Shown here piece after piece: positions 1-64,000 of a DNA stretch of 64,000 nt. Both the position numbers and the translations under genes were made by a program. The DNA is from Thermopolyspora flexuosa (GTDB taxonomy: Bacteria; Actinomycetota; Actinomycetes; Streptosporangiales; Streptosporangiaceae), in contig NZ_VFPQ01000001.1 of assembly GCF_006716785.1 (NCBI RefSeq), positions 1,736,001-1,800,000 of the forward strand. The letters run 5' to 3'. The notes beneath the pieces are model-generated. The model was not told where the DNA came from. It did not search any database and saw only the letters and a list, made by a program, of their open reading frames with translations. Each line of letters begins with the position of its first letter. Position 1 is the stretch's first letter.

Positions 1-986
1 GCGGCGGGCGTGTGCGCGGGCGAGAACGGCTCCTGGTTGCGGGTCTGCACCACCGCCACGGTCCCGGCGGCGAGCACGACGGCGCCGACGCCCACCGCGA
101 TGCCCACGGTCATGCCGCCGCGCCGCGGCGCGGGCACCTGCGGCTGCTTGGGCGGCGGCGGGGCGACCGGGGGCGGCGGCGCGGGCTGCCCGGTGAGCGC
201 GGTGACGAGCTGCTCGGCCGTGGGCCGCTGCGCCGGGTCCTTCGCCAGGCAGGCGGCGACCAGGTCGCGCAGCGGCGGCTCCATGAGCGTGAGGTCCGGC
301 TCCTCGTAGAGGATCCGGTGCATCACGGTGGGGATGGAGTCGTCGCCGAAGGCGGGCCGCGCGGTCGCGGCGTACACCATCGTGACGCCCCAGGAGAACA
401 CGTCCGACGCGGGCGTGGCCGGCTGCCCGGCGAGGATCTCCGGCGCGAGGTACGACGGGGTCCCCATCGCCGTGCCCGTGCGCGTGGCCCCCGGAACGTC
501 GAGCGCACGGGCGATGCCGAAGTCGATCACGACCGGGCCCTCGGGCCCGATGAGCACGTTCGCCGGCTTGAAGTCGCGGTGCAGCACGCCCGCCCGGTGG
601 ATCGCGGCGAGCGCGGTGGCCGTGCTGATCGCCAGACGGTCGAGCGCCGCCCCGCGCCGCGGCCCCTCGCGCTCGACGAGCGTGCGCAGCGACGGCCCCG
701 CGATGTACTCGCTCACCACGTACGGCCGGCTGCCCTCCACGTCGGCGTGGAGCACTGCGGCGGTGCAGAACCGGGCCACGCGCTGGGCGACCGCAACCTC
801 GCGCAGGAACCGCTCCCGTGCCTGCGGATCCGCGGCGAGGCCGGGATGGAGCAATTTGATGGCGACCTGTTCCCCGGCCGGGCTGCGGCCCAAATAGACG
901 ATGCCCTGCGCGCCCTCGCCCAGGCGCCCGAGCAGCTCATACACCCCCAGGCTGCGCGGGTCGTCCGCCGTGAGCGGCTGCGTCAC
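1..986 (-). CDS. Serine/threonine protein kinase, membrane-anchored (3' end outside window)
   Basis: Hanks-type kinase of the actinobacterial Pkn family, phosphorylating Ser/Thr on cytoplasmic targets. About 328 residues are visible; the C-terminus lies beyond base 1. Seen: a glycine-rich loop (LGEGAQG), the ATP-binding lysine in VAIKLL (about K44), the catalytic HRDFKPANV loop (about D138), DFGIA (about D155) and a GTPSYLAPE segment, so all catalytic residues are present. After a Pro-rich linker comes one hydrophobic segment (about residues 290-312), suggesting an outward-facing domain beyond the window. The second of two adjacent GTG codons (986) is chosen because AGGGGG at 993-998 then sits 6 nt upstream; GTG 989 is the alternative. 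It is co-oriented with the sigma/protease locus, but the 257-bp gap suggests a separate transcript. Confidence 0.9.
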   Translation of the reverse strand, partial: MTQPLTADDPRSLGVYELLGRLGEGAQGIVYLGRSPAGEQVAIKLLHPGLAADPQARERFLREVAVAQRVARFCTAAVLHADVEGSRPYVVSEYIAGPSLRTLVEREGPRRGAALDRLAISTATALAAIHRAGVLHRDFKPANVLIGPEGPVVIDFGIARALDVPGATRTGTAMGTPSYLAPEILAGQPATPASDVFSWGVTMVYAATARPAFGDDSIPTVMHRILYEEPDLTLMEPPLRDLVAACLAKDPAQRPTAEQLVTALTGQPAPPPPVAPPPPKQPQVPAPRRGGMTVGIAVGVGAVVLAAGTVAVVQTRNQEPFSPAHTPA

Positions 987-1243
987 CACGTTCCCCCTGA
1001 AATCACCGGCAAAATTCCTACTTGCGGCAGAACGCTACCAGTGGGATGGCCGGTGTCTGTGGGACGTTCTTAACTTGAGACCTGCCATTCGGTCGAATGA
1101 CACCGTTTGACCGCAGGTTTCGCCGCATATCAGTCCGAATCCGGACATATCGCGCAACACCGCATCTGAACGGTTCGCGCCATGGCCCGGGCCGTGGCGC
1201 GCCGCGTACCCCGGACCGCCGCGCCGCGCGGGCCGTTCCCCCG

Positions 1244-1693
1244 CTAGATCGCGACCCAGTCGGTGACCACGGTCTGCTCCGCCGTGCTGCAGCGCAGCCC
1301 GAGCGGCCCGGCGGGCAGACCCTCGCAGCTGAACCGGCCGAGCTCGTCGGCCTGGACGTGGAGGCGCCGGTCCGGGCGACGCACCTCGATCCCGGCGGGG
1401 CGGGGAGGCGTGATCCGCCCGGTGAGCCGCCGCGCGTCCCCGCACTCGGTGATCTCGACCTCGACGGTGACGGTCGCCGACTCGAAGGTGAGCAGCCGGG
1501 GTGCGCCCGGGCCGCGCACCAGGGCGGCCTGCTCGGGGGCGTGGGAGTCGAAGGTCAGCTCGGCGGGCTCCGCGTCGACGGTGTGCCAGGCGTAGGCGGA
1601 CACCGCCTGGCGGAGCAGGTGCTCGGGGACCGGATCGAGCATGCCCGCGGCGCGGCGCAGCTCCTCCTCCAGCCCGGACCTGTCATCCGGCAT
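1244..1693 (-). CDS. 149-aa protein of the sigma/protease locus, possible anti-sigma or protease substrate
   Basis: No enzymatic motif. The N-terminal third (about residues 8-45) looks helical and carries an AYAWHTVDAE-type block. The remainder alternates hydrophobic and charged residues like a small beta-sandwich, resembling carboxypeptidase regulatory-like domains, and ends at VTDWVAI. The start ATG at 1693 follows the sigma-factor stop by 35 nt on the same strand, so the two are probably co-transcribed. A small protein downstream of an ECF sigma gene is a natural candidate for its regulator; in the type III-E CRISPR system a small protein (Csx30) inhibits RpoE until a TPR-CHAT protease cleaves it. 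Applying that model here is inference; no homology to Csx30 is claimed. Confidence 0.7.
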   Translation of the reverse strand: MPDDRSGLEEELRRAAGMLDPVPEHLLRQAVSAYAWHTVDAEPAELTFDSHAPEQAALVRGPGAPRLLTFESATVTVEVEITECGDARRLTGRITPPRPAGIEVRRPDRRLHVQADELGRFSCEGLPAGPLGLRCSTAEQTVVTDWVAI

Positions 1694-1728
1694 TCGGACC
1701 CTCCCCCCGTGTGCTCTCGTTCGCACTC

Positions 1729-2616
1729 CTAGCGTGCCCGGCGTCGCCGGTGCCTCGGCGGCTCGCCGGCCATCGCCCGGCGCAGGCAGTCGAGACAGCG
1801 GGCGCGTGTCGGCCCGATGCTGCCCACCGGCATGCCGAGCGCCTCGGAGATCTCCTGGTAGCTCGGCGGCGGCGTCGCCATGAGCAGGCGGAGCAGCCGC
1901 CGGCACCGGTCGGACAGCGTCTCGAACGCCTCCCCGAGCCGGCGGAGCCGGTCGGCCTCGGCGGCGGCCCGCTCCGACTCCAGCATCGCCTGCTCGGGGG
2001 AATGGTGGTTCACCCACGGGGACACCGTGTCCACGTCGTCGACCGGCGTCACCCGCCGGCTCCACCTGAGGGCGCGCAGCGCCTCGTGCCGTGCCGTGCT
2101 CGCCAGCCACGAGCCGACCCGTTCCGGATCCTTGATCTTCTGCAGGTTCGCGGTCAACCGGAACCAGGTGATCTGCCAGACGTCCTCGACGTCGGACTCG
2201 GAGAGGCGGTGCGCCCGGATCACCGACCACACCAGCGGCGAGAACCGCTCGACGAGCGCCTCCCACGCCGCGGCGTCGCCGCGGGCGGCGGCGTTGACCA
2301 GCGCGCTGACGGCGCCGCCCCGCGGTCCGCAGGATTCGTCACCGTCGACGGCACCGTCGATCACACCGTCGACCGGCTCCTCGGCCGCGTCGTCGATCGC
2401 CTCGTCCGGGTCGGCGCGCGGGCCGTCACGCACGGCGTCGTGCGGGCCCGCGGCCGCCGCGCCGACGGCGCCGTCACCGGCGGAGCCGCCGCCGGCCCCG
2501 CCGAAGCACGCCTCGATGGTCCCATCGATGGCACGGCCGTCCGGGCCGCCGATCGTGCCGCCCACCTGGTCGCGACACGGGTCACTGATCGGGCCGCTGA
2601 CTGAATCGCTGTCCAC
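1729..2616 (-). CDS. ECF-type RNA polymerase sigma-70 family factor
   Basis: Sigma region 2 is visible as LVERFSPLVWSVIRAHRL followed by a DVEDVWQITWFRL helix that would bind the -10 element. Region 4 is a C-terminal helix-turn-helix (SYQEISEALGMPVGSI, then RARCLDCLRRAM). The longest reading starts at GTG 2616 with GAGGA about 10 nt upstream. It has an unusual N-terminal extension of about 100 residues rich in Asp, Gly and Ala (repeated IDG/VDG). An internal GTG at 2364 also has a GAGGAG about 10 nt upstream and would give 211 aa, the usual ECF size, so the true start is uncertain. The gene lies between the S8 protease (215 bp upstream) and the 149-aa gene (35 bp downstream), all on the minus strand, and probably directs a regulon activated by this locus. 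Confidence 0.88.
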   Translation of the reverse strand: MDSDSVSGPISDPCRDQVGGTIGGPDGRAIDGTIEACFGGAGGGSAGDGAVGAAAAGPHDAVRDGPRADPDEAIDDAAEEPVDGVIDGAVDGDESCGPRGGAVSALVNAAARGDAAAWEALVERFSPLVWSVIRAHRLSESDVEDVWQITWFRLTANLQKIKDPERVGSWLASTARHEALRALRWSRRVTPVDDVDTVSPWVNHHSPEQAMLESERAAAEADRLRRLGEAFETLSDRCRRLLRLLMATPPPSYQEISEALGMPVGSIGPTRARCLDCLRRAMAGEPPRHRRRRAR

Positions 2617-2831
2617 AACCGGATGTCCTCGAAGGGCGCGGGATGCTCATCGTACGGCCCGACGCACGCCGCCCGCAGCCGGATGAACGTTACGGCAGGG
2701 TCTTACCCGGACCATCGCCGCGGAACGCCACGGCGAAGGCCGGAGTCACGGCGGCGGACCCCGGCGGGAGTGGCCGGGAACGCCACCCGGGGCAGGCCTG
2801 TCGGGCGACGTCCCGTGCGGCACGCCACCGG

Positions 2832-4223
2832 CTACGGCAGCACGCGGAGCGGCAGGCCGTCCGAGGAGTCCGTGACCTCTCGCAGCGAGGCCACCAGCCG
2901 CGCCGCGGCGGCCCGGGCGTCCCGTACCCCGGTCTCGCGGTGGATCTCGGCGGCCAGCGCGGCGATCCGCCCGGCGACGATCGGCGTCGCGAACGACGTG
3001 CCGCTCCACGCGGCCATGCCGGAGAACTTCTCCTGGTCGGCAGGGTTCGCCCCGGACAGCGACCCGGAGCGGGCCGGCGAGACGCAGGTGCAGTCCGGAT
3101 AGCGGGCCGGCGACGCGTACCGGCAGGTCGCGGTCGACGAGTGCAGGTACTCGTACACCCCGTCGAGGTAGGCGTTGACCAGCCGCTCCCCGGGCGCGTA
3201 CACGGTCACCCAGTCCCCGTGGTTGCTGAAGCAGGCCCGGCCGACCCCGTGCGCCGGGTCGCGCAGCGCGCCCACCGCGACCACGCCCGGCACCGGCGCG
3301 GACCGCCCGCCGACCGTCCCGGCGTAGGCGGCCGGCCAGAACGGCACGTCCTCACCGTGGTTGCCCGCGGCGGCGACGAGCACGGTCCCGGACCCCGCGG
3401 CGAGCCGCTCGATGAACGGCTCCAGGCCGAGCGGCGGGCGGCCGTCCCACGTCTTCGCGCCCGCGGAGAGGCTGATCACGTCGGGCCACGGCCCGTCCTG
3501 CGGCAGCGCGTCGAGCAGCACCGCGCCCAGTCGGTCCTCGAGGATCGCGCCCGCGCTGGCGAACGCGTTCGACACCTGCACGGTCGCGCCCGGGGCGACG
3601 CAGCGCAGCACGCCGGCGACGAACGTGCCGTGCCCCGTGTAGTGGAGGATGCGCCCGCCGGTGACCGGGTTGTCGTGGCCGCCGACGGCGGTGACGCCGG
3701 ACAGCCACGGGTGCCGGGCGAGGTAGTCGGGGTCCTCGGCCTCGCGGGCGAGGCCGGTGTCGATCACGAGCACCGAGACGCCCGCACCGGCCGAGCCCTC
3801 GGCGGGCGCCGGGACCGGCGCGGCGTCCGCGGGCACCGGGGCGGGCTCGTCACCCGGGCAGAGGTTGACCCCGGTGATGAACATGAGGTGGTTGGGCGCG
3901 ACCATGGCCCGGTTCGGCCCCATGCGCGCGTCGATGCGCGCCATCACCTCCGGCACCGGGTCGGAGATGCGCACCTTGGTCACGCCCGGAACCGGGCTGC
4001 CGACCACCTCGGCGCCGGGGACGAGGGAGTTCACGTCCGCGACGGCCCGGTCGCGCACGAGCAGGTGGCCGCGCTCGTAGACGTACTCGGGCACGCGGCC
4101 GGAGCCGGGCTCCACCCCCGGCGGGCCGACCTCGACGTCGATGCCGGCCTCCCGCACGAGCCGCAGCTGCTCCCAGAACCGGGCGGCGCCCGGATCGTCG
4201 CCTTCGGGGGGCAGTGTCGTCAT
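2832..4223 (-). CDS. Cytoplasmic S8 (subtilisin-like) serine protease
   Basis: 463 aa with a complete subtilase triad: Asp155 in VIDTG, His198 in GHGT, Ser410 in SGTSFATP, plus oxyanion-hole Asn288 in AAAGNHG. Residues about 40-120 look like a propeptide or inhibitor-like alpha/beta domain, followed by a Pro/Ala linker. There is no signal peptide or transmembrane segment, so it should act inside the cell, unlike most secreted subtilases. A cysteine cluster (Cys367, Cys378, Cys380) lies in an insertion before the catalytic serine. The ATG at 4223 has GGAAGG 8 nt upstream. It is divergent from the TPR-CHAT protease with about 136 bp between the starts, and upstream of the sigma factor on its own strand. 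Protease identity is firm; the substrate is unknown. Confidence 0.92.
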   Translation of the reverse strand: MTTLPPEGDDPGAARFWEQLRLVREAGIDVEVGPPGVEPGSGRVPEYVYERGHLLVRDRAVADVNSLVPGAEVVGSPVPGVTKVRISDPVPEVMARIDARMGPNRAMVAPNHLMFITGVNLCPGDEPAPVPADAAPVPAPAEGSAGAGVSVLVIDTGLAREAEDPDYLARHPWLSGVTAVGGHDNPVTGGRILHYTGHGTFVAGVLRCVAPGATVQVSNAFASAGAILEDRLGAVLLDALPQDGPWPDVISLSAGAKTWDGRPPLGLEPFIERLAAGSGTVLVAAAGNHGEDVPFWPAAYAGTVGGRSAPVPGVVAVGALRDPAHGVGRACFSNHGDWVTVYAPGERLVNAYLDGVYEYLHSSTATCRYASPARYPDCTCVSPARSGSLSGANPADQEKFSGMAAWSGTSFATPIVAGRIAALAAEIHRETGVRDARAAAARLVASLREVTDSSDGLPLRVLP

Positions 4224-4322
4224 TAGATTGGCCTTCCGTGATGGTTGTGCTTCGCTTGCTTAGAGTCACCGGAGAGGCCGTTGATACGCGCGATACCGAA
4301 TCGGCATGCCGGTGACCGAACG

Positions 4323-4351
4323 TGGACAACCCGGCACGCGGCGTCTACCGT
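4323..4351 (+). promoter_or_regulatory. Predicted promoter of the TPR-CHAT gene
   Basis: TGGACA (4323-4328), a 17-nt spacer, and TACCGT (4346-4351). Transcription would begin near 4358-4360, exactly at the preferred GTG start, giving a leaderless mRNA. No ribosome-binding site precedes either candidate start, which supports this. Prediction by eye. Confidence 0.5.
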
Positions 4352-4359
4352 CTCTCCCC

Positions 4360-6984
4360 GTGCCCGAGGACCTGCTGGACATGGTCTTCGCCCGCCCGAA
4401 GGAGGCGGTCGCCGCGGCCGGAGCGTGGCTCGCGACCTCGCCGCCCCCCTATAGGGCGTCGATCGCCCACCAGGTGCTCGGCATCTACCACCGCGACTTC
4501 GGGGACTCGGCCGAGGCGTTCCGGCACCTGAAGCTCGCGCTGCGGTACGCCCGCCGGTCGCGGTCGGTGGACCGGGAGGCCGACGTGCTCGCCACGCTCG
4601 GCGTCGCCCACGTGAAGGCGGGCCGTACCCGGCTGGGGCTGCGCCTGCTCGACGAGGCGGCCGCCAAGGCGAGCGGGAAGACCGCCGCGCACGTGCTGTT
4701 CCGGCGCGGCGGGGCGCTCCGGATCCTCGGCCGGCACGGGGAGGCGCTCGCCGACCTGCGTGCCGCCGTGCCGATCCTGCGCGCCGCCGGCGACACGATC
4801 TGGACGGCCCGGGCGCTCACCCTGCGCGCGCTGATCGGCCTCGCGCTCGGCGCGATGCGGCAGGCCGACGCCGACTTCCGCGCGGCCGAGGAGCTGTGGG
4901 CCACCACCGACCAGGAGCACGACATCGCGGTCGCGGTGCAGAACCGCGGGCTCGCCGCCTACCGGTTCGGCGACCTGCCCGCGGCGCTCGGCCACCTGGA
5001 CGAGGCGGCCCGGCGCTTCGCCGCGCTCGGCACCCCCATGCCGGACCTCAGCCTCTACCGGTGCGGGGTGCTGCTCGCCGCGGGGCTCGCCCGCGACGCG
5101 CTCGCCGAGGCCGACGAGGCGATCGCCCGCCTCGAGGGGCGCGTCGGGCAGGCCACCCACCGGGCCGAGCTGCTGCTCATCGCCGCCCGGGCCGCGCTCG
5201 CCGCCGACGACCCGGGCACCGCGATCGTGCGGGCGGGCCAGGCCGCCCGGCTGTTCGCCCGGCAGAAACGCGACTGGTGGCGGGCACACGCCCGGCTCGT
5301 GCTGCTCCAGGCCCGGTTCGCGGCCGGGATGGTCTCCGGCAGGCTCGTCGCCGACGCGGCCGCGGTCGCGGAACGGCTCGCCGCGATGCGGTCGCCCGAG
5401 TCGGTGCGCGCCCACCTGCTCGCCGGCCGTACCGCGCTCGCGCTGGGCCGCCGGGCCCGGGCCGAGCGGCACCTCGCCGAGGCGGCCCGCGGGCGGCTGC
5501 GCGGCCCGGCGATGGCGCGCGCCGAGGGCTGGCTCGCCGAGGCGCTGCGGGCGCACGCCGCCGGGGACGCCCGGCGCGTGCTGCACGCCTGCCGCCGCGG
5601 CCTCGACCTGCTCGACGAGCACCGGCTCACCCTCGGCGCGGCCGAGCCGCGCGCGCTCGCCGCCGCCCAGGGGGCCGAGCTCGCCGCGCTCGCCCAGCGG
5701 GTCTGCCTGGAGACCGGGCGGCCGTCCCGGGACCTGCTCGCGTGGAGCGAGCGCTGGCGGGCCACCGCGCTCGCCGTACCCCCGGTCTCGCCGCCCGAGG
5801 ACCAGGAGCTGCGCAGCGAGCTCACCGCGTTCCGGGAGATCACCGGCCGGCTGGAGGAGGCCCGGTCCTCCGGCGCGCCGGTGGCCGCGCTCGCCCGGGA
5901 GCAGCGGCGGCTGGAGCGCGCGATCCGCGCCCGCACCCTGCGCGTGCCCGGGGCCAAGGGCGTCGGCACCCGCCGCTTCGACGTCGGCGAGCTGCTCGGC
6001 GCGCTGGGCCCGCACACCCTGGTGGAGATCGTCAGCGTGGCCGGGCGGCTGCACGTGCTGGTGTGCGCCGCGGGCCGGGTGCAGCGGTTCGCCGCGGGCA
6101 CGCTCGCCGACGCGGTCACCGAGGTCGAGCACGCCCGCTCGCTGCTGCACCGGTTCGCCTTCGGCGGGCGGGCCGACCACCGCATGGCGGTCCTGGAGGC
6201 GACCGCGGCCCGCCTGGAGGAGATCCTGCTCGGCCCGGCCGCCCGCCTGCTCGGCGACGGCCCGATCGTGATCGTCCCGCCCGGACGGCTGCACGGCGTG
6301 CCCTGGACGCTGCTGCCCGCGCTGCGCGACGCCGCGGTGAGCGTCTGCCCGTCCGCCACGTCCTGGCTCGCCGCCCGTGCCGCCGCCCCGCCGCCGCACC
6401 GGGACGTCGTGCTCGTCGCGGGCCCCGGGCTGCGCACCGAGGCCGCCGAGCTGCCCGGCCTCGCCGACCTGTACGCGGTGCGCGGCCCCACCGCCACCGA
6501 CCCGGGGATCCGGGCCCGGGTGCTGCGGGACGACGGCGCGCGGGCGGGCCGGGTGCTCGAGGCGATCGACGGGGCCTGGCTCGCGCACATCGCCGCGCAC
6601 GGCGAGTTCCGCGCGGACAGCCCGCTGTTCTCCTCGCTGCGCATGGCCGACGGCCCGCTCACCGTGCACGACTTCGAGCGGCTGCGCCGCGCGCCGTACC
6701 GGATCGTCCTGCCGAGCTGCGACTCGGGCAGGCTCGCCCCGGTGGGCGCGGACGAGCTGCTCGGGCTCGCCGCGGCGCTGTTCCCGCTCGGCACCGCGGG
6801 GCTCGCCGCCTGCCTGGTCCCGGTGAACGACGAGGCGGTGGTGCCGCTCATGCTCGCCCTGCACGAGCGGCTGCTCGCCGGCGTGACGCTCGCCGAGGCG
6901 ATGCGCGACGCACGGCACGCCGTGGCCGGTGACCCGCTGCACCGGGCCACCGGCTGGGCGTTCACCGTGATGGGCGCGGTCTGA
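4360..6984 (+). CDS. TPR-CHAT caspase-like protease
   Basis: About 874 aa from GTG 4360 (an in-frame ATG at 4306 would add 18 residues). The first about 450 residues are tandem helical hairpins of TPR type (repeated A-x-A-x-x-L-G and LGxA patterns). After a linker, the last about 300 residues form a CHAT (caspase HetF-associated with TPRs) clan CD peptidase domain. The catalytic pair is intact: His747 in HIAAHGEF and Cys787 in VLPSCDSG, with a terminal block containing DARHAV. The TPRs are expected to sense a ligand or partner and gate the peptidase. It is divergent from the S8 protease and next to the sigma factor and 149-aa gene. In type III-E CRISPR the related TPR-CHAT (Csx29) cleaves a regulator of an ECF sigma factor, so the combination here suggests proteolytic signalling. 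No CRISPR components are present. Confidence 0.9.
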   Translation: MPEDLLDMVFARPKEAVAAAGAWLATSPPPYRASIAHQVLGIYHRDFGDSAEAFRHLKLALRYARRSRSVDREADVLATLGVAHVKAGRTRLGLRLLDEAAAKASGKTAAHVLFRRGGALRILGRHGEALADLRAAVPILRAAGDTIWTARALTLRALIGLALGAMRQADADFRAAEELWATTDQEHDIAVAVQNRGLAAYRFGDLPAALGHLDEAARRFAALGTPMPDLSLYRCGVLLAAGLARDALAEADEAIARLEGRVGQATHRAELLLIAARAALAADDPGTAIVRAGQAARLFARQKRDWWRAHARLVLLQARFAAGMVSGRLVADAAAVAERLAAMRSPESVRAHLLAGRTALALGRRARAERHLAEAARGRLRGPAMARAEGWLAEALRAHAAGDARRVLHACRRGLDLLDEHRLTLGAAEPRALAAAQGAELAALAQRVCLETGRPSRDLLAWSERWRATALAVPPVSPPEDQELRSELTAFREITGRLEEARSSGAPVAALAREQRRLERAIRARTLRVPGAKGVGTRRFDVGELLGALGPHTLVEIVSVAGRLHVLVCAAGRVQRFAAGTLADAVTEVEHARSLLHRFAFGGRADHRMAVLEATAARLEEILLGPAARLLGDGPIVIVPPGRLHGVPWTLLPALRDAAVSVCPSATSWLAARAAAPPPHRDVVLVAGPGLRTEAAELPGLADLYAVRGPTATDPGIRARVLRDDGARAGRVLEAIDGAWLAHIAAHGEFRADSPLFSSLRMADGPLTVHDFERLRRAPYRIVLPSCDSGRLAPVGADELLGLAAALFPLGTAGLAACLVPVNDEAVVPLMLALHERLLAGVTLAEAMRDARHAVAGDPLHRATGWAFTVMGAV

Positions 6985-7556
6985 CGGCCGCCGAGGGCCG
7001 CCGCGCCCGGCGTGGGTGAGGACCACTTCTCCTTCGCGTGGCGTGCCGGGCGGGGCGCGAGACCGTCATCTGGCCCCCTCCTGCCACCCAGACGACGGAC
7101 CCGCGCCCCGCGGGTTCGCGGACCACCCCTCCGGCGCCCCGCACCGGCCCCCGCGGGCGGAATCCGGCGCCGGGGAAGTGCGCCGGCCCTCCGCCCGCCG
7201 GGTGCGCGCCCACCCCGTGCGGTTCCGTCGGAGGCCCCCGCGGCGACTTCGGCGGAACCGGTTCCGGCGGCGGGCCGGACGCCGGGCCACCGCCGCGCGT
7301 CGCGTGCGGCGGCGGGTGCGGTGCCCACGTGCATTGCCGGGGGTGTGGATTCCGGTCACGTGGGCACCGCGCGAGGGTGTGCCGGGGCGGCGCGGCCGGC
7401 CGACCGCCTCTTCGTCCGGCGCGCACCGCCCCGGCGGCACCCCGCCCAGGTGATCCGTTCATACAGAGCAGCCAGGTGGCCTCCTGATACATGCGATCCG
7501 CCGGTTTGCCCCCCACCTGCGGGGGAACGGCGCGGAGGTATGCGAGGAGGTGCGTC
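6985..7556. other. Intergenic region upstream of ctaD
   Basis: About 570 bp without a credible gene. It is extremely GC-rich with stacked Gly/Pro/Arg codons in all frames. It must hold the ctaD promoter, but I could not pick one with confidence. The ribosome-binding site GAGGAGG lies at 7544-7550. Confidence 0.5.
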
Positions 7557-9218
7557 GTGACCACCGTCGAGCGCCCGCCGGGCCGGGTCGAGGTGCGGGG
7601 GCGACGCCGCCCGGGGGCGGTCCTCGCCCACTGGCTGTCGTCCACCGACCACAAGGTGATCGGCCACCTGTACCTCATCACCTCGTTCGGGTTCTTCCTG
7701 ATCGCCGGGGTGATGGCCCTGGTGGTGCGGGCGGAGCTGGCGCAGCCGGGCCTGCAGTTCGTCAACGCCGAGCAGTACAACCAGATGTTCACCATGCACG
7801 GCACGCTGATGCTGCTGCTGTTCGCCACCCCGCTGTTCGCCGGGTTCGCCAACGCGATCATGCCGCTGCAGATCGGCGCGCCGGACGTGGCGTTCCCGCG
7901 GCTCAACATGGCGAGCTACTGGCTGTTCCTGTTCGGCGGGCTGATCACGCTGTCCGGGTTCCTAACCGGGGACGGGGCCGCGTCCTTCGGCTGGACCGGC
8001 TACACCACCCTGTCGCTCGCGACGTTCTCCCCGGGGGTGGGCGGCGACCTGTGGATCATGGGGCTGGTGCTCGCCGGCATCGGCACGATCCTCGGCTCGG
8101 TGAACTTCATCACCACGATCATCCGCATGCGGGCGCCCGGCATGACCATGTTCCGCATGCCGATCTTCACCTGGAACGTGCTGCTCACCAGCATCATGGT
8201 GCTGATGGCGTTCCCGGTGCTCGCCGCCGCGCTGCTCGCCCTCGAGGCCGACCGCAGGCTCGGCACCCACATCTACGACCCGGCGAACGGCGGGCCGATC
8301 CTCTACCAGCACCTGTTCTGGTTCTTCGGCCACCCCGAGGTGTACGTGGTGGCGCTGCCGTTCTTCGGCATCGTCACCGAGGTGATCCCGGTGTTCAGCC
8401 GCAAGCCGCTCTTCGGGTACACCGGGCTCGTCGGCGCGACGATCGCGATCTCCGCGCTGTCGATGACGGTGTGGGCCCACCACATGTTCCCCACCGGCCA
8501 GGTGCTGCTGCCGTTCTTCTCCCTGCTCAGCTTCCTGATCGCGGTACCGACCGGGGTGAAGTTCTTCAACTGGGTCGGCACGATGTGGCGCGGCCACATC
8601 ACCTTCGAGACCCCGATGCTGTTCGCGATCGGGTTCCTCGTCACGTTCCTTTTCGGCGGGCTCACCGGCGTGCTCCTCGCCTCGCCGCCGATCGACTTCC
8701 ACGTGCACGACAGCTACTTCGTGGTGGCGCACTTCCACTACGTGCTGTTCGGCACCGTGGTGTTCGCGATGTTCGCCGGCTTCTACTTCTGGTGGCCCAA
8801 GCTCACCGGCAGGATGCTCGGCGAACGGCTCGGCAAGGTGCACTTCTGGATGCTGTTCGCCGGGTTCCACCTCACGTTCTTCGTCCAGCACCTGCTCGGG
8901 GCGGCCGGGATGCCCCGCCGGTACGCCGACTACTCCCCGGCCGACGGGTTCACCGCGTTCAACCTCGTCTCCTCGGCCGGGGCGTTCCTGCTCGGCCTGT
9001 CCACGCTGCCGTTCCTCTACAACATCTGGCACACCGCCCGCCACGGGCGGCGGGTGACCGTGGCCGACCCGTGGGGGTTCGGCAACTCGCTGGAGTGGAT
9101 CACCTCCTGCCCGCCGCCGCGGCACAATTTCACCCGCCTGCCGCTCATCCGCTCCGAGCGGCCCGCCTTCGACCTGCGCTGGGGCCTGCCCGACCGGGTG
9201 AATCGATCATCACCCTGA
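7557..9218 (+). CDS. ctaD: Cytochrome c oxidase subunit I (aa3 type)
   Basis: 553 aa, the normal size for bacterial subunit I, with about 12 transmembrane helices. It holds the heme a / heme a3-CuB centre that reduces oxygen and pumps protons. Visible ligands and motifs: MHGTLMLLL (heme a His), [10 protein letters not shown] (CuB His with the cross-linked Tyr), WAHHMF (two CuB His) and VAHFHYVL (heme a3 and heme a His). GTG 7557 is chosen because GAGGAGG lies 6 nt upstream; the open frame continues back to 7491 but lacks a site. It stands alone here: the oxidase subunits II, III and IV and the cytochrome bc genes are not adjacent, so it may be a second copy or a stand-alone ctaD. Confidence 0.96.
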
Positions 9219-9283
9219 CCGCCCGGCCCCTCCGCCGCCTACGATGACCGTACGGACACCGGTCCGCGGCCAGCGGAACCACG

Positions 9284-10282
9284 ATGAGCCGGCACAAGGA
9301 GCACCGTGTCCGCGGGATCGTCGAGGAGGCAGGGCGGGCGAGGGTGAGCGGATTACGGAGCAAGGAGGAGCACACGGCGGCGATCCGCAAGGACAGGCGG
9401 GTCGCGCTCGTCGTGAACACCCACTCCCGGCGCGGGCGGCGCAAGTACCTGGCGGTGATGCGGCTGCTGCACGCCGAGGGCTTCCGGCCGCTCGGCGCGT
9501 ACGCGGTGATGGACCCGCGGCGGCTGCCCGACACGATCGAGACCGCGCTCGCGCTCAACCCCGACCTGCTCATCGTCGGCGGGGGCGACGGCACGCTCAG
9601 CGAGGCGGTCAAGCACGTGCCCGGCACCGACGCCGCGCTCGGCGTGCTCCCGCTCGGCACCACGAACAACTTCGCCCGCAGCCTCGGGCTGCCGCTCGAC
9701 CTGGCCCGGGCGATCCGGGTGTTCCGGGTGGGCAAGGTGGCCGACGTCGACCTCGGCATGGCCGGGGACCGGCCGTTCGCCAACCTCACCAGCTTCGGCG
9801 TCTCGGTCGAGGTCGCGGCGACGGTGCGGCCGTGGCTGAAGCGGGTGCTCGGCCGCGCCGCCTACCCGCTCACCGCGCTCACCATCCTCCCGCACCACCG
9901 GCCGTTCCGCGCCGTGATCACCGTGGACGGCCGCCGCCACGAGCTGCTCACCCACCAGCTCAACATCGCCAACGGCCGGTTCCACGGCGGCTGGCAGATC
10001 GCCCGCGACATCAGCATCGACAACCACACCCTCGCCGCGTACCAGCTCGGCTCGGGCAAGCGGCTGCGGCTGCTGGTGGAGACGCTGATCCGGGCCACCA
10101 CGGGCCGGTGGCAGAGCCTGGCGGGCGGGCCGTTCGTCACCGGCCGGGAGATGCTCGTGGAGATCGACCCGCCGCTGCTCGCGGACGTGGACGGCGAGGT
10201 CCGCCAGATCACCCCGCTGCTGCTGCGCAGCATCCGCAACGGCCTGCGGGTCATGGTGCCGCCCGACTTCGTCGACACCTGA
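9284..10282 (+). CDS. Diacylglycerol kinase / YegS-type lipid kinase
   Basis: 332 aa from ATG 9284. The DAGK catalytic domain shows the nucleotide loop GGGDGTLSEAV, the following LPLGTTNNFARSLGLP motif, and a C-terminal beta-rich domain with the DGE block (VDGEVRQ). Family role: ATP-dependent phosphorylation of a lipid hydroxyl such as diacylglycerol or a related lipid. No transmembrane helix, so it is a peripheral cytoplasmic enzyme. The start is uncertain: GTG 9344 (with GGCGAGG immediately upstream) would remove 20 residues. It is convergent with the HIT gene, with 14 bp between stops. The exact lipid substrate cannot be deduced. Confidence 0.88.
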   Translation: MSRHKEHRVRGIVEEAGRARVSGLRSKEEHTAAIRKDRRVALVVNTHSRRGRRKYLAVMRLLHAEGFRPLGAYAVMDPRRLPDTIETALALNPDLLIVGGGDGTLSEAVKHVPGTDAALGVLPLGTTNNFARSLGLPLDLARAIRVFRVGKVADVDLGMAGDRPFANLTSFGVSVEVAATVRPWLKRVLGRAAYPLTALTILPHHRPFRAVITVDGRRHELLTHQLNIANGRFHGGWQIARDISIDNHTLAAYQLGSGKRLRLLVETLIRATTGRWQSLAGGPFVTGREMLVEIDPPLLADVDGEVRQITPLLLRSIRNGLRVMVPPDFVDT

Positions 10283-10296
10283 TCCGCCCGGTCCGG

Positions 10297-10758
10297 TCAG
10301 CACGCGGCCGGGGGAGCGGCCGCCTCCTCGGCTCCCGGCGCGAGGGCGGCGCGGATGCGCGCGGCATAGGACTCGGCCTCGGCCGCGTCCTGGTAGCGGG
10401 TGCGGGGCCAGAAGAAGCCGCGCAGGCCGTCCTTGCGGTTGCGCGGCACGATGTGCACGTGCAGGTGGGGCACGCTCTGGCTGATCCGGTTGTTCATCGC
10501 CACGAACGTGCCGCCCGCCGCGAGGCCGCGCTCGACCGCGCCCGCCACCGCCCGCACCCGCTGGAAGAACGGCCCGACCAGCTCGACCGGGAGATCGGTG
10601 AGGGTCTCGACGTGCGCGCGGGGCACCAGCAGCACGTGTCCCTTGAACACCGGGCGGGCGTCGAGGAAGCCCACGGCCACCTCGTCGCCGAAGACCGTCC
10701 ACCCGGGGCGGTCGCCCCTGACGATCGCGCAGAAGGTGCACTGCTCCTGATCGGCCAC
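10297..10758 (-). CDS. HIT-family nucleotide hydrolase/transferase
   Basis: 153 aa. The histidine triad HLHVHIVP is intact and an N-terminal CTFCAIV block with paired Cys may bind zinc, as in Hint-type proteins. Family role: hydrolysis of nucleotidyl conjugates such as adenosine 5'-phosphoramidates. The C-terminal about 40 residues are Ala/Pro-rich. The GTG start at 10758 lies 6 nt after a TAGGGT box (10765-10770, minus strand), so the mRNA is probably leaderless. Confidence 0.92.
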   Translation of the reverse strand: MADQEQCTFCAIVRGDRPGWTVFGDEVAVGFLDARPVFKGHVLLVPRAHVETLTDLPVELVGPFFQRVRAVAGAVERGLAAGGTFVAMNNRISQSVPHLHVHIVPRNRKDGLRGFFWPRTRYQDAAEAESYAARIRAALAPGAEEAAAPPAAC

Positions 10759-10790
10759 CCGACGACCCTACCGGCGCCCCCCGCGGCGGA

Positions 10791-11252
10791 TCACCGTCCG
10801 GCGCCTGCGGCGTGCCGCCCTCGCCCCGCCCGCCGCATCCGGCGCAGCACGAGGACGAGCACGGCCAGGCCCGCGAGCAGCGTGGCCGGGCCGGTACGCC
10901 GGCCGTGACCGGCCGCCTGCGGCTCGGCGGGTTTCCCGGGTTCGCCCGCCGTACCGGGGGTGGGGGCGGGCGCGGCAGGCACGGCCTCATCGGGGGCGGG
11001 GCCGCGGGTCTCGGCGGTGCGCGACTCGGGGGCGGTTTCGGTCTCCTCCTCGTCGTCCTCGGGGATCAGCTCCCTGCCGGTGTACCGCTCCTGGGCGATC
11101 TCGAAGCCCCAGAAGCGGAGCGGCGCGATGTTCCGGGAGTACCCCGGATGGTGGAGCGGCTCGGTCACGGGACTGCGGTGGACACCGATCTCGCCCGCCC
11201 GCAAGCGGAACTTGACGGGGTCCTCCGGGGAAATCGGTTCGTTCTCGGTCAT
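10791..11252 (-). CDS. Hypothetical protein with C-terminal membrane anchor
   Basis: 153 aa from ATG 11252, with GGGAGG 7 nt upstream. The first about 60 residues are polar and contain an HRSPVTEPLHHPGYS segment. Then come an acidic stretch (EDDEEETE), a long Pro/Ala/Glu linker, and one hydrophobic helix (ATLLAGLAVLVLVL) with a basic tail. This looks like a cytoplasmic domain tethered to the membrane by a C-terminal helix. I do not recognise the family. The gap to the HIT gene downstream is only 32 bp, so they could be co-transcribed, although the HIT gene has its own predicted leaderless promoter. Confidence 0.7.
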   Translation of the reverse strand: MTENEPISPEDPVKFRLRAGEIGVHRSPVTEPLHHPGYSRNIAPLRFWGFEIAQERYTGRELIPEDDEEETETAPESRTAETRGPAPDEAVPAAPAPTPGTAGEPGKPAEPQAAGHGRRTGPATLLAGLAVLVLVLRRMRRAGRGRHAAGAGR

Positions 11253-11721
11253 CTCCGGGCCTCCCACGGGCGCCGCGCGGGAACCCTGCACCGCCGCGCG
11301 GTCGTCGGCAGAGCCCGACTACCCCGCAGGTGCCTCGCCAATCGCCCGTCGCGGACGGCCGGTTCCGGGCGTACGGCCGGCGGACGAGGCCGTTGGACGG
11401 ACCGCACACGGCGGACCCGGATACGGCGAGGTGCCCGTCCCGGCACGGTTCGGGCGGGCGGCCGGGACCTGGGGCACCGACCGGACGGGGCGGCGCGGGT
11501 GGGCCCATTGCACTCCGGCCGTCGTTGCGGGTCATTCCGGACCCGGAAACCGGCGTCCCGGTGTTCATTTCGCGGCCTACGCGCGGCTGTTCGCCCTGCA
11601 GGCGTCCGGCTACCGCGACGGGATTCCGGGTGCGTGAGGCACGGCCGCGGTACGGCGGGGCGGACGAAGTCGCCGAGGCTGCCGGTGCCGCCCGGGCCGC
11701 GCAAGGAGTAGGCTCCGGCCC
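11253..11721. other. Divergent intergenic region
   Basis: About 470 bp between the divergent membrane-anchored hypothetical gene and the histidine kinase gene. No credible gene on either strand; ORFs here are Arg/Pro-rich artefacts. Confidence 0.5.
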
Positions 11722-12918
11722 GTGGAGCCCGTGGTGCTGGTTCTCGTAGTGGCCGCCCTCGTGGGCGTTCCCGGACTGGTGTTGTGGCAGGTTCTGCGGG
11801 GCCGGCGCGACCTGGGCAGCACGCGGGCGGAGCGGGCGACGTTCGAGACCCTGCACACCGCGTCGCTCGCCGCCCCGCCGCTGCGCGCCGGGCTCACCAG
11901 GGCGGGTGCGATGAAGTCGTCGCGGCACCTGCGCGAGCTGCTCGGCTCGCCCGCGATCGCGATCACCGACAGCGAGGAGCTGCTCGTCTACGAGGGGGTG
12001 GGGGACCACCATGCCGCGGACGCGTTCCGCCACGCGCAGAACACGCTGAAGGACGGCCGCACCCAGGTGCTCGGCCCGGACGTGATCACCTGCGACGTGC
12101 CCGAGTGCCCGATCCGGTACGCGGTGGTGGTGCCGCTCACCACCGACGAGCGGGTGGTCGGCTCGCTCGCCGCGTACGGCGACCACGCCTCGGCGGGCCT
12201 GGTGCGGGCCACCCAGGAGGTGGCGAACTGGGTCGACGTGCAGCTCGAGCTCGCCGAGCTGGACCGCTCCCGCACGCTGCTCATGGAGGCGGAGGTGCGC
12301 GCGCTGCGGGCGCAGATCTCGCCGCACTTCATCTACAACTCGCTCACCACGATCGCGTCGTTCGTGCGCACCGACCCGGAGCGGGCCCGGGAGCTGCTGA
12401 TCGAGTTCGCCGACTTCACCCGCTACTCCTTCCGGCGGCACGGCGAGTTCACCACGCTCGCCGAGGAGCTGCGCTCGATCGACCGCTACCTCATGCTGGA
12501 GCGCGCCCGGTTCGGCGACCAGCTGCAGGTGACGCTGCGCATCGCGCCGGAGGTGCTGCCGGTGGCGCTGCCGTTCCTGTGCCTGCAGCCGCTGGTGGAG
12601 AACGCGGTACGGCACGGCCTGGAGAGCAAGGACGGCGTCGGCCGGATCACGATCATCGCCGAGGACGCGGGGTCGGAGTGCCACATCAGCGTCGAGGACG
12701 ACGGCATCGGCATGGATCCGGAGCGGCTGCGGCGCATCCTCGCGGGTGACCCGGACGAGCGCTCCGGCTCGGGCGGGGTCGGCCTCGGCAACGTGGACGA
12801 GCGGCTCCGCCAGGTCTACGGCGACGAGTACGGCCTCGTCGTCGAGACCGGCATCGGCGCGGGCACGAAGGTCAACGTCCGCGTGCCGAAGTACCACCCC
12901 GGCGTCTCGGTCCGCTGA
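11722..12918 (+). CDS. LytS-type sensor histidine kinase
   Basis: 398 aa. One N-terminal transmembrane helix (about residues 3-24), a GAF-like sensor region (about 60-190), then a His_kinase domain with the phospho-accepting His202 in ISPHFIYNSL and a HATPase with N box LVENAVRHGL and G boxes DDGIGMD and GVGLGNV. This is the LytS/YehU class that pairs with LytTR regulators; the LytTR gene follows at 14038 on the same strand after a long gap. The conserved Cys pair in VITCDVPECPI may be redox- or metal-sensitive (inference). The start GTG 11722 has no obvious SD. The downstream acetate-type symporters suggest it senses a small organic acid or energy state; BtsS/BtsR of E. coli is a precedent for pyruvate transport. 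Confidence 0.92.
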   Translation: MEPVVLVLVVAALVGVPGLVLWQVLRGRRDLGSTRAERATFETLHTASLAAPPLRAGLTRAGAMKSSRHLRELLGSPAIAITDSEELLVYEGVGDHHAADAFRHAQNTLKDGRTQVLGPDVITCDVPECPIRYAVVVPLTTDERVVGSLAAYGDHASAGLVRATQEVANWVDVQLELAELDRSRTLLMEAEVRALRAQISPHFIYNSLTTIASFVRTDPERARELLIEFADFTRYSFRRHGEFTTLAEELRSIDRYLMLERARFGDQLQVTLRIAPEVLPVALPFLCLQPLVENAVRHGLESKDGVGRITIIAEDAGSECHISVEDDGIGMDPERLRRILAGDPDERSGSGGVGLGNVDERLRQVYGDEYGLVVETGIGAGTKVNVRVPKYHPGVSVR

Positions 12919-14037
12919 CCCGCCCACGCGGTACGGCCGGGCGATTTGGGGGACATTTTCGCCTTTGGTAAAGCCGGTTACCGGCGGCGTCGGAAACGTC
13001 GCGATCGATGGGGCACGGACGGACGGGAGCGACGCGGAACACTCGCCTCCGTGCCCCGTCGTGATCGCGCCACATGTGGTTTTCGCGTGGTTCACATTGG
13101 CGTAACGGGAATGAAAAGTTCGGCGCTGTCGTGCCCAAGGGCCTTACCAGGCGGGCAGGGCCGCGGCGCGGCCGCAAGGTGGGCGTTTCCGCTGCTCATA
13201 CGGGTCCTCGGCAGGACCGGGAGGTACGGCTGCGCCGCGATCGGATGCCGCTCGCGGCCATCCGGGCGGCCGAACGGCGGGCGGTGCCTTCCGCCGGGAA
13301 AGAGCCGGGACGGGCGGGCCGCCTGGCGGTTTTCATATAGGCCCTGCGACGGATTACCGGCGGGTGCGCGGATGCCGCCCGTTTTCGTGATCCGCAAACC
13401 GGCCGGCGAGGCGTATCCCTGCCATCGGCCCGTGCGTCCGGCGGCGCCCCGGACCACGAATCGTGTCCGCCGAGGCCGCGGCCGCGCATCCCCGCCGCGG
13501 ATCGATCCCCCGGCCGGAACCCGCGGCGGGAGGGAACGCCGGACGGCACTCGTCGCCACCCCGGCGGCCTCGGCCTCGCCCGTGTGGGCCACGACCCGGT
13601 CCGCGATCACCGGCGAGTGTCCTGCGCGACGCTCCCGAGCGGCTTCCTCCTGCCCACCACCGCCCTGGCCGGATCGCGCGGGCGGAAGGCCTTCCGCGCA
13701 CCTCCGACGCATCTCCCGGCCGCCGAGCACGCCGCGGACCCGCGGGCCGGCCGGTGCGCAGGCCGGTGATCCCGCCGCCCATGCCGCCCGGTGGCACGTC
13801 CGGCGCACCTTTGGGGGAATGTTTGCCCAGGTTGTGGGCAGGTGAGCCGGCCCGCCGTACGGCACCGGCCCGGCCCGGGCCTGCCGTCGGTACAGGTTCG
13901 GTGCGCTTTACATGACCGTGTGCGGATGTCGTCAAGTAAGTCTGTTAGACGTGGGTGGCCTCGGCTGCGGCCGTTGACATTGCATGTCGGATTCATCACG
14001 CTCGTTGGCATTCGCAGTTGGCAGTAGGGAGTGAGTA
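12919..14037. other. 1.1-kb non-coding region between kinase and regulator
   Basis: No convincing gene on either strand; candidate ORFs are Arg/Pro/Gly-rich with no domains. Near the left end, overlapping palindromes occur: GGTAA-N6-TTACC with GCCGGT-T-ACCGGC at 12968-12985. TTGACA at 13975-13980 may belong to the promoter of the response regulator. The length is unusual between two partner genes on one strand. Confidence 0.5.
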
Positions 14038-14808
14038 GTGGTCGGCCTTCGAGTCCTCGCGGTCGATGATGAACAGCCCGCCCTGGAGGACCTGGCGTAC
14101 CTGCTGCGTGCGGATGACCGGATCGGGGAGGTGCTCACCGCCCGTGACGGGGCCTCTGCGCTGCGGCTGCTGGATCGGGCACTCGCGGAAGGGCGGCCGA
14201 TCGAGGCGGTGTTTCTCGACATCCGCATGCGCGGGCTCGACGGGGTGGTGCTCGGCAGGCTGCTCGCCCAGTTCGCCCGGCCGCCCCGCGTCGTGTTCGT
14301 GACCGCCTACGAGGAGCACGCCGTCGACGCCTTCGAGATCAAGGCCGAGGACTACCTGCTCAAGCCGGTACGGCCGGAGCGCCTCGCGGAGGCGATCCGC
14401 CGGGTGTGGGCCGCCACGCGCGAGGCGTCCGATCCCGACCGCAAGAGCCGGGCGGCGGTGGAGGTCGACACCATCCCGGTCGAGCTGGGCGGGGTCACCC
14501 GGTTCGTGTCGAGCACCGACGTGCGCTACGTGGAGGCCCAGGGCGACTACGCCCGCCTGCACACCTCCACCGGCAGCCACCTGGTCCGCATCCCCCTCGC
14601 GGTGCTCGAGGACCGGTGGGCGAACGCGGGCTTCGTCCGCGTGCACCGCAGCCACCTGGTCTCCCTCAAGCACATCGACGAGCTGCACCTCGGCTCGGGG
14701 CGGTGCACCGTACGCATCGGCGACACCGAGATCCCGGTGAGCCGCCGGCACACCCGGCAGCTCCGTGACCTGCTGGTCCGCCGGGCGAAGCCGGGGCGGG
14801 GCGAGTGA
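14038..14808 (+). CDS. LytTR-family response regulator
   Basis: 256 aa from GTG 14038, with AGGGAG about 6 nt upstream. N-terminal receiver domain with acidic pocket VDDE, phospho-acceptor Asp61 in VFLDIRM, Thr in FVTAYEEHA and Lys in YLLKPV. The C-terminal LytTR DNA-binding domain (about residues 155-250) has RYVEAQGDYARLHT and FVRVHRSHLVSL. It is the expected partner of the LytS-type kinase at 11722. Its stop overlaps the next gene by 4 nt (GTGA), so it is translationally coupled to the DUF485/symporter genes, which are its likely targets. Confidence 0.94.
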   Translation: MVGLRVLAVDDEQPALEDLAYLLRADDRIGEVLTARDGASALRLLDRALAEGRPIEAVFLDIRMRGLDGVVLGRLLAQFARPPRVVFVTAYEEHAVDAFEIKAEDYLLKPVRPERLAEAIRRVWAATREASDPDRKSRAAVEVDTIPVELGGVTRFVSSTDVRYVEAQGDYARLHTSTGSHLVRIPLAVLEDRWANAGFVRVHRSHLVSLKHIDELHLGSGRCTVRIGDTEIPVSRRHTRQLRDLLVRRAKPGRGE

Positions 14809-15242
14809 ACCCCCGCCCCGCGGACCGGCCGGACAAGCGCGCCTTCGAGCGGCTCCTCACGGAACGGCGCACGGCCGAGCGGCCGCGCCGCCAGGTGGTG
14901 ACGAGCCCGCGCACCCTCGCGGCCCGTCGCCCCCGCTACCCGCTGACCCGGGAGATCGACGAGCAGACCCAGCTCGGCGAGGTCTACATGCGCTCGCTGG
15001 TGCGCACGCAGCTGCGCCTCGGCCTGTTCGTGTGCACGCTGCTCGGCTGCGTGGTGGGCGGCCTGCCGCTGCTGTTCCTGCTGGTGCCGAAGCTGCGCGC
15101 GGTCGAGGTGCTCGGCGTTCCGCTGCCGTGGCTGCTGCTCGGCGGGCTCATCTACCCGTTGTTCACGCTCGTCGGATACTTCTATGTGCGCAGCGCCGAA
15201 CGCAACGAGCGCGACTTCGCCGAACTGGTCGACCGGCAGTGA
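14805..15242 (+). CDS. DUF485-like small membrane protein, partner of symporter 1
   Basis: 145 aa, with its start overlapping the response-regulator stop. A hydrophilic N-terminus (about 60 residues) is followed by two transmembrane helices (about 70-93 and 105-127) and a short polar tail. Small two-helix DUF485 proteins are commonly encoded next to acetate-type solute:sodium symporters, and here the symporter starts 33 bp downstream. Role: probably an accessory subunit or stabiliser of that symporter; no catalytic residues. Confidence 0.8.
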   Translation: MNPRPADRPDKRAFERLLTERRTAERPRRQVVTSPRTLAARRPRYPLTREIDEQTQLGEVYMRSLVRTQLRLGLFVCTLLGCVVGGLPLLFLLVPKLRAVEVLGVPLPWLLLGGLIYPLFTLVGYFYVRSAERNERDFAELVDRQ

Positions 15243-15275
15243 CAGTGACGCAGCGGTGGTGGTGACGGACCTTCC

Positions 15276-17000
15276 ATGAGTTCCGCGTACGGCGTCGTCG
15301 CCGTCCTGCTGGTGGTCATGGCGACGGTCCTCATCGGCGCCTTCGGCATCCGGCTGTCCCGGACCACGTCGGACTTCTACGTCGCCTCGCGCACGGTCTC
15401 CCCGCTGTGGAACGCCTCGGCGATCGGCGGGGAGTACCTGTCCGGCGCCTCGTTCCTCGGGATCGCCGGGCTGATCCTCGCGCACGGCGCGGACCTGCTG
15501 TGGCTGCCGGTCGGCTGGACCGGCGGCTACCTGGTGCTGCTCGTGCTCATCTCGGCGCCGCTGCGCCGCTCGGGCGCCTACACGCTGCCCGACTTCGCCG
15601 AGGCGCGCCTGGAGTCGATGACCGTGCGCCGGACCGCGAGCGTGCTCGTCGTGCTCATCGGCTGGCTGTACCTGATGCCGCAGTTCCAGAGCGCCGGGCT
15701 GGTGCTGCGCGGCGTCACCGGGGCGCCGGTGTGGGTGGGCGGCGTGCTCGTCGCGGTCGTGGTCGCGGTGAACGTGCTCTCCGGCGGCATGCGCTCGATC
15801 ACCTTCGTCCAGGCCTTCCAGTACTGGCTGAAGCTGACCGCGCTCGCCCTCCCGCTCATCTTCGTGCTGATCGCCTGGAACGCCGACGGCCGCCCCACGC
15901 CCGGGGAGGGGCCGCCGGTGTTCCGCGACCGCACCACGGTGACCTTCCCCAGCGACGTGCGGATCAAGGTGAGCGAGCCGGTGGCGGTGACCGCCGAGGG
16001 CGTGATCGACGACCGGCCGGTGCGCGGCCCGGTCACCCTCGACCCGGGCACGCACGAGATCCGGCACGACGCCAAGGTCACCTTCCCGGCCGGTACGGCG
16101 GTGCCGCACATGGAGAGCCTGCCGATGCTCAACGACGAGGACTGGGCGCTGCCGCTGCAGGGCCGGGACCATCCGGTGTACGCCACCTACTCGCTGATCC
16201 TCGCCACCTTCCTCGGCACCATGGGGCTGCCGCACGTGCTCGTGCGGTTCTACACCAACCCCGACGGCCGGGCGGCCCGCCGTACCACGCTCGCCGTGCT
16301 CGCCCTGCTCGGCACGTTCTACCTGCTCCCGGCCGTGTACGGCGCGCTCGGCCGGCTCTACACGCCCGAGCTGCTGATGACCGGCCGGACCGACGCGGTG
16401 GTGCTCACGCTGCCCGGGCGGCTGGTCGGGGGAGTGCTGGGCGAGCTGCTCACCGCGCTCGTCGCCGCGGGCGCGTTCGCCGCGTTCCTGTCCACCTCCT
16501 CGGGGCTCACCGTGTCGGTCGCCGGGGTGCTCGGCCAGGACATCCTCGGCGGCGGGGTACGCTCGTTCCGGATCGCCACGGTGCTCGCCGTGATCGCGCC
16601 GCTCGTGCTGGCGATCACGGCGCGGGCGCTCGCGGTCGCCGACGTGGTGGGGCTCGCGTTCGCGGTCGCCGCGTCGTCGTTCTGCCCGCTGCTCGTGCTC
16701 GGCATCTGGTGGCGGCGGCTCACCACGGCCGGGGCGATGGCCGGGCTGCTCGTCGGCGGCGGGCTCGCCGGGGCCGCGGTGGTGGCCACGATCGTCGGCG
16801 GGCCGTACGACGGGTGGACGGGCGCGCTGCTCGCCCAGCCGGCCGCGTGGACGGTGCCGATCGCGTTCCTGGTGATGATCGTGGTGTCGCTGCTCACGCC
16901 GCGGAAGGTGCCGCTCGGCGTGGCCCGGACCATGGTCCGGCTGCACACCCCGGAGACGCTGAACGTCGATCGCGGAGACTGGCGCCCGCGGTCCGCATGA
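15276..17000 (+). CDS. Sodium/solute symporter (acetate-type, SSS family), copy 1
   Basis: 574 aa with about 13 transmembrane helices. The SSS signature region is visible: GGEYLSGASFLGIAG, GGMRSITFVQAFQYW and GLPHVLVRFYTNPDGRAAR. It imports a small monocarboxylate such as acetate or pyruvate with a cation. Unlike the second copy it has an about 80-90-residue hydrophilic, beta-strand-like insertion (about residues 206-292, TTVTFPSDVRIKV...) between transmembrane segments, perhaps extracellular. ATG 15276 follows the DUF485-like gene; the operon appears to run from the response regulator. Exact substrate unknown. Confidence 0.9.
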   Translation: MSSAYGVVAVLLVVMATVLIGAFGIRLSRTTSDFYVASRTVSPLWNASAIGGEYLSGASFLGIAGLILAHGADLLWLPVGWTGGYLVLLVLISAPLRRSGAYTLPDFAEARLESMTVRRTASVLVVLIGWLYLMPQFQSAGLVLRGVTGAPVWVGGVLVAVVVAVNVLSGGMRSITFVQAFQYWLKLTALALPLIFVLIAWNADGRPTPGEGPPVFRDRTTVTFPSDVRIKVSEPVAVTAEGVIDDRPVRGPVTLDPGTHEIRHDAKVTFPAGTAVPHMESLPMLNDEDWALPLQGRDHPVYATYSLILATFLGTMGLPHVLVRFYTNPDGRAARRTTLAVLALLGTFYLLPAVYGALGRLYTPELLMTGRTDAVVLTLPGRLVGGVLGELLTALVAAGAFAAFLSTSSGLTVSVAGVLGQDILGGGVRSFRIATVLAVIAPLVLAITARALAVADVVGLAFAVAASSFCPLLVLGIWWRRLTTAGAMAGLLVGGGLAGAAVVATIVGGPYDGWTGALLAQPAAWTVPIAFLVMIVVSLLTPRKVPLGVARTMVRLHTPETLNVDRGDWRPRSA

Positions 17001-17124
17001 CCGCTCACCGCAAAATAGCTACCACTCACCGCAGCGGATTTCACTCCGCCGCGGCAGCGTGACGACTGGCCGATTGTTGCTGCTTGCGGTCTCGAAAGGG
17101 TGGACGGAACACTCCTACGTTATC

Positions 17125-17141
17125 CGTGATCCAGATCACAG
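17125..17141. promoter_or_regulatory. CRP/GlxR-type operator
   Basis: CGTGATCCAGATCACAG is a near-perfect match to the CRP-family consensus TGTGA-N6-TCACA; the GTGAT...ATCAC arms match on both sides. It lies directly upstream of the SD (AGGAGG, 17146-17151) of the DUF485-actP pair, close to the start of the transcript. Occupancy there would suggest repression or roadblock unless the promoter lies further downstream. Confidence 0.65.
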
Positions 17142-17155
17142 CCGTAGGAGGCGCC

Positions 17156-17485
17156 GTGACCACCAGGCATCAAGAGACGACGATCTACGAACAGATACAG
17201 GCGAGTCCACGGTTCCAGGAGCTGCGCAAGAAGTTCCGGAGCTGGACTTTCCCGATGACCGTCGCCTTCCTGGCGTGGTACCTGCTCTACGTGTTGCTGT
17301 CGGGCTTCGCGCGCGGCTTCATGGCCGCCAAGGTGCTCGGCAACATCAACGTGGCGATGATCTTCGGCATTCTCCAGTTCGTCTCCACGTTCCTGATCGC
17401 GTGGGCCTACTCGCGGCACGCGGCGTCGAAGCTGGACCCGATCGCCGAAGAGCTCCGGCATGAGGTCGAGGGGAAGAACTCGTGA
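17156..17485 (+). CDS. DUF485 small membrane protein, partner of symporter 2
   Basis: 109 aa from GTG 17156, chosen because AGGAGG lies 4 nt upstream; the frame is open further upstream but lacks a site. The canonical DUF485 pattern is present: SPRFQELRKKFRSWTFP followed by two transmembrane helices (about 37-60 and 70-92). Its stop overlaps the start of the symporter gene (GTGA at 17482), so the two are translationally coupled. This matches the YjcH-ActP arrangement of enterobacteria. Confidence 0.9.
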   Translation: MTTRHQETTIYEQIQASPRFQELRKKFRSWTFPMTVAFLAWYLLYVLLSGFARGFMAAKVLGNINVAMIFGILQFVSTFLIAWAYSRHAASKLDPIAEELRHEVEGKNS

Positions 17486-19092
17486 ACCAGCAGGCCCTGT
17501 CCATCATCCTGTTCCTGATCTTCGTCGCCGCAACGATCGGCATCACCTACTGGGCGAGCAAGAACACCAAGACCGCGGCGGACTTCTACGCGGGCGGCCG
17601 GTCGTTCAGCGGCGTGCAGAACGGCCTCGCCATCGGCGGTGACTACATGTCGGCCGCCTCGTTCCTCGGCATCGCCGGCATGATCGCCCTCTACGGCTAC
17701 GACGGCTTCCTCTACTCCATCGGCTTCCTCGTCGCGTGGCTGGTGGCGCTGCTGCTCGTCGCCGAGCTCATGCGTAACTCCGGCAAGTTCACCATGGCGG
17801 ACGTGCTCGCCTTCCGGATGAGCCCCCGCCCGGTGCGCACCGCCGCCGGCGTCTCCACGATCACGGTCTCGATCTTCTACCTGCTCGCCCAGATGGTCGG
17901 CGCGGGCGCCCTGGTGGGCCTGCTGCTCGGCATCGAGGGTGAGGCCGCGAAGGCCGGCACGATCGTGGTGGTCGGCCTGCTGATGATCATCTACGTGGTG
18001 TTCGGCGGCATGAAGGGCACCACCTGGGTCCAGATCGTCAAGGCCGTGCTGCTCATGGGCGGCGCGGGCCTGATCACCCTGCTGGTGCTCGGCAAGTACG
18101 GCTTCAACCTCTCCGGCCTCATGGGCACCGCCGCCGAGCAGAGCGGCAAGGCCGACGCGTTCCTGCAGCCGGGCCTGCGGTACGGCACGGAGGAGCAGGG
18201 TCTCGCGGGCAAGCTCGACCTGATCAGCCTCGGCCTGGCGCTCGTCCTCGGCACCGCCGGTCTGCCGCACATCCTCATCCGCTTCTACACCGTTCCGAAC
18301 GCCAAGGAAGCCCGCAAGTCGGTGAACTGGGGCATCGGCCTCATCGGCACCTTCTACCTGTTCACCCTCGTGCTCGGCTTCGGCGCCGCCGCCCTGGTGG
18401 GCAGCGACGCGATCCGCGAGCAGAACGCGGCCGGCAACACCGCGGCGCCGCAGCTCGCCCAGGCGGTCGGCAACATGATCTTCGGCGAGATCGGCGGCAC
18501 CGTGCTCCTCGCGGTGATCTCCGCGGTCGCGTTCGCCACCATCCTCGCCGTGGTCGCGGGCCTCACCCTCGCCTCGTCCTCCTCCTTCGCCCACGACCTG
18601 TACGCGCACGTGTTCAAGCGCGGCCAGGTCACCGAGCGCCAGGAGATGGTCGTCGCGCGGGTCGCCGCGTTCGTCATCGGCATCGTCTCGATCGGCCTCG
18701 GCATCCTCGCCCAGGGCCTGAACGTGGCGTTCCTCGTCGCCCTGGCGTTCGCGGTCGCCGCCTCCGGTAACCTCCCGGCGATCCTCTACAGCCTGTTCTG
18801 GAAGCGGTTCAACACCACGGGCGCCGTCTCGGCGATCTACGGCGGTCTCATCTCGGCCGTGGTCCTGGTGATCTTCTCGCCGGTGGGCTCCGGCAAGCCG
18901 ACCTCGCTCTTCCCGGACGCGAACTTCGCCTGGTTCCCGCTGGAGAACCCGGGCATCGTGTCCATCCCGCTCGGGTTCCTCTGCGGCTACCTCGGCACGA
19001 TCCTGAGCAAGGAGTACAACGCCCAGAAGTTCGCGGAGATCGAGGTCCGCTCCCTCACCGGCGCGGGCGCCGAGAAGGCGATCTCGCACTGA
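17482..19092 (+). CDS. actP: Cation/acetate symporter (ActP-like), copy 2
   Basis: 536 aa, about 13 transmembrane helices, of usual ActP length and lacking the large insertion of copy 1. Motifs: ADFYAGGRSFSGVQNGLAIGGDYMSAASFLG near the N-terminus, GGMKGTTWVQIVKAVLL, and GLPHILIRFYTVPNAKEARKS. Family role: sodium-coupled uptake of acetate and other short monocarboxylates. Codon usage is less extreme at some positions than copy 1, typical of a highly expressed gene. It is preceded by DUF485 and a CRP-type site; a strong hairpin follows. Confidence 0.93.
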   Translation: MNQQALSIILFLIFVAATIGITYWASKNTKTAADFYAGGRSFSGVQNGLAIGGDYMSAASFLGIAGMIALYGYDGFLYSIGFLVAWLVALLLVAELMRNSGKFTMADVLAFRMSPRPVRTAAGVSTITVSIFYLLAQMVGAGALVGLLLGIEGEAAKAGTIVVVGLLMIIYVVFGGMKGTTWVQIVKAVLLMGGAGLITLLVLGKYGFNLSGLMGTAAEQSGKADAFLQPGLRYGTEEQGLAGKLDLISLGLALVLGTAGLPHILIRFYTVPNAKEARKSVNWGIGLIGTFYLFTLVLGFGAAALVGSDAIREQNAAGNTAAPQLAQAVGNMIFGEIGGTVLLAVISAVAFATILAVVAGLTLASSSSFAHDLYAHVFKRGQVTERQEMVVARVAAFVIGIVSIGLGILAQGLNVAFLVALAFAVAASGNLPAILYSLFWKRFNTTGAVSAIYGGLISAVVLVIFSPVGSGKPTSLFPDANFAWFPLENPGIVSIPLGFLCGYLGTILSKEYNAQKFAEIEVRSLTGAGAEKAISH

Positions 19093-19172
19093 GCCTGATC
19101 CCCGCACCCCCACCCACCCTGAATGCCGCCCACCGGGCGCCCGGCGACGGGCTCCCGGTGGGCGCCGGGACC

Positions 19173-19223
19173 TCCCCCGCGGGTACGGGCGTCAGCCTCC
19201 ACGGCGCCCGTGCCCGCGGGGGA
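19173..19223. terminator. Bidirectional hairpin between actP and polX
   Basis: The arms at 19173-19191 and 19205-19223 form a 19-bp stem with a single G-U-type mismatch and a 13-nt loop (CCCGCGGGTACGGGCG pairs with CGCCCGTGCCCGCGGG). It lies between convergent genes. No U-tract, as is common for actinobacterial terminators. Confidence 0.7.
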
Positions 19224-19238
19224 TCACCTGTTCCGGGC

Positions 19239-20948
19239 TCAGGCGCCGGGGCGGCGCAGGAACGCGAGCAGCCGCTCCGGTGGCCAGCAGTTGATCACAT
19301 CGTCCGGGGTGAGCCCGGCACGCCGGGCGATGCCGACGCCGAACCGCTGGAAGGCCAGGTGCGGTACGGCGTGCGCGTCGCTGTCGATCGCGAACTTCAC
19401 GCCGTGCCGCCGCGCCAGCCGTACCAGGTCGGACGGCAGGTCGGCGCGGTCCGGGTAGGAGTCGATCTCCATCGCCGTCCCGGTGCGGGCGGCGGCCCGG
19501 AACACCGCGTCCCAGTCGGCCTCGACCGGCGGGCGTTTGCCGATCTTCCGGGTCGTGGGGTGCCCGATGACGTGCACCTCGGGGTTCTCACACGCGGCGA
19601 TGAGCCGCCGGGTCATCTCCGCGGGGGACTGGGTGAAATGCGAGTGCACCGACGCCACGCAGACGTCGAAGCCGGCGAGGATCTCCGCCGGCCAGTCCAC
19701 CGAGCCGTCCGGCCCGATGTTGAGCTCGGTGCCGTGCAGCAGCCGCATGCCGGGACGGGCCGCCTGCAGCCGGCGCAGCCGTTCCCGCTGGGCCAGCGCC
19801 TTCTCCAGGGTCATGCGCTGCATCACCAGGTCGGGCGCGTGGTCGGTCACCGCGTAGTAGGCGTGGCCGCGCCGGGCCGCCGCGGCCACCATCTCCTCCA
19901 GGGACGCGACCCCGTCGGTGAGGTCGGTGTGGGTGTGCAGGTCGCCGCGCAGGTCCTCGAGGGTCACCAGGCGGGGGAGCCCGCCGCGCAGCGCCGCCTC
20001 GACCTCCCCGGCGTCCTCCCGCAGCTCGGGCGGCACCCAGGGCATGCCGAGCGCCGCGTACACCTCCTCCTCGGTCGCGGCCGCGAGCGGCCGCCCGCCG
20101 TCGTACAGGCCCTGGCCGGTGAGCGTCCACCCGCGCTCGGCGGCGAGGGCGCGCAGCCGCGCAAGGTGCGCGGCCGACCCGGTCGCCGCGAGCAGGGCGG
20201 CGCCCCACGACTCCTCCGGCACCACCCGCAGCCGCACCCGGGGCCCGTCCGCGGCCCGCGCCGACGCCGTGCCCGGCTCCTCCTCGGCGACCTCGGCGAG
20301 GTACGGCAGGCCGCGCAGCACGGCGACGAGCGCGGCCGGGTCGGCGGCGGTGGCGAGCAGCTCGACCTCGGCGATCGTCTCCGCGCCGCGGCGCAGCGCC
20401 CCGGCCACGGCGACCCGTCCGGCGCCCGGGGCCTCGCGCAGCGCCGCGGCCACCCGGTCGGCGAGGCCGGTGGCGACGCCCAGGTGCACCTGCGAGCCCG
20501 CCTCGAGCAGGTGTTCCACGCCGGCGAGCAGGTTCGCCAGCGTCTTCGGGCCGAAGCCCTTGCGGCCGGTGAGCCGCCCGGCGCGGATCGCCTCGGCGAG
20601 CGCCTCGGGCGAGTCGATGCCGTACTCGTGGAAGAGCACCAGCGCGGTCTTCGGGCCGAGCGAGGGCACCCGCACGAGCCGCCGCACCCCCTCGGGCACA
20701 CGTGCGCGCAGCTCGTCGAGCTGGCGGAAGCCGCCCCGCCGCAGGAACTCCTCCACCTTGCGGGCGATCGCCTCGCCGACGCCGGGCACGGCGCGCACGT
20801 TCTCCGGGGTGACCTCCTCCGGGTGGCCGGCGATCGCCTTCGCCGCCCGCTGGTAGCTCCGCACCCGGAAGGCGTCGCCGCCGTCGAGCGCGAACAGCTC
20901 CGCGTACTCCTGCAGCGCCGCGGCGACGGCGTCATTCGCCCTGCTCAT
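19239..20948 (-). CDS. polX: PolX-family PHP phosphoesterase with degenerate polymerase domain
   Basis: 569 aa from ATG 20948. The order is helix-hairpin-helix region (NVRAVPGVGEAIARKV; SLGPKTALVLF), pol beta-like palm, and a C-terminal PHP domain. PHP metal ligands look intact: GDLHTHTDLTDG, VTDHAPD, HGTELNI, SVHSHF, GHPTTRKIG and IDSDAHAV. In the palm domain the usual catalytic Asp pair in G(S/A)LRRxxETxxDID is replaced by E-V-E (residues 194-196), and the third Asp expected before LRVVP is Arg239. So 3'-5' exonuclease or AP-site phosphodiesterase activity is plausible, but template-directed polymerisation is doubtful. It is divergent from the SpoIIE-domain gene. Confidence 0.93.
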   Translation of the reverse strand: MSRANDAVAAALQEYAELFALDGGDAFRVRSYQRAAKAIAGHPEEVTPENVRAVPGVGEAIARKVEEFLRRGGFRQLDELRARVPEGVRRLVRVPSLGPKTALVLFHEYGIDSPEALAEAIRAGRLTGRKGFGPKTLANLLAGVEHLLEAGSQVHLGVATGLADRVAAALREAPGAGRVAVAGALRRGAETIAEVELLATAADPAALVAVLRGLPYLAEVAEEEPGTASARAADGPRVRLRVVPEESWGAALLAATGSAAHLARLRALAAERGWTLTGQGLYDGGRPLAAATEEEVYAALGMPWVPPELREDAGEVEAALRGGLPRLVTLEDLRGDLHTHTDLTDGVASLEEMVAAAARRGHAYYAVTDHAPDLVMQRMTLEKALAQRERLRRLQAARPGMRLLHGTELNIGPDGSVDWPAEILAGFDVCVASVHSHFTQSPAEMTRRLIAACENPEVHVIGHPTTRKIGKRPPVEADWDAVFRAAARTGTAMEIDSYPDRADLPSDLVRLARRHGVKFAIDSDAHAVPHLAFQRFGVGIARRAGLTPDDVINCWPPERLLAFLRRPGA

Positions 20949-21038
20949 GGCCAAAGGGTACGTCCTGGGGCGCTTCGGTTAGAGTACATATCAACTGACC
21001 TGCGGTGACGGTGAAGGACGAGGACGGCGAAGGCGGCG

Positions 21039-23132
21039 GTGGAGCACCAGATCGACACCCGTTCGGGCGACGCCCTGTTCCGGCTGGCGTTCGCCCAGTC
21101 GCCGTTCGCCCTGGCGGTCCATGACAAGGACATGATCTGCCGGCGGATCAGCGACCACATGGCCCGCCTCTTCAACATCACGCCCGAGGACCTCATCGGC
21201 CGCAGGCTCACCGACGTGCTCAAGGGGCCCCAGTACGACGCGATGGAGCGGCGGGCCCGCCAGGTGCTCGCCACCGGCGAGGCCCAGGTGCTGCACACCT
21301 TCCGCCGGGTGCCGGGGGAGACCCGGGAGCACGCCTGGACCGTCTACGTCACGCCGCTCAAGGACGACGACGGGCAGGTGATCGGGGTCCAGGTCGGCGC
21401 GCTCGACTTCACCGAGCAGTACTGGACCCGGCAGCGGCTGCTGCTGCTCAACGAGGCGAGCACGAGCATCGGCACCACCCTCGACGTGACCCGTACCGTC
21501 CGCGAGCTGACCGACCTCGTCGTGCCGCGGTTCGCCGACTTCGCCGGCGTGGACCTGCTCGACTCGGTGCTGCGCGGCGACGAGCCCGGCCCCGGGGCGT
21601 TCCCCAGCCGGGTGCCGCTGCGCCGGGTCGCCCACCGCTCGATCCGCGAGGCGGTGCCCGAGGCCGCGGCCGAGCTGGGGGAGATCGTCTCGTACCCGGA
21701 CTACTCCCCGCCGGCCCGCGCGCTCGCCGCCGGGGTGCCGATCCTCACCGGCCACGACGACCCCGACTTCCAGCGCTGGATCGCCGCCGACCCGATGCGG
21801 GCCGCCCGGGTGCGCGACTACGGGTTCTACTCGGTGATGGTCGTGCCGATGCGCGCCCGCGGCGTCACCCTCGGCCTGGTGATCTTCGCCCGGCTCACCC
21901 ACCCCGAGCCGTTCACCAGCGACGACCTGTTCCTCGCCGAGGAGCTCACCTCGCGCGCCGCCTACGCCGTCGACAACGCCCGCCGGTACAGCCGGGAGCG
22001 GGCCACCGCCGTGGCGCTGCAGCGCAGCCTGCTGCCGCAGCGGCTGCCCGAGCAGTCGGCGGTGGAGGTCGCCACCCGCTACCTGCCCACGGGCAGCCAC
22101 GCGGGCGTCGGCGGCGACTGGTTCGACGTCATCCCGCTGTCCGGCGCCCGGGTCGCGCTCGTCGTCGGCGACGTGGTCGGCCACGGCCTGCGCGCCTCGG
22201 CCACGATGGGCCGGCTGCGCACCGCCGTACGCACCCTCGCCGACGTCGATCTGCCCCCGGACGAGCTGCTCACCCGGCTCGACGACCTGGTGGCCCGGCT
22301 GTCCGCGGAGGGCTCGTCGGCCGACCGCGACGAGGTCGGCGTCGACCTCGGCGCGAGCTGCGTGTACGCGGTGTACGACCCGATCGCCCGCACCGTGACG
22401 CTGGCGCGGGCCGGCCACCCGGTGCCCGCGGTGGTCACCCCGGACGGCAAGGCGTACTTCCCGGAGGTGCCCGCCGGGCCGCCGCTCGGCCTGGGCGGCC
22501 TGCCGTTCGAGTCGACCGAGATCCAGCTGCCCGAGGGCAGCCTGATCGTCCTCTACACCGACGGGCTCATCGAGTCCCGCACCGACGACATCGAGGCCGG
22601 TCAGGAACGGCTGCGCCGGGTGATCGCGGACGCCGACCCCTCGCCGGAGGTCACCGCGGACGACGTGCTCGCCGCGCTGCTGCCGGACCACCCCACCGAC
22701 GACGTGGCCCTGCTCATCGCCCGCACCCGGCGGCTCGACCGGGTCGCCACCTGGGACATCGACGCCGACCCGGCGATGGTCGCCACCGCCCGCAAGCTCG
22801 CGGTCGAGCAGGTCGAGGAGTGGGGGCTGGGCGAGGCCGCCTGCATCACCGAGCTCGTGGTGAGCGAGCTGATCACCAACGCGATCCGGCACGCGGCCCC
22901 GCCGATCCGGCTGCGGCTCATCTACGACCGCACGCTGATCTGCGAGGTCGCCGACTCCAGCAACACCGCGCCGCACCTGCGCCGCGCCCGGGCCATGGAC
23001 GAGGGCGGCCGCGGGCTGCTGCTCGTCGCCCAGCTCGCCGACCGCTGGGGCACCCGGCACACCCCCACCGGGAAGATCATCTGGGCCGAGCAGGTCGTCC
23101 CGGCCTCGGTGCCCCACCGGGTCCCCGCCTGA
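21039..23132 (+). CDS. PAS-GAF-SpoIIE phosphatase-HATPase signalling protein
   Basis: 697 aa with four domains: PAS (about 10-130, containing FNITPEDLIGRRLTDVL), GAF (about 140-320), a PP2C/SpoIIE-type Ser/Thr phosphatase (about 330-560; GGDWFDVIPL, GDVVGHGLRASATM, LYTDGLIESR and DDVALLIART carry the metal-binding Asp residues), and a C-terminal anti-sigma-factor-like HATPase (about 570-690; VVSELITNAIRHA, DEGGRGLLLV). Such actinobacterial proteins control partner-switching of anti-sigma-factor antagonists. The kinase-like and phosphatase domains are fused, so one protein may both sequester and release. GTG 21039; upstream TAGAGT at 20980-20985 is a possible -10 element. Confidence 0.93.
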   Translation: MEHQIDTRSGDALFRLAFAQSPFALAVHDKDMICRRISDHMARLFNITPEDLIGRRLTDVLKGPQYDAMERRARQVLATGEAQVLHTFRRVPGETREHAWTVYVTPLKDDDGQVIGVQVGALDFTEQYWTRQRLLLLNEASTSIGTTLDVTRTVRELTDLVVPRFADFAGVDLLDSVLRGDEPGPGAFPSRVPLRRVAHRSIREAVPEAAAELGEIVSYPDYSPPARALAAGVPILTGHDDPDFQRWIAADPMRAARVRDYGFYSVMVVPMRARGVTLGLVIFARLTHPEPFTSDDLFLAEELTSRAAYAVDNARRYSRERATAVALQRSLLPQRLPEQSAVEVATRYLPTGSHAGVGGDWFDVIPLSGARVALVVGDVVGHGLRASATMGRLRTAVRTLADVDLPPDELLTRLDDLVARLSAEGSSADRDEVGVDLGASCVYAVYDPIARTVTLARAGHPVPAVVTPDGKAYFPEVPAGPPLGLGGLPFESTEIQLPEGSLIVLYTDGLIESRTDDIEAGQERLRRVIADADPSPEVTADDVLAALLPDHPTDDVALLIARTRRLDRVATWDIDADPAMVATARKLAVEQVEEWGLGEAACITELVVSELITNAIRHAAPPIRLRLIYDRTLICEVADSSNTAPHLRRARAMDEGGRGLLLVAQLADRWGTRHTPTGKIIWAEQVVPASVPHRVPA

Positions 23133-23164
23133 GCGGGCACGGACTCCGCCGCGACGTGGGACGG

Positions 23165-23198
23165 TTGCCGGTGAGGATTCTGGACAGTTAATATCCAG
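23165..23198 (+). promoter_or_regulatory. rrf2 promoter overlapped by its operator
   Basis: TTGCCG (23165-23170), an 18-nt spacer, and TAATAT (23189-23194). The inverted repeat CTGGACAGTTAATATCCAG (23180-23198) covers the -10 box. Transcription would start near the GTG at 23202, so the mRNA is probably leaderless. A second copy of the same CTGGA-N9-TCCAG element sits at 23721-23739. Confidence 0.65.
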
Positions 23199-23201
23199 AT
23201 C

Positions 23202-23669
23202 GTGCGGATGAGTGAGGGCGTCGAGTGGGCGCTGCACACGTGTGTGAACCTCGCCTGGGTCGGGCGGCCGGTGGGCTCGGCCCGGCTGGCGGCCTTCTAC
23301 GGCCTCCCTCCCGCCTACCTGAACAAGCGGCTGCAGAACCTCGTCCGGGCCGGAATCCTCACCTCCGTGCCCGGGCCGAAGGGCGGGTTCGCGCTGGCGC
23401 GCGACCCGGCGTCGATCAGCCTGCTCGACGTGGTCACCGCGATCGAGGGACCCGATCCCGCGTTCCGCTGCACCGGCATCCTCGGCGACAGCCCGTGGGG
23501 GGACAAGACCGCCGACCACCCGTCCACCTGCGTCATCGCCGCGGCCATGCGCCGGGCGGAGCTCGCCTGGCGCAGGGAGCTGGCCGGGCAGACCATCGCC
23601 GACGTCTGCGCCACCGTGGAACGGCGGGCGCCGGGGGAGCCCGAGCGCACGCGCCGCTGGTTCGGCTGA
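23202..23669 (+). CDS. Rrf2-family transcriptional repressor
   Basis: 155 aa from GTG 23202 (ATG 23208 is the alternative). N-terminal winged helix-turn-helix: a GVEWALHTCVNLAW helix, LAAFYGLPPAYLNKRLQNLVRAGIL recognition region, then the wing SVPGPKGGFALARDP, typical of Rrf2. Cys residues at about 90, 107 and in ADVCATV are spaced differently from the Cys cluster of FeS-binding IscR/NsrR, so ligand type is unclear. An operator over its own promoter and another at the start of the adjacent MFS gene suggest it represses itself and the exporter, released by a toxic or redox-active compound. Confidence 0.9.
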   Translation: MRMSEGVEWALHTCVNLAWVGRPVGSARLAAFYGLPPAYLNKRLQNLVRAGILTSVPGPKGGFALARDPASISLLDVVTAIEGPDPAFRCTGILGDSPWGDKTADHPSTCVIAAAMRRAELAWRRELAGQTIADVCATVERRAPGEPERTRRWFG

Positions 23670-23687
23670 GACCGCACCTGTCGACCC

Positions 23688-23709
23688 GGCCCCTCCGGGG
23701 CCCTTTTTT
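23688..23709 (+). terminator. Intrinsic terminator between rrf2 and MFS gene
   Basis: GGCCCC (23688-23693), loop TCC, GGGGCC (23697-23702), then C and six T residues (23704-23709). This is a classical rho-independent terminator, uncommon in such GC-rich genomes. It ends one base before the SD of the MFS gene. Confidence 0.7.
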
Positions 23710-23720
23710 CGGAGGAGATC

Positions 23721-23739
23721 CTGGATGTTAGATATCCAG
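23721..23739. promoter_or_regulatory. Second Rrf2 operator overlapping the MFS start codon
   Basis: CTGGATGTTAGATATCCAG: the same CTGGA-N9-TCCAG inverted repeat, with the spacer TTARATA core conserved, as at the rrf2 promoter. The ATG of the MFS gene (23725) lies inside it and the SD GGAGGAG (23711-23717) directly precedes it. Confidence 0.65.
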
Positions 23740-24954
23740 AATAGGACCGCAGCCGGATCCACGGCGCGGGGATGGTCCGCCGTCTGCGCCGTCGCGCTGG
23801 GCATCTTCGCCCTCATGACCTCCGAGCTGCTCCCCGTCGGCCTGCTCACCCCCGTCGCCGCGGAGCTGGCGGTGTCCGAGGGCACCGCGGGGCTGATGGT
23901 GACCACGCCGGGGCTGGTGGCCGCGGTGGCCGCGCCGGTGCTGACCATCGTCGCCGGGCGGCTGGACCGCAAGGTCATGCTCGCAGGGCTGATCGGCCTC
24001 ATGGCGCTGGCCAACCTCGCCTGCGCCGTCGCGCCCGCCTTCGCCGTCGTCCTCGCCGCCCGGCTCACCGTCGGCGTCAGCGTCGGCGGCTTCTGGGCGA
24101 TCGCCGGCGGGCTCGCCCCGCGCCTGGTGCCCGAGCGGCACGTCGGCCGCGCCACCGCGGTCATCTTCGGCGGCGTGTCCACCGCCTCGGTCATCGGCGT
24201 GCCCGCCGGAACCCTCGCCGGGCAGGCCGGCGGCTGGCGGCTCGGGTTCGCGCTCGTCGGGCTCCTCGGGCTGGTGGCGCTCGGGTTCCTGCTCCTGCTC
24301 GTGCCCGCGCTGCCCGCCACGCGGACGGTCTCGTTCGCCCAGGTGCCCGGCGTGTGGCGGACCCCCGCCGTGCGCGCCGGGATCGCGCTCACCTTCCTGC
24401 TGATCACCGGGCACTTCGCCGCGTACACCTACCTCCGGCCGATCGCCCACGAGATCGCGGGGATCCGGCCGGACGTGATCGGCCTGCTGCTGCTCGGCTA
24501 CGGCGTCGCCGGCGTGGCGGGCAACTTCGTCGCGGGCGGCCAGGTGGCCCGCCGTACCCGCGGCACGCTGCTCGTCATCGGCGCGGCGCTCACCGCCGTC
24601 ACCGGCCTGCTCGCCGTGGCCGGCGCGGGCCCGGCCACGGGGACGGCGGCGGTCGTCGCGTGGGGCCTCGCCTACGGCGGCGTCTCGGTGAGCCTGCAGA
24701 CGTGGATGCTCAAGGCGGCTCCCGCCGCGGCCGAGGCCGCCACCTCGCTCTTCGTCGCCGCGTTCAACCTGTCGATCGCGCTCGGGGCGCTGCTCGGCGG
24801 CCTCGCGGTGGACGGGTACGGCACGGCCGCCGCGCTCTGGCTCGCCGCCGCGCTGCTGCTGCCATCCACCCTCGTCGTCCTGGTCACCCGTCCCGATCCG
24901 GCCACCCGCCCGCGCGCGGGCCGCCGGCTCGAACCGAACCTCCGGGAGGAGTAA
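23725..24954 (+). CDS. MFS efflux transporter (DHA1 type)
   Basis: 409 aa with 12 predicted transmembrane helices. Motif A appears as AGRLDRKVML after helix 2, and a GxxxGxxxGPxxGG-like helix-5 motif appears in GGVSTASVIGVPAGTLAGQAGG. N-terminal FALMTSELLPVGLL is typical of the arabinose-efflux/chloramphenicol-resistance-type DHA1 group. Likely exports a small toxic molecule. Its start codon sits within an Rrf2 operator, and RidA follows 5 bp after the stop, so the pair forms a stress-response unit. Confidence 0.92.
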   Translation: MLDIQNRTAAGSTARGWSAVCAVALGIFALMTSELLPVGLLTPVAAELAVSEGTAGLMVTTPGLVAAVAAPVLTIVAGRLDRKVMLAGLIGLMALANLACAVAPAFAVVLAARLTVGVSVGGFWAIAGGLAPRLVPERHVGRATAVIFGGVSTASVIGVPAGTLAGQAGGWRLGFALVGLLGLVALGFLLLLVPALPATRTVSFAQVPGVWRTPAVRAGIALTFLLITGHFAAYTYLRPIAHEIAGIRPDVIGLLLLGYGVAGVAGNFVAGGQVARRTRGTLLVIGAALTAVTGLLAVAGAGPATGTAAVVAWGLAYGGVSVSLQTWMLKAAPAAAEAATSLFVAAFNLSIALGALLGGLAVDGYGTAAALWLAAALLLPSTLVVLVTRPDPATRPRAGRRLEPNLREE

Positions 24955-24959
24955 CGATC

Positions 24960-25358
24960 ATGTCCTTCACCATCACGAACCCGCCCGCGCTGCACGACCC
25001 GGTCCCGTTCGGCTACAGCCACCTCGCCACGGTGACCTCCGGGCGGCTGGTCCTGGTCGCCGGGCAGTACGCCTCCGACGAGCACGGGCAGGTGGTGTCC
25101 CCGGACTTCGCCGTGCAGGTGGACCGGTCCCTGGCGAACCTCGGCACGGCGCTGCGGGCCGCCGGAATGGACTACCCCGACGTCGTGCAGGTCCGGACCT
25201 TCGTCGTGGACCACGGTCCGGAGCGGCTCGCCGTGATCGCCGAGGCGGTCCGCCGGATCTGGGGCGACCGGCCGCCCACGCAGACGCTGATCGGCGTGGC
25301 GGCGCTGGCCCTGCCCGGCATGCTGTTCGAGATCGACGCCGTCGCGGTCCGCCCGTGA
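24960..25358 (+). CDS. RidA/YjgF family protein
   Basis: 132 aa; ATG 24960 with GGGAGGAG about 8 nt upstream. Family features: N-terminal NPPALHDPVPFGYSH, a VAGQYASDEHGQVV strand-loop, QVDRSLANLGTALRAAG helix, and LIGVAALALPGMLFEIDAVA at the C-terminus. The conserved Arg that binds the carboxylate in true RidA enamine deaminases normally lies in a V(R/K)xxVFxxD context; here VRTFVVD is present, but the PxR(S/T) segment is replaced by PPTQTLIG. It is thus probably a YjgF-like relative and not classical RidA. It is co-transcribed with the MFS gene. Confidence 0.85.
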   Translation: MSFTITNPPALHDPVPFGYSHLATVTSGRLVLVAGQYASDEHGQVVSPDFAVQVDRSLANLGTALRAAGMDYPDVVQVRTFVVDHGPERLAVIAEAVRRIWGDRPPTQTLIGVAALALPGMLFEIDAVAVRP

Positions 25359-25364
25359 CGGTAC

Positions 25365-25394
25365 GGCGCGCCCCGGCGGCCTGCCGGGCGCGCG
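25365..25394. terminator. Hairpin between ridA-like gene and ROK kinase
   Basis: GGCGCGCC(C)CGGC at 25365-25377 pairs with GCCGGGCGCGCC at 25383-25394 with one bulged base and a 5-nt loop, between two convergent genes. Confidence 0.65.
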
Positions 25395-25401
25395 CCACCG
25401 G

Positions 25402-26433
25402 TCAGCCGTCCGACGCCTTGACCTGCTGGAGCGCGGCGAGCGCCGCGCCCCGGGCGCCGGCCATGTCGAGGTCGTGCACGAGCAGCAGCTCCGAGGCGGC
25501 CCGCTGCTCCTCGCGCAGCACGACGTGCTCGCGCACCTTGTCGAGGAACCACTGGCGGAAGTGCGGTGCGGCCTCCACCACGCCGCCGCCGAGGAAGTAC
25601 ACGTCCGGGTCCATGAACTGGGCGGCGACGGTGAACAGGCGGCCGATCGCGATCGCCTGCTGCTCGAAGATCCGCAGTGCCATCTCGTCGCCCCGCTCGC
25701 CGAGTCCCCGCAGCATGCGGGCGGCCTTCGCGATCGGCTCGACCGAGGCGAGCTCGTGGCCGGGGTAGCGGGTCAGCCAGTACGGCAGCAGGTTGCGCTC
25801 GATCCCGGTGAGCGAGGCGACGCTCTCGGCGTCCCCCTCGAAGCCGCAGTTGCAGCTCGGCACCGGCTGGTCCGGCTCGAGCAGGCCGCGCAGCGGGATG
25901 TGCACGTGGCCGAGCTCGCCCGCCATGCCCGCCGCGCCCGTGACCACCCGGCCGCCGACCACGACGCCGCCGCCGAGGCCGGTGCCGACGATCGCCGCGA
26001 CCGAGGAGTGCTCCGCCGCGGCCGGGCCGAACCGCACGTGGTGGGCGTAGAGCGCGGCGGCGTTGCCGTCGTTGTTGTAGACGACCGGCAGGCCGAGCCG
26101 CTCCTCCAGGGCGCCGCGGAAGTCGAAGCCGCACCACTCCGGGTGGCCGAAGTTGGTCGCGCCGCGCGCGGAGATCACGCCGTCCGCGCTCGCCGGCCCC
26201 GGGGTGTCGAGCCCGACCGCGCGCACCCGCTCGATCGGCACGCCGGTGAGCTCGAGCACGCCGTGCATCGCCCGGACCAGCGCGTCCACGGCCACCGCGG
26301 GCCCCTCGCGGACGTGGCTGGGGGTCTCCACCAGCCGGTCCACCAGGAACCGCCCGTCCGCGTCGACGACGGTGGCGTTGTTGCTCGTCCCGCCGTTGTC
26401 GAGGCCGACAACCACCCAATCCGCAGTAGTCAT
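25402..26433 (-). CDS. ROK-family sugar kinase
   Basis: 343 aa from ATG 26433. ATP-binding LDNGGTSNNATVV near the N-terminus, the ROK signature region GTGLGGGVVVGG and GELGHVHIP, then a zinc-type CNCGFEGDAES motif, with catalytic Asp in YNNDGNAAALYAHH. The family phosphorylates glucose, fructose, N-acetylmannosamine or similar hexoses; the particular sugar is not predictable. ATG 26433 is preferred over upstream starts because TACCTT (26440-26445, minus strand) lies 6 nt before it, a leaderless pattern. It is divergent from the deaminase gene. Confidence 0.92.
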   Translation of the reverse strand: MTTADWVVVGLDNGGTSNNATVVDADGRFLVDRLVETPSHVREGPAVAVDALVRAMHGVLELTGVPIERVRAVGLDTPGPASADGVISARGATNFGHPEWCGFDFRGALEERLGLPVVYNNDGNAAALYAHHVRFGPAAAEHSSVAAIVGTGLGGGVVVGGRVVTGAAGMAGELGHVHIPLRGLLEPDQPVPSCNCGFEGDAESVASLTGIERNLLPYWLTRYPGHELASVEPIAKAARMLRGLGERGDEMALRIFEQQAIAIGRLFTVAAQFMDPDVYFLGGGVVEAAPHFRQWFLDKVREHVVLREEQRAASELLLVHDLDMAGARGAALAALQQVKASDG

Positions 26434-26550
26434 ACGTGGAAGGTAGTCCCCTCGCCGGGACTCCACGATGTATCAAAATCGGACAATTTCCCGGGAGATT
26501 TCTTGGATCGCCGTGGAGTGGCACGGCGGGCGGCACCTACCGTGGCGGGC

Positions 26551-27582
26551 ATGGCGTCCGGGGACATCGCTCGGTTCGTCGCCGCGCTGCCCAAGGTCGA
26601 GCTGCACGTGCACCTCGTCGGCTCGGCGTCCGCGGCGACCGTCCTCGAGCTCGCCGCCCGGCACCCGGACGGCCCGGTGCCGACGACCGCCGCCGGGCTT
26701 GCCGCGTTCTACCGGTACCGGGACTTCGCCCACTTCGCCGAGGTGTACACGGCGGTGAGCTCGCTCGTCCGCGACCAGGAGGACGTCGCCTCGCTCGTGC
26801 TGGGCGTGGCCCGGGACCTCGCGGCCCAGAACGTCCGCCACGTCGAGCTCACCGTCACGCCGTACAGCCAGGTGCTCGTCGGCATCCCGATGCACGCGGT
26901 CACCGAGGCGCTCGACGTGTCGGCGCGCGAGGCCCGCGACCGGTACGGCATCGGCATCGCGTACATCTTCGACATCGCGGCGGTGCAGGGCGCGGAGGGC
27001 GCCCGGGCCACCCTCGAGCACGCGCTGGAGCACCCGCCCGAGCGCCTGGTCGGCTTCGGGCTCGGCGGCGACGAGCGGCGGCGCGTGCCCCACTTCGCCG
27101 CGATCCGCGACGCGTTCCGCGCGGCCACCGCGGCCGGGCTGCACAGCGTGCCGCACGCGGGGGAGATGGGCGGGCCGGAGGTGATCTGGCAGGCGCTCGG
27201 CGAGCTGCGCGCCGAGCGCATCGGGCACGGCATCGGCTGCGTGCGCGACCCCGCCCTCGTCGCCCACCTGCGCGAGGCCCGGATCCCGCTGGAGGTGTGC
27301 CCCACCTCGAACGTGCGCACCGGCCAGGTGCCCGCGATCGAGCACCACCCGTTCCCCCGGATGCTCGCCGACGGCCTTGTGGTCACCGTCAACAGCGACG
27401 ACCCGCCGATGTTCGGCACCACGCTCACCGACGAGTACCTCACCCTCGCCCGCGTCTTCGGGCTGGGCCCCGGAGAGCTCGCCGAGCTCGCCCGCAACGC
27501 GGTGCGCGCGGCGTTCCTGCCCGCCCCGGAGAAGGCGGCGCTGCTCGCCGAGATCGACGCGCTGGTCGCCGGCCCGTGGTGA
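26551..27582 (+). CDS. Adenosine-deaminase-family enzyme, probably aminodeoxyfutalosine deaminase
   Basis: 343 aa. Metal-binding H19-x-H21 in KVELHVHLVGSAS, SVPHAGEMGGPE with catalytic Glu, RIGHG and NSDDPPMF provide the full zinc-site set of the ADA superfamily. In true adenosine deaminases the first motif reads HxHLDG; here it is HVHLVGSAS, and the blocks RDFAHFAEVYTAV, GFGLGGDE and EVCPTSN resemble Streptomyces proteins that deaminate 6-amino-6-deoxyfutalosine in the futalosine menaquinone pathway. That assignment is from memory of the family and uncertain. ATG 26551 lies 7 nt after a TACCGT box (26538-26543), so it is probably leaderless. Confidence 0.88.
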   Translation: MASGDIARFVAALPKVELHVHLVGSASAATVLELAARHPDGPVPTTAAGLAAFYRYRDFAHFAEVYTAVSSLVRDQEDVASLVLGVARDLAAQNVRHVELTVTPYSQVLVGIPMHAVTEALDVSAREARDRYGIGIAYIFDIAAVQGAEGARATLEHALEHPPERLVGFGLGGDERRRVPHFAAIRDAFRAATAAGLHSVPHAGEMGGPEVIWQALGELRAERIGHGIGCVRDPALVAHLREARIPLEVCPTSNVRTGQVPAIEHHPFPRMLADGLVVTVNSDDPPMFGTTLTDEYLTLARVFGLGPGELAELARNAVRAAFLPAPEKAALLAEIDALVAGPW

Positions 27583-27652
27583 TTGCTTCAGGTGGTCAGG
27601 GGTAGCCAAGACGCCATGGCGCCGAGGGGCGCCGTGAGGGGGGAAGTGTTCG

Positions 27653-27964
27653 ATGATCCAGATGCTGCACAAGAAGGGGATCCGGTCCGGCACCCTGTAC
27701 ACGCTGGGCCTCGGCTCCATCGCGTTCTCGTTCGTCACCTGGCTGCTGTCGAAGAGGTTCGAGGCGGCCGGGATCGACCGGGCGGACCGCTGGGGCCTGT
27801 TCGTCGGCGAGTGGGCGCCCACCTTCATCGCCATGGGCGTCGCGCTCCGCATCGAGGAGACGCACCGCGAGCTCGCCGGCCCCGAGGGCTACCAGACCGG
27901 CCGGGAGCAGCCCTGGGAGCAGGAGACCGTGGGCGAGCGCACGCCCGCCGGCATGCGGCACTAG
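27653..27964 (+). CDS. Conserved small membrane protein, function unknown
   Basis: 103 aa; ATG 27653 with GGGGGGAAG about 8 nt upstream. Two hydrophobic stretches (about residues 14-33 and 48-66) around a conserved-looking SKRFEAAGIDRADRWGLFVGEWAPT segment, then a polar tail. I recall similar short proteins in Streptosporangiales but with no known function. It stands alone; a strong hairpin follows. Confidence 0.75.
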   Translation: MIQMLHKKGIRSGTLYTLGLGSIAFSFVTWLLSKRFEAAGIDRADRWGLFVGEWAPTFIAMGVALRIEETHRELAGPEGYQTGREQPWEQETVGERTPAGMRH

Positions 27965-27975
27965 GCCTCTCAGCC

Positions 27976-28004
27976 GGGGGCGGCGGCGACGGATCGCCGC
28001 CCCC
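27976..28004 (+). terminator. Hairpin after the 103-aa gene
   Basis: GGGGGCGGCG (27976-27985) pairs with CGCCGCCCCC (27995-28004); an alternative GGCGGCGA/TCGCCGCC stem with a CGGA tetraloop is equally perfect. No U-tract. Confidence 0.65.
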
Positions 28005-28100
28005 AGGCCGTGCCCCGGCCCCGATCGCGGTCCGGGCCGTTCCCCGGAGCCCCGTAGGCGGCCGGGTTACGGCACGGCGGTGGCGGGCAGGGCGGTGGTC

Positions 28101-29372
28101 ATGGCAGACGACACGCTGTTCTTGCTGCTCGAAGGCTACGGCTGGCTGCCGGCGCTGCGCCGCCGGGCGCCGGGCGAGGTCGCCCGCACCCGGCTGCTGG
28201 GCCGCCGCGCGGTCGCGATCTGCGGGCCGGACGCCGCCCGCTTCTTCTATGAGGACGACGGCATCCGGCGTGGCCCGGCGCCGCCGCACCTGGTGCGCAG
28301 CACGCACTTCGTCCGGGGCACCGGCCAGAACCTCGACGGGATCACCCGCGAGGCGCGCCGGGCGATGTTCCTGCCGGTGCTCCACGGCGACGCAGCGGCC
28401 GACCTGGTCTCCCGGGCCGCGGCCGCGTGGGACGAGGCCGTGCCGCGGTGGGGCGCGGAGCCGTCCGTGGTGCTGTTCGACCGGGTCGCCCAGGTGCTGG
28501 CCACCGCCGCGTACGGCTGGGCCGGGCTGGAGCCGCCGGAGCACGAGACGCCCAAGGTCGCCGCCGACCTGGTCGCCATGGCCGAGGGGTACGCCACCCT
28601 CGGGCCCCGCCACTGGCGGGCGCGCGCGGCCCGGCGGCGCCGCGCGGCCGCGCTGGCCCACCTGGTACGGCGGGCGCGGGCGGGCGTGGTGGCGGTCCGC
28701 CGCGGCACCGCCGCCGACGCGGTGATCCGGCACCGGGACCGCGACGGCGCCCTGCTCAACCCCCGCGTGGCCGCGTTCGAGCTGCTCAACGTGCTCCGTG
28801 CCACGGTCGCGGTGTCCTGGTGGGTGACCTTCGCCGCGCACGCCCTGCACCGCTGGCCGTCCCATCGGGGGCCGCTCGGCGACAACGACACCGGCTACAT
28901 CGAGGCGTTCGTCCATGAGCTGCGGCGGTTCTACCCGTTCGCCCCGTTCTTCGGCGGCCGGGCGGTGCGGGACCTGTCGTTCCGCGGCGAGCCGATCCCG
29001 GAGGGCACGCTCGTGCTGCTCGACGTGTTCGGCCAGCACCACGACCCGGCCCTGTGGGAGGAGCCGTACGTGTTCGCGCCGGAGCGGTTCGCGGGCCCGC
29101 GGCCCGGGCCGTACGAGCTGATCGCCCAGGGCGGCGGGGACCCGGCGCTCGGCCACCGCTGCGTGGGGGAGGCCGTCACCGTCGAGCTGCTGAAGACCCT
29201 GGTGCCCCGGCTCGCCACCCTCGACTACCGGGTGCCCGGCCAGGACCTGTCCGTCTCGCCGTGGCGCATCCCGGCCCGGGTGGCGAGCGGCTTCGTGATG
29301 ACCGACGTCCGCCAGGCGGTGCCCGCGCCGGTCCCGGAGACGGTGCCGGACGTCCGCCGGGCCCGGGGGTGA
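28101..29372 (+). CDS. CYP152-like cytochrome P450 peroxygenase
   Basis: 423 aa from ATG 28101 (GTG 28080 adds 7). The heme-Cys loop is QGGGDPALGHRCVGE (Cys354), with the ExxR equivalent in VHELRRFYPF. The GGGD...GHRC form and FAPFFGGRAV resemble the CYP152 fatty-acid peroxygenases (P450-BSbeta, P450-SPalpha), which use hydrogen peroxide for alpha/beta-hydroxylation. The I-helix Arg that binds the fatty-acid carboxylate is present (Arg233 in NVLRATVAV), but the following Pro typical of CYP152 is Ala234, and CPGE is CVGE. So the peroxygenase call is probable but with deviations. It is followed 4 bp later by a VOC gene. Confidence 0.88.
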   Translation: MADDTLFLLLEGYGWLPALRRRAPGEVARTRLLGRRAVAICGPDAARFFYEDDGIRRGPAPPHLVRSTHFVRGTGQNLDGITREARRAMFLPVLHGDAAADLVSRAAAAWDEAVPRWGAEPSVVLFDRVAQVLATAAYGWAGLEPPEHETPKVAADLVAMAEGYATLGPRHWRARAARRRRAAALAHLVRRARAGVVAVRRGTAADAVIRHRDRDGALLNPRVAAFELLNVLRATVAVSWWVTFAAHALHRWPSHRGPLGDNDTGYIEAFVHELRRFYPFAPFFGGRAVRDLSFRGEPIPEGTLVLLDVFGQHHDPALWEEPYVFAPERFAGPRPGPYELIAQGGGDPALGHRCVGEAVTVELLKTLVPRLATLDYRVPGQDLSVSPWRIPARVASGFVMTDVRQAVPAPVPETVPDVRRARG

Positions 29373-29376
29373 CGCG

Positions 29377-29796
29377 GTGACCGGCCCGGCCGAGAGCGGT
29401 GCCACGGGCGCGGTCCGCAACCCGGCGGTGTGGCCGTGCCTCGCCTATCGGGACGCGCCCGCCGCGATCGCCTTCCTCACCGAGGCGTTCGGCTTCGTGG
29501 AGCGCGCCCGGTACGGCTCCGGCGACGTGGTCGAGCACGCCGAGCTCGTCTGGCCGGACGGCACGGGCGGGATCATGCTCGCCTCGGTGCGCGAGGGGAG
29601 CGAGTTCGCCCAGAGCACGGGGACGGCGGTGGTGTACGCGGTCACCGCCGAGCCCGACCTGCTGTTCGCGCGGGCCGTCGCCGCCGGCGCCGAGGTGGTG
29701 CGGGGCCTGCAGGACGAGGAATACGGCAGCCGCGGGTTCACCGTACGGGACCCGGAGGGAAATCTCTGGAGCCTCGGCACCTACCGCGGCGCCTGA
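29377..29796 (+). CDS. VOC/glyoxalase-superfamily protein
   Basis: 139 aa from GTG 29377, starting 4 bp after the P450 stop. Two beta-alpha-beta-beta-beta modules: WPCLAYRDAPAAIAFLTEAFGFVERARYGSGDVVEHAEL and YAVTAEPDLLFARAVAAGAEVVRGLQDEEYGSRGFTVRDPEGNLWSLGTY. His and Glu metal-type positions are present (HAEL; DPEGNLW), typical of glyoxalase/bleomycin-resistance/dioxygenase proteins. Co-transcription suggests a link with the P450 substrate or detoxification; specificity unknown. Confidence 0.88.
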   Translation: MTGPAESGATGAVRNPAVWPCLAYRDAPAAIAFLTEAFGFVERARYGSGDVVEHAELVWPDGTGGIMLASVREGSEFAQSTGTAVVYAVTAEPDLLFARAVAAGAEVVRGLQDEEYGSRGFTVRDPEGNLWSLGTYRGA

Positions 29797-29863
29797 CGGG
29801 CGCATGGCGGGTTATCGGTAAAGTATCGAGTAAAACGATCCACAGGCCCTGTTCCTGCGGTTT

Positions 29864-30544
29864 TCACACGGTTTTTCCCGCGGATTTCACGTATCGCAGG
29901 CCCATTTCCCCGAGCGGCGGCCGGATGAATTTGGAGAAATAACCCAGCCGCGGCCCGGTGCGGCTTTCGAAGCGGAATCCGGCGGCGGTGGCGAGCCGGT
30001 GCAGCGACTGCGGGCTCACCCAGTCCGGGTCGGCGAACGTCTCGCCGACCACGAGCCGGCCGCCGGGCCGGATCACCCGGAACAGCTCGCGCATCGCGGC
30101 CGCCGGATCGTTCACCTCGCCGAGCACGGTGACCAGGAAGGCCCCGTCGAACACCTCGTCCCGGTACGGCAGGGCCTCCACCGACCCGCAGGCGGCGACG
30201 AGGTTCCGCGTGCGCAGCCGGCGCGCCGAGCGCAGCGTGTGGCGCAGCATGCGCGGCTGGATGTCGAGGATGTCGAGCTTGCCCTTCGGGCCCAGCCGGT
30301 CGGCCACGGACAGGCTGTAGTAGCCGTATCCCGGCCCGACCTCGAGGATGCGCTCGCCCGGCCGCGGGTCGAGCATCTCGAACAGGTGCCCGCGGGTGAT
30401 CAGCGGGCGGGGGATCTGGACGCGGAACCGCTGGGTGTAGGAGAGCGGGTCGCGGTGGCGCCGCCGCCACACCGTCCCGCCGATCGCGGCGCCGATGGCG
30501 ATGGCCGCCGTCGTCGCGGCGACCGCCCACGGACGTGCCTTCAT
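29864..30544 (-). CDS. Membrane-anchored class I SAM-dependent methyltransferase
   Basis: 226 aa; ATG 30544 with GGAGG about 8 nt upstream. An N-terminal transmembrane helix (about residues 5-26), then a Rossmann methyltransferase fold: motif I ILEVGPGYGYYSLSVADRLG, acidic loop LDILDIQPRML, DGAFLVTVLGEV and LFRVIRPGGRLVVGE. Related to UbiE/Methyltransf_11 enzymes. The C-terminus (RTGPRLGYFSKFIRPP) suggests lipid-like acceptors, but that is inference. It is convergent with the VOC gene and divergent from a secreted protein gene. Confidence 0.9.
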   Translation of the reverse strand: MKARPWAVAATTAAIAIGAAIGGTVWRRRHRDPLSYTQRFRVQIPRPLITRGHLFEMLDPRPGERILEVGPGYGYYSLSVADRLGPKGKLDILDIQPRMLRHTLRSARRLRTRNLVAACGSVEALPYRDEVFDGAFLVTVLGEVNDPAAAMRELFRVIRPGGRLVVGETFADPDWVSPQSLHRLATAAGFRFESRTGPRLGYFSKFIRPPLGEMGLRYVKSAGKTV

Positions 30545-30762
30545 GCGGATCCCTCCATCCCCGCGTTCCCGTGACCGTTCCTCCCTGGCTTCCCCCTGAC
30601 ACCAGCATCGAACCGGCCACCTTGAGCGGACAGTCGCGAAGGTCCCCGCCGCCTGGGCCGATGGTCCCCGGCCGCGCCGCGGCCCACGGCTCGGACGGGG
30701 CGGCCGGTCCCCGGCAGGCGGGCGGCAAGCCGCGTGCAAGCGGGCGCGCCCAATATGAGGCC

Positions 30763-31431
30763 ATGCGTAACCGATGGCTGCTGCGAGGCGCGGCCGGGAC
30801 GGCCGCGGCCGCCGCGATCCTCCTCACCTCCGCCCCGGCCATGGCGCACGGCGCGCCGCAGCGGCCGGCCACCACCTCCCAGACCGGCGTCGCGGCGCCG
30901 GCCACCGTGGCGAACACGCTGCTCAACGCCTGGCAGCGGCGCAACCGCGCCGCGGCCCTCCGGGTCGCCACGCCCGCGGTGGTGCGGGACCTGTTCACCT
31001 CTCCCCTGCGCTCCCCGGACGTGTTCCGCGGCTGCACCGGCAACGTCTGCCGGTTCGCGTACACGAGCGTGCGGACGCCGGGCGGGCTCAACGCCATCGT
31101 CATGGTGGTCTCCGGCAACAAGGTGACCAAGATCTACATGCCCCGGTTCATCACCAAGCCGGCGAACGCCGCCAAGCACCTGTTCGCCGCCTGGCGGGCA
31201 GGGGACCGCAACCGCGGGCTCGAGGTCGCCACCCCCGCCGCGGTGAACGCCCTGCGGTGGGTGCGCGGCCCCAAGGGCACCGTGCCGTACTCCTTCATGG
31301 GCTGCTCCAAGGCGCCCAAGCAGGAGTTCCGGTGCAGCTACTGGTACGAGGGCGGCGCGATGCACATGTGGGTCAACGGCTCGGCCGCGCGGGGCTACCA
31401 GGTCTACAAGATCACTTTCTTCGCCGACTGA
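30763..31431 (+). CDS. Secreted protein with two tandem about 90-residue repeats
   Basis: 222 aa from ATG 30763. Signal peptide of about 30 residues (RNRWLLRGAAGTAAAAAILLTSAPAMA, likely cleavage after AMA). The mature part holds two related modules: one with LLNAWQRRNRAAALRVATPAVVRDLF and a GCTGNVCRFAY loop, the other with LFAAWRAGDRNRGLEVATPAAVNALRW and a GCSKAPKQEFRCSYWY loop. Each loop has two Cys that could form a disulfide. Family not recognised. It lies directly upstream of the PHO-box/VTC region but is its own transcription unit. Confidence 0.8.
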   Translation: MRNRWLLRGAAGTAAAAAILLTSAPAMAHGAPQRPATTSQTGVAAPATVANTLLNAWQRRNRAAALRVATPAVVRDLFTSPLRSPDVFRGCTGNVCRFAYTSVRTPGGLNAIVMVVSGNKVTKIYMPRFITKPANAAKHLFAAWRAGDRNRGLEVATPAAVNALRWVRGPKGTVPYSFMGCSKAPKQEFRCSYWYEGGAMHMWVNGSAARGYQVYKITFFAD

Positions 31432-31464
31432 CGGCGGGTCAGCTGGTCTGCGGCGTGACGCCCG

Positions 31465-31519
31465 GTTCACCGGCCGTTCTCGCCGGATTCTGACCTGGTT
31501 CACATAAAGTTCTCAGGTT
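31465..31519 (+). promoter_or_regulatory. PHO box array upstream of the VTC operon
   Basis: Five contiguous 11-nt direct repeats in phase: GTTCACCGGCC (31465), GTTCTCGCCGG (31476), ATTCTGACCTG (31487), GTTCACATAAA (31498) and GTTCTCAGGTT (31509). This matches the PhoP direct-repeat unit of Streptomyces (GTTCACC followed by four less conserved bases). TAAAGT (31505-31510) within the array may be the -10 element. Confidence 0.75.
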
Positions 31520-31525
31520 CACCGG

Positions 31526-31561
31526 GTGGCATGTCCCTCGACGAAAGGAGGGACATGCCAC
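31526..31561 (+). promoter_or_regulatory. Perfect 14-bp hairpin over the VTC start region
   Basis: GTGGCATGTCCCTC (31526-31539) is exactly complementary to GAGGGACATGCCAC (31548-31561), with the 8-nt loop GACGAAAG. The SD (AGGAGG, 31546-31551) and ATG 31555 lie in the right arm and loop, and ATG 31531 in the left arm, so folding would hide both. Confidence 0.75.
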
Positions 31562-32493
31562 GTTTGTTTGGGCGCCGGCGGTCCGGCGGCGGCTCGGCGC
31601 CACCCGATCCCTCACCCCGCCCCGTCCTCCGTCCCGCCCGCGATCCGGCGAGCCGGGCCGACCCCGGCCACGCGCTCCGCGCCCCGAGCCCGCTGCACGC
31701 GTTCAACCGGTACGAGATCAAGTACCTCGTCGACATGTCCCGGGTGGACGCGCTGCGCGAGGAGCTCGAGCAGCGGCTCGACCGGGACGCCCACTGCGGC
31801 GAGGACGGCTACGGCGTGTGGAGCGTCTACTACGACACCCGCCACCTGCGGTTCTACTGGGAGAAGATCGAGGGACTGCGGTTCCGCCGCAAGCTGCGCA
31901 TCCGCCACTACGGCGACCGGTTCACCATCGACGCCGGCACGCCCGTCCACGTGGAGATCAAGCAGCGCGTCAACCGGGTCACGCAGAAGCGCCGGGTGCG
32001 CCTGCCGTACCGGGACGCGCTCGCGCTGTGCGACGGGCGGCGCATGGTCGACCACGACCCCGCCGACCGGGCGTTCCTCGAGGAGGTGCTCGACCTGGTC
32101 TGCCGGCTCGACCTGCGCGCCACCGCGATCACCGGCTACCAGCGGCACGCGTACCTCGGCCGCGGCGCCGAGGTGGGCCTGCGGGTCACCCTCGACCGGC
32201 GGGTCCGCGGCCGGGACCGCGACTTCCACCTCGGCGCGGACGCGGAGAACCGGTTCATCGTCCCGCCGCACAGGGCGGTGCTGGAGGTCAAGGCGAACGA
32301 GCGCGTGCCGTACTGGCTCAACGACCTCACCGCCAGGTGGAACCTCCAGGTCGTCCGCATCTCCAAGTACTGCCAGGCCGTGGAGGCGTACGGCCTGGCC
32401 CCCCGTTCGATCTTCCACGTCCCCGTGTCCGGCCCGGACGCCGGCGAGCGTCCCGGCCCGGCCGGCCCGATATCCGCCCCCCGGGAGGGCTGA
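31555..32493 (+). CDS. VTC-domain polyphosphate polymerase-like protein
   Basis: 312 aa from ATG 31555 with AGGAGG 3-4 nt upstream (ATG 31531 in-frame alternative). The tunnel-fold VTC catalytic domain shows FNRYEIKYLVD, WSVYYDTRHLRFYWEKIEGLRFRRKLRIRHY, VHVEIKQRVNRVTQKRRV and AVLEVKANERVPYW, with the basic and acidic residues that bind ATP, phosphate chain and metal. The eukaryotic Vtc4 domain makes polyphosphate from ATP; bacterial stand-alone VTC proteins are less understood. The N-terminal about 45 residues are Pro/Arg-rich and disordered. PHO boxes upstream support a phosphate-related role. Confidence 0.88.
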   Translation: MPRLFGRRRSGGGSAPPDPSPRPVLRPARDPASRADPGHALRAPSPLHAFNRYEIKYLVDMSRVDALREELEQRLDRDAHCGEDGYGVWSVYYDTRHLRFYWEKIEGLRFRRKLRIRHYGDRFTIDAGTPVHVEIKQRVNRVTQKRRVRLPYRDALALCDGRRMVDHDPADRAFLEEVLDLVCRLDLRATAITGYQRHAYLGRGAEVGLRVTLDRRVRGRDRDFHLGADAENRFIVPPHRAVLEVKANERVPYWLNDLTARWNLQVVRISKYCQAVEAYGLAPRSIFHVPVSGPDAGERPGPAGPISAPREG

Positions 32494-32496
32494 CCC

Positions 32497-33174
32497 GTGG
32501 ACTTCACCTTCGAGGACCTGTCCGGCACGTTCAGCGCCGCCGACATCGCCATCGCCATGGCCCTGTCGTTCACGCTCAGCGCGATGATCGGCTGGGTGTA
32601 CCGGGCCACCCACCGCCACGTGTCCTACAGCCAGTCGTACGTGCAGACGTTGGTCGTCATCGGCATGCTCATCGCATTGATCATGCTGGTGGTGGGGTCG
32701 AACATCGCCCGCGCGTTCGCGCTCGTCGGCGCGCTCTCGGTGGTCCGGTTCCGCAACGCCATCAAGGAGACCCGCGACGTCGGGTTCATCTTCCTCGTCA
32801 TGGGCGTCGGCATGGCCGTCGGCACCCGGTTCTACCTGCTCGCCGTCGTCGCCGCGGTGACGATCTCGCTGATCATCCTGATCATGCACCGGTTCGACTG
32901 GTTCCGGCTCAACGTGCGGCGCCAGGTGGTGAAGGTGCAGGTGCCCGCGGACGGGGACCACACCCACGTCATCCAGGACGTGCTGATCCGGTTCACCGAC
33001 GAGTTCGAGCTGGTGAGCATGGAGTCGATCCGCGGCGGCGCGCTGCTCGAGCTGATGTACACGGTGCGCATCAAGCCGGGCTCCGAGCCCGCCGACCTGA
33101 TCGCGGCCCTGCGCGAGCGCAACCACGGCCAGGGCGTCACCGTCCTCACCGGCTACGACCAGACCGATCTCTAG
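32497..33174 (+). CDS. DUF4956 membrane protein
   Basis: 225 aa from GTG 32497, 3 bp after the VTC stop. Four hydrophobic helices in the first about 130 residues (MALSFTLSAMIGWV; VVIGMLIALIMLVVG; ALVGALSVVRFRNAIKETRDVGFIFLVMGVGMAVG; LAVVAAVTISLIILIM), then a cytoplasmic ferredoxin-like domain (about 140-225). RFRNAIKETRDVGFIF is the hallmark of DUF4956. Its function is not established; it is usually encoded with VTC and CotH genes, suggesting a membrane complex that uses or exports polyphosphate. Confidence 0.9.
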   Translation: MDFTFEDLSGTFSAADIAIAMALSFTLSAMIGWVYRATHRHVSYSQSYVQTLVVIGMLIALIMLVVGSNIARAFALVGALSVVRFRNAIKETRDVGFIFLVMGVGMAVGTRFYLLAVVAAVTISLIILIMHRFDWFRLNVRRQVVKVQVPADGDHTHVIQDVLIRFTDEFELVSMESIRGGALLELMYTVRIKPGSEPADLIAALRERNHGQGVTVLTGYDQTDL

Positions 33175-33180
33175 GCCGCC

Positions 33181-34707
33181 ATGGAGCACGTCGGAAACGG
33201 TCCCCGGCGGCGGCTGCGGCACCGGATCCCGGTACGGCTGCGGCAGCACTGGCGCCTGGTCGCGCTGTGCACGGCGGTCCTCGGCGTGTGCGGCGGCGTG
33301 TTCGGCAGCGGCATGATCCGCCCGTACGCCGTCCGGGCCCCGGCCGCGGACGCCGCGGCGGGCGTCACCGTGGACGTCAGGGGCACCGTGGACCTGTTCG
33401 ACACCTCGGTGCCGCACGAGCTGACGCTCACCTTCGGCGACGCGGCGTACCGGGACATGCTGCAGGAGTACTTCGCCACCGGGGAGAAGAAGTACATCGA
33501 GGCCGACCTGGTCATCGACGGGACCCGGATCCCGAGCGTGGGCGTCCGGCTCAAGGGCAACTCCACGCTCAACGGCCTGACCTGGAACGGCATGGTCCGC
33601 ACCCGGCAGGGGGTGCGGCAGGGCGGCGGGCCGTTCGGCGGGTTCGGGGGCGGCGTGTTCGGCTCGTCGCTCAAGGGCGAGGAGCCGGAGAACCTGCCGT
33701 GGCTGATCAGCTTCGACGAGTTCGTGGCGGGCCGCCGCTACCAGGGACACTCCCAGATCGCGGTACGGCCGGCGCTCGGGCGGTCCGCGACGCTGCTCAA
33801 CGAGGCGCTCGCCATCGCGCTGGTCGGCGAGTCCGGCGAGCCCGGCCAGCGGTTCACCTACGGGTCGTTCTCGGTGAACGGCCGGACGTCGGGCCCGCGG
33901 CTGATCGTGGAGTACCTCGACGAGGGGTACGCCGAGCGGCTCGGCGACGGGGTGCTCTACAAGGCCCTCGCCTCCGGCGGCTTCGACTACAAGGGCGAGG
34001 ACCAGACCCGGTACACCACCGACTTCAAGCAGGTCAACGCGGTCGGGAGCGCCGACCTGCAGCCGGTGATCGACCTGATCAGGTGGGTGAACGACGCCTC
34101 GGACGAGGAGTTCGCGAGCGGGCTCGCCGACCGGCTCGACGTCGGGTCGTTCGCCCGCTACGTCGCGCTGCAGAACCTGCTGCTCAACTTCGACGACATG
34201 AGCGGGCCGGGACGCAACTACTACCTGTGGTACGACCGCGCCACGAGGCGGTTCCGGGTGATCAACTGGGACCTCAACCTCGCCTTCCAGGGCGACCCCG
34301 CGACCGGGCCGCACGACTCCGTCCGGCGGGGCTTCGGCCCGTGGCGGCCCCCGGACGGGCAGGGGAACGCCCGGACGCGGCCCGGTGAGCCGCCGCAGGG
34401 CGGGAACCGGACCCGGCGGGACCCGGTCGGCGGCGGTGGCGGACCGCGCATGGGCCACCCGCTGAAGGACCGGTTCCTCGCGTCGCGGGCGTTCACCGCG
34501 GTCTACGAGGAGCAGTACCGCGCCCTGTTCGCCGGGTTGTTCCGCGACGGGACCGCGGCCCGCCTGCTCGACGAGATCGTCGCGGCCTACAAGCGCAACG
34601 CCGGGGCCGACACCGCCACGGTCGACACCGAGGCCGCCTCGCTCCGCGAGCTGCTCCAGGCCCGGATCCGGGCGCTCGCCTCCGATCAGGTCGTTTCAGG
34701 AACCTAG
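33181..34707 (+). CDS. CotH-kinase family protein
   Basis: 508 aa from ATG 33181, 6 bp after DUF4956. Signal-anchor helix about residues 24-45, so the kinase domain is outside the membrane. CotH blocks: VRLKGNSTLNG, LLNFDDMSGPGRNYYLWYD and INWDLNLAFQGD (metal/ATP-binding Asp residues). Two Gly/Pro-rich insertions interrupt it (about 141-160, GGGPFGGFGGGVFG, and about 390-420 before GHPLKDRFL). CotH in Bacillus is an atypical protein kinase acting on spore-coat proteins; extracellular homologues could use an unusual phosphate donor. Its 3' end forms part of a 97-bp imperfect repeat. Confidence 0.88.
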   Translation: MEHVGNGPRRRLRHRIPVRLRQHWRLVALCTAVLGVCGGVFGSGMIRPYAVRAPAADAAAGVTVDVRGTVDLFDTSVPHELTLTFGDAAYRDMLQEYFATGEKKYIEADLVIDGTRIPSVGVRLKGNSTLNGLTWNGMVRTRQGVRQGGGPFGGFGGGVFGSSLKGEEPENLPWLISFDEFVAGRRYQGHSQIAVRPALGRSATLLNEALAIALVGESGEPGQRFTYGSFSVNGRTSGPRLIVEYLDEGYAERLGDGVLYKALASGGFDYKGEDQTRYTTDFKQVNAVGSADLQPVIDLIRWVNDASDEEFASGLADRLDVGSFARYVALQNLLLNFDDMSGPGRNYYLWYDRATRRFRVINWDLNLAFQGDPATGPHDSVRRGFGPWRPPDGQGNARTRPGEPPQGGNRTRRDPVGGGGGPRMGHPLKDRFLASRAFTAVYEEQYRALFAGLFRDGTAARLLDEIVAAYKRNAGADTATVDTEAASLRELLQARIRALASDQVVSGT

Positions 34708-34952
34708 CCGTACCCGGGGCGCCCGTGACCAGGGCGGTGTCCGCGTTCTCCCGCGGGCGCCGCCCTGAAATTTTCGCGCGCAAATTCCCGCGCCGCGGGC
34801 GCGCCGCGGCCGCGGCGTACCCCGGGTCACCGCGGGCGCTCGCCCGGGCTACCACCATCGATCAGGTGTTTTCATCGGCCCGGCCGTACTCGGATGCCCG
34901 TAACCAGGGCCGTGCCCACATCTTCCCGCGAGTGCCGTCCTGAAATTTTCGC
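34683..34952 (+). repeat. Imperfect direct repeat of about 95 bp, spaced about 176 bp
   Basis: Unit 1 (about 34683-34780) and unit 2 (about 34859-34952). Both begin GATCAGGT..TTTCA, continue with GCCGTAC.CGG.., CCCGT.ACCAGGGC.GTG.CC and TTC.CCGCG.G.GCCG.CCTG, and end GAAATTTTCGC.C. Unit 1 includes the last codons and stop of cotH. Confidence 0.7.
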
Positions 34953-34993
34953 ACTTAACGGCAAGGTCGATTGTAAAGGTAAGGACACGCCGG

Positions 34994-35023
34994 TTGACAT
35001 TTACGTGAAACGAAATCTAGATT
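34994..35023 (+). promoter_or_regulatory. Predicted promoter of the sugar ABC operon
   Basis: TTGACA (34994-34999), an 18-nt spacer, and TAGATT (35018-35023): an almost consensus vegetative promoter. Start near 35030, giving a 5' leader of about 118 nt to GTG 35148. Confidence 0.65.
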
Positions 35024-35047
35024 CCCACCACAAAGCCGTTTCGCGGG

Positions 35048-35064
35048 CGAAAACGAAATTTTCG
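35048..35064. promoter_or_regulatory. Inverted repeat, possible sugar-repressor operator
   Basis: CGAAAA-CGAAA-TTTTCG, a 6-bp inverted repeat located just downstream of the predicted transcription start. More CGAAA/TTTCG half-sites occur nearby (GAAACGAAATC at about 35007-35017; GTTTCG at about 35039). Confidence 0.45.
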
Positions 35065-35147
35065 GCGTCCGGGGGAGCCGATCCGGGCCCGCAGGCCTCG
35101 GCCGACGAGCCACGGCCGGCCCTCGGCAGATGATCACGGAGTTCAGA

Positions 35148-36482
35148 GTGGAAATCAGGACGACGACTCGGCGTACCTTTCTCGGTCTTTCGCTGACCCT
35201 GCCCTTGGGTGCCGCGCTCACCGCCTGCGGCAGTGACGGACCGAGCCCGTCCTCCGGTGGTGGCGGCGGCAAGCCCACCGCCACCATCTGGTACCTCACC
35301 GGCCAGCCCGCCGAGGGCGTGCGCAAGGCGTCCGCCGAGCGCTTCAACAAGGCGAATCCGGATGCCGCCGTCAAGGTCACGCTCTTCGAGAACGACGCGT
35401 ACAAGACCAAGATCAAGACGGCGATCGGGGCCGGTCAGGCGCCCACGCTCATCTTCGGATGGGGCGGCGGCACGCTCCGCAGCTACGTGCAGGCCGGTCA
35501 GGTGGACGACCTCACCCCGTGGCTCGACGAGAACCCGCAGATCAAGGACAAGCTGCTGGAGTCGACGTTCAGCGCGGGGGTCATCGACGACAAGGTCTAC
35601 GGCCTGCCCACCGACCGGATCCAGCCGATCGTGCTCTTCTACAACAAGCGGGTCTTCGACAAGGTCGGCGTCGAGCCGCCGCAGACCTGGGGCGACGTGC
35701 TCGACCTGGTGCCGAAGTTCAACGCCGCGGGCGTCGCGCCGTTCTCGCTCGCCGGGCAGTCGCGGTGGACCAACATGATGTGGCTCGAGTTCCTCTTCGA
35801 CCGCATCGGCGGCCCCGAGGTGTTCCAGGCGGTGTACGACGGGGAGAAGAACGCCTGGTCCCACCCGGACGCGATCAAGGCGCTCACCGAGGTGCAGAAG
35901 CTCGTCAAGATGAACGCCTTCGTCAAGGGCTTCTCCTCGATCGTCGCCGACCAGGACGCCGACCAGGCCCTCCTCTTCACCGACAAGGCCGCGATGATGC
36001 TGCACGGGAGCTGGACCTACGGCAGCATGAAGAGCAACGGCGGCGACTTCGTCACCGGTGGCCACCTCGGCTACATGAACTTCCCGCCGGTCGACGGCGG
36101 CAAGGGCGACCCGAGCAACACCTTCGGCAACCCGGCCCAGTACCTGTCGATCTACTCCAAGGCCACCCCGGAGCAGAAGGAGATCGCCAAGCGGTACCTC
36201 GCCTCGCTCGTCACCGACGAGGAGGCCAAGGCGTGGATCGACGTCGGCTCGCTGCCCGTGCTGAAGGGCACCGAGTCGCTGCTGGCGCAGTCGCCGGACG
36301 CCGACTTCCTCAAGTTCACCTACGACATCGCCAACAACGCCAAGCACTTCGGCCAGTCGTGGGACCAGGCGCTCAGCCCGACCGCCGCCGAGGTGCTGCT
36401 CGACAACATCGCCAAGCTGTTCCAGCTGTCGATCTCGCCGCAGCAGTTCGCCGAGAACATGAACCAGGTCATCGGCAAGTGA
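35148..36482 (+). CDS. Sugar ABC transporter substrate-binding lipoprotein
   Basis: 444 aa from GTG 35148, preferred because GGAG lies 6 nt upstream (ATG 35130 lacks a site). The N-terminus has TTRRTFLGLSLTLPLG and the lipobox LTAC, with the Cys as lipid anchor; the RR suggests Tat-type export. The mature part is a cluster-B family 1 periplasmic-type binding protein: ATIWYLTGQPAEGVRKASAERFN, DKVYGLPTDRIQPIVLFYNKRVFDKVGVEPPQTW, and GSWTYGSMKSNGGDF. Substrate probably an oligosaccharide or monosaccharide. First gene of a three-gene operon with two permeases; no ATPase gene is present. Confidence 0.92.
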   Translation: MEIRTTTRRTFLGLSLTLPLGAALTACGSDGPSPSSGGGGGKPTATIWYLTGQPAEGVRKASAERFNKANPDAAVKVTLFENDAYKTKIKTAIGAGQAPTLIFGWGGGTLRSYVQAGQVDDLTPWLDENPQIKDKLLESTFSAGVIDDKVYGLPTDRIQPIVLFYNKRVFDKVGVEPPQTWGDVLDLVPKFNAAGVAPFSLAGQSRWTNMMWLEFLFDRIGGPEVFQAVYDGEKNAWSHPDAIKALTEVQKLVKMNAFVKGFSSIVADQDADQALLFTDKAAMMLHGSWTYGSMKSNGGDFVTGGHLGYMNFPPVDGGKGDPSNTFGNPAQYLSIYSKATPEQKEIAKRYLASLVTDEEAKAWIDVGSLPVLKGTESLLAQSPDADFLKFTYDIANNAKHFGQSWDQALSPTAAEVLLDNIAKLFQLSISPQQFAENMNQVIGK

Positions 36483-36525
36483 CGGGCAGGACCAAGGCCA
36501 TGACCGCATCATCGGGGGATCTGCG

Positions 36526-37458
36526 ATGACCGCGATCGCCTCCGGCGCGCCGGGCCGTACCGGCCGGCGCGCCGTCGCGCCGGACACCCGCGACCGCGTG
36601 CTTCCCTGGCTCGCCCTGCCGGCGCTGCTGTTCTTCGTCGTCTTCGGCGTCGTCCCGCTCGTCGGCGTGCTCGCGCTGAGCTTCACCACCTGGGACGGCA
36701 TCGGCGACATCACCTTCACCGGGCCGGCGAGCTGGCGGGAGGTGCTCGCCGACCCGCAGCTCCCCCACGGGCTGTGGGTGACGTTCCAGGTGATGGCGCT
36801 GTCCTGGCTGGTGCAGACGCCGGCGAGCATCCTGCTCGGGACGTTCCTCGCCGGGCACCAGCGCTACCGGGCCGTGCTCGCGGTGATCTTCTTCATTCCG
36901 CTGCTGCTCAGCTCCGCCGCGATCGCCGTCGCCTACCAGGCGCTGCTCGACCCGAACTTCGGCCTCGGCGCCGGGCTCGGCGTCGACCTGCTGGTGCAGG
37001 ACTGGCTCGGCGAGCCGCACCTGGCCATGGGCGTGATCGTCTTCATCGTGTCCTGGCAGTTCATCCCGTTCCATGCCCTCATCTACCAGGGCGGGGTGCG
37101 CCAGATCCCGCGCTCGATGTACGAGGCGGCGCAGCTCGACGGGGCCGGCCGGGTGCGGCAGTTCTTCAGCATCACGCTGCCGCAGCTCAAGTACACGATC
37201 ATCACCTCGTCCACGCTCATGGTGGTCGGCTCGGTCACCTTCTTCGACCTGATCTTCGTGCTCACCCAGGGCGGCCCCGGCGACGCCACCCGTGTGCTCG
37301 CCCTCGACATGTACAAGCGGGGCTTCCAGGCGAACCTCATGGGACCGGCGAGCGTGATCGCCGTGATCATCGTGCTCACCGGCCTCGGCCTGGCGCTCCT
37401 GCTGCGCCGGATCGGCGGCGCCTCGAACCCTGCCGCGAGCCAGCTGGACGGAGCGTGA
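36526..37458 (+). CDS. Sugar ABC transporter permease (MalF/UgpA type)
   Basis: 310 aa from ATG 36526, 43 bp after the binding-protein stop. Six predicted transmembrane helices. The EAA loop is visible as YEAAQLDGAGRVRQFFSITLPQLK, which couples to the ATPase. The N-terminal 30 residues are basic and cytoplasmic. Together with the next gene it makes the heterodimeric channel. Confidence 0.93.
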   Translation: MTAIASGAPGRTGRRAVAPDTRDRVLPWLALPALLFFVVFGVVPLVGVLALSFTTWDGIGDITFTGPASWREVLADPQLPHGLWVTFQVMALSWLVQTPASILLGTFLAGHQRYRAVLAVIFFIPLLLSSAAIAVAYQALLDPNFGLGAGLGVDLLVQDWLGEPHLAMGVIVFIVSWQFIPFHALIYQGGVRQIPRSMYEAAQLDGAGRVRQFFSITLPQLKYTIITSSTLMVVGSVTFFDLIFVLTQGGPGDATRVLALDMYKRGFQANLMGPASVIAVIIVLTGLGLALLLRRIGGASNPAASQLDGA

Positions 37459-37459
37459 G

Positions 37460-38359
37460 ATGGCCGTGACCGTCACCGAGATCGAGCAGCAGAGCGCGGT
37501 CGCACCGGCCCGGTCGGGCCGGCGCCGCCGCCGCACCCCGCTGCGCGAGTGGAACTGGATCGGCGGCACCGCGGCGTGGCTGTGGCTCGTCGTCGTGATC
37601 GTGCCGATCTACTGGATCGTCGTCACCAGCTTCAAGTCGCAGTCCGGCTACTTCGCGAGCAACCCCCTGGCCCCGCCGACCGAGCCCACCCTGGAGAACT
37701 ACCGCCTCGTCATCGAGGCCGACTTCGCCACCTACTTCGTCAACAGCGTGATCGTGGCGGTCGGCACGGTGGTGCCCGCGGTGCTGCTCGCCTTCATGGC
37801 CGCGTTCGCGATCGTGCGCGGCGCCCACAGCCGGTTCCTGCGCTGGGTGAACGGCCTGTTCCTGATGGGGCTCGCCATCCCGCTCCAGGCGGCCGTGATC
37901 CCCGTCTACCTGATCATCATCCGGATGCACATGTACGACACGCTGGGCGCGATCATCCTGCCGTCGATCGCGTTCGCCCTGCCGCTGTCGGTGCTCGTGC
38001 TCGCCAACTTCATCCGCGACGTGCCCAAGGAGCTGTTCGAGTCGATGCGGATGGACGGCGCGACCACCTGGATGACGCTGTGGCGGCTGGCGTTCCCGCT
38101 CACCCGCCCGGCCGTGGTGACCGTGGCGATCTACAACATGCTGCAGGTGTGGAACGGCTTCCTGCTCCCGCTCGTGCTCACCCAGTCCCCGGAGCAGCGC
38201 ACCCTGCCGCTCGCGCTGTGGACCTTCCAGGGCGAGCACGGCGTGAACGTGCCCGCCATCCTCGCCTCGGTCGTGCTCACCACCCTGCCCATCGTGATCC
38301 TCTACGCGGTGGGCCGGCGCCAGCTCCTCAGCGGCCTCACCGCCGGCATCGGCAAGTGA
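37460..38359 (+). CDS. Sugar ABC transporter permease (MalG/UgpE type)
   Basis: 299 aa from ATG 37460, separated by only 1 bp from the upstream permease stop. Six transmembrane helices and an EAA loop in FESMRMDGATTWMTLWRLAFPLTRPAVV. Typical MalG-family C-terminal block HGVNVPAILASVVLTTLP. The absence of a nucleotide-binding gene suggests energising by a shared ATPase (MsiK-type) encoded elsewhere, the usual actinomycete arrangement. Confidence 0.93.
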   Translation: MAVTVTEIEQQSAVAPARSGRRRRRTPLREWNWIGGTAAWLWLVVVIVPIYWIVVTSFKSQSGYFASNPLAPPTEPTLENYRLVIEADFATYFVNSVIVAVGTVVPAVLLAFMAAFAIVRGAHSRFLRWVNGLFLMGLAIPLQAAVIPVYLIIIRMHMYDTLGAIILPSIAFALPLSVLVLANFIRDVPKELFESMRMDGATTWMTLWRLAFPLTRPAVVTVAIYNMLQVWNGFLLPLVLTQSPEQRTLPLALWTFQGEHGVNVPAILASVVLTTLPIVILYAVGRRQLLSGLTAGIGK

Positions 38360-38663
38360 GCCGGGCCGGTCACTCCGGCGCCCGCTCCGCTCCCTCCGCC
38401 CGGTCCGCGTCACCCCGCGGGCCGGGCGGAGCCGTACCGGCGCGGATCGCCCGGGCCTCGACGTCGTCGCGGCGCGGCCGTGCCTGCGCCGCCGGAGGCA
38501 CCGCGCCGGCGGATCCGGGCGGCCTGCGGGCCGGGTGACGGCCGGACACGCCGCATGCGCAACGGGCACCGCCCCGGTCGTCCGTCCGCTGCCGGCGGCA
38601 GGCCCGGGTCCGGACCCGTGGCCGCCGCCGAGGGGACGCCGCCGCCCGCCGGTGGCGGAAAGG

Positions 38664-38709
38664 CCGCGGCCCGGCCGGGCGTCGGGTGACGCACCGGGCC
38701 GGGCCGCGG
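38664..38709. terminator. Bidirectional hairpin between sugar and peptide ABC operons
   Basis: CCGCGGCCCGGCC (38664-38676) pairs perfectly with GGCCGGGCCGCGG (38697-38709), a 13-bp stem with a 20-nt loop, between convergent operons. The rest of 38360-38749 holds no gene. Confidence 0.65.
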
Positions 38710-38749
38710 GCACCGCCGCCGCCCCGTCCCGCCGCGGCGGCGGCACCGG

Positions 38750-40357
38750 TCAGGAGTCGCTCAGCCAGACGTCCGCCAGCCGCTTGCCCTGGTAGATCGG
38801 GCTCGGCCAGAGGTTCTGGACGCGCGGGTTGGCGATCGTGTAGTCGAACTTCTGGATCGGGTAGAGCGCCTGGACGATCTCCGTCTCCATGCGCTCCTGC
38901 ATCTGGCGGTAGATCTCGTGGCGCTTGGCCTCGTCGAGCGTCGCGCGGGACTGCTCGAGCAGGTCCATCAGGACGTCGTCCTTGATCTCGGCGTAGTTCT
39001 CCAGCGAGTCGGGCTCGAAGTCACGCCAGATCTGGTCGGGCAGGTGCACGCCGCGCAGCGCCTTGGTGACGTCGAAGTCGTGGTTGCGGCGCCGCTCGAT
39101 GCCCGTCGCCGGGTCGACGATCTCGAGCTCCACCTTGATCCCGACCTTGGCCAGGTCGTCCTGCATCCACTGCGCCTCGCGGACGTCCTCGTCGTCGACC
39201 TTCTGCACCATCATCTTGGTGGAGAAGCCGTTCGGGTAGCCCGCCTCGGCGAGCAGCCGCTTGGCGCCCTCGGGGTCGTACGGCCGCAGCCGCAGCACCT
39301 CGTCCTTGGTGAGCGCGCAGGAGCAGGTGTCCGGCCGCAGCAGCGAGGTCAGGTTGTACCGGCCGCGGATGTTCTCACCCATGCCGACCCAGTCGACCGC
39401 GCGCACGAACGCCTGCCGTACCCGCAGGTCGTCGAACGGCTTGCGCTTGGCGTTGAGGTAGATGCTCACCGGCGCGCCCGGGGTCTCGGTGACCGTGAAG
39501 CCCTTCGACTCCAGCTCCTTGGCGACGTTCGCGTCGCTGGTGGTGCCGACGTCGATGCGGCCGCTGCGCAGCGCCGCGGTGACCGCGGCGATGTCCTGCA
39601 CGATCGGGCGCCGGATCTCGTCCAGGTACGGCTTGCCCTTCTCGAAGTAGTCCGGGTTCTTCTTGAAGACCCACTCCACCTCGGGCTTGTGGCTCTCCAG
39701 GATGAACGGGCCGGTGCCGATCGCCTTGGTCTTCAGGTCGAACTTACCCTCGACGCCCTCCCGCGGGAGGATCACCATGAAGTGGTAGGCGAGGTAGTCG
39801 AGCAGCGGGGCGTAGGGGCGCTTGAGCCTGAGGACGACGGTGTGGTCGTCCGGGGCCTCGATCTTGGTGACCGGCTCGATCATCCACTGGTGCACCTGGG
39901 TGGCCTTCTTCAGCGCCTCGAAGGTGGCCACCACGTCGTCCGAGGTGAACGGCCGGCCGTTCACCGGCGGGATGTTCTGCCACCGGACGTCCTTGCGCAG
40001 GTGGAAGGTGTAGGTCTTGCCGTCCTCCGAGATCTCCCACGACTCGGCGAGGTCGGGCACGATCTCGTAGCCGGTCTTGGCGTCCGGGCCGGTCTTGACG
40101 TCGACCAGCTTGCTGTAGACGGTGCCGGAGATCATCGACGACGCCGTCGGGTCGATGGTCTCCAGCGGGTTGATGCCGTTGACGATCTCCGAGGGCGACT
40201 GCAGCACGAGCGTGCCGCCCGGCCGGGGGCTGCCCGCCGGGGCCTTCGCCTCACCGGTGCCCGCGCCGCCGTTGCCGCCACCGCCGCCACCGCCGCTGCA
40301 CGCGGTCAGCGCGAGCGAGACGGCGAGCGCTGCGCCGAGCAGAATGCGGCGCTTCAC
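38750..40357 (-). CDS. Oligopeptide-type ABC transporter substrate-binding lipoprotein (family 5)
   Basis: 535 aa from GTG 40357. Signal sequence with lipobox LTAC and a Gly-rich linker, then a class C peptide/nickel-type binding protein: GGTLVLQSPSEIVNGINPLETID, LAESWEISEDGKTYTFHLRKDVRWQN..PVNGRPFTSDDVVATFEAL, and NAKRKPFDDLRVRQAFVRAVD. The last gene of the minus-strand operon; the preceding permease stop (40505) is about 147 bp away. Substrate likely peptides or similar; not deducible. Confidence 0.92.
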   Translation of the reverse strand: MKRRILLGAALAVSLALTACSGGGGGGGNGGAGTGEAKAPAGSPRPGGTLVLQSPSEIVNGINPLETIDPTASSMISGTVYSKLVDVKTGPDAKTGYEIVPDLAESWEISEDGKTYTFHLRKDVRWQNIPPVNGRPFTSDDVVATFEALKKATQVHQWMIEPVTKIEAPDDHTVVLRLKRPYAPLLDYLAYHFMVILPREGVEGKFDLKTKAIGTGPFILESHKPEVEWVFKKNPDYFEKGKPYLDEIRRPIVQDIAAVTAALRSGRIDVGTTSDANVAKELESKGFTVTETPGAPVSIYLNAKRKPFDDLRVRQAFVRAVDWVGMGENIRGRYNLTSLLRPDTCSCALTKDEVLRLRPYDPEGAKRLLAEAGYPNGFSTKMMVQKVDDEDVREAQWMQDDLAKVGIKVELEIVDPATGIERRRNHDFDVTKALRGVHLPDQIWRDFEPDSLENYAEIKDDVLMDLLEQSRATLDEAKRHEIYRQMQERMETEIVQALYPIQKFDYTIANPRVQNLWPSPIYQGKRLADVWLSDS

Positions 40358-40504
40358 GCCGGCCTCCCGGGGTGCGCGAGGTGACCGGCCGTCGTCCCGG
40401 CCGGGGTCGTTGCCGTGCCTGCGTCGGGGCCGCGGGTCGGGCTCGCCGGGACGCCCAACCCGCCACGAGAGATCTGCACGATGCTCCTGCCTCTCATCGG
40501 TCGG

Positions 40505-41587
40505 TTACCGCGGTGGTTCGGGGACGCGGCCGGTGCCGCCGGCCCGCGTGTCGGTGGACTCCAGCCGCTCGGCGCCCTGGGCGAGGCTGGGCGCCAGGCG
40601 GGAGATGAGGCGACGCCCCCACCAGCCGCGCCGCTCCTGGATCACCAGCCGCTGCACGCGTGGGTCGAGGTGGTCGCGCAGGGCGTCGCCGAGCAGGTTG
40701 AAGCTGAACACGGCGATGGAGAGCGCGACGGCGGGGACGACGATCAGCCACGGGGCGCGCTCGACGTACCGCACGCCCTCGGAGAGCATGAGCCCCCACG
40801 ACGGGGTCGGCGGCGGCGCGCCGATGCCGAGGAAGCTCAGCGCCGACTCGGCGATGATCACCCCGGCGAAGATCAGGCTGCCGAGGGTGAACACCGAGGC
40901 GATCATGTTCGGCAGGATGTGCCGGGTGAGGATGCGCGGGGCGCCCGCCCCGGTGGCCCGCGCGGCCTCCACGTACGGCTCCTGCCGTACCCGTAGCGTC
41001 TCGGCGCGCGCGATGCGGTTGAACGACGGCGTGATCACGACGGTGAGCGCGATGATCGTGTTCCGCACCGACGGGCCGAGCACGACCGCGATGAACAGCA
41101 GCAGCACGATGCCGGGGATCGCCTGCACCGCGTCCATCACCCGCTGGAGCACGATGTCGAGGCCGCGGCCGAAGTAGCCGGACACCACGCCGATCGCGGT
41201 GCCGAGCACCAGGCTGATCAGCGTGGTCATCACGCCGATGACGAGCGAGGTGCGGGCGCCGTGGATCGCCCGGCTCAGCACGTCGCGGCCGAGGTCGTCG
41301 GTGCCGAGCAGGAACTCCGCCGACGGCGGCTCGAGGATGTTCCGCCGCTGCTGCACGATCGGGTCGTACGGCGCGACCACCGGGGCGAGGATCGCGATCA
41401 GCACGAACAGGCAGATGAGCACCAGCGCGGTGGCGCCGAGCGGCTGGGCGCGCACGAAGTCACGCACCCCGCGCACCACGCGCCGTACCGTGGACCGGCG
41501 CGGCGGCCGGGGGGCCTCCGCCTGCGCGGCGGCCGGCCGCGGGGGAGCCGCCGGCTGCGTGTCCGTCAACAGGTTCTCCTGGGTCAC
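40505..41587 (-). CDS. Peptide-type ABC transporter permease (DppC-like)
   Basis: 360 aa from GTG 41587, whose GTGA overlaps the stop of the upstream permease. Long cytoplasmic Pro-rich N-terminus (about 35 residues) followed by six transmembrane helices. DppC features: FLLGTDDLGRDVLSRAIHGARTSL and EAARATGAGAPRILTRHILPNM (the coupling loop), and ESALSFLGIGAPPPTPSWGLML. C-terminal tail of about 30 residues is hydrophilic. Confidence 0.94.
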   Translation of the reverse strand: MTQENLLTDTQPAAPPRPAAAQAEAPRPPRRSTVRRVVRGVRDFVRAQPLGATALVLICLFVLIAILAPVVAPYDPIVQQRRNILEPPSAEFLLGTDDLGRDVLSRAIHGARTSLVIGVMTTLISLVLGTAIGVVSGYFGRGLDIVLQRVMDAVQAIPGIVLLLFIAVVLGPSVRNTIIALTVVITPSFNRIARAETLRVRQEPYVEAARATGAGAPRILTRHILPNMIASVFTLGSLIFAGVIIAESALSFLGIGAPPPTPSWGLMLSEGVRYVERAPWLIVVPAVALSIAVFSFNLLGDALRDHLDPRVQRLVIQERRGWWGRRLISRLAPSLAQGAERLESTDTRAGGTGRVPEPPR

Positions 41588-42543
41588 GACAACGCCCTCC
41601 CGTGCCGGATCCGCGGGTCGACCAGCGCGTAGAGCAGGTCGATGACGATGATCATGATCACGAACAGCGCGGCGTAGAAGATCGTGCAGGCGACCACCAC
41701 CGGGTAGTCCCGGTCGAGCACCGCCTGGTAGATGAGCTGGCCGGTGCCCGGCAGGCCGAACATCTGCTCGATGATCACGGTGCCGCCGAGGATGGTGGCG
41801 AGCTCGAGGCCGAGCAGGGTGAGCACGGCGATCGTCGAGTTCCGCAGCGCGTGCTTGAGCACCACGGTCTTCTCCCGTACGCCCTTGGCGCGCACCGTGC
41901 GGATGTAGTCCGAGCCCAGCGACTCGAGCATCGACGACCGGGTGAGCCGGGCCACCGCGGCCATGCCGCCGGTGCCGAGCGCGAGCACCGGGATCGCGAC
42001 CTGCTGCGCCCAGCTCGCGAAGTCCTCGGTCGGGCCCGCGTAGACGAGCGGCGGCGACCAGGCGAACCAGATCGCGAGCGCGGTGAGCGTGAGCAGGGCG
42101 ACCACGAAGTTCGGCACCGACAGGAACGCCACCGCGATCAGCCGCAGCGTGCCGTCGACGGCCGAGCCGCGGGTGACCGCGGCGACGACGCCGATGGTCA
42201 GGCCGAGCAGCGAGCCGACGAGGATGGCGAGCAGGCCGAGCTGGATGGTGACCGGCACCCGGGCGAGGAACAGGTCGACCACCGGCTCCCGGCTGTAGAA
42301 CGAGGTGCCGAGGTCGCCCTGGACCACGCCGCCGAGCCAGTTCCACAACTGCACCCACACCGGCGCGTCGAGCCCGAACTCGGCGCGCAGCGCGTCGGCC
42401 TCCTCCTTGCTCGCGCCGACCTCCTGGAGCTGCAGGCTCACCGCGTCACCGGGCACCAGGCGCATGATCACGAACACGATGACCGTGACCAGCACCAGCA
42501 CCACGGCGCCGTAGCCGAGCCTGCGCAACGCGTAGGCGATCAC
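41584..42543 (-). CDS. Peptide-type ABC transporter permease (DppB-like)
   Basis: 319 aa from GTG 42543, with its start overlapping the stop of the upstream ATPase (4 nt). Six transmembrane helices; DppB hallmarks AYALRRLGYGAVVLVLVTVIVFVIMRLVPGDAV near the N-terminus, GDLGTSFYSREPVVDLFLARVPVTIQLG, and DYIRTVRAKGVREKTVVLKHALRN. Translationally coupled both sides. It forms the channel with DppC-like permease. Confidence 0.94.
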   Translation of the reverse strand: MIAYALRRLGYGAVVLVLVTVIVFVIMRLVPGDAVSLQLQEVGASKEEADALRAEFGLDAPVWVQLWNWLGGVVQGDLGTSFYSREPVVDLFLARVPVTIQLGLLAILVGSLLGLTIGVVAAVTRGSAVDGTLRLIAVAFLSVPNFVVALLTLTALAIWFAWSPPLVYAGPTEDFASWAQQVAIPVLALGTGGMAAVARLTRSSMLESLGSDYIRTVRAKGVREKTVVLKHALRNSTIAVLTLLGLELATILGGTVIIEQMFGLPGTGQLIYQAVLDRDYPVVVACTIFYAALFVIMIIVIDLLYALVDPRIRHGRALS

Positions 42544-43619
42544 TTTCCGCTCGCCTCCCCGGCGGGGTCGTACAGGTGGCAGGCGACGGTGCGGCCGTCC
42601 TCGATCCGGTGCACCTTGGGCGCCTCGGTACGGCACCGCGCCATCGCCTTCGGGCAGCGGGGGTGGAAGTGGCATCCCGAGGGCGGGTTGCTCGGGCTCG
42701 CCGGCTCGCCGCGCGGGGCCACCCGGTGCCGCCGCTCGCCCTCACGCTCGGGGGCGAACTCCGGCACCGCGGACACGAGCATCTGCGTGTAGGGGTGCCG
42801 CGGGTCGGTGAACAGCGTGTCGCCGTCGCCCCGCTCCACGATCCGCCCGAGGTACATCACGCAGACCTCGTCGGCCATGTACCGCACCACGTTGAGGTCG
42901 TGGGCGATGAACAGGTACGACAGGCCGAGCTCGGCCTGCAGGCGCTTGAGCAGGTTGAGCACCTGGGCCTGCACCGACACGTCGAGCGCGGAGACCGCCT
43001 CGTCGCAGACGATCAGGTCCGGGTCGGTGGCGAGGGCGCGGGCGATGCCGATGCGCTGCGCCTGCCCGCCGGAGAACTGGTGGGAGAACTTGTACAGGTC
43101 GGCGGCGCCGAGCCCGACCTTCTCCAGCAGCTCCACCACCCGGTCCACCTGCTGCCTGCCCTTGGCGATGCGGTGCACGGTGAGCGGCTCGCCGACCACG
43201 TTCAGCACCCGCATGCGCGGGTTGAGGGAGCCGAGCGGGTTCTGGAAGACGATCTGCATGCGCCGCCGCAGCGCCCGCATCTCCCGCCGGGAGACCCGCA
43301 GCAGGTCGATGCCGTCGAAGCGGAGCTCGCCCGAGGTGGGGTCGAGCAGCCGCAGCGCCAGCCGGGCGACGGTCGACTTGCCCGAGCCCGACTCGCCGAC
43401 CAGCCCCACCGTGCGGCCGCGCGGGATGCTCAGCGACACGCCGTTGACCGCGTGCACCGTGTGCCGCCGGGTGCGGAAGCGCTTCACCAGGTCGCGCGCC
43501 TCGAACAGCACGGCCGGCTCGGCCCGCTCGGGGATGGGCCGTGCCAGGTCGGCACGCCGGTCGGTGGCGAGCGCGCCGTTGGCGGCCCCCGTCGTCGTTG
43601 TCATATGGTGATCGGACAT
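42540..43619 (-). CDS. Peptide-type ABC transporter ATPase (DppF/OppF-like)
   Basis: About 359 aa from ATG 43619 (ATG 43604 is the alternative; a strong GGAGG lies 13 nt upstream of the first). Walker [11 protein letters not shown]-loop QNPLGSLNPRM, signature FSGGQAQRIGIARAL, Walker B LIVCDEAVSALD and switch His in IAHDL. The C-terminal oligopeptide/dipeptide domain has CHFHPRCPKAMARC, whose Cys residues can bind an FeS cluster or metal. About 91 bp after the first ATPase gene. Confidence 0.93.
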   Translation of the reverse strand: MSDHHMTTTTGAANGALATDRRADLARPIPERAEPAVLFEARDLVKRFRTRRHTVHAVNGVSLSIPRGRTVGLVGESGSGKSTVARLALRLLDPTSGELRFDGIDLLRVSRREMRALRRRMQIVFQNPLGSLNPRMRVLNVVGEPLTVHRIAKGRQQVDRVVELLEKVGLGAADLYKFSHQFSGGQAQRIGIARALATDPDLIVCDEAVSALDVSVQAQVLNLLKRLQAELGLSYLFIAHDLNVVRYMADEVCVMYLGRIVERGDGDTLFTDPRHPYTQMLVSAVPEFAPEREGERRHRVAPRGEPASPSNPPSGCHFHPRCPKAMARCRTEAPKVHRIEDGRTVACHLYDPAGEASGK

Positions 43620-43710
43620 CCGGTGATCCGACCCTCCTTCCGCCAATACGGCCCTCTGCGATGCGGCCTGCCCCGGCGGGCCCTCGCCCGGGGTGGCGCC
43701 GCCCTGGGAG

Positions 43711-44721
43711 CTAACCGGCACGGCGCACCTCGCCTCCGAGGGCCGCACCGGCCGTCTCGTGCAGCCAGCACCGGCTCGCCCGCCCTGCGCCGACCTCCCG
43801 CAGCGGCGGCGCCTCACGGGCGCACCGGTCCTGCACCGACGGGCAGCGGGGGTGGAACCGGCAGCCGGGCGGCATCTCGGTGATCGTGGGCACGCTGCCG
43901 CCGATCGCCGGCATGGGCCGGTCCCGCGGCGTGGTCGGCAACGGGATCGAGTCGATGAGCGCCCTGGTGTACGGGTTGCTCGGCGAGCGCAGCACCTCGC
44001 GCACCGGCCCCTGCTCGACCACCTGCCCGGCGTACATCACCACGACCCGGTCGGCCATCTCGGCGACCACCGCCATGTCGTGGGTGATGAGCAGCAGCGC
44101 GGTGCCGTGGTCGCGCTGCATCCGGCGCAGCAGGTCGAGGATCTGCGCCTCCACGGTCACGTCGAGCGCGGTGGTGGGCTCGTCGGCGATGAGCAGCGCG
44201 GGCTCGCAGGCGAGGGCGATTGCGATCATCACCCGCTGCTGCTGGCCGCCGGACAGCTCGTGCGGGTAGGAGCGGATCCGGCGCTCCGGGTCCGGCAGGC
44301 CCACCTCGCGCAGCAGCTCGAGCGCCCGGGCGCGCGCCTCGCGCCGGGAGATCCGCCGGTGCGCGCGCATCGCCTCGACGAGCTGGTCCCCGATGGTGAA
44401 CAGCGGGTCGAGCGAGGTCATCGGGTTCTGGAAAATCATCGCCATTTCGGTGCCGCGCAGCTCGCGGAGCCGTTCCGGATCCGTCCCCACGAGTTCCTCG
44501 CCGCGCAGCAAGACCGATCCGTCGGCGATCCGGCCGGTGCCGAGAAGACCCATCACCGCGAGCGACGACACGCTCTTGCCCGATCCCGATTCGCCGACGA
44601 TGGCGACGGTCTCCCCGGGCGCGACCGTGAACGACACGCCGCTGACCGCGTTCACGACACCCTTCGGCGTCGGGAATTGCACGTACAGATCTTTGACTTC
44701 GAGTAGCGGAGGGGACGGCAA
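43711..44721 (-). CDS. Peptide-type ABC transporter ATPase (DppD/OppD-like)
   Basis: 336 aa. The start is TTG at 44721, supported by GAAGGAGC about 9 nt upstream. Walker [10 protein letters not shown]-loop [11 protein letters not shown], signature [15 protein letters not shown], Walker [13 protein letters not shown] and switch His in ITHDM. The C-terminal block [14 protein letters not shown] carries the usual four-Cys-type pattern. First gene of the operon: ATPase D, ATPase F, permease B, permease C, binding protein A. Confidence 0.93.
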
Positions 44722-45636
44722 CGTCGTCGCTCCTTCGTCATGAAAACCGCAGGCAGGAATGGCCGCACCGCCCGGCGGAATGCGGCGAGAGGAAACGCCT
44801 GACGCGTGTGGCTGATCCGGGGTGGGATATCGATAAGCTCCTCGGCCCCTTTGTCGGCCTACTCGAGGTCCGAGAAGAGTGAGAGGAACGGCGTACGTTC
44901 GTCGTCGGCGCCGCCGGCCCGTGACGACCGGCGTGATCTGGGAAGATGAGCGGGCCGCATGCTGCGCCTCGGCCGCGGCCGCCCGGCGGCCCGTGCCCCC
45001 GGTGCATGACCTAAATCACGGCCTTCCCTCCTTTGCGGCAGGGTGTGCCGACGGGTCCGGTGTAACGCGAAGTTCACCTGACCCCGGCCGGGTGTGACTC
45101 TTGTCACGCAACTATGCGGGTCTCGAAATGGGGCCGCCACAAGGCTTTCGCAGTGCGAAAGAGATTTCGTCCGCCCGCGCTTTGGGCCGCCTCGGCCCGA
45201 TATGCCGGACCCGCCGCCGGCCCGGTTCCGTGATCGTCCGCAGGGCGCGGAGACACCGCGTTGACCAGGGAAAACGCCGTTATGGAGAGGTGGGTCGGGG
45301 CGGGTTGCCGCACGGCGGTCAGAATGGCATTCCGTTTGTGCGCCCGTGTAACGGATGGGAAACAAGAGACATTCCCCGGTCGTCTCAATATTGAGACGAC
45401 CGTGTCTCATCAATGAGAAAACAGGGCCGGTCGTTCACCGCGGTGCAGGCCGGCGGGGCGGCGGACACCGGCCTGCCGCGGAGACCATGGGGCGCGGGCG
45501 CCGCCACCGGTCGGGTCGGCCGGCGGCGAACCCGGCGAGCGTCACCGGCGGCCGGCCGCCGGAGCGGGCGGCGGCTCCGCGACCCGCCGCCCGGTCGCAC
45601 CCTGCGACCCGTCGGCCGCGCCGGTGACGAGGATCA
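44722..45636. other. 0.9-kb non-coding region with orphan palindrome
   Basis: Upstream of the peptide-transport operon and downstream of the saccharopine-dehydrogenase-like gene. ORFs are compositional artefacts. It contains a cluster of GTCTC/GAGAC half-sites with a perfect 26-bp palindrome near 45377-45402, but no gene or regulator next to it. Confidence 0.55.
45377..45402. promoter_or_regulatory. Perfect 26-bp palindrome (operator-like)
   Basis: The arm CGGTCGTCTCAAT (45377-45389) is followed directly by its exact reverse complement (45390-45402). An adjacent shorter site, TCTCAT-CA-ATGAGA (45405-45418), and a GAGAC at 45366-45370 repeat the same half-site. Form and length are those of a TetR-type operator. 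Confidence 0.6.
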
Positions 45637-46683
45637 TCACCGTGCCATCGCCGCCTCCGGGAGGACGAGCGTGCACAGGCCGAGCCGCTCCAGGTCGCGC
45701 AGGAACGGGCCCGGGGCGAACGCCTCGGCGGGGGAGTACACGCCCGGCCGCCCAGGACCGCGCCCGTCGGCGATGCGGATCGCGGCCTCCACCGAGGCGA
45801 CGGCGCTCAGCCGCCACAGGTCGCGCCCGCTCACCCGCGCGGCCTGGTTGCCGTGCTCGTTGATCACCTGGACGGCGACCGTGAACTCCGAACCCGCCCG
45901 GGTCGCGTCGTCCACGTGCTCGCTGGTGAACACGTGCTCCTCCTGGAAGGTGTGCGCGGTGAGCTGCGCCTCCACCCGGCGCGTACGGACGTGCCGGGGC
46001 ACGGTGACGACCTCGGGGAACGGCACCGGGGCGATCATCGTGCGCGGGCCGAGCGGCGGCGGGAACGGGAAGACCGCGTTGCGCGGCTCCACGTAGCCGA
46101 TGCGCTCGGCGCCGTCCTCGTAGGTGATCCGCCGGGTGTCGGCGAACAGCAGCTCCGCGGTCGCCTTCGCCCCGGCCGTGAGGCGCCAGCGGCTCACCGC
46201 GTAGGCGGCGATCACCCGCTCGATCCCGGTCAGGCCCGCGGCGGCCGCCCCCGCCAGCAGGTCGCCCATGCCGCCGTAGAAGCTCATCGCGGTGACCATC
46301 ACCACGCCCGCCCGTGCCGCCGGTTCCGGCAGGGCGTCGAAGAACCACCTGGTGTGGTGCTGCTCCAGCCCGTGGTCGACGTAGTGGCAGCCGCCGTCGA
46401 TCGCCGCCCGCGCGACGGCCTGGCCGGTGTGCGTGAACGGCCCGGCGCAGTGGATCAGCACCGTGGCCTGTTCGGCGAGCTCGCGCAGCGCCGCCGGGTC
46501 GTCGAGCGCGGCCTGCCGTACCCTCACCCGAGGGCCGCCGCCCAGCTCCTCGGCGACGGCCCTGAGCCGTGCGTCGTCCCGCCCGGCGAGGATGACGTCG
46601 CGGCCCCGGGCGATCAGCTCGGCCGCCACCAGCCGTCCGGTGTGGCCGGTCGCTCCGTAGACGGCCATGAGCGGTGCGGACAC
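45637..46683 (-). CDS. Saccharopine-dehydrogenase-like NAD(P)-binding oxidoreductase
   Basis: 348 aa from GTG 46683, with GGAGGTGA about 5 nt upstream. Rossmann N-terminus MAVYGATGHTGRLVAAELIARGRDVILAGRD (about 6-36) and a HCAGPFTHTGQAVARAAIDGGCHYVD segment typical of saccharopine dehydrogenase/trans-acting enoyl reductase proteins. The C-terminal half (FPFPPPLGPRTMIAPVPFPE; VHVRTRRVEAQL) is less conserved. Enzymatic role unknown; these proteins are often enoyl or keto reductases acting on polyketide-like lipids. The 5' region carries an inverted-repeat element. Confidence 0.85.
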   Translation of the reverse strand: MSAPLMAVYGATGHTGRLVAAELIARGRDVILAGRDDARLRAVAEELGGGPRVRVRQAALDDPAALRELAEQATVLIHCAGPFTHTGQAVARAAIDGGCHYVDHGLEQHHTRWFFDALPEPAARAGVVMVTAMSFYGGMGDLLAGAAAAGLTGIERVIAAYAVSRWRLTAGAKATAELLFADTRRITYEDGAERIGYVEPRNAVFPFPPPLGPRTMIAPVPFPEVVTVPRHVRTRRVEAQLTAHTFQEEHVFTSEHVDDATRAGSEFTVAVQVINEHGNQAARVSGRDLWRLSAVASVEAAIRIADGRGPGRPGVYSPAEAFAPGPFLRDLERLGLCTLVLPEAAMAR

Positions 46684-46703
46684 CTACTCACCTCCATGAG
46701 TCT

Positions 46704-46753
46704 TACCGTCGGCACAAATTCGAAAACTTGTTCGAAGTTATGCGCCGACGGTA
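46704..46753. promoter_or_regulatory. Inverted-repeat element upstream of the oxidoreductase
   Basis: TACCGTCGGC (46704-46713) and GCCGACGGTA (46744-46753) form a 10-bp inverted repeat flanking two TTCGAA palindromes (46719-46724 and 46731-46736). Nested symmetric sites about 20 nt upstream of the GTG suggest an operator or 5' leader structure. Confidence 0.5.
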
Positions 46754-46850
46754 GGGAAGTCAATGGGGGGAGTGGATCGGCCCGCCGGCCGGGCACGGGC
46801 ACCTGCCGCGCATCCTGCTCGCCGGGTTCCGGCTCGCGGCAGAGAAGACG

Positions 46851-46880
46851 CCGGACGCGGTCGTCACCGTCCGCGTCCGG
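46851..46880 (-). terminator. Hairpin downstream of the secreted-protein gene
   Basis: CCGGACGCGG (46851-46860) pairs perfectly with CCGCGTCCGG (46871-46880), with a 10-nt loop, just past the stop of the gene at 46906. Confidence 0.55.
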
Positions 46881-46905
46881 CTCGTGTTCGGTGCGCCCCT
46901 GGCCG

Positions 46906-47451
46906 TCAGGGCACGAAGATCTCCTGGATGCGCACGATCTCGCCGCGGTGGACCGTGATCAGCGCCGGCCGCTTGCCCGCCTTGAGGTGGGCGGTCAGGG
47001 CCGCCTTGCCGCACCGCTTGGTGCCCAGGCCGCGACTGTTGACGGTCACCTTGCCGCCGTCGCAGTTCCGCGCGCTGTACAGCTCCGCCTTGGGCGAGAC
47101 GTGGGACCGGTAGTTCATCACCACGTACTCGCCCGGGTCGGCGAAGTAGCCGGTTACCTTGCCGCCCTTCTTGCCGATGGTCCACGCGATCGGCTTGTAC
47201 TCGGCGGTGCCGTGCTTGGCGTCGTAGTAGGTCACCCAGCCCCGCAGGATGCCGTCGCGCCGGGAGTGGATCGCCTTGCTGAAGTCGTGGCCAGGGTCAT
47301 CCTGGATGTTCGTGCCGTACGGCTCGGGCGCCGGGAACCGCGGCGCGGCGGCGGCCTCGGCGGTCCCCGCGGCCAGGATCGCGAGCGAGGCGGCGACGGC
47401 GGCGGCACCCGCCGTGACGGCGGTGACGGCACGACGAACGGAACGGTGCAT
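46906..47451 (-). CDS. Secreted protein of unknown function
   Basis: 181 aa from ATG 47451, with GGGGGT close upstream. N-terminal signal peptide (RRAVTAVTAGAAAVAASLAILAAGTAEAAA, about 33 residues). The mature part is small and basic with two Cys (SARNCDGG and TKRCGK) that could form a disulfide, and beta-like segments around DGILRGWVTYYDAKHG and ALITVHRGEIVRIQEIFV. No recognised domain. Confidence 0.75.
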   Translation of the reverse strand: MHRSVRRAVTAVTAGAAAVAASLAILAAGTAEAAAAPRFPAPEPYGTNIQDDPGHDFSKAIHSRRDGILRGWVTYYDAKHGTAEYKPIAWTIGKKGGKVTGYFADPGEYVVMNYRSHVSPKAELYSARNCDGGKVTVNSRGLGTKRCGKAALTAHLKAGKRPALITVHRGEIVRIQEIFVP

Positions 47452-47680
47452 GGGTGACCCCCGTGATCTCACGCCCGGCCCTCCGGTGATCGTCCGGGCT
47501 CCTGCTCGGTATAGACACCGCCGGATCGCGACGGGTTCGCGCCCGCCGGAACTTCGCCGGGTGTCCAGGCTCACATCCGGAGCCCGGCCGCCAACGCGTC
47601 GGGGGATTCGAGGAGCCGCAAACACGAACGGCGGGGCGGCCCAACCTGGCCGAAACACCCGCCGAACAGGAAAGATATGG

Positions 47681-47752
47681 TGGGCGATACTGGGATTGAA
47701 CCAGTGGCCTCTACCGTGTCAAGGTAGCGCTCTCCCACTGAGCTAATCGCCC
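47681..47752 (-). tRNA. tRNA-Val (anticodon GAC)
   Basis: The minus strand folds as a cloverleaf: GGGCGAT/ATCGCCC acceptor, TAGCTCAGTGGGAGAGC D-arm, anticodon loop TTGACAC (GAC, reading GUC), and GGTTCAATCC T-arm. A CCA end is encoded at 47678-47680. Confidence 0.95.
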
Positions 47753-47765
47753 GGGTACTCCCTCG

Positions 47766-47838
47766 AGCGGACGACGGGATTCGAACCCGCGACCCTCACC
47801 TTGGCAAGGTGATGCTCTACCAACTGAGCCACGTCCGC
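47766..47838 (-). tRNA. tRNA-Gly (anticodon GCC)
   Basis: Cloverleaf on the minus strand: GCGGACG acceptor, GGCTCAGTTGGTAGAGC D-arm, anticodon loop TTGCCAA (GCC) and GGTTCGAATCC T-arm. No CCA encoded. Thirteen bases separate it from tRNA-Val, so the two are likely co-transcribed. Confidence 0.95.
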
Positions 47839-48061
47839 GCGCATCGGTTGATGCGTTGATTACTTTAGCGGATTCCGAGCACTGGTGTGACCGCCCGAGG
47901 GCCCCGGCGCCCGAACCCCGCCCCGCAGGGCCGGTACGGCAGTGCCGTACGGGCCCGCGACCCCGGCGCCGCCGCCGGGCCGGCCGGAGCGGCGCCGGGC
48001 GGGCTGACCACCCCCTTTCGGCCCCTTGGCGGGGTCTTTGCCGCCTCCCGTGAGACATTTC

Positions 48062-48079
48062 CTGCCCGATTTCGGGCAG
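48062..48079. promoter_or_regulatory. Palindrome upstream of the glmS operon promoter
   Basis: CTGCCCGA-TT-TCGGGCAG: a perfect 8-bp inverted repeat immediately upstream of the -35 element (48085). It may be an operator for a dimeric regulator. Confidence 0.5.
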
Positions 48080-48084
48080 AAAAC

Positions 48085-48114
48085 TTGGTGTTTGCGGCCC
48101 GAACTCCGTAGTGT
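48085..48114 (+). promoter_or_regulatory. Predicted promoter of the 100-aa gene and glmS
   Basis: TTGGTG (48085-48090), an 18-nt spacer, and TAGTGT (48109-48114). Start near 48121, giving a leader of about 55 nt to ATG 48176. Confidence 0.5.
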
Positions 48115-48175
48115 CCTTGCCCGTGACGCCGGGCGGAGAGGGCCGGCAGACGGGTGGGAGATCCGGGGGGACGGA

Positions 48176-48478
48176 ATGAGGGGTGCGACGACCTGGCGGG
48201 GTTCGTCGGCGTCGTGTCATCCACATGAGGAACTGATCGACCACCTGACCCGCACGACCGCGCTGGGGCGCGGAGAGGCCGCACGGGTCATCGCCGACGT
48301 GCTCGCCTACTTCGGCGAGACCGTGGAGGAGTTCGTCCGGCGACGCCACGCCGAGCTGCGTGCCCGCGGCCTGACCAACGACGTCATCTTCAAGCGGATC
48401 TCGGTCGAGCTGGCGGGACGGCGGGTGGCGGCACCGGATCTCTCCCTGCGGCAGCTGCGCCGGATCGTGTACGGCTGA
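48176..48478 (+). CDS. Conserved 100-aa protein, function unknown
   Basis: 100 aa from ATG 48176, with a G-rich SD (GGGGGGACGGA) upstream. A largely helical protein, with RTTALGRGEAARVIADVLAYFGETVEEFVRRRHAELRARG, a middle FKRISVELAGRRV segment, and a conserved-looking end (LRQLRRIVYG). It lies just upstream of glmS, with 12 bp between stop and start, so it is almost surely co-transcribed. I recall similar short actinobacterial proteins but no function. Confidence 0.75.
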   Translation: MRGATTWRGSSASCHPHEELIDHLTRTTALGRGEAARVIADVLAYFGETVEEFVRRRHAELRARGLTNDVIFKRISVELAGRRVAAPDLSLRQLRRIVYG

Positions 48479-48490
48479 AGGAGGAATTGC

Positions 48491-50311
48491 ATGTGCGGAA
48501 TCGTCGCCTACGTGGGCCCGAAGGACGCGGCCCCCATCCTGCTGGAAGGGCTGCAGCGGCTGGAGTACCGCGGCTACGACTCGGCGGGCATCGCCGTGGC
48601 GAACAGGGGCATCAAGGTGCGCAAGACCAAGGGCCGGGTCGCGGATCTCGCCGCCACGGTGCCGGCCCGGTTCAAGGGCACCACCGGCATCGGGCACACA
48701 CGCTGGGCGACGCACGGCGAGCCGAGTGACATCAACGCGCATCCCCACCTCGACGCGGCCGAACGCATCGCGGTGGTGCACAACGGCATCATCGAGAACG
48801 CCGACGACCTGCGGCACCGCCTCGAGGCGGACGGGGTGACCTTCGTCAGCGAGACCGACACCGAGGTGATCGCCCACCTGATCGCCCGGGCGGTGAAGGA
48901 GACCGACACGCTCGAGGAGGCCGTGCGCATGGCGCTGAAGGGCGTCGTCGGCACGTACGGCCTGGCGGTGATCGACGCCGAGCGCCCGGACCAGGTGGTG
49001 GTGGCCCGCAACGGCAGCCCGATCGTGCTCGGCCTGGGGGAGAAGGAGATGTTCGCCGCCTCCGACGTGGCGGCGCTGGTGCGCTACACCCGCCAGGTGG
49101 TGCACCTGGAGGACGGCGAGCTCGCGGTGCTGCGCGCGGACGGCTTCCAGACCCTCACCATGGACGCGCGGGTCACCTCCAAGGAGCCGCTCACCGTCGA
49201 CTGGGACGCCGGGCACTACGACACCGGCGGCTACGAGCACTACCTGCTCAAGGAGATCTCCGAGCAGCCGGAGACGGTCGCCCGCACGCTGCGCGGCCGC
49301 ATAGACGACCGGTTCCACGTCGCCCACCTCGGCGGCCTCAACCTCACCCCGCACGAGACCCGGGCGTTCCGCCGCGTGAAGATCATCGGCTGCGGCTCGG
49401 CGTACTACTCCGGGCAGATCGGCGCGCAGATGATCGAGGAGCTCGCCCGGATCCCGGCCGACGCCGAGCCCGCCTCCGAGTTCCGCTACCGCAACCCGGT
49501 GGTCGAGCACGACACCCTCTACGTCGCGGTCAGCCAGTCGGGGGAGACCTACGACACCCTCGCCGCGGTGCAGGAGCTCAAGCGCAAGGGCGGCCGGGTG
49601 CTCGGCATCGTCAACACGGTCGGCAGCGCGATCGCCCGGGAGTGCGACGGCGGCATCTACCTGCACGCCGGGCCGGAGGTGTCGGTCGCCTCGACCAAGG
49701 CGTTCACCTCGACCGCGGTGGCGTTCGCGCTGCTCGCCCTGCACTTCGGCCGGGTGCACGACCTGTCCCCGGCGGACGGGCGCCGCATCTGCGAGGGCCT
49801 GCGCAGGCTGCCCGACCAGATCGAGGAGATCCTCAAGCAGGGCCCGCAGATCGCCGACCTCGCCCGCAGGTACGTCGGCCACTCGTCGATCATGTTCGTG
49901 GGCCGGGTGCGCGGCTACCCGGTGGCCCGGGAGGGCGCGCAGAAGCTCAAGGAGATCTCCTACATCCACGCCGAGGCGTACCCGGCGAGCGAGCTCAAGC
50001 ACGGCCCGCTCGCGCTGATCGGCCCGGAGATGCCGACGGTGGCGATCGTCCCGGACGACGAGCTGCTCGACAAGAACCTCACCACGCTCGGCGAGATCAA
50101 GGCCCGCGGCGGCCAGGTGCTCATGGTGGGCCACCGCACCCCGGACCCGAAGCTCGCCGAGGACGTCATCGTGGTGCCGAAGAACGAGACCGAGCTCGAC
50201 CCGATCCTGCTGACGATCCCGCTGCAGCTGTTCGCCTACCACGCCGCCGTCGCCCTCGGCCGCGACGTGGACAAGCCGCGCAACCTCGCCAAGAGCGTCA
50301 CCGTCGAGTGA
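48491..50311 (+). CDS. glmS: Glutamine-fructose-6-phosphate aminotransferase (isomerising)
   Basis: 606 aa, the usual length. N-terminal Ntn glutaminase begins MCGIVAYVG with catalytic Cys2 after Met removal; LEYRGYDSAGIAV and TGIGHTRWATHG follow. Two SIS isomerase domains carry IIGCGSAYYSGQIG and ESPASEFRYR-like sites, and the C-terminus ends KSVTVE as in GlmS. It makes glucosamine-6-phosphate from fructose-6-phosphate and glutamine, the first step toward UDP-GlcNAc for peptidoglycan. ATG 48491 with AGGAGG nearby (GAAGGAGGAATTGC). Confidence 0.97.
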   Translation: MCGIVAYVGPKDAAPILLEGLQRLEYRGYDSAGIAVANRGIKVRKTKGRVADLAATVPARFKGTTGIGHTRWATHGEPSDINAHPHLDAAERIAVVHNGIIENADDLRHRLEADGVTFVSETDTEVIAHLIARAVKETDTLEEAVRMALKGVVGTYGLAVIDAERPDQVVVARNGSPIVLGLGEKEMFAASDVAALVRYTRQVVHLEDGELAVLRADGFQTLTMDARVTSKEPLTVDWDAGHYDTGGYEHYLLKEISEQPETVARTLRGRIDDRFHVAHLGGLNLTPHETRAFRRVKIIGCGSAYYSGQIGAQMIEELARIPADAEPASEFRYRNPVVEHDTLYVAVSQSGETYDTLAAVQELKRKGGRVLGIVNTVGSAIARECDGGIYLHAGPEVSVASTKAFTSTAVAFALLALHFGRVHDLSPADGRRICEGLRRLPDQIEEILKQGPQIADLARRYVGHSSIMFVGRVRGYPVAREGAQKLKEISYIHAEAYPASELKHGPLALIGPEMPTVAIVPDDELLDKNLTTLGEIKARGGQVLMVGHRTPDPKLAEDVIVVPKNETELDPILLTIPLQLFAYHAAVALGRDVDKPRNLAKSVTVE

Positions 50312-50340
50312 CGCCCGCGGCCCGGCGCGCGTCCGCCGGT

Positions 50341-50358
50341 CCCCGGCACCGGCCGGGG
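50341..50358. terminator. Hairpin between glmS and VIT transporter
   Basis: CCCCGGC (50341-50347) and GCCGGGG (50352-50358), with a 4-nt loop, lying between convergent genes. Confidence 0.55.
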
Positions 50359-50389
50359 CCGGCGGGCGGCCGCGTCGCCCGGAGGCGCG

Positions 50390-51085
50390 CTAGCCCAGCG
50401 TCACGTTGAACAGGGTGCCGATCGTGTAGGTCACCCCCGCGGCCGCCCCGCCGAGCAGCAGCTGGCGCAGCCCGCCGTACCACCAGGGGCGCGCGGTGAG
50501 CTTGGCGACGACGGCGCCGGTGGTGAACAGCGCCAGCACGGTGAGCAGTACGGCCAGCCCGAGCGACGGCAGGCCGACCAGGAACGGCACCAGCGGCACC
50601 AGGGCGCCGAGGGAGAACGAGACGAAGGAGGAGATCGCCGCGGTCCACGGGGAGGGCAGGTCGTCGGGGTCGATGCCGAGCTCCTCCCGGGTGTGGATGC
50701 GCCAGGCCACCTCCTTGTCGCGGTGGAGCTGGCGGGCGACCTCGCGGGCGAGGCCGGGCTCCACGCCGCGGGACTCGTAGAGCAGGGCGAGCTCCCGCTC
50801 CTCCGCCTCGGCGTTCCGGTGGATCTCCCGCCGCTCGATCTCCATCTCGGCCAGGGAGAGCTCGCTCTGCGACCGCACCGAGGTGTACTCACCGGTCGCC
50901 ATGGAGAACGCGCCCGCGGCGAGCCCGGCGAGGCCGGTGATCGCGACGGTGGACGCGCTCGCGCCGCCGCCGACCACGCCCGCGATCAGCGCGGCGTTCG
51001 ACACCAGCCCGTCCATCACCCCGAACACGGCAGGCCGCAGCCAGCCGCCGGTGATGTCCCGATGGTGTGCTTCGGCAACGGACAT
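50390..51085 (-). CDS. VIT1/CCC1-family iron/manganese transporter
   Basis: 231 aa from ATG 51085. N-terminal WLRPAVFGVMDGLVSNAALIAGVVGG and SMATGEYTSVRSQSEL are typical VIT1/CCC1 signatures; a cytoplasmic Glu-rich metal-binding region (LAEMEIERREI...EAEERELALLYESRG) follows, then three C-terminal helices. Family members move Fe2+ or Mn2+ out of the cytosol (into vacuoles in eukaryotes). Two IdeR/DtxR-type boxes just upstream suggest iron control, compatible with iron detoxification. Confidence 0.93.
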   Translation of the reverse strand: MSVAEAHHRDITGGWLRPAVFGVMDGLVSNAALIAGVVGGGASASTVAITGLAGLAAGAFSMATGEYTSVRSQSELSLAEMEIERREIHRNAEAEERELALLYESRGVEPGLAREVARQLHRDKEVAWRIHTREELGIDPDDLPSPWTAAISSFVSFSLGALVPLVPFLVGLPSLGLAVLLTVLALFTTGAVVAKLTARPWWYGGLRQLLLGGAAAGVTYTIGTLFNVTLG

Positions 51086-51154
51086 GAAAAAGCTCCCCTC
51101 GCGTCAAAAACACGGCAATTCAATAATAAATGACGCAGGCAAGACTTATTTCGG

Positions 51155-51173
51155 TCAGGCAAGGCGAACCTAA
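51155..51173. promoter_or_regulatory. IdeR/DtxR-type iron box 1
   Basis: TCAGGCAAGGCGAACCTAA versus the consensus TTAGGTTAGGCTAACCTAA: 15 of 19 positions agree. It lies about 70 nt upstream of the VIT start. Confidence 0.65.
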
Positions 51174-51174
51174 A

Positions 51175-51193
51175 TTCGGTAAGCCTGGCCTTA
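51175..51193. promoter_or_regulatory. IdeR/DtxR-type iron box 2
   Basis: The reverse complement TAAGGCCAGGCTTACCGAA matches the consensus at 14 of 19 positions. Its centre is 20 bp from that of box 1, about two helical turns, so two dimers would bind the same DNA face. Confidence 0.6.
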
Positions 51194-51272
51194 GTCCGTC
51201 GCCATGGTTTCGCCGCGCCTTCCCGCGCGCTTTCCCCGGGCGTTTCCGGCGGGCCCTCCGGCCCCTCACCGG

Positions 51273-52628
51273 TCACGTTTTCGCATGCCGGGCGCCCGCG
51301 AGGATCGTGCCGTACTGGATCGCCACCAGGTCGCGCAGCGGAATCGGCTCCGGCGTGGTGTCCGCGGTGGCCGCGGCCGCCCAGGCCGTGTAGATCTCCT
51401 CGAGCACGCGGTGCCGGGCCCGGATCGTGGGCGTGCCGTTGCCGATCCCGATCTCGGCCTCCAGGGCGCGCAGCAGCATCCCGGTGTAGCGCAGCCGGTA
51501 GGTGTGCACGAGGTCCCGGCTCGACCGCACCTCCGCCACCGTCGCCTCCCGGTCGTTGCCCGGCTCGCGGGCCCGGATGCGCTCCGACTCGGCCACGTCG
51601 GCGACGAGCGGCACGAAGAACCGCGACGCCCGCAGGAACGGGGAGTTCGACACCACCTCGCCGAGCACCGCGTCGAGGGTGCACCGCAGCACCGCCGCCA
51701 GCTCGGCGAGGTCCGCCGCCGTGTCGCGCACCACCCGCGCGTACGGCACGCCCGCCGGCGAGTGGTCGCCCGCGGCGTCGTCGCGCCAGTAGGGCAGCTC
51801 CACGATCGTGACGAACGTGCCGTGCCGTTCCGCGTACTCGGTGCTCGAGGCCCCGGCGATCTGGCCGTCGAACTTCTGCCCGATGCTCTCCAGGTAGTCG
51901 TACAGGGCGCGGGCGTTGAGCATGAGGTAGATCGCGTCGTCGAGCCGCCGCACCGAGGGGTGCTCCGGCTCGCCCAGGTGCAGCGGCAGGCCGTACCGGA
52001 GGGGAAGCGCCTTCAGCGCCGGGTGCAGGGCGGGTTCGGGCCGGCTGACGTAGTAGAAGACCCCGCCGCGCTCGGAGTTGTGCAGCGAGGTCATGAACGT
52101 GGGCCGGACGTCGTCGATCAGCCGCATCCAGGCGAGCGTCTCCGGGAGCACCCGGTCGAAGTACGCGTCCTTGTAGGCGAGCGGGAACGTCCACTCCACC
52201 TGCTCGTCCCCGGCGGGCCGGTAGAAGTTGCGGCCGTAGCGGCAGGGGGTGAACTCACCGGTGAACCAGGCCTCGTTGAGCCGCGTGCCGTCCGGGTCGA
52301 TGCAGCCGACGATGTGCCAGGTGTAGCCGACCGAGCGGCGCAGCGCCGCGTCCTCGCACATGCGCCGGGCGAGGTGCATCGCGGTGAGCCCGCCGATCGG
52401 CTCGTTGGGGTGGGGCATGCCGACGACGACGCCCTGGGCGGGACCGTCCCCGACGGTGAGACATAACAGCGGCTCGCCGAGCCGGGAGGTGCCGATCCGC
52501 CGGAGCACCGCCACCGACGGATGCCGCTCGGCGAGCCGGGCGAGTTCCCCCACCACCTCGTCGACTCCCGCGAAGCGGTCGAAGTCCGGAACCGTCTCGA
52601 GCTCGTGTGTGAGGTCCTCGTTCAGCAC
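51273..52628 (-). CDS. M14-family zinc carboxypeptidase-like protein
   Basis: 451 aa from GTG 52628, with GGGAGG about 9 nt upstream. HPNEP (H-x-x-E zinc motif) in GMPHPNEPIGGLTAMHL, then the arginine-rich substrate loop GRNFYRP and a third ligand His in FMTSLHNSERGG; a late Glu in VTIVELPYW is the likely catalytic base. No signal peptide, so a cytoplasmic enzyme that trims peptides or amino-acid conjugates. The Arg-rich upstream ORF extension is not part of the gene. Confidence 0.88.
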   Translation of the reverse strand: MLNEDLTHELETVPDFDRFAGVDEVVGELARLAERHPSVAVLRRIGTSRLGEPLLCLTVGDGPAQGVVVGMPHPNEPIGGLTAMHLARRMCEDAALRRSVGYTWHIVGCIDPDGTRLNEAWFTGEFTPCRYGRNFYRPAGDEQVEWTFPLAYKDAYFDRVLPETLAWMRLIDDVRPTFMTSLHNSERGGVFYYVSRPEPALHPALKALPLRYGLPLHLGEPEHPSVRRLDDAIYLMLNARALYDYLESIGQKFDGQIAGASSTEYAERHGTFVTIVELPYWRDDAAGDHSPAGVPYARVVRDTAADLAELAAVLRCTLDAVLGEVVSNSPFLRASRFFVPLVADVAESERIRAREPGNDREATVAEVRSSRDLVHTYRLRYTGMLLRALEAEIGIGNGTPTIRARHRVLEEIYTAWAAAATADTTPEPIPLRDLVAIQYGTILAGARHAKT

Positions 52629-52921
52629 GTCGCTGTCCTCCCGGGGGCGGGCCTGCGTTGCATCACGGTCGCCGTTGTTCCCTGCAGAGCGGGTGATGCG
52701 GCGCTTGCCCACGCCATCGTCACCACGTTTGCGGCTCCCTATCAATGTCGAAGCAGGCCGATCGCGGCATCGCCCGCGACGGGATCGGCGCCGGCGGGTA
52801 CGGCACGGCCCCGCGGTACGGCCCGCGCCGTGCCGGAGGCGCACCGGTTGACGTGCGGCTTTCTGGGTTTGGGCAGGTCTATCCGCCCGGATCCGGGTAG
52901 TGACGAATCGAGGTGTGTGCC

Positions 52922-53512
52922 ATGTGGAACAGTCCGCCCACCCGCCTGGCCCGCTGGCTGGGCCTCGACCGCAACCCGCTCCGCCGTACCTCGGACCGGG
53001 TGGAGTGCGCGCTGCGGTTGTTCGCGCTGCTCGCCGTCGCGGTCGCCGTCGTGATCGGCATCGGCATGGGCACCCGCGCGTACGACGAGGGGGTGCGCGC
53101 CGAGCGGGAACAGAAGGCGAGCCGGCAGCAAACGCAGGCCGTGCTCGTCCAGGACCTCACCCATCCCGGGGTGACGCCCGCCGGCGGGGTCATCCCCGGA
53201 CGCGCCCGGGCGCAGTGGACCGCGCCCGACGGCACCGTGCGCCGCGGCCTCGTCGAGGTCGATCCCGGGCGGCGCGTCGGCGACACCGTGCTCATCTGGG
53301 TCGACCGGGACGGCGTGCAGACCCGGCCGCCCCAGGACCGCGGCGCCACCGTGGCCGCGGCGATCAGCGCCGGCGCCGCCCCGCCGTTCGCCGCGCTCGC
53401 CGCCTCGACGCTGCTGCTCGTCACCACGCGGCTGATCAACCAGCGGCGGGCCGCCCGCCAGTGGGAGGCGGAGTGGCGGATCGTCGAGCCGTCCTGGCGG
53501 CACCACATCTGA
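52922..53512 (+). CDS. Rv1733c-like membrane protein
   Basis: 196 aa from ATG 52922 with GAGGTG about 8 nt upstream. Layout as in mycobacterial Rv1733c: LARWLGLDRNPLRRTSDRVE, a transmembrane helix (about 38-58), an extracellular middle domain with ARAQWTAPDGTVRRGLVEVDPGRRVGDTVLIWVDRDG, a second helix (about 150-170) and a short tail ending EWRIVEPSWR. Function unknown. Confidence 0.85.
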   Translation: MWNSPPTRLARWLGLDRNPLRRTSDRVECALRLFALLAVAVAVVIGIGMGTRAYDEGVRAEREQKASRQQTQAVLVQDLTHPGVTPAGGVIPGRARAQWTAPDGTVRRGLVEVDPGRRVGDTVLIWVDRDGVQTRPPQDRGATVAAAISAGAAPPFAALAASTLLLVTTRLINQRRAARQWEAEWRIVEPSWRHHI

Positions 53513-53739
53513 CCCGGCATCCGGCCCGGCCGCATCCGGCCGTGCCGTGGCGTCCGGACGGCGGGTGAGCCGGGCCTGCCGTTTGCGGGCTCCGGCCGCG
53601 AAAGCCCGTGCCGGCGCCCCGCCGGGGCTGGCCGTACCAGGGCGGACGGTACGGCACGACGGGCCGCGCCCCGGGTAAAGCCGACCAAATCGGCGAGCCG
53701 TACGGGCCCCATCCGCCGCTTCGTCCTGGCATTCGTTGG

Positions 53740-53766
53740 GCCGCATGATTTGCGGCTTTTTTGTTT
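53740..53766 (+). terminator. Intrinsic terminator upstream of the XRE gene
   Basis: GCCGCA (53740-53745), loop TGATT, TGCGGC (53751-53756), then TTTTTTGTTTT. Rho-independent form; it probably ends the Rv1733c-like transcript. Confidence 0.65.
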
Positions 53767-53845
53767 TGTCGGAAATGCTCGGATGGGGAGCCTCGGCTCT
53801 GCCGCTGAGCTGGAAGGTTGCGTGTTCACGGAAATTCTCGGTCAC

Positions 53846-53871
53846 GCAGCGTAAAAGAACTGCTACGCTGC
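53846..53871. promoter_or_regulatory. Inverted repeat upstream of the XRE regulator
   Basis: GCAGCGTA (53846-53853) and TACGCTGC (53864-53871), a perfect 8-bp inverted repeat with a 10-nt spacer, about 100 nt upstream of the gene. A possible autoregulatory operator. Confidence 0.5.
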
Positions 53872-53973
53872 ACGTCGTGCGGGTGCAGCGACGAACCCGC
53901 AACGCTGAATTGTCATCGGTCGAGCATGCCCGGAAATATCCCCGGCCCCCCGACATGCGCGAAAGGGATGCGA

Positions 53974-54825
53974 ATGGGCGATAACGGTCACAGCCCCACG
54001 ATGTGCCTCCGTCGCCTGGGGCACGAGATGCGCCGGCTCCGCGAGGCGGCGGGAAAGAGCATCCACGAGACCTCCGCCGAGCTCGAGTGGTCCACCTCGA
54101 AGATCTCCCGCCTCGAGAACGGCCTGACCAAACGCCCGGACGTGCAGAACATCCGCGTGCTGTGCGCCGCCTACGGCGTGACCGACGAGCAGGTGATCGA
54201 GAGGCTCGTCACCCTCGCCCGCGAGGCCCGCCGCCCCGGCTGGTGGACCAAGTACCCGGACGTCTTCCGCTCCTCCTTCGTGGGCCTGGAGGCCGAGGCG
54301 TCCGCGATCACCACGTTCGAGCTCGCCCTCATCCCGGGCCTGCTGCAGACGGCGGACTACATGCGCGCGATCATGCGGGGAGCCCGGATCGAGGATCCCG
54401 CGGAAATCGAGCGGCGGATCGAGGCCCGCCTGGAGCGCCAGCGCATCCTCACCCGCGCCAACCCGCCCCGCTACTGGGCGATCATCGACGAGGCGGCCCT
54501 GATCCGGCCCCTGGGCGACCGGGAGGCGCACCGCCGCCAGCTGCGCAGGCTGGCCGAGACCGGGCCGATGGAGCACGTCACGGTGCAGGTGCTGCCGCTG
54601 TCCGCGGGCCCCCACCCCGGCCTGAGCGGCTCGTTCGTGATCCTCGACTTCCCCGAGGAGTGCGACCGCAGCGTCGTCTACCAGGAGACGGCCACCGCGT
54701 CCCACCTGCTGGAGGAGCAGGAGGACATCGACCGCTACACCGCCCTCTTCCGGCGGCTGTGCGACTCGGCGCTGCCCGCCGAGGACTCGATCGCCTACCT
54801 CTCCGCCCTCGCCGACCGGCTGTGA
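53974..54825 (+). CDS. XRE-family regulator with DUF5753
   Basis: 283 aa from ATG 53974 with AAAGGG nearby. N-terminal helix-turn-helix (RRLREAAGKSIHETSAELEWSTSKISRLENG, about 15-45), then a DUF5753 domain with FRSSFVGLEAEASAITTFELALIPGLLQTADYMRAIM and HVTVQVLPLSAGPHPGLSGSFVILDFP. This class of Streptomyces/actinomycete regulators is often followed by a DUF397 gene; none follows here. Usually involved in development or silencing control, target unknown. Confidence 0.93.
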   Translation: MGDNGHSPTMCLRRLGHEMRRLREAAGKSIHETSAELEWSTSKISRLENGLTKRPDVQNIRVLCAAYGVTDEQVIERLVTLAREARRPGWWTKYPDVFRSSFVGLEAEASAITTFELALIPGLLQTADYMRAIMRGARIEDPAEIERRIEARLERQRILTRANPPRYWAIIDEAALIRPLGDREAHRRQLRRLAETGPMEHVTVQVLPLSAGPHPGLSGSFVILDFPEECDRSVVYQETATASHLLEEQEDIDRYTALFRRLCDSALPAEDSIAYLSALADRL

Positions 54826-55010
54826 GGCGGCACGGCGCCGCGCTCCGCACGATGGCGGCCGGCGACGACAGCCGCGGGGAGGTGCGCCCGCACCCCGGCG
54901 GAACCGCCGCCCGCTGCGCCAAGCGCCCGACGGCCCTCGGCCGCCGTTCGACCCGGCCGAGTGCGGGGTTCCTCGCCCGCGTCCGGTACGGCGCCGCCGC
55001 GCCCGCCGGG

Positions 55011-56468
55011 CTAGGCCGGGTCGCCCCGCCAGGTGAAGCCGTACGACTCGCCGTCGAGCCAGTGCACGCCGAAGACCTGGTCGATCACGTCGTCGAGGTC
55101 CTCGCCCGGGGCGCGCAGGTGACGGGCCCGGGTGACCGCGGCGGTGCGCTCGAGGCGGGCCGTGATCACCGTCTCCGGGGTCTCGGCGAGGGCGAGGCAG
55201 GCCACGCCCCAGACGTGCTTGTTGGAGTCGGCGACGAGCGTGCGCAGCGTGTCCGGGGCGACCGCCCAGCCCGGCGGGCAGCTGAGCCGGAACATCGCCG
55301 GGGCGCTGTCGGGCGGGACCGACTCGGCGAGCCGTACCCGGGGCTCGTGCTCGTAGGTGTACCGGACGAGCCGCAGGTCGAGCCAGGGGTCGTCGAGCGG
55401 GGACCGGCGGCCGCCGGGCAGCGCGGACCAGGGGCCGACGAGGGTGACCGTGACGTCCGGGAGCGTGCTCGCCAGCACCGCGTCCGCGGTGGCCCGGACG
55501 TGCTCGTACGGCGCGTCGCCCACCTCGACCACGACCTCGACGCACGGCACGAGCCAGTGGCGGCGCGGGTGCTTGCGCAGCCAGCGCAGCGCGGGCACCC
55601 GCTCGGCGAGCAGCGGCCAGTTGTGCCGCTTCGCCTCGGCGCCGCGGTGGGCCATGGTGTGCGCCCCGACGTGCCAGGCCTGGGCGGCGACATCGCGCAG
55701 GAACACCGCGCCCTGCTGGGCGAGCCGGTAGCCGAACTCGGTGTCCTCACCGAGCGGCAGCGCCGGGTCCATGCCGCCCGCGGCGCGGTACAGCCAGGCG
55801 GGCACCGAGGCGCTCGCCCCGACGTGGACCTTGAACGCCTCGATCGGCGCGTCCCGCAGGTCCCGGGTCTTGGCGGCCTGCTCCTCGATCCAGGCGTGCG
55901 GCCGGGAGGCGGCCCAGTCGAACAGCGACGCCGCCCGGTCGCCCGCGACCGCCGCGTGCACCTCGGCGGGGGCCGGCAGGTCCTCCTCGGTGAACCGCAG
56001 CGTCCCGGTCACCACCAGGTAGTCGGCGAGGTGGTGCCAGCGCATCAGCGCCTCCACGTGCCGCCGGTACGGGATGACGTCCGAGTCGAGGCGGTGCACG
56101 ATCTCGCCCTCGGCGACCCGCACCGCGGAGTTGCACGCCCAGGCCGCGCCCCAGCCGTCCGGGTCGCAGCGCACGATCCGGGTGCGCTCCGGCGCGATCT
56201 CGGGGATCCGCAGCGGCGGCTCGCTGCCGTCGTCCGCGACGATCACCTCCAGCAGGTGGGCGGGGTAGCTCTGCGCGGCGAGCGCGGCGAGGGTGAGGTC
56301 GAGGGTGCGCTGGCTGCGGTGGGCCGGGATGACCACGCTCACCGACAGGCGCGGGGTCCACGCGCCGAGCGGCGGCGGGGTGAGCACGGCGTGGTCGTTG
56401 CCCCGGATGCGCGGCATGCGCCCGGGCGAGGTGACGGTGGCGGTGCTGCTCGGGGTTTCTGTCGTCAT
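55011..56468 (-). CDS. Glycosyltransferase family 2
   Basis: 485 aa from ATG 56468. GT-A fold: SVSVVIPAHRSQRTLDLTLAAL (about 40-60), ADDGSEPPL, and the DxD-type motif in HRLDSDVIPYRRH; MDPALPLGEDTEFGYRLAQQG carries the catalytic-base-like ED. The C-terminal about 190 residues are an additional domain. Last of a three-gene operon with the 673-aa glycosyltransferase and the coiled-coil membrane protein. The acceptor is unknown but likely a cell-surface polymer. Confidence 0.88.
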   Translation of the reverse strand: MTTETPSSTATVTSPGRMPRIRGNDHAVLTPPPLGAWTPRLSVSVVIPAHRSQRTLDLTLAALAAQSYPAHLLEVIVADDGSEPPLRIPEIAPERTRIVRCDPDGWGAAWACNSAVRVAEGEIVHRLDSDVIPYRRHVEALMRWHHLADYLVVTGTLRFTEEDLPAPAEVHAAVAGDRAASLFDWAASRPHAWIEEQAAKTRDLRDAPIEAFKVHVGASASVPAWLYRAAGGMDPALPLGEDTEFGYRLAQQGAVFLRDVAAQAWHVGAHTMAHRGAEAKRHNWPLLAERVPALRWLRKHPRRHWLVPCVEVVVEVGDAPYEHVRATADAVLASTLPDVTVTLVGPWSALPGGRRSPLDDPWLDLRLVRYTYEHEPRVRLAESVPPDSAPAMFRLSCPPGWAVAPDTLRTLVADSNKHVWGVACLALAETPETVITARLERTAAVTRARHLRAPGEDLDDVIDQVFGVHWLDGESYGFTWRGDPA

Positions 56469-56655
56469 CGTTGCGGATTGCGGCGACGGAGGGTCTCGGC
56501 TGGTGCGGGACACGGCACGGGCGGCCCGGTACGGCGGGCCCGCCGGGCCGCGGGCGGGCAGCGTGCCGCCCCGCGGCGCCCGGCGGCCGGAACGCCGGGG
56601 TGCCGCGGCGGTGGGCCGCCCGCTCCCGGACCGGCGGGCGGGGCCGCGGGATCCG

Positions 56656-58677
56656 TCACAGCTCCATGAGCGGGTTGGCGTACCAGCCGCGCCACTGGCG
56701 GCGGTTGCGCCGGCCGAGGAAGTAGCCGATCGGCTCCCGCCAGGTGTGCCCCTGGGCGGCGCGGCGGCGCAGGATGTAGTTGAGCCCGTGGATCTGGTAG
56801 ATGCGCCCGCCCGCCGCACGGACCGCCTTGCACAGCTCGCCGTCCACGTGCCGGGGCACCGGCCGGAACCCGCCGACCGTCTCGAACAGGGTGCGGGTCA
56901 TGAACAGGGTGCCGCCCGCCACCGAGTCGCGGAAGCACTCGGTGCGGCGGCCGCGCTGCACCGTGACGTCGATCTGCTCGAGGTGGACGAACTCGGCCGG
57001 GGCGCCGATCAGCTCCGCGCCGGTGTAGACGTGGGCGAGCGCGAGGTCGGCGAGGTGGTCGGGCCCGTACCAGTCGTCGTCGTCCATCTTCGTCACGAAC
57101 GTGCCCGAGGCGCGGGCGAACCCCTCGTTGAGCACCGCGCCGAACGGCAGCGCCGGGTCGGCCTCGAACACGGTGACCGGGAACGGCAGGCCGCGCACCG
57201 CCTCCTCGACCCGGGCGAGCGGCACGCCGTGCAGGCCGAGCACGAGCTCCAGGTCGACGCCGCGCTGCCGGGCCACCTGGCTCACCGCGAACCGCACCAT
57301 GTCGGCCCGCCGGGTGCACAGCACCACCGAGACCTTCGGCGTCTCGTACGGCCCGTGGCCGGGCACCTCGCCCGCGGTGAGCCGGCGCCAGCGGCCCCGG
57401 GTGCCGTGCGCGCGCAGCGCCAGGCGGCGCAGCCGTACGCTGTGCACCTCGCGGTCGAGGTCGTCGGCGAGGTCGGCCTCGGTGACGCCGGAGATCAGGG
57501 CGGTGAGCTCGGCGCCGAGCAGGGGACGCACCCACTCGGGCGGGTCGGGCGCGATGAGCGGCACCCCGGCCGCGGCGAGGGCGGCGAGGACCCGGGCGGC
57601 GGGCACCGGCCCGGTGTGCGACAGCCGCCACCGCACGTGCAGGCCGCGCAGTTTGCGCAGCCGCGCCACGTCCGCGTCGGTGACCGCGCCGGAGGCGGCG
57701 AAGACGGTCAGCACCCGGCCCTCGTACACCGCGGCCCACCGGCCGCCGCGCTGCTCCAGCCGCCCGAACCCGTGCGGCGGCGTCTGCAGGAACCCGCCCG
57801 GGTTGATCGCCCGCTCGTCGACCGGCGGCACCATCGACGGGTCGGCGGGCTCGGCGAGCCGCGGGTAGCCGGGCTCGGTGAACCGCGACCACCCCACCAG
57901 GCCGGGCCGCGCGACGACCGGGGGCTCCTCGTCCCGCCCGTCCGGGCGCTCCTCGCCGTCGTCGCCGGTGCCGCCGCCCGGGTCCGCGCCCGCGACGAGC
58001 ACGACGTCGCAGTCGCCCTTGCCGGGGGTGGCGCCCTTGTCCGGGGTGGGGGTGAGCACGACGTTGGGGTCGCCGGGCCGCCAGTGGGTGACGCCGGTAC
58101 CGGCGAGCGCGGCCCGCGGCTGCGGCATCGTGTCGATGGGGTCGCCGCCGAAGGCGCGGGCCGCGGCGGCGAGCACCTCCCCGGCCGGGAGCGGCTCGGT
58201 GAACTCGGCCTCCATCACCCACGACCGCTTCTCCACCACCCGGATGTGCACGTCGCGCAGGTGCCGCCAGCCGGGGTGCGCCGTCGCGGTCGGCAGCGGC
58301 GCGGGCCACAGGTACGGCAGGGCGCCGACGGCGATCGTGATGTTCGCGGCCGGGGGCAGCAGCGCCCGCACCGCCACCGCCCGGCGCAGGTCGGTCATGG
58401 TGCCCGCGATCAGCACCAGGTGCCCCACCGGCTCGGTGGCGAGCGGGCGGCCCACCTCGACCTCGTCGAGGTCCGCCACCGCCTTCGTCACCGTCTCCGG
58501 CACGCCGTCCGGCACGGCCTGGGCCCCGGAGGGGGCGGACCGGCCGTTCCCGGCCGCGCCCAGCAGCCGCTCCAGCTCCGCGTCGTCGACGCCGATGCGG
58601 ACCACGAGCACGTCGTCGCGTCGGCCCACCTCCCGCAGCACCGGCGGCAGGGGAGCGCGGGCGAGCGCACCGATCAT
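56656..58677 (-). CDS. Large glycosyltransferase with extra N-terminal domain
   Basis: 673 aa from ATG 58677, whose ATGA overlaps the stop of the coiled-coil gene. The C-terminal part (about 400-673) is a GT2 domain: PKVSVVLCTRRADMVRFAV, FEADPALPFGAVLNEGFARA, the metal site TKMDDDDWYGPDH, and FVHLEQIDVTVQ. The first about 390 residues lack recognisable catalytic motifs, though they contain Rossmann-like strands, Gly/Pro-rich spacers and a segment FTEPGYPRLAEPADPSMVPPVDERAINP of the kind seen in secreted-glycan synthases. Possibly an acceptor-recognition or degenerate transferase domain (inference). Confidence 0.83.
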   Translation of the reverse strand: MIGALARAPLPPVLREVGRRDDVLVVRIGVDDAELERLLGAAGNGRSAPSGAQAVPDGVPETVTKAVADLDEVEVGRPLATEPVGHLVLIAGTMTDLRRAVAVRALLPPAANITIAVGALPYLWPAPLPTATAHPGWRHLRDVHIRVVEKRSWVMEAEFTEPLPAGEVLAAAARAFGGDPIDTMPQPRAALAGTGVTHWRPGDPNVVLTPTPDKGATPGKGDCDVVLVAGADPGGGTGDDGEERPDGRDEEPPVVARPGLVGWSRFTEPGYPRLAEPADPSMVPPVDERAINPGGFLQTPPHGFGRLEQRGGRWAAVYEGRVLTVFAASGAVTDADVARLRKLRGLHVRWRLSHTGPVPAARVLAALAAAGVPLIAPDPPEWVRPLLGAELTALISGVTEADLADDLDREVHSVRLRRLALRAHGTRGRWRRLTAGEVPGHGPYETPKVSVVLCTRRADMVRFAVSQVARQRGVDLELVLGLHGVPLARVEEAVRGLPFPVTVFEADPALPFGAVLNEGFARASGTFVTKMDDDDWYGPDHLADLALAHVYTGAELIGAPAEFVHLEQIDVTVQRGRRTECFRDSVAGGTLFMTRTLFETVGGFRPVPRHVDGELCKAVRAAGGRIYQIHGLNYILRRRAAQGHTWREPIGYFLGRRNRRQWRGWYANPLMEL

Positions 58678-59216
58678 CGGCCGCCTCCGGCCGCCGCGCC
58701 GTCGCCGCCCACCGGGCCGTGCCGTACCGGCTCGGCCTCGGCCGCGGCGGCGCGGGCGTGCTCGGTGACCCGGCGCAGGTCCTCGGCGACCCCGGTGAGC
58801 AGCTCGGTGTAGTGCCTGTGGCGGTAGACCGCCTCGACCCGATCCTCGCCCAGCGTGGCCAGTACGGTCTCCACCCGCTCGGTGAGGTGGTCGGCGGTGT
58901 CCCCGATCCGCGTCACCGCGGCCTCCAGCCGCTGCAGCCGGGGCTCCACGGCGTCGGCGCGGCACGGCGGTACGGGCGCGGGCCGCGCCGCCTCGCGCGC
59001 AAGCCGGTCCGACACGCGTTGCACCTTCGCGTCGAGGCGCCGGATCCACAGGCCGAGCACGAGGATGCCGCCCAGCGATGCGCTGCCCACCGCCAGCACG
59101 ACGGCGATCGCCGGCGTCACGGCCCCGACCAGGGCCGCGGCGACGATCGCGAGCAGCGCGATACCGCAGCAGCCCGCGATGACGATCAACATCTGTCGGG
59201 AGGTTGGCCTACGCAT
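58674..59216 (-). CDS. Membrane protein with cytoplasmic coiled coil
   Basis: 180 aa from ATG 59216 (AAGGTG about 7 nt upstream). Two adjacent hydrophobic helices (about 8-28 and 32-55), then an about 100-residue charged, heptad-like stretch (RLDAKVQRVSDRLAREAA; LEAAVTRIGDTADHLTERVETVLATLG). First gene of the glycosyltransferase operon, likely a scaffold anchoring the enzymes to the membrane (inference). Confidence 0.75.
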   Translation of the reverse strand: MRRPTSRQMLIVIAGCCGIALLAIVAAALVGAVTPAIAVVLAVGSASLGGILVLGLWIRRLDAKVQRVSDRLAREAARPAPVPPCRADAVEPRLQRLEAAVTRIGDTADHLTERVETVLATLGEDRVEAVYRHRHYTELLTGVAEDLRRVTEHARAAAAEAEPVRHGPVGGDGAAAGGGR

Positions 59217-59696
59217 GTCTTGCACCTTACGCAAAGGGCGATATGCGGGTTGAGTGACGTGTGAGACTTTCTACCGGAAATACCTCCAAGATCCCTGAAA
59301 GCTCGATGCGAAATGGCCGGGGTGGCCGGCGGACCGGACCCTGCGGGTTTGCGTCGGCGCCGGTCACGCGGGAATCGCGCACATCTGCCCCGTGGCCGTG
59401 TGATCGCCCTGTGATCGTCCCGTGATGGCGCGATCGCGGCCGCCGACCGCGCCTCGCCGGCGTCGTCACACGGCACCATCGGCGTGCCGTGAAATGTTCC
59501 GCGCGCCGCCCGGCGGCCGTCTCAGGGGCGGCGCGGCACGGAGTACGGACGGCCGGGAATCACGCCCGCCCCGGACAGGGCCGCGGGCCGGTACGGCGAA
59601 GCCGCGCGGGACGCCTCCGGTGCGGCCGCGGGGCGGGGCCCATGGGCGCGAAAGGCCCGGACGCGGGCTGCGGGCGCGTCCGGGCCGGGGAGCGCG
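59217..59696. other. Intergenic region between glgC and the glycosyltransferase operon
   Basis: About 480 bp, both flanking genes on the minus strand. No gene seen. It contains the glycosyltransferase operon promoter region (somewhat AT-richer near 59230-59310). Confidence 0.5.
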
Positions 59697-60932
59697 TCAG
59701 CGCGGGATGACCTCGTTCTTGCCGATGACGACCACGCCGCCGCGGGTGACCGCGAACCGGGCGCGGTCCTCCTCCAGGTCGCAGCCGATGCGCGCGCCGT
59801 CCGGGATGACCACGTTCTTGTCGATGATCGCGCGGCGGACGATCGCGCCCTTGCCGACCTTGACGTTGTGCATGAGCACCGAGTCCTCGACGAGCGCGTG
59901 CGACTGGAGCACCACGCCCGGCGACAGGATCGACCGCACCGCCGTACCCCCGGCGACGATCACGCCGGGGGAGACGAGCGAGTCGACGGCCCGGCCGACC
60001 CGGTCCCCGTCGTTGTGCACGAACTTCGCCGGCGGCAGCGGGTCGTGGCCGGTGTAGATCGGCCACTCGCTGTTGTAGAGGTTGAACAGCGGCTCGGCCG
60101 GGAGCAGGTCCATGTGGGCCTCGTAGAACGCGTCGAGCGTCCCCACGTCACGCCAGTAGCCGCGGTCCCGGTCGGTCGTGCCGGGCACCACGTTCTCCGC
60201 GAAGTCGTACACGTACGCCCCGCCCGACTTGACCATCATCGGGATGATGTTCCCGCCGATGTCGTGCTTGCTCGACGGGTCCATGGCGTCCTCGCGAAGC
60301 GCCTCGATCAACGCCTGGGTGCGGAACACGTAGTTGCCCATCGAGGCGTAGATCTGGTCCGGCGCGTCGGGCAGGCCCACCGCGTCCGCAGGCTTCTCCC
60401 GGAACGCGACGATGCGCCGCCCGGACGGGTCGGTCTCGATCACCCCGAACTGGTCGGCGAGGGCGAGCGGCTGCCGGATCGCGGCCACGGTCACGTCCGC
60501 GCCGCTGTCGACGTGCCGCTGCACCATCTGCCGCGGGTCCATGCGGTAGATGTGGTCGGCGCCGAACACGATGCAGTGCTCGGGCATCTCGTCGTAGATC
60601 AGGTTGAGGTTCTGGAAGATGGCGTCCGCCGACCCCGCGAACCAGCGCGGGCCGAGCCGCTGCTGGGCCGGCACCGGGGTGACGTAGTTGCCGAGCATCG
60701 CCGACAGCCGCCAGGTCCGGGAGATGTGCCGGTCGAGGCTGTGGTTCTTGTACTGCGTCAGGACGACGATCTGGAGATAGTTGCCGTTGGCCAGGTTGGA
60801 CAGGACGAAATCGATCAGCCGGTAGATCCCCCCGAACGGCACGGCCGGCTTGGCCCGGTCGGCCGTGAGCGGCATGAGGCGCTTGCCCTCGCCACCGGCC
60901 AGCACGATCGCGAGGACTCTTGGCGTGGTCAT
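59697..60932 (-). CDS. glgC: Glucose-1-phosphate adenylyltransferase
   Basis: 411 aa from ATG 60932. Nucleotidyltransferase [23 protein letters not shown] near the N-terminus (Lys/Arg of substrate binding), [20 protein letters not shown] metal site, [12 protein letters not shown] and the C-terminal left-handed beta-helix with [29 protein letters not shown]. It makes ADP-glucose for glycogen or maltose-1-phosphate. Divergent from glgM, as in mycobacteria. The start is preceded by TAACGT (60940-60945, minus strand) at 7 nt, a leaderless pattern. Confidence 0.96.
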
Positions 60933-60950
60933 AGCACGCACGTTACCCCG

Positions 60951-60966
60951 ACCGATCGGTACCGAC
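60951..60966. promoter_or_regulatory. Palindromic site between glgC and glgM
   Basis: ACCGATCGGT (60951-60960) is a perfect palindrome overlapping CGGTACCG (60957-60964). It sits within the 79-bp divergent promoter region and could bind a shared regulator. Confidence 0.35.
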
Positions 60967-61011
60967 ACGACACCCCGGATAGATCCCGATAAAAGCCGTT
61001 AAGCTCCGGCT

Positions 61012-62190
61012 ATGCGTGTCGAGCTGCTCACCCGCGAGTACCCGCCCGAGGTGTACGGCGGGGCCGGGGTCCACGTGGAATACCTCGCCCGCGAGCTGCG
61101 CCGGCTCGCCGACGTCCGGGTGCGCTGCTTCGGCGCGCCGCGCGAGGAGGAGGGCGTGGCCGCCTACCGCGAGCCGGAGCGGCTGAAGGCCGCGAACGCC
61201 GCCCTCGGCGTGCTCGGCGCCGACCTGGAGATCGCCGGGGACTGCGCGGAGGCCGACCTGGTGCACAGTCACACCTGGTACGCGAACCTCGCCGGGCACG
61301 TGGCCAAGCTGCTGTACGGCGTGCCGCACGTGGCCACCGTGCACAGCCTGGAGCCGCTGCGCCCGTGGAAGGCCGAGCAGCTCGGCGGCGGCTACGCGCT
61401 CTCGTGCTGGGCCGAGCGGGCCGCGCTCGCCGCGGCCGACGCGGTGATCGCGGTCTCCGCGGGCATGCGGCGGGACGTGCTCGCCTGCTACCCGGAGATC
61501 CCGGCGGACCGGGTCACCGTGATCCACAACGGCATCGACACCGACGAGTACGCCCCGGACCACGGCACCGACGCGCTCGAGCGGCACGGCATCGACCCGG
61601 CCCGGCCGTACGTGGTCTTCGTCGGCCGGATCACCCGGCAGAAGGGCCTGGTTCACCTGCTGCACGCGGCCCGCTCGCTCGACCCGGGGGCGCAGCTCGT
61701 GCTGTGCGCCGGGGCGCCGGACACCCCCGAGCTCGCCGCCGAGGTGAACGGCCTCGTCGCCGGGCTGCGCCGGGCGCGCGACCGGGTGATCTGGATCGAG
61801 GAGATGCTGCCGCGGCGCGAGGTGATCCAGATCCTCACCCACGCCCGGGTCTTCGTCTGCCCCTCGGTCTACGAGCCGATGGGCATCGTCAACCTCGAGG
61901 CGATGGCCTGCCGTACCGCGGTGGTCGCCACCGCCACCGGCGGCATCCCCGAGGTGGTCGAGGACGGGGTCTGCGGCCTGCTCGTCCCGGCCGAGCAGCA
62001 CCCGGACGGCACCCCGGTCGACCCGGAGAAGTTCGCCGCCGACCTCGCCACCGCGCTCAACACGCTGCTCGCCGACCCCGACCGGGCCGCGGAGATGGGC
62101 GAGCGGGGCCGCCGCCACGCGGTCGAGCACTTCTCCTGGCGCAGCGTCGCCGAGCGGGTGCACGCGCTGTACGCCACCCTGATCGGCTGA
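61012..62190 (+). CDS. glgM: GT4 glycosyltransferase GlgM (alpha-maltose-1-phosphate synthase / glycogen synthase)
   Basis: 392 aa from ATG 61012, preceded by TAAGCT at 6 nt (leaderless pattern). The GT-B fold is visible: N-terminal REYPPEVYGGAGVHVEYLARELRRL, HSHTWYANLAGHVAK, and the GT4 nucleotide-binding site EPMGIVNLEAMACRTAVVATATGGIPEVV with the ExxxxxxE motif. The pairing with glgC matches the mycobacterial Rv1212c-Rv1213 pair, in which the enzyme joins ADP-glucose to glucose-1-phosphate to make maltose-1-phosphate for alpha-glucan by GlgE. The alternative is a classical glycogen synthase of the same family. Confidence 0.93.
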   Translation: MRVELLTREYPPEVYGGAGVHVEYLARELRRLADVRVRCFGAPREEEGVAAYREPERLKAANAALGVLGADLEIAGDCAEADLVHSHTWYANLAGHVAKLLYGVPHVATVHSLEPLRPWKAEQLGGGYALSCWAERAALAAADAVIAVSAGMRRDVLACYPEIPADRVTVIHNGIDTDEYAPDHGTDALERHGIDPARPYVVFVGRITRQKGLVHLLHAARSLDPGAQLVLCAGAPDTPELAAEVNGLVAGLRRARDRVIWIEEMLPRREVIQILTHARVFVCPSVYEPMGIVNLEAMACRTAVVATATGGIPEVVEDGVCGLLVPAEQHPDGTPVDPEKFAADLATALNTLLADPDRAAEMGERGRRHAVEHFSWRSVAERVHALYATLIG

Positions 62191-62245
62191 CGGGCATCGC
62201 CGGAAGGACATCGCCTGACGGGCGCCGCCTGCGTAGGCTGTGGGC

Positions 62246-62956
62246 GTGTTCCGATTCGGCAGCGTGCGCATGGCCTTCACGGACCGGCACGGCGGGGTGA
62301 GCGCGCCGCCGTTCCACAGCCGCAACCTGGGCGGGCTGGTCGGCGACGACCCGGAGGCGGTCGCGGAGAACCGCGCGCGGACCGCCCGCGAGCTGGGCAT
62401 CGACCCGCGGCGGGTGGTGTTCATGCGGCAGGTGCACAGCGCCGTCGCCGCGTACGTCACCGAGCCGTTCGGCGACGATCCCCCCGAGCTCGACGCGGTC
62501 TGCACCGACGTGCCCGGGCTCGCGCTGGCGGCGCTCGCCGCGGACTGCGCGCCGGTGCTGCTCGCCGACCCGGACGCGGGCATCGTCGGCGCCGCGCACT
62601 CCGGGCGGGTCGGCACGCTCGCGGGCGTGGTGCCCGCGCTGGTGAAGGAGATGCAGGCCCGCGGCGCGTCCCGGATCGTGGCCGTGATCGGCCCGATGGC
62701 CTGCGGCGGCTGCTACGAGGTGCCGGAGGGCATGCGGGCGGAGGCCGCCGAGGTGCTGCCGGAGACCCACGCCACCACCCGCTGGGGCACCCCGTCCCTC
62801 GACCTGCGGGCGGGCATCGTCGCCCAGCTCCTGCGGGCGGGCGTGACCGAGATCCACCACGACGACCGGTGCACGATCGAGAGCCCGGAGCTGTTCTCCC
62901 ACCGCCGCGACGGCCGCACCGGCCGCCTCGCGGGCTACGCCTGGCTGGAGCCCTGA
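62246..62956 (+). CDS. PgeF/YfiH (laccase-domain) family protein
   Basis: 236 aa from GTG 62246, 6 nt after TAGGCT (62234-62239), a leaderless pattern. Metal-binding and catalytic blocks typical of YfiH: FMRQVHSAVAAYV, ALAADCAPVLLADP, and GAAHSGRVGTLAGV with His/Cys ligands, ending in LAGYAWLEP. E. coli YfiH has purine nucleoside phosphorylase and peptidoglycan-editing activity; this is a family-level assignment. Many actinobacteria keep a copy in the ftsZ cluster; this one stands alone next to glgM. Confidence 0.85.
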   Translation: MFRFGSVRMAFTDRHGGVSAPPFHSRNLGGLVGDDPEAVAENRARTARELGIDPRRVVFMRQVHSAVAAYVTEPFGDDPPELDAVCTDVPGLALAALAADCAPVLLADPDAGIVGAAHSGRVGTLAGVVPALVKEMQARGASRIVAVIGPMACGGCYEVPEGMRAEAAEVLPETHATTRWGTPSLDLRAGIVAQLLRAGVTEIHHDDRCTIESPELFSHRRDGRTGRLAGYAWLEP

Positions 62957-62968
62957 GGACGGCCCGCG

Positions 62969-64000
62969 TCAGATGGGCCGCCGGTAGAGGCGGTAGGTGC
63001 GGGACCGGGTGGCGCCGAGCAGCTGCATCACCCGGTTCATCGCGTGGTTGTCCTCGAGCGTCCAGGTGGTCTCCCACGACCCGCAGCCGTGCCGCCGGGC
63101 GGCCCGCCACAGCTCGGTGACGAGCACCGCCTCCAGGCCGAGCCCGCGGAAGCCCTCCTTCACCCCGAACGCCGCGGCCCGCCAGCGCAGCCCGGGCGCC
63201 GGGGAGCGGGCCGCGAGCAGCACGGCGGGCGGCACGCCGAGCCGGGCGGCACGCGCGGCCGGGCCGGTGAGCTCCTGGGTCCGGTCGGGTACGGCGAGCG
63301 CGAACGCGACCGGCTCGCCGCGGGCCTCGCACATCAGCGCGGCGCCGGACGGCAGCAGGCCGCGCAGCCCGGACAGCAGGTAGGCGAACTCGCTGCCGGC
63401 GGTGGGGGTGAGGGCCCACCCGGGGCCGCCGCGGCGGATCTCCGCCAGCCGGGCGCACTCCGCCTCCAGGTCGTCGAGGTCGAGCGCGCGGACGGTGAGC
63501 CCCTCCCGCCGCCGGGTGTCGCGGGCGATGCGCTCGAGGCTCTCGGTCGGCTCCGGCCCGGCCGACCAGGTCCACAGGTCCTTCACCTTCTCCAGGCCGC
63601 AGGCCTCGAGCAGCTCCGGATAGTACGGCGGGTGGTACGGCATGAGCACCACCGGCGGCGCGGCCGGGCCGTCGACGAGCAGGCCGCTCTCCTGGCCGGG
63701 CAGCAGGCCCACCGGGCCGGTGATCGTGTCGCAGCCGCGCGCGCCGAGCCACTGGGCCGCCGCGTCGAGGAGCGCGCGGGCCACCTCGGCGTCCTCGACG
63801 CAGTCGAACATGCCGAACAGGCCCTCGCGGGCGCCGCGGAACGCGGTGCGGCGGCGGTGCCGTACCACGGCGATCCGGCCGACCGGCCTGCCGCCGAGGG
63901 TGGCGAGGAAGAGCTCGGCCTCGCCGCCCGAGGTGACGACCGGGTGCCGTACCCGGCCGGGGTAGGCCCGGCGCTCGGACAGGAGCGGGGGCAGCCAGTG
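62969..64000 (-). CDS. GNAT-type acetyltransferase-like protein (5' end outside window)
   Basis: 344 residues are visible; the N-terminus is beyond 64000. The visible protein reads LFLATLGGRPVGRIAVV near its start, then EGLFGMFDCVEDAEVARALL, GPVGLLPGQESGLLVDGPAAPPVVLMPYHPPYYPELLEACGLEKVKDL, and a late GNAT-like AFGVKEGFRGLGLEAVLVTELWRAARRHG with the terminal NRVMQLLGATRSRTYRLYR. These are two GNAT-like halves, as in a subgroup of actinobacterial acetyltransferase-like proteins. The acetyl acceptor is unknown. Confidence 0.75.
   Translation of the reverse strand, partial: HWLPPLLSERRAYPGRVRHPVVTSGGEAELFLATLGGRPVGRIAVVRHRRRTAFRGAREGLFGMFDCVEDAEVARALLDAAAQWLGARGCDTITGPVGLLPGQESGLLVDGPAAPPVVLMPYHPPYYPELLEACGLEKVKDLWTWSAGPEPTESLERIARDTRRREGLTVRALDLDDLEAECARLAEIRRGGPGWALTPTAGSEFAYLLSGLRGLLPSGAALMCEARGEPVAFALAVPDRTQELTGPAARAARLGVPPAVLLAARSPAPGLRWRAAAFGVKEGFRGLGLEAVLVTELWRAARRHGCGSWETTWTLEDNHAMNRVMQLLGATRSRTYRLYRRPI

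Follow-up and report, generated by a model that had tools for sequence, protein, structure and literature searches.

A perfect 14-bp hairpin over the start codon of a VTC-domain gene in Thermopolyspora flexuosa, a possible start-site gate against read-through RNA

In Thermopolyspora flexuosa, the start codon of a gene for a VTC-domain protein lies within a perfect 14-bp hairpin, which, we are somewhat inclined to think, acts as a start-site gate that shuts out read-through. Transcripts of the gene's own, PhoP-dependent promoter would start near position 31539, lack the 5' arm of the hairpin and be translated, whereas read-through RNA from the upstream gene would carry both arms and fold into a 14-bp stem that closes the start codon and half of the Shine-Dalgarno (SD) sequence. 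The stem and the T-rich tract behind it would probably also end transcription of the incoming RNA. The VTC-DUF4956-CotH operon would in this way be kept off unless phosphate starvation fires its own promoter. The fold, the comparative anatomy of the promoter and the energies were computed, and from these we infer the exact start, PhoP control, read-through, termination and the benefit to the cell. Positions refer to the window, by which we mean the whole stretch of 64,000 nucleotides that was analysed, and all features described lie on its forward (+) strand.

The VTC-domain (polyphosphate-type) gene is located at 31555..32493 (PF09359, E 3.9e-43) and its start codon, the ATG at 31555, is backed by an SD sequence and by the N-termini of orthologues. 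It is followed by a gene for a DUF4956 protein (32497..33174; PF16316, E 1.3e-19) and by a CotH-like gene (33181..34707; PF08757, E 2.1e-30), the third in what appears to be an operon. The co-oriented gene upstream (30763..31431), taken from the list of open reading frames with its start picked by eye, has no Pfam or NCBIfam match and is the candidate source of read-through RNA. The hairpin begins 94 nt past the stop codon of this gene, which ends at 31431. Among the 38 leaders compared below, 27 have a co-oriented histidine-kinase-like gene, recognized by a regular expression for GxGLGL, that ends 0-160 nt before the PHO pair; in the window, a gene of another, unassigned family replaces it upstream of the VTC gene. 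By title and the start of the abstract, none of the papers listed in literature searches dealt with the VTC/DUF4956/CotH set under PhoP control, and one of them names both DUF4956 and CotH (PMC7112168).

Just upstream of the hairpin, where the first-pass annotation had placed PHO boxes, there are indeed five in-phase 11-nt direct repeat units, GTTCACCGGCC, GTTCTCGCCGG, ATTCTGACCTG, GTTCACATAAA and GTTCTCAGGTT, at 31465..31519. The PHO box of Streptomyces has been described as an 11-nt unit with the consensus GTTCACC (PMC4415409), and the repeats at 31465-31519, being 11-nt units like GTTCACC, fit a putative PHO (PhoP) operator. The third unit is weak, the PHO pattern matches at 31465 and 31498, and counterparts of the last two units are present in orthologues. 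We infer that PhoP would control the VTC promoter. A scan of the genome with a pattern for two PHO units matched 22 places compared with 5 control matches and, because the control gave 5 matches, several of the 22 places are noise. The scan also matched before a gene for a PHO4-family phosphate permease (PF01384; locus L082, genome position C1:72800), and this is an argument for taking such repeats in the present genome to be PHO boxes. At that locus, AATAATT lies about 27-33 nt from the start of the first PHO unit.

The hairpin is formed by a 5' arm, GTGGCATGTCCCTC (31526..31539), an 8-nt loop, GACGAAAG (31540..31547), and a 3' arm, GAGGGACATGCCAC (31548..31561), that contains the end of the SD sequence, the start codon and the next codons. 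The arms are exactly complementary, with 14 of 14 Watson-Crick pairs, as had been claimed from the sequence at first sight. The SD sequence AAAGGAGG (31544..31551), in a region that is largely conserved in the aligned leaders, is divided evenly between the loop and the 3' arm. The ATG at 31555 is within the 3' arm and a second, in-frame ATG at 31531 is within the 5' arm. The earlier description of a hairpin over the SD sequence and both start codons is therefore right about position, but the ATG at 31531 is very probably part of the promoter and not a start codon. Directly 3' of the stem is a terminator-like T-rich tract, GTTTGTTT (31562..31569). The energy of the stem is -28.9 kcal/mol at 37 C, and the fold of the 116-nt leader has a z of -4.17, with none of 200 shuffles as low. 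No other perfect inverted repeat of at least 14 bp with a loop of 3-20 nt occurs in the 64-kb window. Simulations that assume first-order (Markov) composition gave 0.08 (25 runs) or 0.10 (4 hits in 40 runs) such repeats per window, which extrapolates to roughly 7-9 per 5.77-Mb genome. The first impression that a random match is improbable agrees with the expectation of about 0.1 per window, and the genome-wide figure tempers the rarity. A perfect 14-bp repeat is thus rare, yet one could arise by chance.

We compared the predicted folding of RNAs with different 5' ends. With 5' ends at 31538, 31539, 31540, 31541 or 31543, the probability of the stem was 0.00 and opening the region from the SD sequence to the ATG cost 2.2-5.1 kcal/mol, whereas with 5' ends at 31432, 31500 or 31520 the complete stem formed and opening cost 20.8-22.7 kcal/mol. 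A separate run gave 23.9 kcal/mol for the long RNA and 5.3 for the short RNA. When the upstream part was shuffled 60 times the mean opening energy was 9.0 kcal/mol; the window has a z of 5.5 and none of the 60 shuffles reached its value. The long RNA had a closed start codon and an SD sequence that was half open (mean unpaired 0.50), as the loop takes up four of the SD bases. With half of the SD sequence in the loop, the translational block rests on the start codon. In these folds the hairpin closes the ribosome site in upstream-initiated RNA, and its formation is predicted to be possible only in RNA that reads in from upstream. The translational switch that had been suggested for this site should therefore not apply to the gene's own PHO transcript, which is predicted to lack the 5' arm; such a block may act on upstream read-through RNA alone.

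The hairpin also resembles a terminator. Between 30300 and 31700 the hairpin with GTTTGTTT was the sole terminator-like site (1 found; shuffle mean 0.5), and its stem is by far the longest, with 14 pairs compared with 8 for the next, among the 18 terminator-like sites listed for 1-60000. The stretches with such sites had 4, 9 and 5 of them compared with 3.7, 4.3 and 3.1 in shuffles; with counts ranging from about the same as in shuffles to twice as many, a single match says little. In Streptomyces, U-rich intrinsic terminators of the HS-U-rich class have been defined by a stem energy below -23 kcal/mol and by three or more U among the 8 bases that follow (PMC8269248). With -28.9 kcal/mol and 6 U in 8 bases, the hairpin would count among the U-rich intrinsic terminators if judged by that work's limits for energy and number of U. 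It is like those terminators in its strong stem, its U tract and a loop within 4-8 nt, and unlike them in that it spans the start of a gene and lies 94 nt past the upstream stop codon. More terminator-like sites with strong T tracts were seen in the window at 53738-53758 and 23688-23702.

Orthologous leaders were obtained from protein searches and from a DNA pattern. The protein searches, in tallies that count weak or partial matches too, were positive for 7 of the 60 relatives and for 15 of the 80 family genomes searched (the own genome counted in both); two genera had 3 matching genomes out of 16 and 24 out of 54. The one congener searched, which is 78 % complete, had no VTC match. The DNA pattern, made up of PHO units, a fixed spacing and ATRT, occurred at 31 places in 30 of 341 family genomes, own included, with 0 control matches. 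Thirty of these places were retrieved and all are before VTC genes, 28 as judged by a motif and two (L074 and L075) from reading the translation. The leader comparison started with 65 loci, of which 59 were anchored, and resulted in 38 distinct leaders including that of the window: 28 with a protein-found locus (window included) and 10 from the DNA pattern alone. The ten pattern-derived leaders have the 33-nt spacing built in and so are no test of spacing, and the leaders are mutually related, so that counts are not independent events. Loci at which the PHO expression was unmatched (L018, L019, L020, L024 and L045) were left out, although L018 and L019 nevertheless carry GTTCACACAC by eye. L040 was left out with the PHO expression alone unmatched and elsewhere shows 33 nt and 5 of 14 pairs, and L031 is anchored at 33 nt in the set of 38. 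The unanchored Streptomyces and Asanoa loci (L003-L005) and the partial or distant matches (L012-L014, L021-L023 and L047-L049) are outside the comparison.

These leaders point to a promoter in the 5' arm. Measured from where the last PHO pair begins, an AT[AG][TC] or [TC]TAT element begins 33 nt away in 27 of the 28 protein-found leaders and 32 nt away in the other one, and a strict AT[AG]T is at 33 nt in 23 of the 28. The first search for this AT element spanned 29-34 nt from the PHO pair; the recount was made without that limit and without the 10 pattern leaders, and it found two further such elements in all between the PHO pair and the start codons of the 28. By contrast, the distance from the AT element to the start codon in the 38 leaders is 8 nt (4 leaders), 24 nt (12), 25 nt (4), 26 nt (14) or 29, 35, 36 and 39 nt (1 each). 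An element whose distance is fixed relative to the activator site but varies relative to the start codon (8-39 nt) is typical of a core promoter, and the region of the 5' arm thus seems to act as promoter and not as leader RNA. In alignment A1, made from 27 of the 38 leaders, every row has T at columns 30 and 35, and 90 % or more have A at column 34. This suggests a -10 hexamer TxxxAT, which in the window is TGGCAT at 31527..31532 and in orthologues takes forms such as TCAGAT, TCGGAT, TCACAT and TCGTAT. TGGCAT is a poor match to the -10 consensus, and a sigma-70 scan of 30300-31700 found no promoter.

Six bases after TGGCAT lead to a predicted start at 31539. Four orthologous loci, L028 and L042 from the protein searches and L051 and L052, both of one genus, from the pattern, have an ATG 8 nt past the -10-like element and no SD sequence. 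Their ATG is at the expected +1 for a TxxxAT -10 element, the window equivalent of which is 31539, and they seem to have become leaderless by losing all of the 5' leader. Judging from the orthologues, the predicted transcription start zone is 31537..31541, with 31539-31541 as the best guess. The 5' arm of the hairpin thus most probably corresponds to the -10 element plus discriminator of the VTC promoter. The PHO-driven mRNA should start near 31539 and so lack the 5' arm, in which case the stem cannot fold. The ATG at 31531 was rejected as a start codon. In 12 of the 38 leaders the AT element precedes the start by 24 nt, but in 14 it does so by 26 nt, which is out of frame; at this place L008 and L037 have ATG GGC TGA by eye.

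Many orthologues, including L009, L015, L025, L029, L032, L036 and others, carry an inverted repeat, TGTCAG-N7-CTGACA, around the -10 element. Where its halves align in A1 (columns 28-33 with 41-46), 80.7 % of cells are paired compared with 21.5-55.6 % in slid versions, and both sides have changed at 4 pairs, a number reached by 15 of 500 shuffles. Other measures are unexceptional and two slid versions have more changed cells. The repeat is partly lost in the window, where 3 of 6 pairs are left.

The comparison with orthologous leaders, which the first-pass annotation had put forward as a check, went against conservation of the stem, and this is one of the two outcomes that the first pass had named together as refuting its reading. 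All 14 pairs are present here, whereas the equivalent arms of the 37 other leaders form 3-7 of them (mean 5.4). On A1 the 10 inner pairs showed covariation no higher than that of shuffles, 342 of 500 of which reached the score, and 59.0 % of cells were paired compared with a shuffle mean of 57.8 (20 of 500 reach 59.0) and 66.7 in one slid version. A conserved hairpin in the same register was rejected on these grounds, pairing elsewhere being at most 7 of 14 with no covariation above shuffles. As far as these genomes indicate, the stem is particular to this lineage. Opening energies of read-through RNA in the 37 other leaders were near those of shuffles, with a mean z of 0.40 and 19 of 37 above 0; z exceeded 2 in L036, L033, L032, L055 and L026 and was below -2 in L077. 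With that mean over 37 leaders, selection for a read-through block across the family is unsupported. L033 has an 11-bp perfect stem, CCTCCTGTCAC-N7-GTGACAGGAGG (arms found by eye), in another register over the SD sequence of its VTC orthologue, with the 5' arm upstream of the predicted start and the 3' arm over the SD sequence.

The strongest rival to the gate, and a serious one to which we give roughly a one-in-three standing, is a neutral accident. The -10 region and the SD/start region would have become complementary either through drift or in a single template switch during replication, with the 5' arm being made as a copy of the 3' arm, and the stem would have no role, since the PHO mRNA never has both arms. 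Such a stem is expected to lack conservation and covariation in orthologous leaders, as was found, and the 7-9 repeats extrapolated for a genome of this size leave room for it. There is also a built-in seed, in that the ATGT of the promoter pairs with the ACAT before and in the start codon, with 20 to 27 of the 27 aligned leaders agreeing per column (columns 34-37). Of the 38 leaders (window included), 16 have GAGGGACATG at their end, whereas the window's 5' arm is unlike the others, as would be expected had the 3' arm been the one copied, and template switching has been described as making perfect stems in one event (PMC8794818). Against an accident are the T-rich tract right after the stem, since tracts as T-rich as GTTTGTTT follow 0.33 % of + strand positions in the window and, in a small sample, none of 4 simulated long stems had one, and the independent-looking 11-bp perfect stem over the SD sequence in L033. 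A point against the gate is that the histidine-kinase-like gene close upstream in 27 of the 38 leaders would seem to need equal insulation, yet the other leaders lack this stem and their opening energies are near those of shuffles. The T-rich tract tips the balance slightly towards function and the lack of stem conservation tips it back.

We consider it very improbable that the stem is an RNA switch or thermometer within the gene's own leader, as had first been suggested: it does cover the ATG and part of the SD sequence, but its 5' arm is predicted promoter DNA, it is not conserved, four orthologues appear to be without any 5' leader, it is too stable for a thermometer (in RNA that begins at 31501 the start codon is less than 3 % unpaired at temperatures up to 80 C), and 30400-33000 has no relevant Rfam family, the sole listed match being to a microRNA model, with a score far short of the gathering threshold and at a place off the hairpin. 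Equally improbable is a DNA operator, an idea also suggested earlier and taken here as a site for a dimeric repressor over the -10 element and start codon; the palindrome spans the core promoter and a different, shorter inverted repeat around the -10 element is common in orthologues, but the palindrome itself is not conserved, and a search of the 5.77-Mb genome for its inner 11-bp arms at the same spacing, allowing as many as 3 mismatches, turned up no further site.

The start-site gate has known counterparts. In Bacillus subtilis, a large hairpin has been proposed to block translation of spoIIG read-through RNA at sigG (PMC5942855). The hairpin described here would be like it in that it cannot form in RNA from the gene's own promoter; sigG, as reported in that source, has 20 or more pairs and a known start, and here there are 14 pairs, a PHO promoter, a T-rich tract and a predicted start. 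The late promoter of the phage T4 gene for I-TevI is placed so that late RNA is without the sequence for the structure that blocks the ribosome-binding site in early RNA (PMC2988022). Here too, the position of the promoter would strip the gene's own RNA of a blocking fold. The I-TevI case, as presented in that paper, concerns a phage, temporal control and similar layouts in several endonuclease genes, whereas the present case is chromosomal, with presumed phosphate control and a stem found in one species only. By analogy with sigG and I-TevI, the gating trick would already be known and its place here would be new.

A bolder form of the idea, which we regard as unlikely though worth stating, is that the 36-bp palindrome is three things in one, namely core promoter, terminator and ribosome block for incoming RNA, and ribosome site, with L033 as a second invention in the family. 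If that were true, only RNA born within the hairpin would be both finished and translated. Even a striking, perfect hairpin across a start codon is not necessarily a switch within the leader, since the orthologues suggest that half of this one is promoter. The set of leaders offers a testable promoter map for PHO-box VTC operons, including those that are apparently leaderless. If the gate fails, the site is a good example of a strong hairpin without an RNA role; if it works, it would be a compact way of insulating a stress operon from its neighbour, of the kind reported for sigG and the T4 endonuclease genes.
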